From the NCBI GenBank assembly GCA_027946365.1, contig JAPEUQ010000008.1:558001-622000 (forward strand): a DNA stretch of 64,000 nucleotides. Direction: 5' to 3'. Below the pieces are notes generated by a model. That model was not told the DNA's origin. It made no database searches and was given only the letters and a program-made list of their open reading frames with translations. A program made the position numbers and the translations under genes. This document shows positions 1 to 64,000 of the stretch, one piece after another. Each line of letters begins with the position of its first letter. The stretch's first letter is position 1. Source of the DNA: Kalmusia sp. IMI 367209 (taxonomy: Eukaryota > Ascomycota > Dothideomycetes > Pleosporales > Didymosphaeriaceae).

Positions 1-161
1 TCATGCAAGATGGTGATGAGTAATGCAATAAGCGTGCCAGCGCATAGATGTCAACGCGCCACTCACACGCGCTCGTCATCCAGACGCGTCCTACAGATTG
101 ACCAAATAGCTCTTCAAGGAGAATCGCCGTACGTTACAAGTGACACGTATGCAATAGAACG

Positions 162-1078
162 ATGTCTTTTCCTCGAAATAGACCTGCATCTGCTTTTGGC
201 GGCTTTGGGTCTGGGTCTGCATCTGCTACTAGCCCCTTCAGCAATGCGCCTGCGCCTGCTTTTGGCGGCTTGGGTAGTGCGCCTACCTCTCTGTTTGGGA
301 GTCGAAACGTTGTATGATAGATTCTATGGAAGAGAAACCTTGTTCATTAACATATTGTAGGTCCCTAGGGTTGAGACCCACTCAGAAAAATTCGTGCGCA
401 CAATCGCTCGGTGTGTCCCCTATACTTCCACATAATGCTATTTAATTTATTAGTTAGAATGTTCAACGATGCAAAGTACTCAGATGCTACGATATGTATC
501 TACGACGTAGTACTTCCCGTACATAAATTAGTCATCTGCAGCCAGAGCGAATACTTCGCGAACGCGTTCAAAGAAGGATTCGTTGAGGCTAGCGAAGGGA
601 TGATCACATTTCGAGACGGTAGCGGTGCTGCCCACTGGAGGGTGTTTCAATACCTTTATACCGGCGATTACACAGAGGATTTATCCACAGAAAACTTCGA
701 AGGCAAGTTGACTTGTTCCTAGTTCAGCGCCCACGAAACTAAGAGTCACTAGATGACCCCAAGCTACTTCAAGACCCTCGCGTATACGCACTAGCGGATA
801 TGTTTCTTCTGAAGGACTTGAAAGCGCTTTGCGTAATAAAGTTGCAGGCAAAGTTGGAGGAGCTTTGGACAAGCGACTCATTTCCCGAATGTATTCGCGA
901 AATATACGCATCCACTTCTGACAGCAACTCTAGTATGCGGGCGGCTGTGATAGAAGTGGCAACGACTCATGCGCGTCAGCTAGGCGAGAAAGAAATTTTC
1001 TCGGACCTCCTCCGAGAGGGTGGAGATTTCGCTGTTGAGTATACTAATGCCCTTACGAAAAAGATATCTGTGCGGTAG
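162..1078 (+). CDS. BTB/POZ domain protein, possibly with a Phe-Gly-rich first exon
   Basis: The BTB domain lies at about 451-717 (SDATICIYD, LPVHKLVICSQSEYF, then the YLYTGDY helix). A second part from about 756 reads DPRVYALADMF...LKALC, the usual BTB C-terminal helices, and ends at 1078. A short intron near 719-755 is needed to join the two parts; its donor is not canonical. An ATG at 162 opens a short frame rich in FGG and FGS repeats, ending in a stop near 315. Similar FG-rich leaders occur in some fungal BTB proteins, so it may be exon 1, but no convincing splice pair joins it. The conservative start is the ATG at 435. Fungal BTB proteins of this type are usually inferred to be protein-interaction or Cullin-3 adaptors; no partner can be named here. 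The gene may be decaying. Confidence 0.55.
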
Positions 1079-1681
1079 TATGTAGTGCAATTAGACCTTT
1101 TGAAGAATTTTACACTTCAGCTTGAACAGTGTGACATGAGCCAAGTCTAATAGTATATGCAGCTGTTTCGGGGCTTCACTAATATTAATAGTAGAATCTC
1201 CTATTTCACGAATTAGGCCTTTGAAGTTGACCTTCGTAGCTAAGTCAAGAGCAGTCGTAACATGGGGGCAAATACAGCTGAACGTATCGTACGAGGGATG
1301 TCAGCACGAGAGGGATATGTTCTATGGAGCCTTATCAATTTCAAACACATATTAGATTGGTCTGATTGTGGGATAGCCAGAGAGCCCTATGTTACCCCCC
1401 TCGAGTACAGCCTGTGACATCACCACCATCACACTCGCTACCTTGACTATCTCAACTCCCTTCACACAGCAGCCTGATTACCTCTCCATAGCTTTTTAGC
1501 TATTTAGTAGAAGTAGGTTGACTGATTTTCATACGGACACTGGTAAAAGAAAGATTTCAATGACTATAGAAGGTATCTGGTCATATTTTATAGTGTATCT
1601 CGTATTGTACGACTACAGTGAATAGTTGTTCGATTCACTAGGTCTTGACCGAGACATCCATACTGAGCTAGGTGAAGACAA
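1079..1681. other. Intergenic, no gene recognised
   Basis: AT-rich stretch between the BTB gene and the 3' end of the convergent membrane-protein gene. I see no conserved protein, RNA gene or repeat in it. Confidence 0.5.
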
Positions 1682-4306
1682 TCATCTATGTTGTGGTACG
1701 TTCGAATCTAGGGGACCAAACGGCTCGGTACGAAGCAGTGGCATTGTGTCAACACTCGATCGAGGTGATGCTTTCGCAGCAGTCGACACTGGATCATAAG
1801 AATCATGACCATGGACAGGCGATGATTGTGTGCGCGTTTTTGTCGCAGTTGAAATCATGGCGATTGCATCTCCAGTTTCTGCATTATGCTCGAGTCCAAA
1901 ACCCGCATCGCCCGCAGAGATACTGGGACGTTTCAACCGAGGATGTTTTCGATCAGTTGTATCCAAGACGCCCAGCGTTTCTCCTCGGCTGGTCACTGGG
2001 ATATCATCGGAAGTGTGGGACCATGTACCCAATCCAAGCTCTTCGTGTGCAAGCCGTTGTAGCTGTAGAGTGGCATTACTTTTCCACTCTAATAATGCAT
2101 ATATAGCTCTGCTGTCCTTGCGCCCCAGCCAAGCCAATATTTTTGAAGTGAGTGGTTCAATGAACGCTGCTAGTATCATGATGAGCCCCCCTAAAACGAG
2201 GATGATGATGATTCCGAGCATGCTGAAGGAGTAGAACCCAGTACTTTTGATTTTCTGCCTATGTAAGCTGAATGTGTTCTGATTTGAGCCAGTGATCAGA
2301 ACTACTTACCTGATTCCCACATATCCTACGACACCCATCTTGTTGCAGACACGGGAGGCCTTCCATTCTCCCCCAAGGAGCCTTGCCCGTGGCAACTTCT
2401 ATCATCGAAGCCTGCATAGACGCCAAGACGTTCTGAAAATTATATTCGACTTCTTCCTGCCACTGAGTGATTGGCAATTTGGCTAGCTGCAGCGGTCCTA
2501 GCAAAGAGAATCCCGCCAACAAGGAAGGTATGCCAGTCATCAAGTAGAAAGCTTCCGGTGTGGTCGACATTACGCTTAGCATAGCTCCCAGAGCGCCCTC
2601 TACTGCCATGCGATCTTGCGTGTTCGCCCAGATTTCGGGAAGCTGGTTGATGTTGCTTGCAGGGTACAATGGTTTACAGTTCTTGTCTTGCGGCAGTTCG
2701 GGGTTGCAAATGAACGCTTGCGTCAGACAACCTAGTACTCCTGTGGGTTTTTCGGCTACGAAGTACTCGTGGGTAGAGTTATCAGAGTCTGATGTTACAG
2801 AAAGCCCTGTGATTGGCGTTGTCGCCGAGAACCACGGATCTTCAACGCTGCTGGTATGGTAGATGTCTGAGGCGTCCATAAACAGGAGGGATAAGCGGGT
2901 ATCAGGTCGATCTAGGGCATCTATGGGAGTGAAGTAGTCTCTGACAGAGGAATCGGTCCAGATCATGCTATGGAAAAGTCAAATCTGCTTATATAAAAGC
3001 ATTTCAATCTAAGTCGAATTACGCGCTGTTCCCGAGAGAAACGCAATTGATGGCACAGGGCTAATTAATCAGAAATATAGTACTCACCTGACCCTATAAT
3101 CAGCACCCGATGATCTCGAAACAGCTGTCATATCGAGGTGTTTTTGTGATGTAGGAATGGGCATTTCGTATGTGTACGAATCATTTATGCTACTCATAGA
3201 AAAGGTCGAGTTCGCTTGGCCGTAGACTTGTCAATGAACATCCAGTCAGCTATATGCAAGAGAGAACACCAACGATGAAGGTTTAAACATGCAAAATGAA
3301 CTTTTGTGTGGACGAGACATGTTCCCAGACAGCTGTTAAGTTAACCGAGACATGACTTACAGTATCGTACAGTGCGTAAGCTAGAGTTTGAAGACTCCGC
3401 ATGCACTTCAGAATATCCTTCAGTAACTAAAGGTGCACAGTGCCGTGTGTACCGAAAGAGGAACCGTGGGCTAACATTGATCCCAAAGTGCTTATTACTG
3501 TCAAGGAGGCCAGTATCAAGAAATACGTTCCCAGAAGACAAACGACAAATTCCGCTAGAGAAAGGGCAGCTTGCATTGCGATCCATATTATAGGGGAGAT
3601 TTTTGACCGGAGACGTTTGGCACATCTCAGTCTTCACTGCCAGCTCGTCGCGGTAACATTGTAAGGTGTATGTTACATATTCGTTGAGCTTCCGGCTACG
3701 GTACGAGAACAATGCTGACAATAATGTCATGCTGTTGGCAGAATCAACATTAGTCGCACTAGCCAAGCACGGTTTATTGGAAAGCAGGACCTCGTTTAAA
3801 TCGGTCGTAGTGATGCGGGACGAAAACAGACCTAGGCAGCACAGATGTCAGCCTGACCCATACTGATTTTAAACGAGGATAGATATATCACCTGCAACCG
3901 AGAATCCTGCCCATACAGACAAGGCAAGTCCGAATACGAGAATCAGTCGAGAAAAGCTCCGCCGTGCCCTTTTTCTCCAAACTAGAGTAGCGTTAAATAG
4001 AACTAGTACTGCGTCCAGGGCAGTCTGCGAGTTGCGTAGGATTGCTTGTCGCTGGTGATATATGCCATCAGGATGCTTGATTGATGAGAATAGATAATGT
4101 AGGACGAAGCGCGCGATTTTCCAAAAGGCTTTACCAGTCGCACTGACATACAGGGCAATAAACGCAATTAGTAATGCACCACTGCCGCGGCCGAGAGTGA
4201 GCGTAGCTCCTAGTAGGACATTTGCGTATGATCGGTTGATCCATACCCCATGGTAGACATCTTTATCGATCGTATCGGCAGAAAAAGCGTTCGCCATTGT
4301 TGGCAT
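1682..4306 (-). CDS. Large fungal membrane protein with Cys-rich ectodomain, five exons
   Basis: Five exons join in phase to a 751-aa protein: 4306-3892, 3831-3361, 3226-3088, 2967-2310 and 2254-1682. Donors are GTGATA, GTAAGT, GTGAGT and GTAAGT. The N-terminal part has hydrophobic segments (VLLGATLTLGR, ALLIAFIALYV, LILVFGLALSVWAGF). A long extracellular-type stretch follows, with NRNASCPF, DTGLLDS and RHCAPL motifs and several Asn-glycosylation sequons. A C-terminal membrane segment (MLGIIIILVLGGLIMIL) and a cytoplasmic tail with LQRLAHEELGLGTW complete it. I recognise the order of motifs as a family that is abundant in Pezizomycotina and lacks an assigned function. The start is chosen at MPTMANAF; another ATG lies at 4354. 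The neighbouring STAND receptor gene is convergent only in location; no functional link is shown. Confidence 0.75.
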
Positions 4307-5459
4307 GAAACTCAGTCTTAAACACGTCCGCCGTCTACCTAGACGAACTTTCAAAGGCTTCGTTTGTTTCGAGTCTCAGTATTGAACTGGTACGAGGACC
4401 GTCATTGCAGGTTAGCAAAGATTGGAGATCGTTTTGTTCAAATCGGAAGTTGATGGTTGTTAAACTTAGAGCGTGCACAGGTATTGTGGGCCGAGCTTTA
4501 GAATTGTTTTGCTGGGTGGAACTTCGCTTCCTTATAGCATTCGAGTGGCACAGCGGCTTTGAGGCCCCACTCAAGGATACTGATCCTAGCAAGTGTCCGA
4601 CGCTAACCAGATAACTCCTAGCGGGCTCCGTGTAAGCGCCTGCAGCCTCGTGGTAAATGCTATAGTGCACTGCTGTGCAAATTATTGTGAACCTTGCTCT
4701 AAAAAACATCAACCTTCCAGAGTGATCTAAGGAAATGTATAAGCTAGCTTATAATTCAGTACATAGAAGCGATTTTTTCCTCCAAAACGCGGCACCCGCA
4801 CAGAAGCCACGAGACTACTCGAACAACAGTCGTTGCTCGTGTGATCAACAAGCACCGACTCTAGTGTAAGTCATGTTCGAGAAAGCGCCCTGGACCTAAC
4901 ACGAATGGCATCTCTCCATCCACATGGAAAGCAGACAGCGACAGACTGCGTCTTCAGGTATAGTACGTTTGAGTAGCGACCGAGGTAAAATCGTACTTTA
5001 AGCTTGTTGAAGAGTATATTGTAGCTCTTAGAGTGGATTCTAGCCTGGCCAACCCTGCGCGTACCAGAGTTATCAGAGCTTTGTTTCAGGATGGGCACAT
5101 TGCTACCTCTCCATATCCGTATTTAAACAACGCCTTCTATGCAAGGTTTGTGTCGGAGCAAATTGCCCATCCTCGCTGTCAGTGATATAGATATCAAGCT
5201 ATCTGCCTGGTTGACTTGATAAGTAAAGCAGATGGTAGGTAGGAGAAGTAAGGCAAAGCGGTCGCCAAATGCCAAAACATTTACTAAGTAGTAAACTTAG
5301 CGCAAAGAGAAAATCCGATCACGGAACAGATGATGGTGGTTGACTAGCTCATCAATCCAGCGTGATGACTACCCAAACGGCACCGGATTCGGCAACTATC
5401 ACTCATAAGTAAGACATAAAACTGGTCGAAATAAAATCTATTTCAAAATTTACAGAATG
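4307..5459. other. Intergenic, no gene recognised
   Basis: Stretch between the membrane-protein start and the decayed 3' end of the NB-ARC/TPR gene. Only short, unrecognised open frames occur. Confidence 0.45.
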
Positions 5460-6058
5460 TTACACTTGTATAAACAGGTACCTTATTCCGATTCCATCAG
5501 ATCTAATGCCTCTTTCCTGTGATTGCAGCCGATACGGTTTAGTCTCAGCTAGTGTAGTCGAGCAGATTTTAACTACATGTCCTAGCAACTCTACTGCCTC
5601 CTGGATTTCTTTTCCTTTTAGGTAAGCTCCTGCAAGCTCAAATTGCGATATTAATCGTTTTGGGTCAATCTCAGCAAGCGTTATTAACTCGATCTTGACT
5701 ACGTGCTCTAGCAGCTCTACTGGCTACTAGACATTGCTCCAGGTAAGCTCTCCCGAGTGCATGTTGCGATGCTAATAGATGTGGATGTGTCTTAGTAAGC
5801 GTTATTGACTCGATCTTGACTACGTGCTCTAGCAGCTCTACTGCCTCCTGGACCTTTCCTTGCTCCAGGTAAGTTCTCCCGAGTGCATATTGCGATGCTA
5901 ATAGATGTGGATGTGTCTTAGTAAGCGTTGGCTCGATCTTGACTACGTGCTCTAGCAGCTCTACTGCCTCCTGGACCTTTCCTTGCTCCAGGTAAGCTCT
6001 CCCGAGTGCATGTTGCGATGCTAATCGATGTGGATGTATCTTAGTAAGCGTTGTTGAC
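5460..6058 (-). pseudogene. Out-of-frame remnant of the receptor's TPR array
   Basis: Downstream of the receptor's stop the DNA still encodes recognisable TPR units on the minus strand, but not in one frame. One unit (about 5691-5811) carries the same 5-nt deletion that ends the upstream frame. Another unit is 3 nt short, which keeps the frame. Allowing for both 5-nt deletions, the frame would reach a TAA at 5460-5462. This stretch is therefore read as the former C-terminus of the receptor, not a separate gene. Whether it is transcribed as 3' UTR is unknown. Confidence 0.65.
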
Positions 6059-6433
6059 TCAATCTTGACTACGTGCTCTAGCAGCTCTACTGGCTACTAG
6101 ACATTGCTCCAGGTAAGCTCTCCCGAGTGCATGTTGCGATGCTAATCGTTCTGGATGTGTCTCAGCAAGCGTTATTGACTCGATCTTGACTACGTGCTCC
6201 AGTAGTTCTACTGCCTCCTGGACCTTTCCTTGCTTCAGGTAAGCGTTCCCGAGTTCATGCTGCGATAACAATCGTTCTGGATGTGTCTTAGCTAGCATTG
6301 TTGACTTCATCTTGACTACATGTTCCAACAAATCTATCGCCTTCTGGAATTGTTTATCTGAGTTGTAAGAGACGGCTAGCGCATGCTGTGATGCTAGTTT
6401 AGCAGGATGTGTATCTGGTAGTGGCGACTGAAC
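5521..6433 (-). repeat. Tandem ~126-bp repeats encoding 42-residue TPR units
   Basis: Repeat starts, marked by the gatcttgactacgtgctc-like segment, fall at about 5565, 5691, 5812, 5935, 6061, 6182 and 6308. Unit lengths are therefore 126, 121, 123, 126, 121 and 126 bp. The two 121-bp units share the same 5-nt deletion. Central units are nearly identical and outer units more diverged, the pattern expected from unequal exchange or gene conversion within a tandem array. The code is the 42-residue TPR type (HPERLASQHALGRAYLEQGK) common in fungal STAND receptors. Confidence 0.85.
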
Positions 6434-8284
6434 CTTGACTACGTGCTTCAACATCTCTATTGCCTCTCGAATTTGTCTGTTTTTGTCATAGGAGATGGCT
6501 AGAAAAACCTCTGCTGCCAGTCTATTCGCATGCCGCTCATCGAGAGTTTCTCGTCGTATAGCCACCACCTGTTCCATTAAATCCACGGTCTTTCCGCCAT
6601 TCCCATTGAAATTTTGGCTGCGTGCGTAAAGATGATACAGAGACACTAAAGAACCTTGTGGTTGAGTTGGATCAAGCCCGGCACCCCAGAACAAGGCCTG
6701 CAAAAGGCGATCTAGTCGGGAATCGTCACGCATCTGATCTAGTAACCAGCTGCAGCTCCAGACAAGCGCTATCAGGTTCCTATGCGTATCGCAGGAGATG
6801 TTCCCCATAATCATTTCGTCTGCCCATGCTTGGATATGTGATAGTAGAGCGTAATCCACTATAGCACGCCCCGGCGATCCAAGTACAGCGAGTGTGAAGA
6901 CACAGCCAGCCGCTAGCCAGCTAGCTTTCCTAGCCTCCACTGTCTGACGGTCCCTTGCCCATGCGTGAACTAATGCATGCAGACTTATTCCACTTGCGCC
7001 GTCTTGCTCTGTCCGGGTAACCAGGGACAGAGACTCTAGCAGATGGATTGCTTCGTACAGATGATCCGCATTCCATTTCGTGACCTGCGTATTAATGACT
7101 GCAGGCAATTGAGATGCGTGCCATTTGTTAAGAACATCGAGCCCAATTTCACTGCCTGGGATTTCTGGGGCTGAGACGTCCCACGAAGATATGTCCCCGA
7201 GTTCAGGCCCAATGTTAAGTACTCTCTTATTCGCTTCTTGTGAGCCTATCCATGCACTTTCGAATAGACTCTCGGGAAGGAAGGTGTAGTTCAGTGCAGA
7301 CACGACCCCGAGTAAATTAAGAGCGTTTGCAGATAAGGCCTCCGCAGAAGCTTCAAACGTTGCGTATACGTCACGGTAGCGCGATCGCGCTTGAACTGGG
7401 CTGAATTTGAGAAGTTTCGTTCGCTGTTGTTGGAACTTCTTTGGGTAGTCCTCTAGCTTGCAATAGCATCTCGATACGTATGCACCCGCCTGAATGAGAG
7501 CGAGCGTATGCGAGTGTACCAGACGTACTACGTCTTCTGCAGCTCTCCCTTCTACCTCCCAACGGTCTCTCGAGATCCCCGCTGCTTTGAGTAAAAGTTC
7601 TTTGCAGTCTGCCGGGTCGAGGTCCGCAAGCGCCTCGCATCCTAATGTGTTAAAATGGGTGCACTCCGTATTTCGCGAGGAAATGATTACGCCCCCTTGC
7701 ATACCAGAAGGAAGATATGCGTTGTAGTCGTATTGCGGATCGTCCGCATTATCCAGGATGAGTAGACAGCGCTTCTTCGTATTGCTTATTAGTCTGCATG
7801 CCTGTTCAACACTGTCCGCTTTATGCCCGAGCATTTCGGCAACGACAATGAAGTCGGACTCTGCCATATCTGGGCTACTGACGTCGACCCAGAGAACGGC
7901 CCAGAACCTTGCGGAACTCTCAGCTTTGAGCTAGTGATAGGGTTGTAGGACCTACTCGGAGCGCAGCTCGTTCGCGATTTTCAGGCAGATCTCGCTCTTT
8001 CCCGAACCTCCAAGTCCGGAAATGACGAACACTCCATCTTGCTGAGAGCCATCTTGCAGGGCTTTCTTAACCCGGTCGACGACCTCTCTCCGCCCTGTAA
8101 AGAGGGTGTTGGTCCGGCGAGGGACTTTCCAGTGGACGTTTGAACTGCTGTCGTGTAGGCCTGCCCTTGAAGACTCTTGCTGCGTGAACGTGAACACGTT
8201 GTGGCCACCATGTATTCCCAACCCCTGGAGAACATTTGCGGTCTCGACCGACGCGTAGGTAGATGTGGTCATGGCCCGGCTCAT
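6059..8284 (-). CDS. NB-ARC/TPR STAND (NLR-like) receptor with N-terminal amyloid-type motif; TPR array truncated
   Basis: Exon 1 is 8284-7956 and exon 2 is 7916-6059 (728 aa). The 39-nt intron has a GTAGGT donor and is at the lower size limit, so it needs transcript support. Residues 12-33 hold a short motif (NVLQGLGIHGGHNVFTF) shared with the divergent hydrolase gene. The NB-ARC core follows: a TGRREVV lead-in, the P-loop GLGGSGKSE, Walker B LLILDNADD, GGVIISSRNT and LALIQAGAYVSR. A helical linker leads to TPR units from about residue 530. The array stops early because of a 5-nt deletion at about 6090-6115, leaving an aberrant tail after YLEQ. In fungi such receptors act in non-self recognition and can trigger cell death: ligand sensed by repeats, NB-ARC oligomerises, N-terminal motif nucleates amyloid. 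That role is inferred here. The truncation may make it a pseudogene or a short-repeat allele. Confidence 0.82.
8186..8236 (-). other. N-terminal amyloid-signalling-type motif of the NB-ARC receptor
   Basis: Residues 17-33 of the receptor (NVLQGLGIHGGHNVFTF) precede the nucleotide-binding domain directly, the usual place for the prion-like motif in fungal STAND proteins. It matches the C-terminus of the divergent hydrolase at N, V, L, Q, G, I, H, G, G, N and F, and both copies are preceded by SV three residues upstream. The Gly/Asn/Gln-rich character resembles known fungal motifs; the sigma (SesB-associated) class seems the closest, but I cannot assign the class without a profile search. Confidence 0.7.
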
Positions 8285-8647
8285 GGTGGAGTGCCAGCTC
8301 GGCGGGGCTCTGGCGGGGCGCTAGCGGGTAGCGGACGGAAGCCTAGTGGACGGACTGGTACAGTGTCGGGTCTAGTATCGGCTAAGGAGCTGGCGACTTT
8401 GCGATCGAGTCTGAGAGCACACGAAAGCGAATGTGCTTGAGATGGAAGGGCTTGTGATGTATAGCTTTGTGATTCGTCTTCAGCTGCGGCTGGCTGTGAC
8501 TGGGGCTGCATTGCGGGGTTACGCGAGACCCCCTGTCACTCCAGGGCGCCTATCTCGCGGGTGCCTAGATGACAAGTACGCCTCTGTCTCCAGATATAAA
8601 CTTATACCTATAAGTACTGTTTCATTTATCAATCGATATCACTTCCG
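8285..8647. promoter_or_regulatory. Shared divergent promoter of the receptor/effector pair
   Basis: The 363 bp between the receptor start (8284, minus) and the hydrolase start (8648, plus) must hold both promoters. Such head-to-head spacing would allow joint regulation. I could not identify a specific factor site. Confidence 0.6.
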
Positions 8648-9807
8648 ATGTTCTCTAAATTCTTTTCCAGAAAAACTGGTGAACATCTCGACGGTGGTGA
8701 GATTTCCGCTCCTTCACGATACGAATGTCAGCCTAGCAAGTGAGTTGTTCACCCCGACCCACTGAATTACTAACAACAATAGGCTTCCCACAGACGGTGA
8801 ATATGGATTGAAAGTTCTTGCGGATCCCGCTAATGCTTCCATCGAGTACGTCCTACCAAATCAAAACGGCCCATCATCACTCAACAGCCTAACACACTAC
8901 GAGCATTGTCTTCGTGCACGGTTTGACAGGAAACCGCGAAACCACATGGACACACGCAAATGGAAATTGCTGGCCATGCGATCTTTTGCCTCAAGCGTTG
9001 CCCACCGCGCGCATCATGACATTCGGGTACGATGCAGACATTGTCCGAATGTGGAGCACAGCAAGCAGCAATGGACTCTACGACCATGGAAAATCATTGG
9101 AATTTCACTTGAGTAATTTGCGCATACAAAATACTCGTCGCCCAATCGTATTTGTTGCGCATAGCCTCGGCGGGTTGGTCTGTGAGCAGGCGCTTCTGCA
9201 TAGCGATGCTTCAAGACAGCCTGACAGTATTGTCAACAACACACGTGGCATCATATTCATGGGTACGCCACATTATGGATCAAGCCTTGCAAGTTGGGGT
9301 TCCATCTTGACTGCATTCTCCGGTCATTTCAAAACAACCAATAGAGAAATTGTTGCAACTCTCGAGTGGGGAGCTCCGGACCTTCGGCGCGTTGGGGAGG
9401 AGTTTCAAAAATCACTGCACCGACCGGACATCAACATGCAGGTACTATGTTTCTATGAAGAGCTCGCAATGCCAGTTGGAGGCAAGGTCGTTGAGAGTGA
9501 ATCAGCGGTTCTACGGGGCTACGATAGCTGTAGCATTCATGCAAACCACAGAGACATGACTAAATTTTCGGAAATTACAGATGTTGGTCTTGAACAGGTT
9601 CGTAGGACTTTAGAGAAATGGATCACATTATGGGAGACTGCTGCTGCTGCAGAGCTATCGGAGGCTAGAACAACTGCCTCGACTATTGATAAGAAGCTCC
9701 CAGAAACCATGCTCTCAGGCTCTCATAATTATGGGTCAGTTTCAGCGAAGAACGTATTGCAGGGCCAACAGATACATGGCGGAACGAATACGTGGAATTT
9801 CAGTTGA
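8648..9807 (+). CDS. SesB-like alpha/beta-hydrolase, probable cell-death effector, with C-terminal amyloid-type motif
   Basis: Three exons (8648-8739, 8783-8845, 8904-9807) give 352 aa. The introns have GTGAGT and GTACGT donors and TACTAAC or CTAACAC branch sites. The start is the ATG of MFSKFFSRK, which keeps phase throughout. The hydrolase domain begins with IVFVHGLTGNRE. The nucleophile elbow is AHSLGG, so its first Gly is replaced by Ala. GTPHYGS and a late HANHRDM (probable catalytic His) follow, as in fungal serine-esterase domains next to STAND receptors. The last 18 residues (335-352) repeat the receptor's N-terminal motif. By analogy with sesB of Nectria haematococca, the receptor's amyloid seed would convert this tail and activate the enzyme, perhaps on membrane lipids. 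Substrate and lethality are inferred. All catalytic elements look intact, unlike the partner's TPR array. Confidence 0.85.
9751..9804 (+). other. C-terminal amyloid-signalling-type motif of the hydrolase
   Basis: The final residues NVLQGQQIHGGTNTWNFS lie after a polar linker and end the protein. Placement at the extreme C-terminus of an effector, with the matching copy at the N-terminus of a neighbouring STAND receptor, is the known arrangement of fungal amyloid signalling pairs. Eleven of the first 17 positions are identical to the receptor copy. Confidence 0.72.
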
Positions 9808-10387
9808 TGTTGGTTAAAATAAGTGACCTTTCCTAATGTACCTTGGTAGATGCTGTAGTTCAGCGTTAGTCAATAAAGACAAGATATCGCCAGATGAAAT
9901 AGCTAAACTGTGCTAAGAGGCTCATGGTTCTCTGTGTCTTATTATGTGTAAATTAAGCAATATCAACAGGGATCATCGTCGTCAGCACTACATTCGTTAC
10001 ACATACAATGGTATCAGCTATCAGTGTTGAATTTTGATTAGGTCATTAGCGAGGATTATAATCAAGACCTTCAGCATTATTCTAAGATCTTTTCAATTTT
10101 TCAAGTGTCTCTAGTACCATCACCCTCGCAGGTATTTGTGAAGCTGCTGACAGTCTGTAAAAATTATAGTGCTAACGACAATCTTCGCACCTATTACCAA
10201 CCTAAGGGCAAATCAGCCATCCATTTAAGCTACTAAATTAATGAGTAGCTACTAATCAAGTAGAATAGGAAAGAGGAAACAAAGGTTATGCTTCTGAAGT
10301 GTTTTGTATTGAAGAAAGTGATTCCAACGTAATCTTACAATCATCTCGTATCTGTATCTCACAGGATATCTATTACTTCATCTAGAT
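9808..10387. other. Intergenic between convergent genes, no gene recognised
   Basis: AT-rich stretch between the 3' ends of the hydrolase and the DUF7580-type gene. No coding or RNA signal is visible. Confidence 0.5.
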
Positions 10388-12151
10388 TCATAGGACCGCC
10401 AATGTAGTCAAATGCTCCTTGCACCTCTCCAACGGTTCAATTACGTTCTTGATCATCTCTCCTCGCCATGATGGATCCCCAGTCGTCACGCTTGGGAAGA
10501 AGCACCACCTCACAGCTGAAGCATAGTCCTTGCCCCCATCACCAAGAACCTTTTCGGACCACTTCAGAGCAGCTACAAGATCGTAGGCTTGCTTTGCTTC
10601 GCCAAATTCAGTTGGATACCTCTGTCGAATTGGTTGTTCTTCTAGTCGTGAACCGAAGCATAGCTCCACAAGGAGGATGCCAAGCGATGAGAGATCAAAT
10701 TCATTAGCTTTAACGCCTGATGTTGTAGAATCATTAAGCGTAAAGCCTTGGCAGATGAAGGGTTCGTGGTATGGCATACTGCAGTCGTCATTCACGCAGG
10801 GGAAGAAGAGGACGTCTTTTTTAGCAAGACCGTTGTTAAGCCATGGAGTATACCGGAGCTGGGCGACCGAGGAGGCAAGAAGCAGAGCTATAGAGAAACG
10901 TTGACCTCGCGTAAATTCTCCACCAAACTCGCCAGAGAGAATATGATCCAGCGTCACCGGACCGCCATGGTCAGGTCGTTTCCTTTTGGGAGCTGGGTGA
11001 AGGTGATAGATTTCGTCGTCATGGCTGATAATCCCAATACACTTGCCATGTTCTTCATTGCGTAGAAACTGGCAGAGGTTGATAGTTGGGTTGGCTATGA
11101 TGTCAGATTCCATCTTCGGTATGCTTGTACTGGAGGTTACAAAAGCAACCTTCCTCCGTCTTGCTGATTCTGATGATCGTTCTGAGATGAAAGATTGATC
11201 ATGTCGATGCTGAAGTGACTGGGGAGTAGTGGGAGGCTTCATGAGCTCCTGCGGAATGGAGCAGCCGATCATTTGTCCACACTGAACTTCTCTCCAGGAC
11301 CATAGAGTATCAGACTGAGATGATGGAGCAAGAGACATGAGAATCATTTCGAAGTATACTTCCGCAAGTGTGCGATGCTCGAGCCGAAGGTTGGCGAAGT
11401 GGTACTGCCGACAAGAGCACTTCCATGACTTATGGATTGCTTTGAAGAGGAGGTCTGACTTCTTCCACACCTTCCTAAACGTTTTTTCCAGAGAAGAAGT
11501 ATGTTTTGTGTTGGGAGGAGCAATTCTTTCCCACCCTAATATTTTGTTGCTTGTGCTAAGGAGTTTTTCCAATTGTCCATTGTATTTCTCCAGCCGTTTG
11601 AAAAGCTTGCTTCTTACAGGCTCACTGAAACTGAACTTGAGTCGGAATGTTTCGTAGTCCCATATCGCTTTCACTGAAGCAAGTTTGGATGACTTAATCA
11701 GCGGCTGTAGGCTTGTCAATCGTCGCTGCTTCTCAGCCTCCGGCGAAGCTAGCTTGCTTTGAAATGATTCTTTATCGAGAGCTAGCTCTTTTCTCAATTC
11801 TTCAGCTGTTTCGTTCATTTCGGAAATTATCTCCATATACAAGTTGTATGACTCCTGAAGCTGCTCCTCTAAGCGCTGCTGAAGAGCCTTGTTCCTCCAG
11901 TCTTCATTGCCGGGGTCATCTATTAGACGAGCCACCTCATCTGCATCCTTAATAATCGGCAGTAAAAGCCCTTTCAGATTCCGTTTGTACACGATCTCAT
12001 GAAATTGCACTTCTCTGCGGCAAGCGCTATATTCTTTCCGCGTCCGTCGAAGGAAACGACCAACCTCAGCGACATCGCGCCAGTGCTCGAGGGCGGAGAT
12101 GATCAGGGGAAAGGCTCCAAGGAGAACTCCTGCGATTTCGAGGCCGCTCAT
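10388..12151 (-). CDS. DUF7580-type fungal protein (helical N-terminus, degenerate kinase-like C-terminus)
   Basis: Single-exon, 587 aa from the ATG at 12151 (MSGLEIAGVLLGAFPLI). This is the family's usual start; an in-frame ATG 40 codons upstream is less likely. The N-terminal half is helical, with a hydrophobic start and charged coiled-coil stretches (MNETAEELRKEL). The C-terminal half contains RFSIALLLASSVAQL, KKDVLFFPC, FDLSSLGILLVELCFG and a WCFF element. These resemble the C-lobe of a protein kinase (FDLSSLGILLVEL like the kinase F-helix), but no HRD or DFG catalytic motif is visible. The family is expanded in Pezizomycotina and often sits near STAND and HET-domain genes; its function is unknown. 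It is divergent from the zinc-finger/TPR gene, 337 bp away. Confidence 0.8.
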   Translation of the reverse strand: MSGLEIAGVLLGAFPLIISALEHWRDVAEVGRFLRRTRKEYSACRREVQFHEIVYKRNLKGLLLPIIKDADEVARLIDDPGNEDWRNKALQQRLEEQLQESYNLYMEIISEMNETAEELRKELALDKESFQSKLASPEAEKQRRLTSLQPLIKSSKLASVKAIWDYETFRLKFSFSEPVRSKLFKRLEKYNGQLEKLLSTSNKILGWERIAPPNTKHTSSLEKTFRKVWKKSDLLFKAIHKSWKCSCRQYHFANLRLEHRTLAEVYFEMILMSLAPSSQSDTLWSWREVQCGQMIGCSIPQELMKPPTTPQSLQHRHDQSFISERSSESARRRKVAFVTSSTSIPKMESDIIANPTINLCQFLRNEEHGKCIGIISHDDEIYHLHPAPKRKRPDHGGPVTLDHILSGEFGGEFTRGQRFSIALLLASSVAQLRYTPWLNNGLAKKDVLFFPCVNDDCSMPYHEPFICQGFTLNDSTTSGVKANEFDLSSLGILLVELCFGSRLEEQPIRQRYPTEFGEAKQAYDLVAALKWSEKVLGDGGKDYASAVRWCFFPSVTTGDPSWRGEMIKNVIEPLERCKEHLTTLAVL

Positions 12152-12488
12152 CAGGAAGCAGCAGGAAATTGACAAAGACAAAGAGGAAGGAGTTAAATTT
12201 GTCGTGGAGTGAGAACTAGGCTTGACTGAAATTGAGGGCTGATCGTATTCGTGCACTTGCTGCCCCTGCAACCCCGCCCCACCTGATCCCAGTCAGCTTA
12301 ACCTGACAAAACAGGATTCTCCGCACAAAATAAGGTGGTCAGCTATCTGCATGAATATCTTTTGTTTCACTTTTGACACTTGCAAGAAAAGTGGGGCAAC
12401 GGAGCGGCTCCACCATCCATTTTCAGCCCGTAATCAACTAGCCACTAAGCTGTCCAGATATTCTTAACTCTGATAAGCCTATACCAAG
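12152..12488. promoter_or_regulatory. Divergent promoter region of the DUF7580-type and zinc-finger/TPR genes
   Basis: A 337-bp gap separates the two start codons, which point away from each other. It must hold both promoters. No specific binding site was recognised. Confidence 0.5.
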
Positions 12489-15442
12489 ATGGCTGTACCT
12501 GTATCAGCGCAATGTCGAGCCTGCATCACGACCCTGAAGACCATTATCTCGACTCTTTCTGACCCAAACAAACAGAAAAGCAGGCTTCACCATCAACAGG
12601 TGAACGATGAACTGGAGAGGTTTAGCCTATGGATTGGCAATATTGGGGCCATACATCTCCCGGAGTCTCCTTTGTCTCTTGAGTCACGTCTTCATGGCTC
12701 TGAATATATCTTGACTCATATTCTCAAGTTGCTAAATGATCTCAACGAAATCACCAAAGAACGTGAGTATTCTATTTTATATGTGCTTTAGACTAGCTGA
12801 CATATTTGGGTATAGTCTTGGAGATGGTCTCTGGAGGGATAGATCATGTGTCTCAAGATGATCTTGCTCAGGAAGACCAAATCGATGAAACGGAACTTCT
12901 TGCAGAAATCAGTGCCAGCATCACATGTCTCTTCAGAGTATCTAGACTCATTCGCGAGGCTGCACACACAGATTTATTTACTAAAGCTCTGAGCCGGGAC
13001 AGATACCAGTTCAACGACCAGTATGATATCGCTCACGTGGGCGAGAAGTACCCTAAGCTTGTCGCCGAAGAGTGGCTTCAGAAGCGACTGGGTCGAGCCA
13101 TCACTCAACGCCGGCACTACCTTAGTTACATTCGAGATCACCGAGATAAGCTGGAGGGTGCGTTGGCTCATAATGAGGCACTCAAGCATGTCGCCCCTAC
13201 CCCGCAAATTGTCGTCCAGCAGCTTCCAACTATGAAGTCACAGCTTGATTCTGCTAGCCGGCCATCAACATTCTTCACAAAAGCTACGAGTCTAGCACCA
13301 GGATCTATCACAACTCAGATGCTCAGTGCGGAGGAATCAGATTCTGAAAATGATCTGAAGTCACACACGACAGTATCTCGTTCTCTTGATGGGGAATTGG
13401 ACGTCTCAGCTACTGTTAAGATTCCAAAGCTTGACGACCTGCGAGCAGCTTCTAAGGAATTCGAATGCCCGTTTTGCTTCCAAATGAAAAGGTATAAGAA
13501 TGAACGAGTTTGGCGACGGCATGTTTTCTCAGACCTCCGCACTTATATCTGCACGTTCCCAGACTGCGATGCCCCGTACTTTGGTGATATCAACGAATGG
13601 TTTCGCCACGAAATGCAGACCCACCGCGTCAGCTACGCCTGCCAGATTTGCCATGGAAAGATCTTCCAGCTCAAAGATCGCTACCTTACTCATGTCCGGA
13701 AACGACATGCGGTGATAGCAGAAGACAATGAAGAGCAACTGCTCGTTGATATTTCCAGAAAACCATTGAACGAAATACCAGCTCAGCAATGTCCATGTTG
13801 CTCAGACTGGGTCGATCGTCTTAAGGAGCGAGTAGAAGTTGTCAGAATCCCTCATGATGCTTCTGGACATATCATCAGTGTCGACCCAACTGTGTTCAAG
13901 CGTCACCTTGCTTCTCACTTAGAGCAATTGGCATTATTCGCGATTCCTATTAATTTATCTGCTGAATATGACAGCAATTCAAATGTAGCCATCGAAGCGG
14001 ATGTAGATGCTCTTGGGCAAAGCTCGAATCTCTCGACCCTCACCTTTGAGAGTTCCAGGCCACCACTTCCAGAAGGAGTCGAAGTAGAGACAGAGAATAT
14101 GGAGAAAAGGAAAATTGAACTAATGCCTCAATTCGATCAAAGAGAGGCTGACATCTCAAGCTCTCAGGAAGCATTTAGCCTATCAGAGGGAGGCCATCTT
14201 GACGACGCCAATTCAGTGGCGGGCCAGGTGGTCGAAGCTACGCCTGAGGCTAATCCGGGCCGCGCAGGAAAGCTAATCGACCTGGAAACCAAGCTCGAGA
14301 GTCGAAGCAGGAACATTGGACATCTGAGTGATCTCGAAGCGGAAATTCACGTAGCAGAAGAGGAATTAAGCTGCACGCCCGAAGATCATCCAGATCGTCC
14401 AGCCCGGTTGATGGATCTAGGAGCCAAAATGCAAAGGCGCTTTGAACACACAAGAGATATAGATGATATTGACAAGGCGACCTCTATCCTGGAACGAGCG
14501 GTATCCACTGTGCGTCCAGACCATCCAAATCTTCCAGTCTGGCTGAACAACTTAGGAAGCACACTAGAAAGACGATATTGGTTCACAACAGATATAGATG
14601 ATCTTAACAGAGCGATCTCTGTATCCGAACAACTGGTCTCCACCATGCCTAAAGATCACGCAGATTTCCCATACTGGTTGGACACACTATGCACCAGACT
14701 CAATCGTCGATATGAGCGCAGAGGGAGCTTAGATGATCTGGAAAAGGCCATCCAGATAGCACGGCAAGCAGTTGATCTCACTTCCGAAGGCAATTCTGAT
14801 GTCATAGAGCGGCTAAATAACCTTGCCTTTCTGCAACATGGTGACTTCGAAGAAGCAGTAACCATTCTTCGCAGAGCACTACATGCAGCAAATAAGTTGC
14901 TAGGGTCAAATCACCCAACTACGCTGCAGTGTATGAATGATCTAGAATTAACGCTCAGAAATCAACGTGACTTCACAGAGGCAGAGGACCTGAGTCAAGA
15001 TATAATAGATGAATTTGAAAAGAGGTCGAGGCCAGAGCACTCCTCTACACGGGGCAGCATGAGTAACCTGGTGTTAGTACTGCAGGATCAGGGAAAGTTC
15101 GAAGCAGCTGAGGTTTTAAGTCGACGAACGCTAGAAGAAAGTGAGAAGGTTCTAGGAGTAGGGCACGTTGATACACTCGTCAACGTTAGTCAGCTTGGAA
15201 CAGTGTTGGAGAAGCAGGGAAGGTACGAAGAGGCGGAAGCATTGCACCAGCAAGCCGTAGAAGGATATAAGAACGAGCTGGGACCGGAAGACCCCGATAC
15301 ACTCACCAGTATGGAAAAGCTAGCCTTGGCGCTCAGAGGTCAAGGACGATGGAAAGAAGCCGATGACCTAGAGGCAGAGGTGAAAGACACAAGGGAGAGA
15401 GGGCTTGGCGATGAGCATCCGGGGCCTGACAGCCATGGATAA
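12489..15442 (+). CDS. Fungal C2H2-like zinc-finger and TPR fusion protein
   Basis: Exons 12489-12762 and 12816-15442 (GTGAGT donor, TATAG acceptor) give 966 aa. The N-terminal ~200 residues are helical. Residues ~310-480 contain three degenerate zinc fingers of the type seen in many fungal STAND-associated proteins: CPFC...RRHVFSDLRTYIC, CDAPYF..INEWFRHE..H, and CQIC...LTHVRKRH. A CPCC element and a closing RHLASHLEQLALFAIP follow. From about residue 590 come two kinds of TPR: ~45-residue units (HPDRPARLMDLGAKMQRRFE) and kinesin-light-chain-like 42-residue units (HPTTLQCMNDLELTLRNQ, GKFEAAEVLSRR). The closest named relatives are acuF-like zinc-finger/TPR proteins. There is no NB-ARC domain, so it lacks the switch module of a STAND receptor. 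Its function is unknown; protein scaffolding is an inference from TPRs. Confidence 0.8.
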
Positions 15443-16896
15443 CTTCCCGTCACTTGAGTCACAAATTTGTAACCAGAAGGCATGGATACTTCTAATTCTA
15501 TTCGTTCAGATGCGTATACAAGTCTTCAAGCGCTAGCATATTGAAAATGTCGTGCATGCAACTCCAACTAAGTGGCAAATGAAGAGGATAGGTTTATATA
15601 CTGATGCTGTTTTAAATGTAGAGCACTTAGCTAGTGGAGATATAAAATGGCATAAGTGGGGTAAGCGCAGCCATGATTGAAGGTGCAGTAGTGGAAGTCA
15701 TGCAGCACGAAACCCTGTCACTCCTCGCAGAAAAAACGGTCACCAGCATCAAATTCGACCTTACGGGCTGAAGGTCTCCGGAAGAGATGAGACTTTCGGC
15801 TTGGGAAATGGCTACGGTTTACTCGAATTACCAAACTATATTGCTAAGGCAGAACGTTACTGGGTTTTTACCTTCTGCCTTCTGTACTCAGCTATCCGCC
15901 GGAAAGGAGAATTCTGATGGAAGGTATCGTCGGATTCTCAGGCATCCATCTAGTATTCTACTGTTCGACTATCTGTGAGAGTATTCAGACTACAATTTTA
16001 CTCCAGATCATGCATATTCCCCATCGCAAAGCATAGAGAGCTCAACTACTCAGTGACTTAGACCTATCTGTTTTGCCAGGCATTCCAAAAATGTGACTGT
16101 TTAGACGCTAATAATAGCCCTACAAAGCCATGAAATTAATGACATAAGTGGCAGGAATGTCTATACTACCCCACGTGAAGGTGTTCGGAGCGCAGCGCAC
16201 AGCGAGAAAGGTCGTCCACCGTGTAGTGTCCTCAGTAGTATCAGTAAAGAGGAGAAGCGGGCTATCTCTGCAAGCTGTAATCGTTAGGCGAGATTCGTAC
16301 ACTCACGTACACGTACTGTAGCACTTCTATAGATCCCTTCGTCAAAGGCAAAGCTCGAAGTAGTTGGTCAAACCGCTCTAGCCAAAACTAGATACTTTCT
16401 GTTCCTAGCCCCGCCCGCTTGGCGCATATGTATGCCCCGCTATGGGAACTAAACGCCCAAGTACGTGGAATTTTAAAAAGAGTATTAAAATATGAGAGAC
16501 AGCTACTACTGGAGCAGAGCCATCAGAGGCTAATAGGGCCGCAACAACCAGTAACAAGAAGGCCCAACGACTCTGTTCCTAGGCTCTTAGATAGTTTAAT
16601 TTTAGTAAAGAACGTATCACAGGATCAGTAGATATACGGAGGGATGAATAATTGGAACTGTAGTTGTAATTAGCGACAGAAGTAGGAATACACTTACATG
16701 TGCGTTATCCATAGGCGCTATATCCTACCTGTAGCCAATACCCTCCTGATGTCATGTCGATTGATTATGTTCAATGTGCAGATTTACTGAGGAATAACTA
16801 TGTCTTAACATGAATCGTACAAATATGAATAAGGAAGACAGTCGTCAGCAAATCCCACCTCACGTTCTATTCTCTATAATAAAACTCAAATTTCCA
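15443..16896. other. Intergenic with one dispersed-repeat copy
   Basis: No gene recognised. The stretch holds the left copy of the dispersed repeat at about 16177-16427; the rest is AT-rich with only short, unsupported open frames. Confidence 0.5.
16177..16427. repeat. Dispersed repeat, copy A, mutated
   Basis: This ~250-bp segment aligns by eye along its whole length with 18982-19227. Shared anchors are gaaggtg, gcgcagcgca, gagaagcggg, ctcacgtacacgta, tgtagcac, ttggtcaa and gcgcat. Compared with copy B it shows an excess of G-to-A and C-to-T changes (agccaaaacta against ggccagaacgg), as expected after repeat-induced point mutation. No terminal repeats or coding frame are visible, so the element type is unknown. 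Confidence 0.7.
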
Positions 16897-18488
16897 TTAC
16901 CAAAAGTCTTGTGGTGATTCAGCTCTCTCATGCCTTTGATGCCAACCCGGCGGAAACTTGCCCAAGACTCCAGCGACGGGTTGGAAGGGAGTGGGACCTT
17001 CTTGAGTGTGTTCCTCTTCGGGTTCAGGCTCGGTGTCACCCCCGCTCTCCGTCTCGTTCTCCTCAATTTGCTGAGGTCTTTCAACCTGAACTTCTAACGG
17101 TTCTATATGATTTGCCGCCACAGATGTCGGAAATTCCTGAGGCGCAGCCAATGGTTCTACTGGCTCATTACTACCTCGCTGGATACCTGTCTCTTGCCAT
17201 TCTGCTTTCGATTTTCCATAACCTTTCGCAATCAATCTTGGACTTGTTAATGGAGAGCGGTCTCTGATCTTTGGTGGGCTGAGGATGGTGCCATCGGGGT
17301 CGTTCATGTATTCTTTTGCTCGAACGCTGCGGTAAGCGTTGTTGACATCTGGGTTCCTGCTATTGAAAGTCGGTTTGACCCCTTTTCTGGATGTGGCTGT
17401 AGAAGTGGTTGGGGAAGCCATTGTTGTGGATGAGGTTGTGGATGCAGTCGAGGCATGCGGAGTTGATTCGGAAATTGCGGAGATTGATGGGAGTGCATTC
17501 AAGAGGTCTAATGTATCAGAAAACTCTTTCTGCATTCTAGGAATCTTAGTAGATTGTCCTAGGTCGGTCCTCCGCGGCTTGGACACCATCGACGTCTTAG
17601 TCGTGAGGTGCGGAGGTCCTTTAAAGTTTGATCTCATCAATTCAGGCTCGGATCTGTCGGTTTTATCCGATTTGTGGGTACCACGACTTGATCCCTTTGG
17701 AGGTAAGACATTATTGACATAATCCTCTACGGAATCTGTGAAGTGCAAAAGTGCGTTCGCTTCGGAGGTAAAGTCACGACTGTAATTCTTCTCTTCAAGT
17801 ACAATGACTTTCTCTTTGGCACTTTGCAAGCGTTTATCGATTTCGCGCCGCATGCTACGACGATTTCGTCTACTCAACATTAGCGCCCACTCGGACAAGG
17901 GGGCCCTAAGAAACCTCACATGCTGTTCTTTAAAAAGGCCATGCGTTCCTCCACTGACACTCGTAGTTCTCCCTCAAGCGCTTGTCGTCGTCCATCTCTT
18001 ACAGCTCGCTTTAAAAACTTCAACTCCTCATCTAACTTTTCAATACAACGGATATTCGTGAATCCGTCGATACTCTCCCTTGCTACTCTTAGTGAGGCAC
18101 GAAGACGCTCCACATAACTTCTGCTGGAGTACCACTTCACATGCGCAGTAACGATCTCAGCAAGCGAGTACTCATACCTCTTAGAAAGCAGTGGTCTAAA
18201 TTTCTTCAACAGATTCTTAAGCCCATGAATCGCACATTTGGTCCAGGAGATTAAGTAGACGGGAGAAAAATAGCATTTCGTGGTGGACGTTGACCTATCA
18301 AAACAGACATCAAGAAGTGTTTCGTAGAGCTCCGCAAAAATGATCATTTCGTCCGCTGTTTCGCTGATTTCGTGGCGTGCATATTTGACTGATTTAATTA
18401 TATCGCGAAGAGAGCGACTGAGTCGTATTAATTCGGTACCTAGCGTGCATGCTGCCGCAACACCGCCAAAAATCGTTAGCGCTTCCAT
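16897..18488 (-). CDS. Protein with fungal NACHT/STAND-type N-terminal helical domain, no NTPase
   Basis: Exons 18488-17920 and 17869-16897 (50-nt intron, GTGAGG donor, GAGTAG acceptor) give 513 aa. The N-terminus (MEALTIFGGVAAACTLGTELI) and the following helices (ISETADEMIIFAELYETLLDV) match the helical domain often found ahead of STAND NTPases or standing alone. A charged coiled coil (RREIDKRLQSAKEKVIVLEEK) follows. The C-terminal half is low complexity: a Ser/Thr run near residue 330 and an acidic Glu/Pro segment near residue 460. No P-loop exists downstream. It could be an orphan N-terminal domain or a regulator of a STAND protein; its role is unknown. Confidence 0.72.
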
Positions 18489-21106
18489 TTTGCTAGTTAG
18501 TGAGCTTGTAACAGGAAAAGAAGAAAGCGATTAGCCGCCAAATAGAGAGAGAAAAGAGGAGAATTTCGAAGTGGAGAATATTGCGATAGGAAATAACACG
18601 GGTAAAAGAAACTGCCAGTTGCAGCTGTTGACCGGTGAAGTCGGGGTCCTCATGCCTGCATCGTATCTGCCAATCATAGATTTTGGACGCCCACCATGCG
18701 GTATGTTTGTATGCAAGCATGGCGAGGATGGCAAAACACAAAATGCCTGCTTTTTCATGTTTGATTTCTCGTACATCTGTCTATGCTACTGGAAATACCA
18801 TTCTATCCCAGTGTAGACCTGAATAACCCTTCACAGCCTCGAAAGATGCGGGTCCATACATCATCATACGGCCTGGAGCATTTCGGCAGGATAGTTCTTG
18901 AAAGGGGTTTTAAATGTTTCAGGAGCACATGTGCTAAGTAGCAAGTACTTACATTTCTTTCTTGTGACTTTATTCATGATCGAAGGTGCTTGGAACGCAG
19001 CGCAAATAGCAAGGCCGTCCATCGTGCAGCGTTCCGTAGTGGGGTGGAGACGAGAAGCGGGGTGGTGCTACAAGGCGTAGTTTCTGAGCGAGACCCATAC
19101 TCTCACGTACACGTATTGTAGCACCCTTCAAGACCCCTGTTAGACGAGGGCGCAGGTCGAATGCGTTGGTCAACCGTTCTGGCCAGAACGGGATTAGTTT
19201 TATTCCACACCCGCTGGCTTAGCGCATCTGGCCACAGGGTTAGTTCAAGTACTTAGAGCCAATGATGCGCCGGAATGCTTGACCCATGATCATGACAGAA
19301 AGGCAGTGTCTTATCGCGAGGCTGCTTCGCGCTAGCTTTTTACTAGTTGCACACGCTAGGCAGCCGTTTTCAGCCTTCGTGAAGCGAGGGAGCCTTCCCG
19401 ACTCCTTCGCGGTCAACTCCAGAAGCTGGAAACACACTAGGGAAGCTGTGTATTGATACTCCGAGTTGAAGCGTAGAGAAAGATGAGGGGCTATTATCTT
19501 GGAATGAGTCATCGGAAGATATATGGGAAGATAACTTTTCTGTTGAGCGGGGTAACTTTTGGATTTTTTTATTACCAAACAAGTGTTCAAACCAAATTTT
19601 GCATGAATGATCTTAGCTTTCTGCCCTTGTTGCTGCTTGATAATTCATTATCGCACTAACAATTTCTGTTTGTGCGGAAGTGTTCATTATTCCAGGTCGG
19701 AAATTATGGCCAGAGTAGGCCTCATTTTAACCTGTCAGAGTGTGCATACTGTACATTTACAATGACCTTTCTGGTATTGCAAGGTTCCTTGCACAAAAGA
19801 GCATTCTTGCCAGATCGCAAATGCGCAGATTTGTGACGATAGCATTAAGCTGCGTTCAAGGTCTAGCTCCCACCACCATATTCGCTATCTTGACCAACTC
19901 AACTTTCTTTGAACACCTACCAAGTCCGAGTCTTCAAAATAAGGTCACTAGATCAGATCATTCATTCTCGTCATTAGTAGTGCAGAATCAAGTACCAAGT
20001 TTTCCCCTTTCAATATTCAGGATTCCTAATCGAATAGCTTTACGGTCACATGGTAACACATTATTAGACTCCTGCCTAGTGGCTGCTGCATGGTGTAGGG
20101 ATTTCTCTTAATGATTTCATTGGTGAATGGGCTAAATGTAGTGAAGTGCTGCAAGGCTGAGGCACAGCTACAAGCAATCACGCGCCTTTCGGCTAAGCCA
20201 CTCGCTTCAGCTTTTTTTTGGTGCAAGGCAGGATCGTTTCAAGTACACTTCAGCCAACAAATAATTGAAATAGCGGAGAATTGGGTCAACAAGCTGCTGG
20301 AATTCACTACTTATGTGAGGAAAATTAGCTTGTCTAAATGTTCTCGGTATAGGAGGCTTGCACCTAGTGTTATTTGCATGTAAGCGGTGTCAGCAATATA
20401 TGCAAGGTGAGCTGCAACTCGAACAATCCATTGATTGAACTTGCTTAAAAAGACAGCTCGAAGATCATTGGCTGAGTGTCCTGCAGAGGAGTCAGGGTGT
20501 GATTTCGAGGAGGTGTAATTTTCAAGTCATCATCCGGTGAACAGATAAAGACGGAGATCTGGCGTTCGAATGATGAAACGATAACACTCAACGGGACTGG
20601 TAGATCAATATGCATAAGCTTCACCGGTATTTCGCGAAGATGTAGCCTTGGAGGGGGCTGTATTCCTGCCTTGTAGCTGTGACAGCTTCATGGTCTACGT
20701 ACGCAGTTGATTAAATTCTCTTGTTGGTTTCTCCACTCTTACATCCCCCCCTGGGCATAGAATATGATTGATCCACCCTCCGAGTCTCCGAGGGGAAGCT
20801 TTCTTGACTTCATATAGGACATTGGTTCACAGGCGCATTCACGAACCTTCCACTGGTATAGCCAAGCATGTCAATATAACATTCACCGGCTCGAGGCTTC
20901 CAGGGTGTATGCACAAAGCCACGATTCATTTCTGCCACATGAAATGTAGCAGGCTGAGCATATGCAACAATTGGGTGATTTTTCAGCTTTCAAACGTGAG
21001 CTCGTGGTACGATCATTCGTTTGCCAAGAACGAAAGCGGGGAAATCCTATAAACTTGCAGTAATCTGGTGAATATTACAAAGAACGACTCTTCTCGTTCT
21101 CTCTAG
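18489..21106. other. Long gene-poor stretch with second dispersed-repeat copy
   Basis: About 2.6 kb with no recognisable protein or RNA gene. It contains repeat copy B at about 18982-19227. Short open frames exist on both strands, but none shows a known motif or a splice-consistent extension. Confidence 0.5.
18982..19227. repeat. Dispersed repeat, copy B
   Basis: Less mutated partner of the segment at 16177-16427, in direct orientation and about 2.8 kb away. The two similarities start and stop at comparable points (gaaggtg at the left, gcgcat at the right), which argues for a real element boundary rather than a large segmental duplication. It brackets the helical-domain gene at 16897-18488 together with copy A. 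Confidence 0.7.
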
Positions 21107-21841
21107 ATGCATTTTAAAGCTTTTTCGGCGACCTTGACCTCCAAATCAGACATGTCGCAATCCGCCCAACCCACGCCGCTTTCGTTTGAGGCCTCTCGTA
21201 AATGGAATCTTGCGGAAATTTTTTATCTCAATCATAAAGTGGATGGGTTCTTCAATTGTTCAGGTGTCAAAAGAGGGACGGAAACTTCTTGTGGAATGGA
21301 ACTCGACAACCATGCTACATCCATGATCAACGAACTGCTTGAAAATATGTCAACATTACCACCACAAGATATTATCAAATCTCTGGATGAACTCGCCAGT
21401 ATCGCTCTATGCCGTCACCACAAGCTTCAAAAACAGGTCAAGGTGAAACAGTGGATGAAGGCAATGGAGCGCATCCGTTCCACCCAGGAAGAATCGAACA
21501 TCTTGGAGTTGGATGGCTCTCCGGCACCAGCATTGCCCGTCACGAGCCCACAGTCTGTGTCATCGCTACCATCTTATGGCAATATATATGTTGGGTCCGT
21601 TAGCTCAGAGACGCAATTTGAAAGAAATAAAGAAACCATTTCGGTCGTGCAATCAAGCTATATGCCATTTCAAAAGCAGATCTCCGACTTACAAGCAGAG
21701 CTCAAGGCTCAGGCGTCACGTATCGCTATCCTCGAGGATACTTACAAGCATCTCGATGATACAGCTTCTTCTCAGAAGAGATTCGGCGGGCCCTGGGCAC
21801 GTTTGAAAGCAGGTTTTCGAATCTTATTGAAAGGAAGATGA
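21107..21841 (+). CDS. Small protein with Cys/His motif like the leader of fungal GIY-YIG proteins
   Basis: Single exon, 244 aa. Residues ~50-108 contain a Cys at FFNC, a second at SCG and later LCRHH, separated by helical text with LLENMSTLP and LDELASIALC. This spacing resembles the small domain that precedes the T5orf172/MUG113 GIY-YIG nuclease in many Pezizomycotina proteins. Here no GIY-YIG domain follows. A Ser/Pro-rich linker leads to a predicted coiled coil (QISDLQAELKAQASRIAIL) and a basic C-terminus (KAGFRILLKGR). A second in-frame ATG at 21152 (MSQSAQ) is an alternative start. Probably nucleic-acid or protein binding; no specific function can be given. Confidence 0.6.
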   Translation: MHFKAFSATLTSKSDMSQSAQPTPLSFEASRKWNLAEIFYLNHKVDGFFNCSGVKRGTETSCGMELDNHATSMINELLENMSTLPPQDIIKSLDELASIALCRHHKLQKQVKVKQWMKAMERIRSTQEESNILELDGSPAPALPVTSPQSVSSLPSYGNIYVGSVSSETQFERNKETISVVQSSYMPFQKQISDLQAELKAQASRIAILEDTYKHLDDTASSQKRFGGPWARLKAGFRILLKGR

Positions 21842-23462
21842 TGGAAATTTTGGAGCAGGCCTTGTGATTACCATAGGTACTAGTGTTGGCGGTGAACCAT
21901 AAGTGAAATGTGTCTTCCGAATTGTTCTTACGAGAAATGGGGGCCTCAATTATGGAAGTATTGAGGGCTTCTAATATGATATACGCATTAGATGACGCTG
22001 TAGATTGTTCACCAATCCCTGAAATAATCTGTTGTGAGAAAACATGTGACATGCTTTTGATCATTCGTTGTCGATTTCGTTGGAGATCATGATCCAGGGT
22101 ACCAGGCGCTAATAGCGGCTATCAACAGAGACAAGACAGCCGGCTCAAATAGGGTTTGAATCGGCCTTTCTTGGACAAACCAACGAACAGTTGCTTTTAT
22201 GCTTCTGATGTGGTGCGAGGTGGTCAAGAACAAATGGTGCCGAGTTCTAAAGCGAGTCCAGCCCCCATGTCCCACGTTATTCACAATACGGTACAGCCTT
22301 GTTACCTTGATACTATGTAAGACCTGTATGTCATCTGCTAAATTTTCATTTTGCTCAATTCCTTGCAATTAGTTTATTTTGAACTAATTCCGATCTTTAA
22401 TTAACCCCTAGTATCGATTAACTGATGAATTGAAGAACAGGAACTGTGAGCAAGTCTCTATGACTCTATCATCAAGATGTGAAACAAACATCTATGTCTG
22501 TGCACAAGATCATATTGAACCACTCACTCTACTTGTACCAGAGCTTCTATCCCGAGTGCAACTGTATGCAAATTATATCGTTGATATGGAGAGAGAAACG
22601 GAATTACTTCCTTTCACGTTGTTAAACTACATAGAACACTATTCTACTTAGATATGTTACCAGAGAGGAAGTGTTGAAAGAACATGAATATCTGCGTTAG
22701 GCCAGCAACTTAGTAGAGGAATGAACTTTACTTCAATGGTACAGCTAAGTAGAAAGGAGTAGCTGCGAGAGCGCAGACTCCGGTAACTCTCGTTGGGAGG
22801 ACCCAGCGCCACTGGGGGAGGCTGCCTTTCCGTCATTCAAGGAGCGCGGAAACCACTACCCTGAGAGATTGCGCAATACTAGAATGCACTAAAAATCAAA
22901 AATATGCATCCTCCATTGAACCTTGAATATGAGAGGATTGAGCGTAACTGAGATAAAAGAAAAAGATAGAAGAAACAACGCAAGCAATCATAACCGACCA
23001 GAATATGAATTTACTATTTGCCCCCTAATCTGGCAAACCAAATGCTTTGGGCTCGCATCGTTAGATTGGTCGCGATGCTGGAATCGTTCAATTGGAGCTA
23101 GATATGCTAGACATCCACGGTGTCCCAAGTAGCTCGTACTAACACCTGAAGTTTCCACTATAAATAGGCAACTGGTCGGCCCGCTCCAGTCGTATTCCTG
23201 GCGGCTGCTTGAATTCGTGGCAGTATCAGATGATTCATGGGAGACATAGCCAAGGTTGAGATGGATTGCAAAGACTGCGACGCTGAAATGGGCCTGCTTG
23301 ATAGCCGCAGTAGATAGATACTAAGATGAAAACTGTCGGCTGTCTTGCACTAATCAATATTGGGTGATCGGCTTAGTCAGGAGAGCACTAAGATGATACG
23401 TAACCCCATGCTACTTTGTGCAATGCACCGGATAGACTTAAGCATATACTTCATCACCCGTG
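21842..23462. other. Intergenic, no gene recognised
   Basis: About 1.6 kb between the small Cys/His protein and the 3' end of the F-box gene. No conserved frame, tRNA or repeat was recognised. Confidence 0.45.
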
Positions 23463-24965
23463 CTAGTATTCGTATTCTTGCCTCAGATTAAACTCCTCTA
23501 CCATGATCCACCCGGGCTCAGTCTGCAACTCAATACATGCAATATCCTCCATCGTAAACACTGATGAGCCAATCTCCGCAGGCACACTATGCAACTGCAT
23601 ACCAACCCCTTCAAGTAAAGCCTTGAAGTACGAGATATTGTGCGGGACGCTGCCATACCATGGATGCCATTTCTTGAGCGTTACACTCTGAAGACTGGGT
23701 AGCTCGCCTTGTCGTTTACGAGCCGCTAGCACTTCTAGACCGACTTCGAGAGGTTCGAAGGACATCCTACCCGTATAGAATATCTGGGAGTTACTGTCGA
23801 CTACTACGAGGTGTGTAAGATTGGGAGGTAGCATGTCCCATGCAGGAGGTTCAAATTCAGGTTTGGAACTGAACAAGGGTAGCTCGAGAGATGTCAAATC
23901 GGGGAAGTCTTGCACAGTTCGGAAAAGTAAGTCGGGATCGCCGTATGGCATCAAGATGGTGCTTGAAGATACCGGGACGGACACTATTCGCAAAAAGGTC
24001 AGGGTATGCCGGTGATGCGAGAGTATTTCGGCGAGGGCTTTATAATTGATAACATGCCGCTGTACGCTCAGCTCGTTCTCATCGTGTTCATATACGAAAG
24101 ATTTCAGAGCTCTGAAAGCGCGCATGACTGGTCTGAGGTCGTCGAAATTGACAAAGGATTGCAGCAGGTGGAAACTCTCGATGTTTGAGCCGCGCTGTTC
24201 GAGGAGGTCTTTGAAGGATGGACTGTGCTCCCAATCGAACGTCCGGCCTTCTTCTCGACGCATTTCAATGACTTGTCTGAGCTCTAGATTGCGCATGGAA
24301 GAAAGGGTCAAGAGTGCTACAACGTTCTCCAAGCGTAGTGGGCCATGTACTTTGACTGAATGTAGACGCGAGAACGCATGAGGCTCAGGGTCGAGGATAG
24401 GCCTAAACCAGTAGGAATGGTCGTCCCATCTGTATGTCTCGACAACTTCTAGGCGCTCGAGATTCGGAGTGAATATGAATATTGCGTTGAGGGCTCTCAA
24501 ATCACCCAGATAGCAACGTCCTAGCCGGAGTTCTTGTATGAGTCTTTCCGCGGTCACGTTTCCTTGCTGGACCTTTTCATTAAGTCTGTCGTAAGTCGAT
24601 TCCTCAAAATTGAATTGCTGCTTTACTGCCAGGATGCCACGCCTGTATTTAAACTCCTCGACTGCCTCAGTGGCATAGTCCCAATTGATAGTGTTGACTT
24701 GAGAGGCCAGATGCTGATTTTCGCATATAGTGCGTAAGAAGAGATCAGGGGAACCGTAATGGAATGAATACACAGAGTAAAGAAGCGACTTGCTCAAGTT
24801 GTAGAGTCGACGATTGGTGAGAGTGATACCATACAGTGAATTGCCAGTACGTCGGGAGTCATGTTCCCTAAATATATGACCTTTCAGATGTTCAACGATT
24901 TCGAGCAGGAGTTCATCGGGCAGGCTCAGTAGACCTGTCTGAGGGATTGATGACGAGGTAGCCAT
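23463..24965 (-). CDS. F-box domain protein
   Basis: Single exon, 500 aa. The F-box lies at residues ~13-60: LLSLPDELLLEIVEHLKG, then LTNRRLYNLSKSLLYSVYSF. The rest is leucine-rich, with LRALNAIFIFTPNLERLEV, LEVGLEVLAARKRQGELP and LQSVTLKKWHPW, the irregular LRR-like fold usual in fungal F-box proteins. It would act as the substrate receptor of an SCF ubiquitin ligase through Skp1; the substrate is unknown. It marks the right edge of the accessory region: the next gene (ETF-beta) is housekeeping. Confidence 0.85.
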   Translation of the reverse strand: MATSSSIPQTGLLSLPDELLLEIVEHLKGHIFREHDSRRTGNSLYGITLTNRRLYNLSKSLLYSVYSFHYGSPDLFLRTICENQHLASQVNTINWDYATEAVEEFKYRRGILAVKQQFNFEESTYDRLNEKVQQGNVTAERLIQELRLGRCYLGDLRALNAIFIFTPNLERLEVVETYRWDDHSYWFRPILDPEPHAFSRLHSVKVHGPLRLENVVALLTLSSMRNLELRQVIEMRREEGRTFDWEHSPSFKDLLEQRGSNIESFHLLQSFVNFDDLRPVMRAFRALKSFVYEHDENELSVQRHVINYKALAEILSHHRHTLTFLRIVSVPVSSSTILMPYGDPDLLFRTVQDFPDLTSLELPLFSSKPEFEPPAWDMLPPNLTHLVVVDSNSQIFYTGRMSFEPLEVGLEVLAARKRQGELPSLQSVTLKKWHPWYGSVPHNISYFKALLEGVGMQLHSVPAEIGSSVFTMEDIACIELQTEPGWIMVEEFNLRQEYEY

Positions 24966-25238
24966 TTCAATCGATCAGGCTACTTCCGTTCTGTTGAAAC
25001 GATGTGGGAGCTATTGAGGAGGTAGCTGTACGCAGCCCCGTGATGCCAAAAGTAGTTAGATCACATTATGTCATATCGGAAAGCGGCGGTGGGGAATGCC
25101 CGATCCTCGGCTCAGACTCCAGACGACAATCCCGGACAGCCTTACAAGCTCCGGTCCGACCTGCTATCCCACTCTTTCCCACCATTGCACCTTCCTGCAT
25201 CCCTCGGAAACGACGTCTAGGAGGAGGTAGAGCTCACA

Positions 25239-26125
25239 ATGTCTGGATTGAGGGTACTCGTGCCCATAAAGAGGGTCATTGACTATGCGGTAAGCGCTTC
25301 CCACTTTTGAGCTCCGCAGCTCAAGTTGTACGATAATTCAAATCACTCTTCCTGGGTGCTCCTTCCTTATTTTATATCGGTAAACTGTACTCATGGAGAC
25401 ATGGGTAGGTCAAACCGCGCGTGAACCGCGCCCAGACGGCCGTCGAAACCGCCAATGTAAAACACAGCATGAACCCGTTCGACGAGCTCTCCATCGAAGA
25501 AGCCATCCGCCTCCGCGAGCGCAAAGTACCCATCACGGAGATTGTCGCCTTTTCCGCCGGCCCCACAAAATCGCAGGACATCTTGCGCACCGCCATGGCC
25601 ATGGGCGCGGACCGCAGCATTCACGTCGTAGTCGAGGACAAGGACCCGCAGCTGGAGCCGCTCGGCGTCGCGAAGTTGCTGAAAAAGGTCGTCGAGGAGC
25701 AGAAGAGTGATTTGGTCATCTTGGGCAAGCAAAGCATCGATGACGATGCAAGTCAAACGGGGCAGATGCTCGCAGGGCTGTTGGGATGGCCGCAGGCTAC
25801 GCAGGCGAGCAAGGTGGAGATTGCGGACAAGACAGTCACGGTGACGAAGGAGGTAGACGGTGGTGTGGAGACGGTCAAGGCGAACTTGCCTATGATTATT
25901 ACGACGGATCTGCGATTGAACGAGCCGAGATATGCCAGTCTGCCAAACATCATGAAAGCGAAGAAGAAGCCGCTAGAGAAGAAGACGCTGAAGGATTACG
26001 GTCTCGATGAACAGCCGAGGTTAAAGACGCTCAAGGTCACAGAGCCGCCGCCACGAAAGGGTGGTGTCAAGGTGGATGATGTAGATGGCATGATCAGCAA
26101 ATTGAAGGAGCTAGGTGCTTTGTAA
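25239..26125 (+). CDS. ETFB: Electron transfer flavoprotein subunit beta
   Basis: Exons 25239-25289 and 25409-26125 (GTAAGC donor, GGGTAG acceptor) give 255 aa, the usual size. The protein starts MSGLRVLVPIKRVIDYA and continues VKPRVNRA across the intron. Diagnostic parts are MNPFDELSIEEAIRL, GADRSIHV, ILGKQSIDDD and the ETF-beta signature VTKEVDGGVETVKANLP followed by ITTDLRLNEPRYASLPNI. With the alpha subunit it accepts electrons from acyl-CoA and other dehydrogenases in the mitochondrial matrix and passes them to ETF-ubiquinone oxidoreductase. No obvious cleaved presequence is seen, as is common for this subunit. Confidence 0.95.
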
Positions 26126-26503
26126 ATCAAACTTGATATGTATGTACAGTACTTTTTCGGATAGAACTCTGAGAATGTTACTTAGATGACGAGCAATAAC
26201 GAAACAGCATGCTTGACCGATAGTATGCCTCTCTCGCTTAGCTGTGAAGCTGGGAGGCATACCAAGTGCCACTTACAATGGATATGAAGCTAGTTCCCAT
26301 TTCTAGAGCTTACCGCTTAGACGTCCTTGTAGTTGGCGTACGGCTTATCCATACCTAGCATAGAACACGCACTGCAAATACGAAAAGATTAGCCTAAATG
26401 CGGACCAGGTTTCCGGGATCCGATGTGTAGGGAGGCATACACGGATTCGGAGACATGTAAAAGCAAGTGTAGTTGGACTCAAATTCGGTATCGATTTGCG
26501 AAA
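26126..26503. other. Intergenic (ETF-beta terminator side and carboxylesterase promoter)
   Basis: A 378-bp gap between two plus-strand genes. No further feature recognised. Confidence 0.5.
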
Positions 26504-28671
26504 ATGTACCCCTACGATCTTGCCATCACCTTTGCAACAGGCCTGATCGGTCTACCTGCAGTCAATGCTGCTATACCCCAGATACAAACACTAAGTGCTA
26601 TTACAATACTTAGTGACAACGATCTTGCGGGTTTGTGCAGTACACTCACTACATCAATTTCAACATCCTTGACAACTTAGCAGGCAACCTTACAACGCGC
26701 ACTACCGGCGCACTTCTCCTCCCTCCCTCTACATACAAGACAGCCGCCAAACGCTGCGCATCACTGCATGAGCAACTCTGGTCACCTTCCACCTCGAATT
26801 TTGCCCAAGGCCTCAACAACGCCTTGTCCTACGCAGCGTACACCAATACGAACGACGGCTCCATAGAGTACTGGGATTGCTTCCTCTGACAATGGAACAC
26901 TTTGCAACGCCGTTACCATTAACGGAACCCAAATCCAGAAGCCGTGTTCTGCCGTGCAGCCAGTCCTCTGCACAAATTCCGGCCCGATCTCCAGCGCTGG
27001 AGAATCCGATACTCGAGTTGAACTTCAAGTAGCCGTACAATCTGGCCCCCAAACATTCACAGGTTTCCGCGGCTTCTACACTTTCCAATTCCGCGGCATC
27101 CGCTTCGCTCCGCAACCCCCACGCTTCACACTCTCGACTCTGTATGAGGGCGAAGGAGACGTCGACGCAACCAAGTACGGTCCAGGATGTCTGCAGGGGC
27201 CGGACCCGCGCTGGCCCGACCTCAATGAAGACTGCCTCTTCCTCAATGTATGGACGCCGTACATCTCCGCCAATGCTTCATCTTCCACGCAAAGAAAGAA
27301 GTTGAAAGCCGTGATGGTGTGGCTATATGGTGGTGGGAATACTGCAGGCACCGGTACCGATCCAGAGAAAGAAGGAGGGAACCTTGCTTCGCGTGGGGAC
27401 GTTGTGGTCGTCACGTTCAACTACCGGCTAGGCAATCTCGGTTTCTTGCCTTTCAACAACGGCGTTAATAATGGGAATTATGCTATCAGTGACATGCTAA
27501 ACGCCTTACGCTGGGTCAGACAGAACATCGCGAACTTCGGCGGTGATCCCAACCGCGTTACCATCTGGGGTGAATCCGCCGGCGCAACAAACGTGCGTAC
27601 CCTCCTTGCCGTCCCACAAATCGAGGAAGAGAACTTGATCGCCGGTGCAATCATGCAGTCGATGCCTGGCGAGATCGGTGGCTATACAGAATGGGATACT
27701 CCTGCTGTCTTCTACTCCCGCATCACCACAAAAGTCCTTCGCGAAAGCGGCTGCGAAGGCACAAAAGACGAGGTAGCGTGCCTATCCGCGTACGACGCCC
27801 TGAAATGGTTCAACGAACCAGGACGTACGCAGGCCATCGGTCCAACGTTCGACAACAATCTCCTTCACACGCGGGCACTCCCGCTTGCAGGCCCGCTCGC
27901 TCACGCACACAACATACCCGTCCTCCTCGGGACAAACCGCGACGAATTATCCTACTATTTTAGTACCCCCTCTACAAACTTCACCGCCATTTTAGCCTCC
28001 ATCTCCGCCATCGCCGGTGTTCCACTCACCCACCTGGCCAACTCTTCCTTTTCGCCTGAGACATCGCCTGCTTGGCCAACCTACACCGAAGCGCAAAAAC
28101 AAGCAGCCGTGTTCAACGCCTCGAGTAAAGTAGCCACAGACCTCCTCTTCACATGCCTAACGCACGCCTTCGCCTTCTCAGCATCCAAGAACAATGTCTT
28201 TACGCGGTCGTACGAGTTCGTGTTTAATCGGACGTACCAGACGCCGCGCTTCGCCGACTTCGCGCGCGGTGTGTGCGGCCGCGATGTCGCCGATCCGGAT
28301 GAAGAGGAATATTACAAGTGCCATGCGGGCGAGGTGCCGTATACGTTTGGCAATATACTGCAGCAGGGATGGCCAGATAGGGAAGGGCTGGACACACCGT
28401 TTGCGCGACTAATTGTAGATTGGTGGAGTGCATTTGCGAGAACGGGGAGGATGGAGGGAGAAGAAGGGTTCTTGGCTGCGAGAGGGTTTATAGAAAGCGA
28501 AAAAAAGATGAGCGAGGCAGGGGTGTGGAGGGGGATGGGGAGGATGTGATGAGGCTACAGTGGGGAGGGCTGGGAGTGTTTGGCGTTGAGGTTGGTGAGG
28601 GTGGGTGTGCTGAGTTGGGAGCGCCGAGGGAATTTTACGAGACGTATGATTATGAAGGGGAGAGGTCATAG
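26504..28671 (+). pseudogene. Secreted type-B carboxylesterase with two frame breaks
   Basis: The ATG at 26504 opens a signal-peptide-like start (MYPYDLAITFATGLIGLP). An intron (26631-26683) joins NDLAG to NLTTRTTGALLL, a leader domain seen in a fungal carboxylesterase subfamily. The main domain shows EDCLFLNVWTP, the GESAGA nucleophile and a late CHAGEVPYTFG. Two breaks disturb the frame. One extra G in the GGG at 26873-26875 separates EYW from IASDNGTLC. Near an A7 run (28500-28506) the frame shifts again, because the expected C-terminal element (VMRLQWGGLGVF) is in another frame ending at 28671; without the shift the protein ends at 28549. Both breaks touch short homopolymers, so assembly error competes with true decay. 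The enzyme would hydrolyse ester substrates outside the cell. Confidence 0.75.
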
Positions 28672-28736
28672 AAGATTAGAGTTGTCGGGACAGAATACTA
28701 GGCAGTCCGTTCTAAGACTGTAGATTGCGATTTCTA

Positions 28737-30744
28737 TCATTGACCCTGTAACCTTTTTAGCCTCTCCTCTGCTGCTCTTGCTCGCCGCTCTCTTTCCATC
28801 CTTGCCCGGGCTTCCGGCGTCAGCCCCCTCATCTCCTCCTCACGCTTCTCGGTTGCAGTTTTCACTGGTAAGCCCCCTAGCGCCTTCCCCCTTCCCAACC
28901 TGCTTTCCCGCCTCTTCGCATCCTCCGCTTCGCTCTCTTTCCTCAGCCGCTCGGTCTCAGCATTTCTCCGATCAGCCTCAGCCTTATCTTCCGCAGCCTT
29001 CTCGCTCTTCTCCCTTGCTTCACGCTTATCAAGATCCGATCTAGATAGTGCGGAGGGAACTCCGGCAGTCTCCCAGTCGAAGGCTGATTCACCGAGCTCG
29101 GAGCGCGCAAGGCGAAAGGCGTCGCGGGTTGCGCGATCACCAGCAAGACTAAAGGGTGCACGGGCGTCGTCATTCATAACAGTGGGATCTGCGCCAGCTT
29201 TTCCGAGGAGTGCAGTGACGATGGGAGCTGAATTTAGTGATGCTGCGAGGTGCAGTGGGGTCGGTGTGTGGTAGTTTGCGGGGACGAAGGTGAAATTTGG
29301 AGGAATATTGTTAGTCTTAAGGTAGTTGATCAGGGCCGGGACTTTAGAGCGCTTGATAATGGACGTGATTTGTGATGTGTGAAGTATCGCTTCTTCGTCT
29401 TCCTTGGATACTTTAGGAGGCTTTGATGACTTTGGGCGTGCAGGTGTTGCGGACGCAGTGTCTTTTTGGGGTGCATTCAGAGCAGCGAGTGTAGCTTCGT
29501 CAATAGTGCTTTGCTTCACGCGAGTGAGCTCGACGAATGCGCGTATTAGTTCCTTTTGAGTTGCACGCCGCGTGGTGAATGGGAAGCCTCTGTTGCGGGC
29601 ATCGTTATTCCTTAATATTTGTCCCTCGTAAGGTCCAAATAATGTTCTTCGACTAGTATTTCCAGTCGCACGAATGAAGAGCAGGTCAGCTGTATCAATC
29701 ATGGCTTTCCAGCTCTGCAGTAACTCGCGCACCTCATTCGTGAGTGCCGCTTCGTTATACCGTCGTAGCGATGAACCAGCCGAATGCGCGGCGCCTCGTG
29801 CTGCATCACTCGCAGACTGAGAGCCACCTTGTTTTCGTCGAGTCGTGTATCTGTGGAAGGTTTTATGTGCAACAACAGTTGCTGACCGTTCGTCCACTCC
29901 AGTATGGGTTTTTCCCTTCTTCGGCGCAAGTGCGATGATCATTGCAGCGAAATGTCCTCCTCCAATCATACACAGGAAGTAGTGTGGTCCAATATCCGTC
30001 CCAGGCAATGGGCCGCCATCCTTCATTTTTGGCGGTACTGCCGGGGCAATTTGCTTATTTCGCAAGGTCTCGACGAGGTGTGCCTCTTCCTCTTGCTCCG
30101 TATCGGAAAAGATGGCGCGATATATTCCGAGAGACATGTTATCCGGCAATGACGGCGATGTTAACCACAGCAAGGGCGGCTTGCCTGCCCCGCGCTGTTT
30201 TTTCTTCGATGAGAAGTCGTCGAACTCGGGATCTTTAATCTTGGCTTGCTTTTTCAACAGCGCACTCAGCGTCGATTCCTTCGATTTGATTCCATCCTCT
30301 TCCTCGTCCTCTTCTGATTCAGATGACTCAGATCCCGATATGCTTTCGTCCAGCTCGCCTATGAGCTTCTCGAAGTCCGCCTCTCCTACAGGCTTCAAGC
30401 CTTTTATCTTCAGCTTTATGTTGTACCCGTGTAGATCGGACCGGACGTGGCTCCGCTGTTCTGCGACAGTAGCAAAGCTCAATCCACACAAATTGCAGGA
30501 CGTCGCCTTCGCGGGGCTGCCATCTTCGGTTTCTGGTCGCTCAGAAGCTTCGTATGTGGGTGTGACTATCCGTGGCGGCTCTTCCTGGACAGTTTGATCG
30601 GTGTGAGTCTTGAGTGTAAGGGTTGACAACAGCTCTTCGGGAAGATCGAACACTACGACACATTAGCAGTCACGCAAACGACAAATTTATTTTTTTTTTA
30701 CCATAGAGAGGCCGCTGCAGCAAATGATCACCCTTTTGCGCCAT
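28737..30744 (-). CDS. VMS1: Vms1/ANKZF1-type peptidyl-tRNA-releasing factor (VLRF1 domain)
   Basis: Exon 1 (30744-30702, MAQKGDHLLQRPLY) and exon 2 (30652-28737) give 652 aa. A C2H2-like finger (CNLCGLSF...RSHVRSDLH) is near residue 68. The VLRF1 release-factor-like domain spans ~220-390 and includes the KQGGSQS loop, whose Gln is catalytic in the yeast protein, and a LLFIRATG segment. Ankyrin repeats (TPLHLAASLNSAPIV, GKAGADPTVMNDD) follow near residue 490. The C-terminal charged helix ends in an RRARAAEERLKRL stretch that fits a Cdc48/p97-binding VIM motif. In yeast the protein releases stalled, CAT-tailed chains from 60S-bound tRNA near mitochondria. All recognisable elements look intact. 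Confidence 0.92.
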
Positions 30745-31018
30745 CGTCCCAAGTATCTAAGGTCGTGTGTAAAGCGGCGCAAAAATTGTTGTTGCGATGA
30801 CTTCCTAGGCTGCCCCGACGATACCTAGTGGGGTCCAGCATGCACGTCACTTTCACTCTAGCCTAGCGAATGCCAAGACGCTAGCATTGCTTACTCATTC
30901 AGACCGCGCCATTATGTAACTTCACATTCATTGTTTAACGATTCCGTCTTTTGTCCTTGTAGTGTCTAAATTTTACAGTAATTTTGTCTTGGAATCGCTT
31001 GAGTAGAGCTCGTGAAAG

Positions 31019-31739
31019 ATGCCAAATGTCCTCGTACTCTCATTCGAAGGCTTCTCCTTCTCCTCCCGCCAGCTCTATGAGCAGCTCCTCCCCAAACTAC
31101 TTTCACGGGCTGTGATACATGAATCACTCACTATACAAGATGCAATGAATTGTAGGTACCTAGTCCAAAACGCATAACTTTTGCATCTGTCGTGTAACCT
31201 AACTATTCATAGATATTCTTTCCGGATGGCCCAATGTGATCCTCGTGACTGATCCGGTCATTGCCGAAGATACGGATGAGAGCCAGAACCTACTCACAAC
31301 AGTGGCTGAGTACACAAAACATCATTCCTGTACTACCATATTGATGGGTTTCTTCGTCGCATCAATCGAACCAGATACCCTCGAGTACATATTCAAGCAC
31401 CATTTCGACCTCAAGTGGAAAGCTGGCGATGAGCCTAGCACCCACGAGGCACGTTTAGTTGCATCAGACCAGTCATTACTACGGACTGCTACTCTGGTGC
31501 CGAAAATGGTTGCTAATACTGCTTGGTTGAAAGGCGTTCCTCCTTCGCAAGCGGTGTACTTCGGGCCTATTGAGAATTATGAGGTTTATGCAGCTTTTGT
31601 GAGAGTTGGGCTAGGAAAGCTGGGATATATTGGTGACACAGGGTTTGGTGATGAGCCTGAGCGGTTGGTGTTGGCTATGTGTCATCTTGATCGACCCGAA
31701 GATGGCGTCCAGGAAGCCGAGGATCCGCAATTACGGTAG
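31019..31739 (+). CDS. Conserved protein of unknown function
   Basis: Exons 31019-31151 and 31213-31739 (GTAGGT donor, CATAG acceptor) give 219 aa starting MPNVLVLSFEGFSFSSR. Alternating strands and helices, for example VILVTDPVIAEDTDE and TILMGFFVASIE, suggest an alpha/beta fold. A late GLGKLGYIGDTGF and VLAMCHLDRPED look conserved in ascomycetes as I remember them. The layout vaguely recalls class I glutamine-amidotransferase-like folds, but no catalytic Cys/His pair is evident, so no function is given. Its start lies 274 bp from the divergent Vms1 gene. Confidence 0.7.
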
Positions 31740-31941
31740 CGGAATTGAAAAACAAACGGAATTTATCTTTCTTCAAATTTAGACGCCAAGGGAGATAGAT
31801 GATCTTCTAGGGAAATTCAAAATAGTTACGTATTTAAAAATGTTTCGGAGTACATCTATGGAATATCCACATACTCGTGTCTTAATCCTGAAAAAACCTG
31901 TCCACATCATCTGTTCAACCTAATTGCTTGCGCATCGTACC

Positions 31942-33053
31942 TTAACGCACCTCATCTAGGATCTTCTGCTGCTCTCCCATTCCCTCCCACTGTGACTCCG
32001 TTCCTGCGAATTCATTCCTCAGGTACATCGAGCGAAACTTTCCGATCCGCGTATCCTTCTTTTCAAAGTCCAGCTCATCCGCATCGTGGATTTCAAGTTT
32101 CTGATCGACATTTACGCCGTTGTCTTTAGTGGTGATATTGATGAGGCCAGGAATCGCCATTGTGTGCTTCATACGCTCCTTCACATTTGCGCTATCAGGA
32201 GAGCAAAAGATGAAGTAGAGTCGGTTATCAGTGACATGACGGTAGAACGTGAAGCTTGGTTTGTCCGTAGGGAGATGTGAGGCGACATCAATTGGGGTAA
32301 GATCCTTGGACCGAAAGTTGAGCTGGAGCACCTCGGTGGATACATCGACGGACTGTGGTGGAATTGGTATAGTATCATGTATTACATTAGGGAACTTACA
32401 AGCTGAACGCAATTTCCGACATCAGCAAGATCTTTGAGTGCATCCAGCGCGTTATCTTCAATCTTATTCTTCATGCGTCGGTCGCATAGTCGACATTTAT
32501 TTCTCTTATGTCCGAGGTCTTGTATACCGCCCTCGCCAGTGCCATCTTTCATGCATGTGTCTGCATGTTCATCGCGCTCGACACCCCAGGATTCACCTTT
32601 GCCACTCCTCTCATCCCATGAGCGAGCATCTATAATCTCTCCAATTTCCTTACAAATAATTGATGAAGAGAAATGTTCTTCACCTAGCGTCTTCAAGAGC
32701 GAACCTCGGCTGTCGAGCAGTAAGCTTTTCGTCTTGGCATCACCTAGGTAAGGAACGTATGTGATCGCATCAAACCCCTCTTCGCGATGCAAGACAAGGT
32801 ACAAAGGGATTTTGGTGTTAAGAATCGGATCTAGTTGGTTCAAAGCTTGTTGGAAGGTGTGATGCTCACCCTCGGGAGACGAGATGGGTGGTAAAGCCTG
32901 CAGTGTCGTGTTCGACAGCACTAGAGGGAGCGCGAAGAGGGAAACGTCTGATGCAAAGCATAGGAATGCTTCGTGGACACTGTAGGGTATCTCTGATACA
33001 TAACGTTAGCTACAGGGTCTTATCTATAAATTCTATAAGATATCGTTACCCAT
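31942..33053 (-). CDS. TWF1: Twinfilin (two ADF-homology domains)
   Basis: The exons 32992-32400 and 32352-31942 are well supported (GTAAGT donor, 47-nt intron). A four-base first exon (33053-33050, ATGG) with a GTAACG donor completes the frame to 335 aa and gives MEIPYSVHEAFL, which lines up with usual twinfilin starts. The first ADF-H domain contains FALPLVLSNTTL, LNTKIPLYLVLHRE and DARSWDER. The second contains LNFRSKDLTP, PSFTFYRHV, LYFIFCSPDSANVKERM. Twinfilin binds actin monomers and barbed ends, usually at cortical actin patches. The region between the domains holds two CxxC pairs around residue 165 not expected in the family. The start exon is the least certain part. Confidence 0.85.
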
Positions 33054-34267
33054 CGCGTTAGTTTCAACAATTGCTAAGATTCGCTGCCTGAATTGGTGTA
33101 GACTAGACCCGCAGGCCTATAACGAGACCGATATGTAAGTGGGAAAGAGCGTACTGTGTCGAAAATGGGAATTCCGATTAATTGACATCAGCTTGGTGTC
33201 TTGTCACCTTTCTTAAGTAAGAAGGATCTAGGCAACAACATCGTCAGAACCTTTATTTGAAAAGATGCAGTGCGGATCTCGCTCCACTAGTAGCTGCCAC
33301 GCGTTCCCCTACGTAGTTTGCTTCACGCTGCTTTGCACGAATCGCAAGTGACACATTCTCAATAGATCAAGGTCTTGGCAAGCTATGTGCGGAATTCCGC
33401 AGTTTTGCGGATTTGCGAGTGGGTTGCCTGTCCACGAAGGCGTTTATGAAACATGTAGACCTTCTCTTTCAAAAATGGTATGTCTTTTGTTACTTGGCAT
33501 GGGTTAATCTGCGTGTGGTGTAGAAACAGAAGTAATGTATCGAGGTGCGAAGGGGAAGGATCGGATCGGAATAATTTTGTCCCGGATGACGTTACAGTCG
33601 CACCTCCGTTCCTTTTTCCATTACTACTGAATAACGACCCTTTCCACGATTATCTCATATGTCCAATCATTTTGGAGACCAGGGCAAATTCAGCCATTGC
33701 CGTCCACAATAGTGGTAATTCTGAGTGCTTTGGGCTACCATGCCCCTTCTCTCTATCGTTGATAGGGCAATGATATCAAGTCCAAAATACGCATTATTCG
33801 AACGCACAGCATTTGACTCATTCTATACGCATGTATATCATTGAAAATTGGGGTTTGTTCGGCATTTCATACATATATGAAATGTTTGCAATGTGTACTA
33901 CTATTTCTCTTACTTGTCTCAATGTCCTCCATGTAGGATATATTGTCCGGTTTCAAGATACTACCACTCATCTTTCAGACTAGGCACGTCGCAATTAGTA
34001 GTCTATTCTCACTTCACTTACTTGCGGCCTGCTCTCCGTTCAATCTATCATTTCTCTTACCCGAATAGCAACTCCCCCGCTCTCCTCATTAGTATTTAAA
34101 GGTGACTTCATTTATCTCAACTCTCCACCTCTTTTTCTCCACCTTTTTTTCTCCACCACTTTCTTGACCCTATCCTATAGCTTGCAAGCGCAACTCCCAG
34201 CCGCTAGGATAGCTTTGCGCTCGAGAGTATATATTTGCTGATAAGTCCTTTACACTTGACTTAGCAC
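33054..34267. other. Intergenic, no gene recognised
   Basis: About 1.2 kb between two start codons that point away from each other (twinfilin minus, GTPase plus), so it holds both promoters. A CT-rich stretch at 34110-34160 just upstream of the GTPase start is typical of fungal promoters. Confidence 0.5.
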
Positions 34268-37161
34268 ATGATGGCACAAGACACCTTCCCCACTCATGCG
34301 AAACTTCTCACCGCTGAAGAATTTGCAAACTACTTCGAGAATCACGAAATAATTCCAAGTTATGATCCGTCCAAAGAACAGAAACTCTCCCATCCTTTCT
34401 GGACCCTCGATAGCGCGAGCATAGACACCGTGCTTAAAGAGATGTATGCCCAAATAGATGGTTTATTGATTGACGTTCCACAAAATGACCGGGAGCTTCA
34501 TACTCTTCTCAAATCGGTTCACGAAATTGCGCAAATCAAGCCCGGTCCACCAATCAAGATAGGCCTTTTTGGTCCGCAAGGGTGTGGAAAGAGCATGCTA
34601 ATAAACGCCTTGTTTGGCTTCAAGATCTCATGGAGCGCAGCGGATGGCGGAGCCTGCACGAGCGCAGTCATCAAATACGCGCATTATTCTACGAGTAAGA
34701 AATCATCAAATTCCGCCCCATTCTACGCAGAAGTCAAATTCTTGGATGAGGAGAAGATTGAAGAAATGATCCGCGAACACACTCGAAATTACGCCCATTA
34801 CCAGGACCACGATAATGATTCAGACGAAGAGGAACCTCGAGGGACCCAATCTTTCGACCAAGATGAAGCTGACAGACGGCTTGGAGATACGGCGGAAGAT
34901 GTGTTTCGATCTTTGTTTGGCACCAAGGAAGAATTTCTTGCCTGCTGGTCAGCCTCACCCAAGAAAGAGTTCATTCGGATATGCCGACTGAAGTGTCGAG
35001 AAGTAATTCGTAAGCACCGCAAGGGAGACGAGTTCTTCGCCGTCTTCGATGCGCAAACCCCCGACGAGCTCCTTTCATACCTGAGGCCGTTCTTGGCATC
35101 AAATGTGGAAGAGACTGAAGGTCTTTGGCCCTTAGTAGACCATGTCACCGTATTCTTCGACCACGAGCTGCTCAGGCAAGGCGCCATCATAATAGATCTT
35201 CCTGGTATGTTTGATCCAATTTACTTTGGCAATTTGGCGTCTTCTAATATCTTACAGGATCTGGTGATATCAACGTGTCCAGAGCTCGACATGCTGAGGA
35301 GTTGAGAAATACTGTAGACATACTCTTCGTGCTTGCAGATACCCTTCGAATCAAGGATGAACATCAGGTTATCAACACAATGCGAGACTGCATGAAAAGT
35401 CGAGGGACTGATAAAGTCAGGCTAGTCGCTACTAAGATTGACGTAAGTTTCCTTTTCTTCTCTCTAGCAGGATTTCTGCTTAATTGTACAGGCGCTCCTC
35501 GATGATGACTTGGCGTCTTGCTCGGGCGAGCTATACGATCGCATCAGAAAGCTCATTAAGGAGGCTAGAATTGCTGTAACGAAAGCAACGCGACAGAAAG
35601 ACTCGAAGCAGAAGAGTCAGTCCGAAAATTATAAGGTTTATCTGGAGAGGTATCTTCTGGAGCAATTCGCACGCGAACGCAAAACCAGAATCTCACATTA
35701 CTTGTCTGAGAAACTCTATGGTCGGACAGCTATTGATGTTCCTCAAATTTTTCACGTCTCGGCCGCGAACCAATTAGAGTGGTTAGAAGGACCCGACATC
35801 CTCTTCTGCGACCAACCTCCACTGTCTCCCCAACTCACTGGAGTTCCATCCATTCGAAAATACATTTTCAATCTTCTCGCACCGAGGAAATTCAGGGATG
35901 TAGTCGAGCACATCAATATTTTCCTTCCAAGATATATTGGAAAGATTGAGAGGGTTATGGAGCTGTCCGATCGAGACGCAGACTTTGAAACTATCACGAA
36001 AGATCTCATTGGAATGATAGACGGATTGATAAAAGATCTTCTATCTCAAGCTAAGTGCTTATTCCAGAAGATTTTCAAAGATACTTTTGGTAAGGCACGA
36101 CATGATACTACTGTGTACAAACGACAAGTCGATAGCAAATTTCGGAAGGAGTTGCTCCTTCTTCGAGGCCAAATACTCAATATAGTTTTGAAGTACAGAG
36201 GCACGGTACATCCGGGGGCTTCCAAAGCTAAGGGCTTGGAAAAAGGATACCCCTTCAATAAGGAGCTATCCAATATCCTAGACCCCATGTTTCAGAAGTG
36301 GGCTGTTGCCTACGTCGATTGCATGAAGTATATGAAGCCGGCACTCCTTCAGTTTACCGGGTATGTATATCAAAGTCATCAATCATCAATTAGGTATACT
36401 AACATTCTAGATTGATTCATCGAGCCGTGATGCAGACACTGGATAACTCATCGGCTAACATCATGGTCGTTGAGCGTGCGAAGAGGAAGTGGAGTACACA
36501 TCGTAGAATACTACTAGCCAAGATGGAAGAACTCATGGATCAGTTCGAGCGCGACCATGAACGGTCTATGCTTTGGGCCACAATGGAAGACAATCGACAA
36601 AAGTGCTTGGTGGCCACCATAACCGATAGCCACTATGAAAACGTGTTCGCATCCAGCCCGGCTGAAAGACCATCTTCCAAACCGAATAAGAAGAGATATG
36701 TCATGCCGAGGGTTAAATACCAGAGGGAGTTACTCGAAAAACTCTTTCTCGATCCGAGCAACCATTTCGTCGATATTACATTGAAACATTTTCAAGATGA
36801 ATACGGCAGCATTCTCAATCTCCTGCTTGAGAAGCATTTCAATAACATTCGACATGTATTAGAGCAGTATGGTGCAGTCCTTCAAGCCGAGGCTCCAATT
36901 CCCTACAAAGTCGAGAGCAGGGGAATTACCATTCGTGCGGACTTTCAGCGAGATCTTGCAAGCATTGAACAGCACCTGAAGAACCTCAAGGAGTTAGTCC
37001 CTGAAGCATTGTATACAGAAGACGACAATGCGACATCCGTTCTAGATATCGATGAGTCTTCTGAACGCAGTCTCGTAACAATTTACAACAATATTAGCAG
37101 AAAGAGAAAGAACGATGCAGGTGCTCGTAAGGAGAAGATAAAAAGAGAAAAGCTTGGCTGA
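34268..37161 (+). CDS. Dynamin-superfamily large GTPase, SLIP-GC-like
   Basis: Four exons (34268-35204, 35258-35442, 35492-36360, 36411-37161) with GTATGT or GTAAGT donors give 913 aa. The GTPase domain has the P-loop GLFGPQGCGKS near residue 100, a Thr-containing switch region (GACTSAV) and the G3 motif DLPG, split by the first intron. The G4 position reads ATKID. A DHDNDSDEEE acidic insert sits between G2 and G3. The C-terminal half is helical and ends in a basic tail (RKRKNDAGARKEK) that could be a nuclear signal. Proteins of this shape are annotated in fungi as nuclear GTPase SLIP-GC-like; the vertebrate namesake acts in germinal-centre B cells, so that name says little about fungal function. 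GTP-driven oligomerisation is inferred. Confidence 0.85.
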
Positions 37162-39722
37162 TCAAGGAACGTCCTGAAAGGAGATAATACCGATGTATAT
37201 GAGAGCGGGACAGGATGGCAAAATTATTTTTACAAGTCGTTACGGTGTTCATGGATCATTTATCAATATGTATCACCGCGCCAAGGATAAGGCAACCTCA
37301 ACATTCAATAGACGCTCACTTTAGAGTATTGAGGATCGGATCTCTCTCTTCAATTTCTAGCGAATATCTGTTTCTTGAATTCATTTGCACAAATAATCCC
37401 ATAGTCCCAATACTTTGACTTGAATTATTCGTACTATATGTCCACTTTACATTTTACTCGTACTTTTATCCTTTTAAATGTCTGCTATGAAATTGTTATA
37501 GAGATTACTGTTTTATTATGCATGCCGTGGTGACTCGTTGCCCCAGAAATCTCCGCGTACATAATAGAGATTTGCTAACTTGACAGCCATCCTATCATGT
37601 GGTCTGTTGCTGCATAATCCGTCCTGTATTAAATCACTCCCTCGGATATCTGACATGTATACTCGAATTATGCTCACTGCACAATTGTGTTGTTATATAG
37701 CCTGCTTTTGCATCATAAATCCTGGGTTATTACTTGTCTGTAGAGTTTTCTCGTCGAATGATCGACTTAAACAAGATCCTAATGTGCAAAATCCATATAT
37801 AAATAATAATAATTGTGCACCAACATCTGGTTTCATTACACCATAGCTTGCAGTGTTAGATCCTTGTTATTTCAAACATGAGGACCCCGACTGCCACATA
37901 ATAGCAAGCTCTTAAGGGCTAAACCAGCATCACGCATGTTCTGATAGAATACTCTCATTAAACATCAACTTTGGAAAAAACAAATACTCCATATCATCTC
38001 GACGTCCAACAGTTTTCCTCTTCGTTGTTTCCCACTAAAGGGGGTCAACCTCTCCTGGGCCCGGTACAGTTCTGTCTATAAGACTGTTATCTCCATCTGC
38101 TATTCCCACAACCCTCAAAAGTATTTAGTACTATATTCGATTGCACGTGGAAAAAAGCTACACACACCGGCAGCCATTCCATGCCGACTCCGAAACAATT
38201 GGCATCGACCTCCAACCCATACGGAGGTACCTGATTATTGAGATATAATGCTGGAAGTTTGAAGTAATACGAGATCCTCTATTGTAATATTCAGCAGCCA
38301 TAGCTTTTCAAGTTGCCGCCCCGTTCTAAATCCTCGACGGCCCCGACTCATGATCAATAGCTCCTAAGTCACGTTCCGCAGATTTCAGCGATGCTTCTCT
38401 TTTGTCAGGTGTGGAGGTGATAGGCAACCACCACAGTATATCTGGGTGGGGTTTCACCATTGCGAGTGATTGGGCAGCTACAGCTAGGCAATGCAGTCTC
38501 GCAAATCAAGGCCGACTTTTCTCGATTAACCTTTCGTCAATTTTAGGACTATTTAATCATTGCAGTATACGGTAAGGGATATTTCTCCTCCAGCAGACTC
38601 TATAGAAATTGTTTTCGCAAAGATAATGCAGCGATTCAAATATTTCACGAGGACGAGTGTAACAAGACCACCGACCAGCTATAGATAGACGTTGGTGGAC
38701 CTGCGGCTTGCAAAGGTTGGAGGCCTTGGCTCTCTTCGAAAGCGTGAGGGATGATGTCATGTTACATTGTTTAATATCTCCGAGATTGAGTTGGTACCGA
38801 TTATAATCCTTACCGGCTCCTCAATGCTCTCGGAATCTTGGTAATAAAGTGACCTTTCTAGCGAGCAAATCATCTTGGCTTCTTTGCGCTTTAACTGCTT
38901 TGACGGAAGCACTGGTACTCTTGGTAAGAGCTACCAAAGGACAGATTCGTGGAACTACAAATTTCTCTGTTGTAGCTCTTTCTTCCAGACCATGTATCAA
39001 ATTCCTCGCAGTCTGGGCAGACACCGCAGAAAGGCGGCCGGAGCGTATGTCGATGCGCGCGCAGACGCACCATGTGAAGATCAAATCCTAAAGCGACCAC
39101 CCCTCCAGATCTCGTGCCCCATAGGAATGTTAATTTGATAATCGAATTTAGAAGATTGGCTGACTAGATCTGGGGTATCCCAAACTTTAGCTCTCCTGTG
39201 CGGGGAACCTGGGGATCGTCGGCAGATCACCTCAAACATCACAGACATCAACCGTAAATGGATAATTGCTACTTTCTGATCCGCGAACCATACTTCTGCA
39301 TCGTTACTGCCTCCGAAATGAGTTTGCCGAGGTGTCTAAAAAGGCAGGTCAAAGCCCAACGGCTTATTCGAACACAGCAGTAGCCTCCATCTTAATCCAA
39401 TACGTGCCGAGGTCTCCCTTTGTCATCTATAAGCCTGTCTGGCCTCGTGTTCTACGGAAGGTTTCTCATCCGGTGCGGTGCGACTAAAGGCGTCGATGGG
39501 GAGAAGCTGACGACCAATGCGAACGAACAGTAACTCCACAGTGCCTCGGTATGACGATAGAGAGGTACACATCATGGCATTGGCGACACCAGTCATACTT
39601 CTATATAGCTATACAATAGGATTTAAGGCATGTTCACACTGGCGTTGAGTTGCTGAGAACAAATCATCTCTCTTTTTACACATTGTTGGACTGAGACTTT
39701 CCCAGTTTCGAGCTCAATCAAG
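37162..39722. other. Long intergenic stretch, no gene recognised
   Basis: About 2.6 kb between two plus-strand genes, AT-rich to about 38,000 and more balanced after. I examined frames on both strands near 38,850-39,140, where overlapping frames of 67-87 codons occur, and found no known motif. A decayed gene or noncoding transcript cannot be excluded. Confidence 0.4.
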
Positions 39723-41143
39723 ATGCTCTACTACACCACGTTTCTATCGCTCCTTGGGGCTTCAACCGCTTTTCCTTGGGTGGCTGACATGCCCGGCGTA
39801 GACTCATCGTTGCTCCGTGCCCACAAAAACCGACCACGGCAGCAACCAAGCCCACGCGATTGTCCATTCAATCCAGATCATAAGAACGCTGCCCCCATCA
39901 CTGATGAGTATCCTTATAACGGAGCAAAGAACGGGGTTGCTGGGAAAGGTGTTGGTGGATACCAAGTGCCTGATCCCGGTGACACTGCTCATGCGTTCGA
40001 GGAACCGGGTCCAAACGACATAAGAGGGCCATGTCCTGGTCTGAACACTGCTGCGAACCATCATGTAAGTTGACGTCACGTTCAGTACTTCTTCGTGCTG
40101 ATTATAGATATAGTTTTTGGCGCATGATGGTATCACAACTTTCAACGAGCTTGTTGATGCTCAGCAAAACATTTATAACGTTGGTTACGACCTGGCAGTC
40201 CTTCTTGCAGCGCTGGGCTTGACCTTGACCGATGGTAACACTTTACTTATCGTGTTGTGCCTCCTGTTGCTAACCTAATGTCAGGCGACATTGTCACCGA
40301 GAAGCTTTCGATAGGCTGCGATGCCACAAGCAGGACCTCCTTCAACCCAGTGCTTACCGGCAGTGAGCCTGGCCTGAACGGTCATAACAAGTTTGAGGCC
40401 GACACCTCGCTAACTCGCAATGACTATGTAAGGCCCTGCCTTGGATATAGAGTCAATTTCTAACCAATACTGACATTATATAGTTCACCGCCGATGGTGA
40501 CAACTACTCAATGAATGGTACACTCTTTGGTATGATGCAAGACACATGCAAGGGCAACTTCAACCTCGAGAACCTCGCTCTGTACCGCTACCAGCGCTAC
40601 GAACAGTCCATCGCAGAGAACCCAAACTTCTACTTCGGGCCCTTCTCCCTGCTCCTCTATGGTGCCGCATCCTTCTTATACGAATTGATGCCCAACGGGA
40701 ATCACAACTACGCGCCAGACCTGGAGACCATCTCCAGCTTCTTCGGCGCCGAACAAGGCGACGACGGCTCCTGGCACTTCAACAACAAGGAGAAGATCCC
40801 GGATAATTGGACGAACCGCAAGACGCCCTATACTATTCTCGATGTGGGAAACCAGATATTCGAAATGTACGCCTTGCATCCGGCTCTCTTTGGCGGCAAC
40901 ACAGCCGACGGCTCGTTCGATACTATCAACTGGAGCGCCATCCAGGACGGTAAGCTCGATCTCAATCTCAACGCCACGGTAACGGCTTGCTTGCTCTATC
41001 AACTAGCGACCGAGAGAGTGCCCGGGTCTTTGAATGGGATCTTGACGCCAACGGTCGAAGCTCTAGCCTTTATTGCTTCCAAGGTGTCACCTTCGTTTGA
41101 GAATCTGGGATGCCCAGGCCCTTTGACGCGACGTAGAGGATAA
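39723..41143 (+). CDS. Secreted haem-thiolate peroxidase (unspecific peroxygenase/chloroperoxidase family)
   Basis: Four exons (39723-40064, 40114-40234, 40285-40427, 40484-41143) give 421 aa. A signal peptide (MLYYTTFLSLLGASTAFP) starts it. The haem-ligand motif RGPCPGLNTAANHHFL contains the axial Cys, and EADTSLTRNDYF matches the E-x-D-x-S-x-x-R motif with the acid-base Glu. The 421-aa length places it with the long peroxygenase class. Asn sequons such as NGT and NAT suggest glycosylation. Enzymes of this type use hydrogen peroxide to insert oxygen into aliphatic and aromatic compounds outside the cell. All key residues are present. Introns are short (48-57 nt) and positioned within the conserved haem region. 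Confidence 0.93.
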
Positions 41144-41860
41144 GAGATTGCACGCCTAGCTCACCGCTTGAGCAGTCTCTGCGCTTAATACACGAGGCTT
41201 TGTGGGCTTGAAGCTGTACTTCTTTGCACATACTCTTGGCTTTAGCTTCTTTGTCCCTGAATTTGAGCTCGGTTTTGCGACTACATGTTGGCTTACTTCT
41301 CGATAAAAACACGACTGAAGATTGTGAGCTGCTAAATTCTTCAGCTTTGGAGATTTTTTCATGAGTTTATGAGTACATAGTAGAATAGGCGCTAAAAACA
41401 TAGTTGACAATAGTTATTGACTATGAATTATAACTATCGAATACAGTATCAAGACGTAATTATAGTTCAAGTAGGGCTTAGTAAAAGTGGGTACCCTTAC
41501 TACGATTAGCACTTCACTTGTCCCCTACGTTAGCGAGAAGAGGAACTCGGTTTACTTTACACGCATAAGAGAGATAGAAATAGTCTACTTCTATTTTATT
41601 AATAATACTGTAATATAATATGCTATATCTACCATTTAGATGGGGTCTTCACAGCACTGTGGAGTGTTTGTAAACCCTTCTGAGCAGGATCATGCAGGAT
41701 TATATTCAGATGTTCGGCAAGCCGAATTAAAATGAATCCCTTGAGTGTCAGGAATATAAATTTGAAATCCGAGTATCAAGACATACCAAACATCTACAAT
41801 AACATTACTATACCCGCTCCTCTCACAGAACACAAAATCGCACCTCAACACCCCCAACCC
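41144..41860. other. Intergenic between convergent genes
   Basis: AT-rich 717 bp between the 3' ends of the peroxidase and the DUF4336 gene, including a very AT-rich core near 41,590-41,640. No gene recognised. Confidence 0.5.
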
Positions 41861-42768
41861 TCAAGGCGACTTCTTCGCCAACTCCAAATGCCACTCCATG
41901 ACGCTCTGGAAGATTCCCTTCCCACCCGTCTCAATCACATCCCCATGACACGGCACAATCCTCTCAAAATCCCACTTGTTTATCCTCTCCACACTCTTTG
42001 CAAACCCCAACCGATCTCCCGAGCTGATTCCATACCAGATCGCCCTCTTCTGGCCCTTCCCGTGCACACTCGTCAACGCCCCAAACAACTTGGTCAATAT
42101 GCCGCTCGTCGCGCTCTCCCCGGTCTTGCTGAACTGCTCGGTGGACGGGTAGTTGAAGAGCAGGTCGGCTTCTATGAGGGTGCGCGTGGGCTTGTGGTGG
42201 AACACGATCTCCTTGTTCTGGTGCGCGGGGACGTACTCGTAGTCGAATTCGCGGTCGAAGTCGGCATCGATGGAGGTCACGGGCTTGTCTTTGGAGAAGA
42301 CGTGTGCGAAGGGGACGGCTTCGTTGTTTTGGGAGGCGCGCTTTTCGGCAAGGCCTTCGGGGCCGAGGACGATGGCGTTGGGGTAGGCGGCGTGCCAGGG
42401 GCCGAGGAAGATGTGGTGCTTTGTACCGGGTTAGCCAGGCTTAGAAGAGGATATGGGAAGGCAGTCGTACCTCAAAGTCAAGCGCTGTGATGTATTTGAC
42501 TTCGCCTAGTTCCGCGACTTTCTGCTTGACATCGTCCGTGAGGGCGACGGGGGAGAAGACGGCAAGAGTACCGTTTTGGAGGCGAACTGTATTCGATTAG
42601 CTGAGGACAGCTGCGCGATGCAAAGTTCGTACCGATGGTGCCTCGCCCGCCGATTTTTATCCTTCCGAAGCGTAGGAAGGGAACGGACAGAGTGGTTATG
42701 GTTCGCGGCACGATGTCGCGGATGACCATTACCTTCTCGGGATTCGAGGGAATCAGTTTTGAAGACAT
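41861..42768 (-). CDS. DUF4336 metallo-beta-lactamase-like protein
   Basis: Three exons (42768-42633, 42586-42471, 42418-41861) with GTACGA donors give 269 aa. Landmarks are IRDIVPRTITTLSVPFLRFGRIKIGGRGTI split in the gene by intron 1, LAVFSPVALTDDVKQ, an EHHIFL stretch, TLIEADLLFNYP and late FERIVPCHGDVIE. These match the DUF4336 family, which has the metallo-hydrolase fold: EHH and the late CHGD His are probable metal ligands, although the canonical HxHxDH motif is reduced. Its substrate is unknown. It is single-copy and cytosolic by sequence (no signal peptide). Confidence 0.87.
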
Positions 42769-43494
42769 ATTGTTTGCGCTAAGAAGAGGAGGAAAAGGAG
42801 AGAATATCAGCTGTTTGTAGCTCTTGGGCAGACGTCAAGCTCAGAAGATAGGACCCTGAAGTCGCAAGACAATGACGCAATATAAATGCGTTGGTAGAAC
42901 AACGAAGTTTGGCTGTTAGCAGCTGGACATCGTTAGTAGGATATATAAATGCACTGGCGGTCGCAGCGGCGTGATTTGATATCTATCTAACACTCGTGGC
43001 CCGGTCAGTTGCCGGGTCGAGCTCCTGGGTTTGTGTTGCGCAAGAAGACATGCGCCCACCCACGGACCGAGGCGGCCCCATTGGACGCGCGCTGCGTTGT
43101 CAGCAAGCAGGGCTGGCCATCGTCATCGCCCGGACCGTTGGAATTTCAAATTGCATGAGTTCGTCCGAATTTAGTGTCAAGTCCCACAGCAAAATGGTAT
43201 TAAGTATTCATATTGCGTATCGGCGGTGCCGACATGCCTTTGCATACTGATGCTTGAATGACTTCGGCCGAGCTCGGCATGCTATCGCTCGACTATGACC
43301 TTCTGCTCTGAGAGCATTCGGATCTCCGTGTTTTGATCCTTACCCGAAGAGGGTATCATATCTTGTTCTGAGCTTTGCGACCGGATATCGCATCGGCGCC
43401 GTCTTTTCCAGCACAGCCTCAATGCCGTGCCGACCAAATGCTGTTCGTCCACCAAAACTTTCATGGGCTTCAAAAAGCTGCCATTTGAAATACT
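42769..43494. other. Intergenic, no gene recognised
   Basis: A 726-bp stretch between two minus-strand genes, including the DUF4336 promoter. No further signal seen. Confidence 0.5.
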
Positions 43495-44502
43495 TCATCC
43501 CACAGGCCTGTCGAACGGCCTGTCATTCTCAGCACTAAGCTCTGCCATCAATCCTCCAGCATTCCTTCTCTTAACATCCTCTTCGAGCCGTGTTTGAATG
43601 AGCTTGCTCATCTCCTTGACCTTCTGAAGTGCCACGTTCGTGCAGTTGAACAACGCATATGGCTCAACGGTGGCGCCCCCGTATTTCGCAATCTGGCACA
43701 CTTCTCCATGTCGGTTCATCGTAATAATAACTTCTCCATCCCGCACCTGCTCTTCGGCCAGGTTCGCGTCGACTAGGAATATCTCGCCCTCCTCGAAATA
43801 GGAGAAGGTTACGCACAGCGGTTGGTGCAGAATCGAGAGAGGTATGGGGTCACGCTCGCGCGCGCTGAGGATAGTTGCTTTCTCGCCTTCGACTATGACG
43901 TCCGGCCTTCGGAAGTGTTGAAGTGCAGCCATGACCGCGATGCAGGATGCATCGATGAGACCGCCGTCGTGGTCGATAATATGGACGTCGGCGCGAAGAG
44001 CGAAGCATTTGAGGCCTGCGATGATGCATAGCGACTCTGTATCAAGCGCGTTGGAACGACGGATTGCTTTCTCGAGTATTCGCGAGAGGATTACTTCTGC
44101 GTCCGTAGGCCTGAAAGTTCGTCAGCTACGGCTACAGTAAAGCTCAGTGCAAATTCTCGGTAGACTTACCGACCGACTTCGAAGGCTGGCGAAGCCATCG
44201 GAGAGAACTCTGTTATGATCTGGAAGACGCCATCGAACTTGCGCTCAGGGAGGGGGGTTGTCACGTCCACTGATATTCGGGCGATTACCCTGCAATTATC
44301 AGATATGAATTGAAAAAATATATAATTCCGATACACACCTCGTCTTACCCAGCTGCACATCTGCTACGCCGAACTCATCTCCAAATGTTAGCTCCAGCGG
44401 GCGGGATGCGTCGAAAGCTCGTCCGTCCAGGCGGAGCTTCTCTTTCAAGGCCTCTTGTATGAATGCGCGCTCATTGACCGATATCTGTGCTTCGTGAGGC
44501 AT
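43495..44502 (-). CDS. RRP45: Exosome subunit Rrp45 (RNase PH-like)
   Basis: Three exons (44502-44339, 44289-44170, 44110-43495) give 299 aa. The start MPHEAQISVNERAFIQEALKEKLRLDGR, then LELTFGDEFGVADVQLGKTRV and the late VDANLAEEQVRDGEVIITMN are typical of Rrp45 (PM/Scl-75). It is one of six RNase PH-like subunits of the exosome ring, which guides RNA to Rrp44 and Rrp6 for 3'-to-5' decay and processing in nucleus and cytoplasm. The subunit is catalytically inactive in eukaryotes. It shares a 234-bp divergent promoter with the Cwc15 gene. Confidence 0.93.
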
Positions 44503-44736
44503 GTTTGCCTCTCATCAAGTAGTTGCGTCGCGAAGTTGTCAGAGAGCTTGTCATTCTCGAAAATGATGGCGGGGTCGGAGAATACATTCACCGGCGGTCT
44601 TGGCACCGCGATTTCACGATCTTAGCTTGGGCCTGACCTTTGCTCTACATACGCGCTCATCTACCCCCATCCACGCGAGAGACTCCCGAAATCTATTCCT
44701 TGCGACTTCACTCCCTGCGACAAATAGATCTCCACC
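44503..44736. promoter_or_regulatory. Divergent promoter of RRP45 and CWC15
   Basis: Only 234 bp lie between the two start codons. Both products act in RNA processing, so joint regulation is plausible, although head-to-head housekeeping genes are common in fungi. Confidence 0.6.
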
Positions 44737-45599
44737 ATGACGACCGCACATCGACCCACGTTCGATCCCGCACGCGGCAAAGAAGCGGCGCGCGGAGTTG
44801 CATACCATCAGCGACTCCTTCCAGCCCACACCTTCCTCAAACACAGGCAGCCAGGACAGGGCGGTGAAGCAGAGTCAACGAAACGCGATCTTCGCGCAGA
44901 GCTTTTGGAGGCCGAAGCGCGTCACTTTGCGAAGAAGAACGGAACCTACGTCGAAGAAGAAGCTGCGACGGATGCTAGCTCTGCCCCCAAACGACCACTC
45001 GACGCAATCGAAGCAGGAAATGGAGAGGATGAAGATGAAGCGGACCAGAAGCGGCGGCGGATAGAAATGCTAGAAAAGTACAGGGATGTAGACGCGGACG
45101 ACAGCGATGAGAGTAGTGAAAGCAGTGATGACGAGTATGTCGCAATCCCCCCTATACCAAGTTGGAAGACTAATAATTCATAGTGACGATGAGGAGGACG
45201 AAACAGCGGCGCTCCAGCGCGAACTAGAGAAGATCAAGAAAGAAAGGGCGGAAGCAAAAGCCAAAGAGGTACGGACAATCTATCACTGAACCAGATTGTA
45301 TGCTAACAACCTGCAGGAAGCTGCACGTGCAGCTGAAGAAGAAGAACAGCGCGAAATCGATGTCGCCCGCGGCAATCCGCTTCTCAACGGGCGCGACTTT
45401 ACCATGAAACGCCGTTGGGACGACGACGTCGTATTCAAGAACCAGGCGCGAGGCACCGAGGACAAGAACAAGAAGAAAGAATTCATCAACGACATGTTGC
45501 GGTCAGACTTCCATAAAAAGTTCATGGTGAGCATTTGCATTGTTCGTTCCACGCCGACTAATCACTGACGAGTCGCATTAGTCTAAGTACGTCCGCTGA
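44737..45599 (+). CDS. CWC15: Pre-mRNA-splicing factor Cwc15
   Basis: Four exons (44737-45134, 45184-45268, 45317-45526, 45582-45599) give 236 aa. The last exon codes only SKYVR. The N-terminus [16 protein letters not shown] and C-terminus [15 protein letters not shown]...[18 protein letters not shown] are the two diagnostic blocks of the family. A charged Asp/Ser-rich middle and a coiled coil ([19 protein letters not shown]) lie between. Cwc15 belongs to the Prp19/CDC5 complex and contacts the spliceosome's catalytic RNA core. Intron positions in the acidic stretch and near the stop codon are supported by phase at each junction. Confidence 0.93.
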
Positions 45600-46351
45600 G
45601 GCCAACGGCTAGGGATTTTTCTATACTTTGCTTGCATTATTGGCGTAGGTGGAGCCTTGGCGTACAGTTGGCTGGCATGCTCACGTGCGTGCGTGGCGCG
45701 TGACGCGTGGGATACCCCAGATATTCATGGGTTCGTGGGGTTGTGTTGGTTGCGTCACACAGACCCTTATCAGCGATCGTCAGCACGCTGCCCGTTTAGG
45801 AGCGTTGCTATCTTTTGTCTAGACCACCACTCAGCAATGGCTGCGATACTCGATCGCGATGAAGTAATTGCAAGACTTCCAAACATGCCTCTCTTGTGCA
45901 CGATCGCATAACCCATAAAGGATTCTCCAATACTCAGCACGACGTCCAGAGAATTCCATCGTGCACTTCACTTTCCCTCAAAATAGATAAGCATTACTGC
46001 AAAGCTTCACTCCGCCAATCCTGCCCCACGGCCCCCGCGTCCGATCTCCAGACTCACAGCCCTGCGCTTAGCTTTCCTTGGCCCCGTAGTCCAGGCGACT
46101 ACAGTGAACAGATCAGCGCGGGAGCTTACTCGTCTCAAGCCTGTGACGCCATACTCACTTCCCTCCGCACTGCACATTAGATAGATATATAGTAACATGC
46201 AGCATCTGTTCACTCAGTCCCGTTCACTACTCACCACATTGTACTACATTGTACTGCGTACACTACTGACATTCAGCTTACACTTTACATACCGAGCTCA
46301 CTCTTGTCCAACCACTTTGAACACAGACTAGGTAGACAAGACCAGGACACA
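45600..46351. other. Intergenic, no gene recognised
   Basis: About 750 bp holding the promoter and probable 5' leader of the Gly-rich gene. No other feature seen. Confidence 0.5.
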
Positions 46352-47138
46352 ATGGCAGGCTACGGCAACCGCAACGCGCCCGAACTCTCGCCCGAGGAGC
46401 TCGAGCCTCAGCACTCGGAGACGCGGTTCGGACGCGACGACTCGCATGCGTACTCGGGCGGGCACGAGACGTATGGGAGCGGAGCGACAGGCGGAGCGGG
46501 ATTCGGTGAACAAGACCCCTTTCCTTCTCCACCATGATACACACCCTTTACGATCTAATCCTTCCTGTTCCTCTTGAACCTTCTTTCCCCCTCCGCATCT
46601 TATCTTTTCCTCCGTGCATCCTGTCCCATTTCCATCCTCGTACAACCGCAAGGACTCAGCAACGCGGTAGTGCAAGAGTATACCGTCCACTGACATGAGC
46701 GCAAAGGCAACAAATCCGCGCCCGACCCGGACCACCGAGCCGACAATTCAGACCTGCGCTTCGGCTCGCACCAGGACACGGCGCCGTACAGCGGGGCCAC
46801 GCGGCACGGTAGCGGCAGCACGGGGGGCGCCGGGTACGGCAACAAGACGGGGAGTTTCAGCGAGTCGCACGGTGCGTTGTTTCTCAAATCCCCAAATCCC
46901 CCCTTATCCTCTGTTGGAAGTCTCGCGCGAGCGTGGCTGATGCGTGTTCTCCGTGGGAGCATGCGAGGAAGGGGTTGAGAAGACGGGTACTGATTCAGTG
47001 TGTGTAGATTCCACGGTGGGCAAGATCATGGAGAAGGTGGGGCACGTGGTGAAGAATGAGGGGCTGGTGGAGAAGGGGCATGCGAAGTGGGTGGGGGCGG
47101 GGTTGGGCAAGGAGGATGGAGAATTGGAGGAAGTTTGA
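46352..47138 (+). CDS. Small Gly-rich, charged protein, possibly stress-related
   Basis: Three exons (46352-46505, 46707-46871, 47008-47138) with GTGAAC and GTGCGT donors give 149 aa. The N-terminus MAGYGNRNAPELSPEELEP and the middle are rich in Gly, Ser, Thr, His and Asp (YGSGATGGAGFG, GSGSTGGAGYGNKTGSF) and look unstructured. The C-terminus has the helical STVGKIMEKVGHVVKNEGLVEKGHAKW block, common to small fungal proteins thought to be stress-induced or LEA/CsbD-like. There is no signal peptide. Family membership is from memory of composition and the KIMEK block, so function remains open. Confidence 0.65.
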
Positions 47139-47409
47139 GGCGAATTAGAGATTAGGGAGAAAAGGAAGAGGAAGGCTGTGTTGAGATGCGATACCAATGT
47201 CGACTTGCAGGCTAGAAAGTCCATTTCAATAGCGACGAAACGTAATGGAACATGTTATTCTATATGCAAACCAAGTCGTGCAAACGTACTGTAAGAAAAG
47301 GGTATACTAGTACAAGAAGTGAAATGCTAGACGTCGAAGTCCTCCCGGGTTTCCAACATGATCGTTCATCCCATTGGTCTAATTTCTGTCAGGGCAGAAG
47401 AAGAGGTGC

Positions 47410-48604
47410 TCACGCAACGAACTTGATCTCGCGCTTGTCGAGGTCCTGGATGCTGATAGGTGCCTCCGCCGTGGGCAGATTGTCGTCGAACGGGTCGTTC
47501 TGGCACTCGCTGCTCGCCTGGCTCCATGTGACCTGGTCGAGCGTGCCGCCCTGCGCGAACGAGAAGTCACTGCCGTCCTCGAGCCAGATCTTGACGTTCG
47601 CCGAGTACGTGCCCTTGTACACGCCCGACATGGCGGTGGCGCGGCAGTACACGCGGCCGCCGGGTGGGACGGTCGTGCTCGTCGAGTACGTCAGGTCGGT
47701 GGTGTCTGCTGTCGCGGTGCTCGTGGTGTCTGTCAGCTGGGTCTCGAATTTTAGCGTGGTGGTGGATTTTGCGCCGATGCCGAGGATCTCGCCGGACACT
47801 TCGATGGCTTCGGTGATGCCGAAGGTGAGGGCGGCGGATTGAGTGTAGGTCTTGGTCACGGTGCGAGTTTGCTTCTTTTGGAAGGAGAAGTCGTCGGTGG
47901 CGTTGGCTTGGTTGTTCTTGTGGTCGGCGTAGTCGATGATCATAGTGTTGAGGCCTTTCATGCGCTCGTTCAAGTCTTCGGCGGTGTCGGACTGAGAGGT
48001 GAGGTAAGTTTGGGAGGTCAGTTGGGTTGTAGGAGAGGAAACGTACGAAAGCAACGTTTTCAATGGTGATCTTGCTGACCTTGCTCTTAAGGAAGAGCAC
48101 GCCCATGCCGTCGATGACATCGCCAGCTTTACCATATGCACCAAGCATGATGCCGGACTGGACATCGGTCTCGTACACAGCCTGGCCGTCAGTGTCCTTG
48201 CCGACGTTGAGCTCGCCGCCAGACTTCAAACGGAGGTATACACGGCCGAGATATTGGCCTTTTCCGTTGCCCCAAGTCTTAAGCTGGGAGATGCCGTCCT
48301 TGGAAGGATCCCAGTCGATGCGCTGGTGCTCCTTTACATCGTCGAGCTTGCCGACCATACCCGAGTTCGAGCCGTCGGAGTAGTAGAGCTGGACGGCTCG
48401 GACGGCCTTGTTCGAAGCCCAGACTTCCATGCCCGTGACGACGATGCCTTGGTCCCATTTGCTGTTGCACCAGTCGCCGCCACCGCCTCCGCCAATGTAC
48501 AAGACGTTAGTCCATGGGCCGTTCGCGCAGTCCGCGGCGGTAGCTAGGCCAGAGAACAGGAGGGTGGAGGCTCCTAGGAGGAGCGACCGTGGGTTGAAAA
48601 GCAT
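47410..48604 (-). CDS. Secreted jacalin-like lectin fused to an aerolysin-like domain
   Basis: Exons 48604-48047 and 47991-47410 (GTACGT donor, CTCAG acceptor) give 379 aa with a signal peptide (MLFNPRSLLLGASTLLFS). Residues ~25-185 have a glycine run near YIGGGGGGDW, AVQLYYSDG and late VIDGMGVLFLKS, a jacalin-like beta-prism pattern. After the intron comes a Thr/Ser-rich alternating region with KTYTQSAALTF and TTVPPGGRVYC, typical of aerolysin (ETX/MTX2) beta-pore domains. The same order, jacalin-like then aerolysin-like, occurs in fish natterin-like Dln1. The product may bind glycans and insert into membranes; target and activity are inferred. No frame break is seen. The aerolysin call rests on pattern, not alignment. 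Confidence 0.68.
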
Positions 48605-49690
48605 CTCGTTGAAAACGTTGTATGAAAGAATGAATGACTAGAGTGAGCGACCTGGCGTCTGAACGAATGAGACTCTGCTCTTTAGCAGGGGAAAGAGACT
48701 GAACCGGGCAGTATTAGAAAAAACCAAGAGATGAATGATTCAAGAAACAAAGTTACCTGGAGCCACACTTTAAGTGGCAGTGATCGGACATTGTGGCCCC
48801 AAGATTGGATGTTTTGACATAGTCTGGTTACTGGGCTAGGAAAACGAAACATGGACTCGAGGGCGGTGCATGCATGCGTGTGCAAGACCAATGTCCGGGG
48901 CGTATACATTTCTTGGCATACACATATGAGGGTATACCCCTGCGATGTAGTATTTTGAGGCTGAACGTTTTGGCGCTCGCTAGTTAGCCACTTTTAATCT
49001 CATGTTCTGCATAGTCATCATCGGAGAGTGGCATCTGACAGGGTGCTTGTTGATCCTGTTGACGCAATCGAATGTGTCGTGATGTAGGAGGAATGAACTG
49101 CCTCTCTGCTCAAAGAGTCACCGGCATGCCATATACATGCTCAAAGTATACTTGGTCCAAGGCTCCAAGAGCAATTCGTTCAGGTCGTATGTCCATCTTG
49201 TGCGGGCGAGAGGTGGTCAGGTCTCTGCCTATGAGAAAGCAGCCCACCACGGCTATCCGGCAGGCAGGCCCAACACCGCTTTGTCGGCGAGATTGGCCAT
49301 TACGAGAACTGAAGATGTTTAGACGGGGCCGGGAGCGTGGGACATGTTGCGATGTTCGCCGCCGGTTTCACGATGAGCGACCAAGGAAGCAGGCTGCCTG
49401 AAGGGGAGGGACAAGCGAGACACAGCCTTATACCTTAATTTCACGTACGACGAAGTCCGTAGTGGCCTGCCGTGTAGAGAGAGAGGTGGACGCCACAGGC
49501 GTACGGCCGTTTGGCAGATCGCGCGTAGATCGTGGCGCGTGTCTGGGGAGCGGCCAGTGCGGCAGCTTGTTGGCCTACGCGGACACGGTGCATGTTTCAG
49601 CGCGGCGGCCGCGACCGTCTCCATATCCCTCGAGCCACACCCGAATCCGCTTGGTCCCGGTGAGGGGTCCGACGACCTGCAGACTGACAT
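48605..49690. other. Intergenic between divergent genes
   Basis: About 1.1 kb between the lectin/aerolysin-like gene (minus) and the FHIP gene (plus), so it holds both promoters. The part after 49,320 is GC-rich and contains long antisense frames without motifs. Confidence 0.5.
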
Positions 49691-52560
49691 ATGGACTTTG
49701 TGCGTAGCCTCACGTGCGCGAAGAGCAGAGCAAAGAGCGACGAAAAACTCAGACTGACGCGCGCAGTGGACGCGGCTCCTGGGCGGCAGCTCAGCGGCCA
49801 GGAAGCAGGCCCAGGCCAACGACCCGCAACAGCGTCTGGCACGCTTCAAGCAGCGGTACAACCAGGTCCTCGTGCGTGTATCCTCCCTGCTCGTCTTGCG
49901 CAGGCTGACAGAGACGCAGCAAACATGGCAAAAGGCAGAGTCGCTGGCCACGGACCGCGAGGCCTTGGGCAACCTCCGCCGCGGCTTCCAGGGCCTCTCC
50001 AAGATGCTCGAGGACGAGTCGCGTCTGCCCGCACCGCATCTCTGCCTAGCCTTCGCCGCCGCTCAGCAGATCTACACGGCCGTCTCCAAGATCGCTGCCA
50101 CCTCGCACGACGAGGGCATGGTCCGCGACGCCGTCCAGCTGTACAATGCACTTATCGATAGCGAGGAGGAGGACTTCCTCGAGAATGACGTATTCGCCGT
50201 CTCGCTCATGAACTTCATCGGCCGCTCCATCAGCTCAATAACACTGGGCGAGGACATCGAGGCCGACATTGTGGAGCTGCTGTTCGGAATCGCGGCCAAG
50301 ATCCGGCTGCAGCCCGAGATTCTGCCCGTGTGGTTCACCACCGCCTCCGCCGACAGGAACGGACGTCTCGTGAATCAAAAGGTCGACTTTGCCGGTGTGA
50401 CGCAGAAGGAGGACTTCCCGCTGTGCTACCAGCTCATCGACAAGGTCCACCATGAGGGCAGGATTGGGGAATTTGCCCGCATGGGGCTGTTGTACATCTT
50501 CGAATCGGCATCCAAGTCGTTGCCGCTGGAGCAGTGGATCGTGAATAGCGACCTGCCAACACTCATGGCTACAGGATTAGGAGCATTGTACAGCCAGCTT
50601 AGCAGGTGAGTACCTCAACCCCCCAACTACACCATCTGGGCTGACATGTCAGGCTGCTGTCCATCTTGCATCCACCCGAAGGCATGCCGCTCATCCTGCA
50701 ACTCTCCGACTATGCCGAGATGCGCACAAACCCAGATGCGACTAGCCTCTTCTCCGACGACTTCCAGAGTCATCTAGTCACTTTCCTGTCCTATCTCACC
50801 TTCTGGCAGGATGTACTTGAACACTGCCGATCCACTGATGTTAGGCACACGCTGATCGATCACTTCCAAGTTCTGTTCCTTCAGCAATTATTGTTCGTGC
50901 TTCCCGCTCTGCATTATAAGTCTGGTATTGATGTTCCTTCAGATACCCGTACATTGTGCAATCGTCTGACGCCGACGGTGGCTCTTCTGTAGCTGTGCTC
51001 ACATATTTGCGACGCATCCTTGATGCACTGGACCACGCCGAGCTTGTGCATATGATCCTCCAATATCTGCTCGCGCTTCCTGAATACTCTACGGCCTCAC
51101 CACTAGACCCACGGTCTCCAGCAGCACTGAGACGACGGCAGTCACTGATGCTTATTAGTGGACCCAGTAAAGAAGACGACAGCATGACGCCCTCTTTGTT
51201 CAATCTGGTTGATTTGATCCTGCAGAGCGCCGACTCTAGCAATCCGCAAACTGTAATTGCCGCCTTGAAGCTTACCACTGTGCTTCTTAGCAAGAATCAC
51301 GGATATGCACTCGGCTCCTTGATCAAAGTCACAAACATCCACCATAGAGAACCGCATCGGACAGTGGGGTCACTAAACACCGAACTTAACACCTATCTGA
51401 ACATTGCTATAGATCTTGCAGGCGAAAGCGGCGTCGACGAAGCATACGAAAGCCACTTGAAAGATAAACTGAGCATCCTAGAGTCCCATCCTTGTTCCCT
51501 CAAGGCTCTCGCGCTACCGTCAGCATCCTTGCAGAGTCCAGGGTACTTCGAACCAGAAAACGGTCCACGAGAGGTTGGCCCGCACTACCTGATTCCCGAA
51601 GATCCTCTCTTCAAGTCTCTGGCCGATCTGTTGCTGCGATTCTTGACGAATGATGTTGAGACGAACCTAGCGCTCACGGAGACCATTATCAGTCTTGGGT
51701 CGTGTTGTCAATTGCGTCTAGAGGGCTGGCTGTCTGTGGACCCTTCCGATTACCACTTTGTGGACGATGGCTTGGAATCCGCGGCTTTTTCCAACGATGG
51801 CCTTCGCGACATGTACAAGGCGAGCCGTCAGCCGACGTGGGACTCCGCAGCGGCGCCGAAGCTGCTCGCTTGCCTCCAACAGCTGCAAGCACAGATCGAT
51901 GCACTCCGAGCAGACATACAGGATTGGGATGAGCACGTAGCTAGCCGAAAGGATGCCTTCCGATTCCACGAGGAGATGAACGATGCGATGCGATCGTCGA
52001 CGCCACAAAAGCCTCCACGCCCGTCCACTGATACACCAACCGGATCATGGACCCCGCAGATACCCAAGAACATCCCAGCCACACCATCCAGAGCTCAGAC
52101 ACCCAGAGGCCGCAAAGAGGGCCTTGATGTGCGCGGTACACCGACGGCTTCCCCGGCGCCTTCCAAATTCGGCACCGGAAATTTGATCGGTTCTCCGTCC
52201 CGTGGCATATCGCCATTGCCCGCGCCTCAAGCCGGCAAAAGGCAGACGACGCTCATGACGGATATCGACGCTAACCTGGCGGCGGTGAAGCGCTCGGATT
52301 TCTTGAAAAGGCGGATCAGGTTCAACCGACCTGCCGGCACCGAGACGGTCGAGGTGATGCTGAGTAAGTACATGCCGCCGCCCAAGGACGAGGCTGAAGA
52401 TAAGGACGCGGCCGCAGGGGCCGAAGGCAAGGACGATGTAAGGGAGGCGAGTCTGCTGCACATCATCACCAACGTGGTGGTCTTGCAGGAGTTTGTGCTC
52501 GAGCTGGCGGCCCTGATGCAGGTGCGCGCCAGCCTTTTCGACGAAGTGAGGCATGTCTAG
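49691..52560 (+). CDS. FHIP-family protein (RAI16-like), FTS-Hook dynein adaptor subunit
   Basis: Four exons (49691-49699, 49767-50605, 50653-50892, 50943-52560) join in phase to 901 aa. Exon 1 is only nine bases (MDF); joined to exon 2 it gives MDFWTRLLGGSS, the family's usual start. Diagnostic parts are LPLEQWIVNSDLPTLMATGL, the FLSYLTFWQDVLEHC block and SSDADGGSSVAVLTYLRRIL across the third intron. Residues ~660-760 are a Pro/Ser/Thr-rich disordered stretch (TPTGSWTPQIPKNIPATPS). The family (retinoic acid induced 16-like) forms the FTS-Hook-FHIP complex. In Aspergillus nidulans the complex links dynein to early endosomes for long-range transport along hyphae. Confidence 0.9.
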
Positions 52561-53279
52561 TAGGTAGCGTCGTGGGCAGTAAGTACTGGTCATCTTAGTC
52601 TTTATCGTAGGAAATATACCCATTTCTTTTCGAATGTCGCTTTCCCTTCTTCGATTGGAATGAGTCTTTCACATTCGTCATGGCTCCCGCTCGTACGCTC
52701 CGAAAGGGGTCCGAGATACTGAAGCGAAAGCGCACCCTAGCTGTTGATACGTGAAGAAAGTACGTCCAAAGCGGCTAAGATGCGGTCCTGCTTCTGCGGA
52801 GAAGTCAGTCGGAAGGCGTGTAGAGCGTAAGGAGAGGAAAGGCTCGTGGTCTTATAGACGTATAGGGTCGGTTTCTAGCAGGTGGGTTCGGAGTCTGGTA
52901 TATAGATGCTACGAGTGAAACGTGGAACGCGACGAATTATATTATTCCAGGATACATTGCGTCGTGGTAGATTGAGCATTGTCGAGCTTTGAGAAGACTC
53001 GGCTTAGACGTCACTCACATACGAATAGGGAAAAAAAAAAAAAAAAGAGCGGGAGATTAATCAACGGAGCAAAGATGATATTGAGAACAGCGAATGTAGG
53101 TAATGGGTATAACGATCGTATTAACATTAATTATGTGATAATATGCAACCAGCACATGCTACTTACTCGAGCAATTTTTCATCACACGTCCACCGTCCAG
53201 CTGCTCTCCACACGGCGCTTATCCTGCCTCGACGCTCGCGCACCGGGAACCCCAAGTCAAGAAGATTGACGCGTGGCGT
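52561..53279. other. Intergenic between convergent genes, with an A16 run
   Basis: Shared 3' region of the FHIP and siderophore-transporter genes. A run of 16 adenines lies at 53031-53046. No gene recognised. Confidence 0.55.
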
Positions 53280-55184
53280 CTATAGCAGACCGACGGTCCT
53301 CTGCTTCTGCTTCTTGACGTCGACGTTCTGCCACAGCGCCACGCTGACCCAGGTGATGAGATACATGCACGTGGCCGCGATGAGCATGTAGCGCTGCGTC
53401 TGCGCGTAGCTCAGGTTGATGGCATCGCGCGTCGGGCTGCCGACTGGGTAGCTGCTCTGGACAGTGATGTCGCCGTAGATGCTGACGAAGTTGTCCATTG
53501 CCTCGGCGGGCAGGTTGGCCGTTAGGCGGGCAGGGAAGATGCCCGTCCACATGGCGCCGGAGATGGTGGATCCGATGGCGGATCCGATGGAGATGATCAT
53601 GGACTCGGTGGCGAGCAGGGCGGGGTAGTCTTGCTGCTTAGACACAGTCATGAGGGTAGTTTGCTCTGAGATGACGAGGATGCCGCCGCCGAAGGCGATG
53701 AAGATGAGGCACATGACGATGAAGCCGATGTTGACGTCGGGCTGGCGGAAGTGGATCATGAGCCCGACGCCGAGGATCGTGAGCGGGACACCTAGGACGA
53801 GCGAGTAGACCTTGAGCTTTCCGTAGTAGCGCAGGGCCACGCCGTAGATCAGACTGCAGGTGCACGAACCCATGGTATAGGTCTGGTTGATGTATCCGGC
53901 GTAGATGATGGGCTGGTTGAAGAGCACAATGAGCGCCGAGTAGAGGTACGAGTCCCAGACGTACCAGGCCATGTAGAGCGAGGCTGCCATGGTGTACGTG
54001 AAGATGACAGTGCGGTTCTTGAGCAGGTGCCAGGGGACAAAGGTGACAGGGGCGCCGTACTTCTCCCACAGCCCGAAGGAGATGATCAGCAAGGCACCGA
54101 AGATGATGAAGCAGATGATCATGGGAGACTTCCAGGTATCCGCTTGATAGCTGTAGATGTTGAAGGCCAAGAGGAAGAGCGAGAGACCGGTAGCCAGAAT
54201 GAGAAGACCAACAGCATCGAACTCTCTGAGGTAATAGAAAAGCGTCTGGCCAAAGGTCTCGCCGCGGCGGGGCTCCTCAGGGATGAGTCCTTGTGCACGA
54301 GCCTTTCTGTTGTTCTTGGTGAACAAGAAGATGAGAGGGGCAGCGACAATAGGAATGATAATTGTGAGAATACCGAAACCCCACTTGAAGCCAATGCCAC
54401 CCTCGGCCAGAACACGGTCCATAGCAGGACTGCAGACCCACACGGTGATGAGCCAAGGTGAGGCCACGAATGCAATGAAGAACGCTCGGTTGCGAAGCTT
54501 GGACGTATCCGCCACAAAGATGGTGATGGAGAAGTCGATCATGTTGTAGCCCATGTAGTAGAAAGTCATTGCCGCGCAGTATGTCTGGACGTTCGTGCAG
54601 GCGGCCATCATGACCAGACCCATGACGGTGCTAATGACACCGATGGTGAGAGCCACGGGACGACCCCAGATGTTCATAATCTTAGCATACGGGAGCTTCC
54701 AGATACCGGCAACGAGAGACGAAATGACACCGGTCAAAGCGGTCAAGGAATGCTCCTGGAAGGAGGATGTGACGTAGGGCGTCAAGAGCTGGACGCTGCC
54801 AGACGCGAAGGCGAGGATGAAAGCCAACAGCCAGACACTATTTGCAAGTCAGCTCGATTCTCGCACGATACACATGTTCCAAATTGTTACTCACTTGACA
54901 TATGCCAGCAGAAGTTCCTTCTTCGTCCAGACCAATGTCATGGCCTGCGCTTTCTGCACACCCGCCTCGGCCGTCGTGTCGACCTTGTTCAGAGAGTCGT
55001 CATCGGTTCCATCCTCAGACCTTGGGGCGCCCAACTTCTCGTCGATGCCACGATGGGCGTCCATGCTGGTGGTGGCACGAACAGAGGCAGGAACATCAGC
55101 GATGTCTTTCTCTACAGCACTGACGCCGGCTTCATTCTTGTTGACCAGAGCGGCCGAGGTGAGACCCTTGAAGGTAAAACCCAT
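53280..55184 (-). CDS. Siderophore-iron transporter, MFS SIT family
   Basis: Exons 55184-54895 and 54837-53280 (GTGAGT donor, AATAG acceptor) give 615 aa, the usual size. A cytoplasmic tail of ~90 residues with an acidic stretch precedes about 14 membrane segments. Family markers include KLPYAKIMNIWGRPVAL, MGYNMIDFSITIFVADTSKLRNRAF and WDSYLYSALIVLFNQP, and a C-terminal SIGSAIGSTISGAMWTG. Such MirB/Sit1-like proteins import ferric siderophores across the plasma membrane by proton symport. The exact siderophore cannot be read from sequence. The start is placed at MGFTFKGL; upstream frame extension lacks support. An exact SreA-type GATA site 552 bp upstream suggests repression by iron. Confidence 0.92.
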
Positions 55185-56902
55185 GTTGACCACTGCAGGT
55201 GTAATACCCAAGGACGAATGGATGGAAGGGGGGATGAGGGAATGCTTGATCTGATCGAAAGATTGATAAGATCCGAAGCGATTGCGCGAGATGCGCGACT
55301 TCATATACTGCAGCCGGGAATACACGCTTGCAGCAGAACGTCAAGGGTCCGCTGGCATTTCAGAGCCAGGTTGCCGGCTCTTGCATGAAGTGGAGCAACC
55401 TCTTGCCAATTGTGCCTCAAGCGCACAGTATGCTTCTGGACTACTGGGTAAAAACGCGCCAGACGCGCATTCCCGCCCTCGGCGCTCCCGTTCTCATTCC
55501 ACCCATTGTAAAATTCTGATCCATGGCCGTCGAACGACGGGGAGCGAGACTCGAAAATTTGCGCAGTGCGGATAGTTCCATTGACGCGACTGACTCGGCC
55601 TCGTTCTGGTAGTCAGGCCGCACATCCCCAACCACCAAGCGTCGGCCCAGAACGCTTAGCCGATCTTATCTCGGCAATCATCCGGGGCCTAGACGTGCGT
55701 GGCGCCCAATAAGCTTTTACAGCATGATCTAATCATTATCAGATGCAAAATTTTCATCTAATCAGATCGAGCTAGGAAATGCAACCCGCCGTCGGTCGTA
55801 CGTTGCATCGCGTGGACGCGTTGCACGGTGTGTCACGGCGTGGGACGTGGGCCCGAAGTCGGAAACGTGCCGCTCTGCTGGGGCCAAACATCGTGGGCCT
55901 GGTCTCTTCGCCAGGAGCCGTACGAGAAGTTCGCAGCTCGGTTATGTGCTGGGTACCTTAAGGCTGACGGCTGCATGGTTTTCGGGTTCAAGACAAGCAT
56001 TGCTCACAGACTCCAAGACCTTAGCGATCCAGGAACTACCTTGGCAGTGACCAGCACCTGGGTTAGCCAGGCGGTCTGTCGGCGCCTGGTCTTTATGCCT
56101 CCATGAGAGTGCTCCTCGTTTAAGAGAAGAGCAGCATCGCGCTTGTTCGACGGGTTTTGACTATACTATCAGGAGTAGGTAGCTCTGAGCTAAGGACTTT
56201 TGCCTAGCAAGCCCGAAAAGAGTGCACAATCGACATCGGCTTCCCAACAGCTGCTGTTGATCTGATCGAAGTATGAGGTCCATAAACTGGCTCACTTGGC
56301 AGTTGTGGCATACAATCATTGGACATCGTAGTGACCGTAGTGTGTAGTCGTGGAGAATGAAGATCCCCCAAGTCCGAGGTAGTCAACGCCACCTACCCGA
56401 CAATTACTATTGATCTGCGCAAGAGCTCTGCGATTCGGGCCCTTCATCCCGTTTCAATCGACGCCTCAACATCCACATCTCGTCATGCGATGCTCATCGA
56501 GAGGTTGCTTGAAGTAGAGGTTACGTCTGGTTGGTTCGATGTTCTCTCGGGAGAGTGGAAATATCTTGGGTGAGGTCGAGTGGTGATGCGTTGTGATGCA
56601 ACTGGCGCACTTTAGACCGATATCGCAAGGTGACGACCGAAAGCTCGAAAGCCCAGCCTCGTCACGCTGGACATCGAGGGGCACCACCAAATCAGTATCG
56701 TGAAACCCAATGTATGTGACGCAATGATCGAGGAGTCTGCTTCCTCCTCGTACCTTGAATATCGGCAAACATCCACATCTTGTACCACGGCCACTGGCTT
56801 CACACCTCTCATCTACGGAATGTCTTTTCCGATAGAATCGCGACTCTCCCACCAGCTACAGTTTAGGAGTCGAAGGACAACAAGGTGCTCCATTGACCTT
56901 CT
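55185..56902. other. Intergenic with siderophore-transporter promoter
   Basis: About 1.7 kb between the transporter start (minus) and the 3' end of MTG1 (minus). It holds GATA-containing sites in the first 600 bp. No protein or RNA gene was recognised in the remainder. Confidence 0.5.
55736..55744 (-). promoter_or_regulatory. SreA-type iron-repressor GATA site
   Basis: The plus strand reads TTATCAGAT, the exact reverse complement of ATCTGATAA, which fits the ATCWGATAA consensus of fungal iron-repressing GATA factors (SreA/Urbs1/Sre). Other GATA cores near it are CTTATCT at 55665-55671 and GATAAG at 55265. In iron-replete cells SreA would repress transcription of the siderophore transporter. 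The location is upstream of the transporter start only; the flanking gene MTG1 ends, rather than starts, on this side. Confidence 0.6.
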
Positions 56903-57985
56903 TCAAGACTGGCCCTTCATCCTGTTTCTCTGTCGCCTCAACTCTCTTTGCGCCTTCCTCGCCTGATTCATACTCGGCACCATGTCCTTCTCCGCCGTCT
57001 TGCTAACTTCCAGCCCCTCTTCGCGAACCTCATCCAATAGAAATCTGCCCATCCCGCCCGTTCTCCATCTCTGAATCATCCACAACGCCGTCGCCTCTGT
57101 GTCCGCTTTCCCGCCCTTCCCGAGCCTGCCCGTCTTTCTAGCAATACCCTCGAGGAGCTCCACAATGTCGTTGGTGGGCCAGCAGTACTCCGCATACAAA
57201 GAGGGTGAGATGAGATTGACGTGAAATAGAAGGTAATCGGCGAGCATGACGGGCGGGATGATCGAGTCCTTGACGCTGCCGCAGAGGGCGAGTTTCATCA
57301 TGGCTTCTGCGTCAGGAACGTAAGGGATGAATACGCCCGGTGTATCGACAAGATACACACCGCCACCCACGCCCTTGTATCTCTTCTTGCTCGCCTCGTC
57401 CATAGCCTCCACATCGTCTTCGCTGGGAATGATCTTGACGCCGCTGCCCACCTTGCGCGTGACGCCCGGCTGTGCGCCTGTCTTTGCGACTTTGCCTTTG
57501 CCGATGCCGTGAGCTCGTAAAGCATTGAGCAGCGTGCTTTTGCCTACATTCGGCATGCCGACTACCAATAGCCTGTGCCCGACGAGTTTCCACCGCTTCT
57601 GCGCATGCTCGCGAAGGAAATCCAGCAGCCGCTGTACACTTTTTCTCCTGCTCGCCTCGCTGCCCTCATCATTGTTGTTCCTCACGAACATCGTTGGCGT
57701 CGGCAAATGCCACTTGGCAATGATCTCTTCATTCCGCGAGTCGCGCGCTGCTCCGCCGAGATCGCGCTTTGTATATACAATGAGACGCTCTTTTCCCTCG
57801 AGGGACTCTTCGAAGAGGGGGTTGCGCGATGTGAGCGGAACGCGGTAGTCGCGGCATTCGATGACGAGATCGATGGAGCTAAGGAGAGACTTCATCTTCT
57901 GGAGGCCTGATTTGTGGTGCCCGAGGAAGTAGGAGCGAGGCAGGTGCGCCAGCGACGGGAAAGCGGAACGAGGTACGAATGACAT
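56903..57985 (-). CDS. MTG1: Mitochondrial ribosome-assembly GTPase Mtg1
   Basis: Single exon, 360 aa. The GTPase motifs are circularly permuted: G4 (YTKRDLGG) comes first near residue 73, then G1 (GMPNVGKST) near residue 145 and G3 (VDTPGVF) near residue 215. An acidic insert (PSEDDVEAMDEASKKR) lies between G1 and G3. The N-terminal HHKSGLQKMKSLLSSIDLVIECRDYRVPLTSRNP is diagnostic of the YlqF/MTG1 family. Mtg1 acts in late large-subunit assembly on the matrix side of the inner mitochondrial membrane. The basic N-terminus (MSFVPRSAFPSLAHLPR) fits a mitochondrial presequence. Confidence 0.93.
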   Translation of the reverse strand: MSFVPRSAFPSLAHLPRSYFLGHHKSGLQKMKSLLSSIDLVIECRDYRVPLTSRNPLFEESLEGKERLIVYTKRDLGGAARDSRNEEIIAKWHLPTPTMFVRNNNDEGSEASRRKSVQRLLDFLREHAQKRWKLVGHRLLVVGMPNVGKSTLLNALRAHGIGKGKVAKTGAQPGVTRKVGSGVKIIPSEDDVEAMDEASKKRYKGVGGGVYLVDTPGVFIPYVPDAEAMMKLALCGSVKDSIIPPVMLADYLLFHVNLISPSLYAEYCWPTNDIVELLEGIARKTGRLGKGGKADTEATALWMIQRWRTGGMGRFLLDEVREEGLEVSKTAEKDMVPSMNQARKAQRELRRQRNRMKGQS

Positions 57986-59364
57986 GGTGGAAGAGGCCGT
58001 TGAACAAGGTGTATATATTACGTTGTGTGCGCAAAGGCGCGTCGCGGTCTATCGACTCATAGTGATGCGGTGGGTTGATGCCGTAGGGCTATGTGGTCTG
58101 CTTGGACGATATCGAAAGGAAGTATCGACTAAACTCGTGTATCAGATATTATGACGAGGTATTAGCGCTTCTATACAATTATACTGTGCAAAAGAGTGAG
58201 TGTACAAGAAGTAAGCTATTGCACGGAGGTCCGCAACATTTTCTCTGCACACGAGTCAAGGAGCTAGCCCAGCCTAGCGCATTCTGAGTCATTCGTACCG
58301 CCACTTACACACTTTTCAAGTCACAGGCACCATAGACATGACCTATGCTAGAATATATTCATACCATTCATAATACTAAGATCGCTCCATTTCTACTACT
58401 CATGTTTATTCCACATTGTCACCTAAAGCCTTGGCTACTCTCTTCCTCACACATTTTCATACTGAGCATACATCGTCCACAAATTCCACACCACCGACGT
58501 CCAATTTCAAATCCATCCCATGAAAGCTCTTACTCAGTCCAACTTCCACGCATCACCTCGTCCATACACCATGCATCTTCCTCCAGAGCAGAGAGCGATA
58601 ACGCTCAACAAGACATAGATACCGGTGACGAGCATCTATTTGAATAAATGCGTCGATAAAGTCGCATAAAATGCTCTACACCCCAGACTTGCACGTAGTT
58701 GGGTGGGGATATGATGTGCTATGTGTCACGATATCATTTCCCACATTGAAGCAGCACATATACAACCATACCGTTATCTGCCTCGATGATTTCAGCTCAG
58801 CATATATAACAAGTGAGAGTCATCGCCAATCATTGATCCATTTTACTCTGTATTCTACCTTCCCACAATCCCTCCCCCTCTACTAAACGCCCAACCTAAC
58901 GAGGGAGAAAAAAGGTCAAAGTAGTAAGAGAAATTCAAACAGTCTTGTAGAATCAAATGAAATAGCGGGCGTCTGAACATTTGTGAATATAGCCTAAACA
59001 ATTATCCAGCTATATCGCCATGCTCCTCGTTGTCGGCATACCCTCGATAACGAGAAGCGAACGACAGATACTAGGTTAGAAACACAAAACTTCATTGGAA
59101 TCGACAATGGAACGCTTGAAAGGGAGAGTTTATTGTAGAGAGAACGACTATCTACGTAGAAGCGTGATTACGGAAGAAGGAAAAAGAGACAACATGCTCT
59201 GATAGCGGAATTACAATGAACAATGAACAGAAAACCTGGCGCAATCATGACAGCCATCACGTCTGGCAACGTCCGGGGAGCTCCTGCCTTAATCGGTCAG
59301 GTAGAAAAGCTCACTCCCTGAGGAGGTCAATAATGGTAGGGTAAGGCAACGCCTAAGCCAGACG
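57986..59364. other. Intergenic, no gene recognised
   Basis: About 1.4 kb between the MTG1 promoter side and the 3' end of the secreted-protein gene. Only unsupported short frames; no tRNA found. Confidence 0.45.
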
Positions 59365-60528
59365 TTACACAGAGGTGACGGTCGCAGAAACAGTTGAAGT
59401 TTTCGACAGGGTATGCTCTGGAATGCCGATGTCGATGTTGAGAGGCTGCTTTTTGTTGCACTTGCGGAGCGCCCTGACCTTCTGAATGCGCACCTCAGCC
59501 TTGCTCTTGCCTGAATTCTCCCATTCAGCATCAGCGCAAACTTTCTCCCCTGGTACGTAGGGATGCGTGAGCACGACTGGAGTATGTGGTGAGCGCTTCT
59601 CAACAGTGGCTGTTGGACGAGGTTGGTCGGAGAACTGGTCCGTAGTCGTATGGAAGAAAGCGACAAGGTCGGTGGATGTGGTGAGGTATGTACTAGTTTG
59701 GGGTACTTCCTCAGGCTTCGGGCCGCAGTCGATGGCGTATTTGTTGTTCTTCCCACCAGAGCGACAGTCAAACTTGCCGAAATCGTACTCCTTCTTGGTG
59801 TAGCACATGTAGCAGATGTCTGACCGCGTCCAAGGGTGCTTCATCCATACACCCCTGAGATTGTGCTTCTTTCTGCGTGGCTCAAGCGGTGCCTTGTGAG
59901 TGGGTTCAGCGCGAACATTGAGCTTAGAAGTCGTCACCGTGACCATTTCAACTTTGGTAGAAACGGTCGTTTGGGTAAAGACGTTGATATTCGGGTACTC
60001 ATGCATAGTCGCATTGACCATGGTCGTGTACACAGAAGGGTAAGCCTTGCCGTCCACGCCGATAGAGTAGGAAGTGACTGGTAGTTCGATTTCGTGTTGG
60101 TATGCAACACCATTCCAACCCGGATCTGGCTCGCATGTCCATTGAACAGCAGCGACCTGGTTTCCAGTAGCGGTGCAATTGTTGAATTTCTCCGGAAGCG
60201 AAATGTGGGCAAGACTCTTCGAGCCAAGACAGCCTATACCACGATAGAGGGTGGCATAGCATTGGATCTTTCCCGAATTCACGTCATCGATCCAATGGTT
60301 GTTCTTGTCTTTCGGGTGCTTGTGGAATTTGAAACTGTCCGCGTCGATCGAGGTGCATTCACTCCTGCCATGCTTATTCAACTTCAGATCGTAGAGTTTT
60401 CCCTCGAGTGGATGGCCATTGCAGTCTGAACTGGAGTATGTCGAGTATTGAACCTTGTCCCTCCGCTTAGCATCGACGCCACTAAGCGCCAGTAGTGCGA
60501 CAGCGAGAACAGTGCCGATAGGTGCCAT
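59365..60528 (-). CDS. Secreted Cys-containing protein of unknown function
   Basis: Single exon, 387 aa, with a clear signal peptide (MAPIGTVLAVALLALSGVDA) followed by a basic KRRDK. The first domain (~25-135) has five Cys and a lectin- or knottin-sized pattern (YSSSDCNGHP, IQCYATLYRGIGCLGS, FNNCTATG, VQWTCEPD). A second Cys group occurs near residue 245-275 (DICYMCYTKKEYD, KFDCRSGG). A Thr-rich stretch and a Thr/Ser-rich end (TSTVSATVTSV) could be O-glycosylated. No catalytic motif is evident. It could be a cell-wall or effector-type protein; no family was recognised. Confidence 0.75.
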   Translation of the reverse strand: MAPIGTVLAVALLALSGVDAKRRDKVQYSTYSSSDCNGHPLEGKLYDLKLNKHGRSECTSIDADSFKFHKHPKDKNNHWIDDVNSGKIQCYATLYRGIGCLGSKSLAHISLPEKFNNCTATGNQVAAVQWTCEPDPGWNGVAYQHEIELPVTSYSIGVDGKAYPSVYTTMVNATMHEYPNINVFTQTTVSTKVEMVTVTTSKLNVRAEPTHKAPLEPRRKKHNLRGVWMKHPWTRSDICYMCYTKKEYDFGKFDCRSGGKNNKYAIDCGPKPEEVPQTSTYLTTSTDLVAFFHTTTDQFSDQPRPTATVEKRSPHTPVVLTHPYVPGEKVCADAEWENSGKSKAEVRIQKVRALRKCNKKQPLNIDIGIPEHTLSKTSTVSATVTSV

Positions 60529-61609
60529 TCCGACTAATTCCTAAGATTGTTAGCAAGTAACCTACGAGATCTGATACGAGTAGCAGAGTGAAGTAGTCTT
60601 CGTGTCATCGACAACAAGCAGTGATGGTGGAGATCCGCTACATCTTACCTGGACAAGCTCTAATCAATGTGAAGCAGAACTAAGAGCACAATGTGAGCAC
60701 ATCAGTCTTCAGAACTATACTGTTGGAAACGAATCGGTTCAAAGAGCAGGCACTCTGTTGACTAAGATGCTAGAAGTCTGAGACAGGATGGAATTGTATA
60801 GTACACACCGATGTAAGTGCTAACTCGACAGATGCCTACAGCTTCATTAGTAAAAGCATCTTATTGCAAACTTAGTATCTGACTGTGGAAGCGCACTGCA
60901 CAAGGGGAGTGCTACAATAGCAGGCGAGCTGCAGATGCAATCCACCACAGCTCCAACTTAAGACACAAGCAACAACAAGTAGAGCAGAGCCTCACATACC
61001 TTTTGAAGCGTCCGAAGTCCAAAACGCGAAATACCGAAAGCGGGGGCTCTGAGTCAAGTGGGTGGGTGAAGAAGACAGAAGAGCAAGGGGCCAGAGGACA
61101 ACACTTGGCGAGTACGCCGTGGAGGCAAGAGGACTATGTCGACATGACGACATGCCCTGAGAACAGAAGGGTAGGTACGCTGCGTCGCTTCTTGAGCTTT
61201 CCGTAAAGACCATGAGGTGTGTGGCTGTCTCGACCGTGGGAGGGAAGTCACGACCTATATCCAGTTTGCGTGGTGCGAAAGACAAGCAGCGTTGCTGCTC
61301 AACTTCCGAATGACTGTGGGCTACTACTATCGGTGATCCTTGGGAGACGTTTGGGGGACTTGAGTCGATTCCCGTACCTCTTTCCATCAACCAATTTTAA
61401 TGTTAACAGAACGGTACCTTGTATTTCGACGCTTGAAGTGTATACCAACAAAATTTGACCGGATTGCTAAATGATACGTGACAAAAATGCGCACGCAAGA
61501 AGACCATCCGACCCTATATCAATACAGTACCCCTACAGCTCGCTCTCTTACTCCAGAACTCCACCCATGCTCATCTATCCAAACCCCTTGCAAACCTCTC
61601 CTTCTCACC
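60529..61609. other. Intergenic, no gene recognised
   Basis: About 1.1 kb between the secreted-protein promoter and the 3' end of the Arf GAP gene, both on the minus strand. No additional gene seen. Confidence 0.5.
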
Positions 61610-63062
61610 TCACCAATCACCCCAGCCCTCATCTTCCTTCTTCGCAGGCTTCTTCATGGCACTCGTCCCAATCCCACTCGGCTTCTTCCCCGCCGCACCC
61701 ACTGTCTGGGCCTTGCTCTCCCCGGCGCTCGCAAACTCATCCCAAAAGTCCTTCTTATCCTCCGCAGGCCCCTTCGGCGGTGCACCAAACGAGTCCCAGA
61801 AGTCTTTCTTCTCGGGCTCGGCGCCACCACGACGACCGGACAAAGGAGCGTCCGAACCCTCGACGAAGCGATTGAAGGTGGTGCCTGCGGCTGCGGCGCT
61901 GGACTGAATACCTTGGCCAACGAATCCGGCCGTGTTGCGTGCTTGGGAGGCAATATCGGCTTCGGCGAGCTATAGAAAAGGTCAATGATATGCATGAATT
62001 ACGTATAGATACCTTGTGCTCATGACATACCTTCTGCATGCCAGGCTTGACCCAGCCTTCGTATCCAGTCTTTCCCGCCTTACTCACGCTCGCACCAAGC
62101 CAGCCAAATCCCTTCGTGAGCGCCGCCACAGGGTCTTTTTGGAAGTCATCCAACGCTGGCGGTGCATCGAAGTTATCCTCTTTCTTCCAGTGATCCGGTT
62201 CGCTGCCAAACCCTGCGTATTTACCTCCCTGGCTCGGTGCCACATCGTCTCTCCTATTCGCATTCTCGGCACCCATTCGCGCAAAATACGCCTCATTTCT
62301 GGCTTTTTGCGGGTTGCCCATGGCGTTCGTGCCGAGCGCAGGCGATCCTGAGCGCTGGAAGCCTGAGTCGTTGCTCCTCGTCTTGCTGAGTGGTGTTCCA
62401 CTCCTGCTGCCTGGTCCGCTTGCCCTCCCGCTCAGAGGCGCACCTGTTCCCAGCGGTGTAGTCTCCTTCTTCGGCAGTCTCTTCGGAAGATTACTCTTGT
62501 CGAACTCCCTATTCTCCACCTTGCAGCTCAACCTCTCCTTCCACTCATCGCCCGCCTCAGAATCGTAGCGCTCCTGAATCGATGAGGTATCGAACATCTT
62601 GCCGTCCTTTGTATTCGAGGAATGCGTATTGAAGAACTCTTGGAAAGGCTTGTTGCCGCCGGCAGCCATACGTGCAAGCTCGGAGCCCTTGAACGCGTCC
62701 ATGGTTATACTGCGGATGAAGGAGATGTGGACGCCGAGTCCGCGGTGCACACCGGAGCAGGAGAGACACATGAAGATGCCGAGCTTGGGCGAGGCCTAGA
62801 ATGCGAGACTCAGTATGCGCGCCCAAAGGGAGTGGAGCGGTCGGTGTATACCCATTGTGGACTCGGCGCATTGCAGTCGACGCATCTATTGTTTTCGTTC
62901 GTCTTCTGTATTTCGAGCAGCTACACACGGTGAATTAGTATCGTGTCGTTTTACAGCTGCTACACACATTGAGCCCGCCCTTCAACAACCTCCCTAAGGG
63001 CAGAGGAAGCACATGCGCACCTTACTCCTCGTTTCGGGATCTACCTCCCACATTTTGCTCAT
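61610..63062 (-). CDS. GCS1: Arf GTPase-activating protein, Gcs1/ArfGAP1 type
   Basis: Four exons (63062-63021, 62920-62852, 62795-62031, 61969-61610) with GTGCGC, GTATAC and GTATGT donors give 411 aa. The start is MSKMWEVDPETRSK. The Arf GAP zinc finger is CVDC...CLSC, with the catalytic-type Arg just after it in GVHRGLGVHISFIRS. A Ser/Gly-rich linker follows, with GFGWLGASVSKAGK, an amphipathic lipid-packing-like helix, and C-terminal WDSF, WDEF and GWGDW patches. Gcs1 promotes GTP hydrolysis on Arf1 at the Golgi and in COPI transport; the C-terminal Trp-based patches bind coatomer in related proteins. Three junctions in the finger region are all phase-consistent. Confidence 0.92.
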
Positions 63063-64000
63063 CGTGGATAGCTGTGTCGAGTCTGCGCGACTCACAAACG
63101 ACTGCGACTATGTGTATAGGAAGGGGAGGTTGGAGGAAAGATCTGGCGCGAAGGTTCCAAAATAGCAGTTGATGTTCGAGGGGCAGCAACGTCAGCCCTC
63201 CCTAGGAGAAGTGGCCCATGCGTACCAACTCTGGGCCTGAACTTTAGAAGTCCGACCGTACTAGTGTATCCACAAGCAGTACAAATTCACACGAAGGCTT
63301 TAATGGTAGCAGCTGCTGTAAAGCGAGCTTCAGCATTAACGTGCGCACAACTGATCTCGATTTTGGGTGTGCAATAGGTATTCACGTTATGAGCGACAAC
63401 GACACGGGCCTTTTTTGTATTCGTAACGTCCGTCCCCGCGTGGCAGGATATGGTATTACGGGACAAGTTCATACTCCAGACCTCTGTGGTTTCTCTACTA
63501 TATATAAAGCTATAGTTGAGGCGTCACCGTTCTATTGCTCTTCTGGAATACTAGTCTCCAACAAGTACAAACAAGACCTTAGCCCCTGCTTCGCCTCTAT
63601 CTGCACCCTAAATCTACCACCTCCTTATACTACTCTCTAAGGTTCTCGACCCTATTACCGCGCTACTGCTCAACATTTATATATAGTCATCTCTAACTAA
63701 CTTTGTCTAGAACTTTATCAACCGCGTTACCATCTGCTCTATCTCATCTGCCCGTCCGCTTTGCCAAATGCACTATGCCGCGGTATACTCCAGTAGAAGC
63801 TTACTACTCAAGCGACTTTTCTCCTTTAAGCTCCTGTACTTGCGCCGACCTCGCACGTAGAAGAAGCGCAGAAGACGTCTCCCAGTTCTTACATTTCTCG
63901 GGCAGAGATTCCGCACGTAAATGCGTGATCAACCATTATCTCCACCATTCAGACTCTTCTGGCCCTCTGAGCCACGTCCGGATCGCTAGCTGTACGGGGC
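63063..64000. other. Window end, no gene recognised
   Basis: The Arf GAP promoter lies at the left. From 63,640 the sequence is CT-rich with short unsupported frames. It may be degraded repeat DNA, but no matching element is visible within the window. Confidence 0.4.

What the first reader, a model, noticed from the sequence alone, without database searches (positions are those of the whole stretch)
5460..9807. Head-to-head NLR/hydrolase pair sharing a prion-like motif: candidate amyloid cell-death module
The NB-ARC/TPR receptor (minus) and SesB-like hydrolase (plus) start 363 bp apart. The receptor's N-terminus and the hydrolase's C-terminus hold the same short Gly/Asn/Gln motif (11 of 17 aligned positions identical, seen directly). 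In known systems (HET-S/NWD2, sesB of Nectria haematococca, HELLP/PNT1) this layout means the receptor seeds an amyloid that switches on the effector. What looks new is this specific pair and motif variant (VLQG..IHGG); the sigma/SesB class is only a guess.
Basis: partly seen in the sequence, partly recalled or inferred. Interest (0 to 1): 0.9.

Follow-up and report, generated by a model that had tools for sequence, protein, structure and literature searches.

The report
Paired fungal receptor-lipase prion-like switch
A fungus carries an immune-type receptor and a lipase-like enzyme, made from neighbouring genes, that share a short prion-like tag through which the receptor probably switches the enzyme on; a similar tag links a second receptor and a different enzyme elsewhere in the genome.

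Summary
In Kalmusia sp. IMI 367209 (Pleosporales), an NB-ARC/TPR receptor (minus, 8284-6059, one predicted 48-bp intron) and a DUF676 alpha/beta-hydrolase (plus, 8648-9807, two predicted introns) start 363 bp apart. The receptor's N-terminus and the hydrolase's C-terminus share a 25-residue Gly/Asn/Gln-rich motif beyond chance (0 of 100,000 shuffles; a receptor profile built without the window finds the hydrolase tail at E=3.7e-9). In relatives both motifs are conserved next to variable linkers. Effector and receptor pieces come from contigs of identical length in four cases, so the pair appears co-inherited.

The motif recurs in a second head-to-head pair in this genome (C26), joining a NACHT/ankyrin receptor to a nucleoside phosphorylase. 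It is not sigma, PP or PUASM in the tests run, although the genome also holds a PP pair. Best reading: an amyloid-signalling NLR/effector module of the HET-S/NWD2 type with a motif family ("NVLQG") that I did not find described. It could be the PF01048_015 motif of Wojciechowski 2022, whose sequence I could not see. Amyloid, seeding and cell death are inferred. New variant of a known kind.

The parts
7956..8284 (-). Receptor exon 1: N-terminal motif, linker, start of NB-ARC with P-loop
   Evidence: gene model; 16 of the 120 listed hits are frames of 103-148 aa with the full motif ahead of an NTPase start
7908..7955 (-). Predicted 48-bp intron (GTAGGT...CAAG) that holds both in-frame TAG codons
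   Evidence: P0122 and P0121 read ...RSEFWAV... across it
6059..7907 (-). Receptor exon 2: rest of NB-ARC, a weak below-cut-off DUF7779 match, TPRs, stop at 6059
8186..8257 (-). Receptor-side motif YASVETANVLQGLGIHGGHNVFTF (residues 10-33)
7994..8017 (-). P-loop GLGGSGKS (residues 90-97)
   Evidence: NB-ARC 23.1 bits, 25.6 with its neighbours in the frame, cut-off 23.5
5517..6058 (-). Further TPR-like units in other frames, not part of the predicted 725-aa protein
8285..8647 (.). 363-bp shared intergenic region between the two divergent genes
8648..9807 (+). Alpha/beta-hydrolase effector gene, exons 8648-8739, 8783-8845, 8904-9807, 352 aa; DUF676 E=3.6e-6
9727..9801 (+). Effector-side motif NYGSVSAKNVLQGQQIHGGTNTWNF (residues 327-351 of 352)
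16491..16666 (+). Degraded relic of a second hydrolase 3' end including a decayed motif
   Evidence: 66% DNA identity, E=8e-7; motif search E=0.17 with one TAG

Best explanation
A two-gene NLR/effector signalling module. The NB-ARC/TPR receptor has no recognised N-terminal effector domain, only a roughly 25-residue motif and a linker; the neighbouring lipase-like hydrolase ends in the same motif on a tail modelled as disordered. Proposed mechanism: a ligand sensed by the TPR end makes the NB-ARC oligomerise; the clustered N-terminal motifs take up a beta-arch amyloid fold; this fold templates the motif at the hydrolase C-terminus, assembling and activating the hydrolase, which attacks membrane lipid or another ester and triggers regulated cell death or a growth block. 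Shown here: anatomy, motif sharing beyond chance, conservation on both sides, apparent co-inheritance, reuse of the motif by a second receptor and a different enzyme. Inferred: amyloid fold, seeding, direction of signalling, substrate, cell death.
For: Motif similarity beyond chance. A receptor profile built from 16 sequences without the window hits the hydrolase tail at E=3.7e-9, best of 240 shuffled decoys 0.15; profile-profile probability 98.1, window rows included on both sides. Mean pairwise identity, receptor side (18 sequences): motif 0.51, linker 0.24; effector side (8 sequences): motif 0.70, linker 0.20, hydrolase 0.63. 16 of 120 listed first-exon relatives carry the full motif at the N-terminus; 27 of 120 hydrolase relatives match the effector profile at E<=0.01, 7 of them in the profile and one (P0071) matching internally. 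Effector and receptor first exon share contig lengths 5607, 5961 and 9318; effector and receptor body share 5607, 5961 and 8154; about 0.05 and 0.04 coincidences expected. Second head-to-head pair with the same motif at C26: PNP_UDP_1 effector (E=2e-12) and NACHT/ankyrin receptor, 691 bp between predicted starts, 1 of 20,000 shuffles reaching the score. At least 15 of the 120 NLRs listed have Abhydrolase_6 in their precomputed domains; in the five of these that I scanned, it lies ahead of the nucleotide-binding domain in one protein, the all-in-one form described for such couples (PMC3321046 section 10). Hydrolase core modelled with confidence, tail pLDDT under 50.
Against: No experiment shows aggregation, seeding or death. 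The receptor's TPR array leaves frame at 6059, so this allele may be short, decaying or misassembled. Shared contigs are inferred from identical lengths; I did not see their DNA. The wider hydrolase group (tail FNGPISGRxVIPG...GGTxNFxF) has no receptor partner seen in my lists, and only 2 of 120 NLRs (one being this gene) show the motif. Cognate motifs are only marginally more alike than swapped ones in four pairs: 2 of 24 arrangements reach the observed score and 1 of 24 (the observed one) the identity; two of the four receptors (5607 and 9318) score better with the 5961 effector than with their own. The C26 receptor motif is weakly like the window receptor motif (z 2.6-2.9) and scores z 3.7 with the C15 effector tail. 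Own-genome searches with a composite receptor motif and with the C26 receptor motif did not return the other pair.
Confidence: 0.8

Rival explanations
1. Non-amyloid docking: the shared motif is a homotypic peptide that lets the receptor recruit the hydrolase through an ordinary, reversible interaction, without a self-propagating amyloid.
For: Only similarity and conservation are shown; the structure model gives no fold for the tail.
Against: Placement (NLR N-terminus, effector C-terminus) and composition (G+N+Q 0.27-0.42, 1-2 charged residues in 30-31) match amyloid-signalling motifs of other families, whose prion behaviour was shown by experiment (PMC7889193 passages).
Confidence: 0.12
2. 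Fission relic: the pair descends from one hydrolase-NLR fusion or by terminal sequence exchange, and the motif is a leftover with no signalling role.
For: Fused hydrolase-NB-ARC-TPR proteins exist among relatives.
Against: The motif outlasts variable linkers on both proteins, sits at both free ends, is on an unrelated enzyme and receptor at C26, and is apparently co-retained on other contigs.
Confidence: 0.04
3. Decaying locus (not exclusive with the best reading): motif sharing is real, but this allele is inactive because the receptor lost part of its TPR sensor.
For: TPR-like units beyond 6059 are out of frame; a degraded hydrolase copy lies at 16491-16666.
Against: The 725-aa frame keeps P-loop, NB-ARC and several TPRs; the Periconia homologue is also short, 747 aa with one passing TPR_12 stretch; the hydrolase frame is intact. 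Similar 126-bp repeats also invite assembly error.
Confidence: 0.25
4. Already catalogued (not exclusive with the best reading): the motif is PF01048_015 of Wojciechowski et al. 2022, a distinct PNP_UDP-linked motif in four pairs, and this is a hydrolase-bearing member.
For: The C26 pair is a PNP_UDP/NACHT pair; the paper's main text, as far as I saw it, gives no pattern.
Against: That motif is described as linked to PNP_UDP; here the bearers found outside this genome are hydrolases, though I made no search for PNP_UDP bearers. Its sequence is in a supplement that I could not open.
Confidence: 0.3

Closest known systems
NWD2/HET-S (HRAM) NLR-effector pair of Podospora anserina
   Same: Adjacent genes; motif at NLR N-terminus and effector C-terminus; proposed amyloid templating (PMC3321046 passages and section 10).
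   Different: Effector is a HeLo pore-former and its motif is repeated; here NB-ARC/TPR instead of NACHT/WD and a hydrolase effector. Sequence unrelatedness to HRAM rests on the Pfam scan only.
sesA/sesB/het-eN (sigma) locus of Nectria haematococca
   Same: A lipase-like alpha/beta-hydrolase with a C-terminal G/N/Q-rich motif shared with a neighbouring NLR (passages).
   Different: Sigma has repeated A (GxGxQF) and B (GGTQN) submotifs; none in 28 instances here, and no Pfam sigma match.
PNT1/HELLP/SBP (PP motif)
   Same: NB-ARC/TPR NLR and, in SBP, a lipase effector (passages). This genome has its own PP pair on C1.
   Different: PP core NxGxQxGxN in 0 of 28 instances; cross-similarity z at most 2.2 against 8.9-10.8 within the PP pair.
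PUASM and PF01048_015 (PNP_UDP-linked motifs)
   Same: PNP_UDP effector next to a NACHT NLR, as at C26.
   Different: PUASM pattern FxGxGxQxxGxGxF in 0 of 28 and no similarity to the two published PUASM peptides; PF01048_015 could not be compared.
GDQN motif of Fusarium oxysporum
   Same: A recently named fungal motif pair in an NLR and its neighbour (passage).
   Different: Pattern NxxxGxQYxxxGxGDQNxVSxxxxQxN in 0 of 28; effector is SesA-type.

Membership tests
NLR/effector amyloid-signalling gene pair (HET-S/NWD2 type) | NLR and effector encoded by adjacent genes | tested here: met
   363 bp between start codons
NLR/effector amyloid-signalling gene pair (HET-S/NWD2 type) | Homologous short motif at NLR N-terminus and effector C-terminus | tested here: met
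NLR/effector amyloid-signalling gene pair (HET-S/NWD2 type) | NLR lacks its own N-terminal effector domain | tested here: met
   about 60 residues precede the first NTPase match and hold the motif and a linker; Pfam up to E=1 shows no effector domain there
NLR/effector amyloid-signalling gene pair (HET-S/NWD2 type) | Pair co-inherited in relatives | tested here: inconclusive
NLR/effector amyloid-signalling gene pair (HET-S/NWD2 type) | Motifs form amyloid and cross-seed; effector causes cell death | not testable with these tools
   needs experiment
Sigma motif | Match to NACHT_sigma profile / repeated A and B submotifs | tested here: not met
   (control sequence matched)
PP motif | Pseudo-palindrome NxGxQxGxN, Ses_B profile PF17046 | tested here: not met
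   (profile finds a C1 pair over cut-off, not this one)
PUASM | FxGxGxQxxGxGxF pattern | tested here: not met
GDQN | NxxxGxQYxxxGxGDQNxVSxxxxQxN pattern | tested here: not met
   0 of 28
HRAM / HET-s motif | Match to Pfam HET-s models | tested here: inconclusive
   no Pfam match up to E=10 for 5 motif sequences, no HRAM control run
PF01048_015 (second PNP_UDP motif) | Its sequence pattern | not testable with these tools
   pattern not in the main text seen
DUF676-type alpha/beta-hydrolase | DUF676 above cut-off, lipase fold, nucleophile serine | tested here: met
   27.1 bits against cut-off 20.3; lipase-like fold; Ser139 nearly invariant and His267 invariant in 35 sequences (numbered); acid residue not settled

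The most novel reading that the evidence does not exclude
A so far undescribed family of fungal amyloid-signalling motifs (N-[VA]-L-Q-G-x-x-[IL]-x-G-G-x-N-x-x-x-F), shared within one genome by two different NLR types and two different enzymes (a lipase-like hydrolase and a nucleoside phosphorylase). The two effector tails are closer to each other (score 88) than to their own receptors (71 and 65), so the two pathways may cross-talk, one receptor firing both enzymes.
Probability: 0.45. Interest if true: 0.72.

Novelty: new variant of a known kind. Interest (0 to 1): 0.6.

Why it matters
PMC12261475 counts five fungal amyloid-signalling families and adds a sixth, GDQN (passages). One more, carried by a lipase pair and a phosphorylase pair in a single genome, would give a natural test of whether such motifs insulate or cross-wire immune pathways, and of how enzymes, rather than pore-formers, are switched on by prion-like templating. 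The C15 pair hints that further motifs await description.

Tried and rejected
Receptor broken by stop codons: first suspected from the two TAGs and rejected after homologue P0122 showed continuous protein there. The database model P0121 omits a second stretch that P0122 keeps; I keep it as exon.

Sigma, PP, PUASM and GDQN membership: tested and not met.

A generic tail profile made mainly from the FNGPISG... group was too blurred: it gave the receptor frame only E=0.68 in the window, behind an unrelated short frame at 0.62; the closer-clade profiles replaced it. In 12 other own-genome loci fetched around hydrolase-like hits its best match was E=2.5; one of those loci (C15) turned out to hold a different shared tail.

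Prokaryote genomes: the motif alignment had no stretch conserved enough to scan with; not pursued. Text searches: NVLQG has 0 occurrences in the 20 papers listed, and the one held paper with both NVLQG and amyloid is an unrelated grass proteomics study (listing only). This is weak evidence of novelty, since motif logos sit in figures and supplements; a notebook line saying that NVLQG is nowhere in the library goes beyond.

Pairing specificity: only marginal, so I do not claim strict specificity. Contig 469021 also holds both a hydrolase hit (P0078) and an NLR hit (P0145), but P0078 has no such tail, and it is not counted as a pair.
Full report
WHERE. The window is part of contig C29 (558001-622000) of a 42.8-Mb assembly in 30 contigs. 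The receptor matches the database protein N0V90_007858 of Kalmusia sp. IMI 367209, whose contig has the same length, 2,134,233 bases, as C29, so the organism is most likely that Pleosporales fungus (genus in family Didymosphaeriaceae).

THE SHARED MOTIF. Receptor residues 10-33 (YASVETANVLQGLGIHGGHNVFTF) and hydrolase residues 327-351 (NYGSVSAKNVLQGQQIHGGTNTWNF) align at score 71; none of 100,000 shuffles reach it (maximum 62), and the next best of 1,960 six-frame segments of the window scores 44. tblastn finds each from the other at E=0.002. Profile tests: a receptor-motif profile from 16 sequences without the window hits the window hydrolase tail at E=3.7e-9; an effector profile from 7 sequences without the window hits the window receptor at E=0.0064; the best of 240 shuffled decoys score 0.15 and 0.59. 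Profile-profile comparison, window rows included, gives probability 98.1. An earlier, broader tail profile did not separate the receptor from noise (E=0.68).

RELATIVES. Of the 120 listed hydrolase homologues (1,010 found), 43 were picked by a tail pattern of mine and I dropped one (P0031), leaving 42 with a tail of this general kind; 27 of 120 match the close-clade effector profile at E<=0.01, 7 of them being in the profile and one (P0071) matching internally. Named bearers of the wider tail include Delitschia, Zopfia, Melanomma, Dendryphion, Lindgomyces, Tricladium, Trichoglossum and Penicillium species (names), so several classes of Pezizomycotina (class placement recalled). A search with the receptor's first exon plus its Periconia counterpart gave 190 hits; of 120 listed, 16 (P0241-P0256) carry the full motif at the N-terminus and one (P0257) a cut one; the others begin after the motif or have other N-termini. 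Of 120 NLRs listed only two show it, P0121 (this gene) and P0122. The motif is kept while its flanks vary: receptor motif 0.51 mean pairwise identity, linker 0.24, NB-ARC start 0.71 (18 sequences); effector motif 0.70, linker 0.20, hydrolase 0.63 (8 sequences).

CO-INHERITANCE. Longest-contig lengths reported for effector and receptor hits coincide: 5607 (P0001, P0124, P0248), 5961 (P0002, P0126, P0247), 9318 (P0003, P0254) and 8154 (P0009, P0163). For lengths of 4-10 kb about 0.05 (effector/first exon) and 0.04 (effector/NLR body) coincidences were expected and 3 and 3 seen. I infer, but did not see, that these are the same contigs. Over four pairs (window, 5607, 5961, 9318) cognate motifs are only slightly more alike than swapped ones: 2 of 24 arrangements reach the observed score and 1 of 24, the observed one, the identity; the 5607 and 9318 receptors score better with the 5961 effector than with their own.

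A SECOND PAIR WITH THE SAME MOTIF. Searching the own genome with the hydrolase tail found C26:1655380-1655460 at E=1.1e-4: the C-terminus of a 367-aa PNP_UDP_1 protein (Pfam E=2e-12) ending FQNFGSVQGRNVLQGQTMYGSANTLNFS. Divergently beside it (predicted starts C26:1656480 minus and 1657172 plus, 691 bp between) is a NACHT/NPHP3-type frame with ankyrin repeats, preceded by a frame beginning MSLAGPDFQSHGPVQGNNVLQGVTTGNNTIINF. Pair score 67; 1 of 20,000 shuffles reach it. The join of that first frame to the NACHT frame is not worked out, so that this motif belongs to the NLR is inferred. The receptor profile made without any window or C26 sequence hits both C26 ends (E=8e-6 receptor, 5.2e-5 effector). 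The two effector tails (score 88) are closer to each other than to their own receptors (71 and 65). Against: the C26 and window receptor motifs are weakly alike pairwise (z 2.6-2.9), and own-genome searches with a composite receptor motif or with the C26 receptor motif each returned only one of the two loci.

OTHER SYSTEMS IN THE GENOME AS CONTROLS. The PP profile finds, over cut-off, two divergent matches on C1: a protein ending with HNTGVQIGHNSG, HeLo-like by eye, and a short frame with NQGLQIGDNTG just upstream of an NLR-like frame by eye. No sigma match was found. At C15 (298500-306500) another NB-ARC/TPR and hydrolase neighbourhood shares a different short tail (SVFQGNFVGG / SLFQGNFIGR; 5 of 50,000 shuffles). 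In a z-score matrix of nine tails the values within pairs are: window pair 11.8-13.1, C26 pair 9.7-11.0, PP pair 8.9-10.8, C15 pair 4.7-5.1; between the window/C26 group, C15 and PP the largest is 3.7 (C26 receptor with C15 effector), and the sigma control reaches at most 2.2.

KNOWN MOTIFS. Published patterns for PP, sigma A and B, PUASM and GDQN occur in 0 of 28 instances; my own descriptive pattern, made after seeing them, fits 26 of 28. The Pfam scan gave no match for five motif sequences up to E=10 and matched the sigma control. The two published PUASM peptides show no similarity. Papers: I saw passages of PMC3321046 (and its section 10), PMC5485727, PMC12261475, PMC7889193, PMC12881547, PMC12258605 and PMC8086366; outline, section 24 and passages of PMC9815663; the rest as search listings. 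PMC9815663 mentions PF01048_015, a distinct PNP_UDP motif in four pairs, without its sequence in what I saw; I could not open the supplement. If it is the same, the motif is known and the hydrolase pair is its new use.

MECHANISM. By analogy with HET-S/NWD2 and HELLP/PNT1, receptor oligomerisation would template an amyloid fold onto the hydrolase tail and activate it. At least 15 of the 120 NLRs list Abhydrolase_6 among precomputed domains (three lists are cut off). I scanned five of these, chosen for that entry (P0143, P0153, P0170, P0180, P0214): in all five the hydrolase match lies ahead of the nucleotide-binding match; a sixth protein, P0155, has PNP_UDP_1 at its N-terminus, and P0122 has no effector domain. 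This is the all-in-one alternative that PMC3321046 describes for such couples and supports a functional link between this receptor class and these enzymes. Amyloid, seeding, substrate and outcome remain inferred.

Noticed in passing
C26:1655380-1657282 (loci L048, L052, L053): Head-to-head PNP_UDP phosphorylase and NACHT/ankyrin NLR that share the same NVLQG motif as the window pair.
   Followed up: yes
C15:298500-306500 (L029), NLR minus about 3960-1461, hydrolase plus about 4405-5541: Another NB-ARC/TPR and hydrolase head-to-head neighbourhood sharing a different tail motif (VFQGNFVGG / LFQGNFIGR), 5 of 50,000 shuffles.
   Followed up: partly
C1:151426-152536 (L041, L042, L046): PP-motif head-to-head pair: a protein ending in a PP motif, HeLo-like by eye, and an NLR-like frame by eye.
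   Followed up: partly
C28:1741682-1741726 (L043): Sub-threshold PP-like motif (NYGLQIAYNHG) near the start of a long frame, not checked for a partner.
   Followed up: no
C7:160000-168000 (L030): Hydrolase-like exons directly upstream of an NB-ARC frame on the same strand, possibly an all-in-one hydrolase-NLR.
   Followed up: no
window 16491-16666 (+): Degraded hydrolase 3' end with decayed motif and stop, about 7 kb from the intact gene.
   Followed up: partly
C18:76554-76634 (L051): Relic-like tail FKAPVTGRNVFSGTQVDGSTASFDFS in a 26-aa frame.
   Followed up: partly
window 10388-12292 (-): 634-aa frame next to the pair with an MSGLEIAGVLLGAFPLIISALEHW stretch, no Pfam match better than E=0.17; family not identified.
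   Followed up: no
window 12797-15442 (+): 881-aa frame with strong TPR repeats and Cys/His-rich stretches by eye.
   Followed up: no
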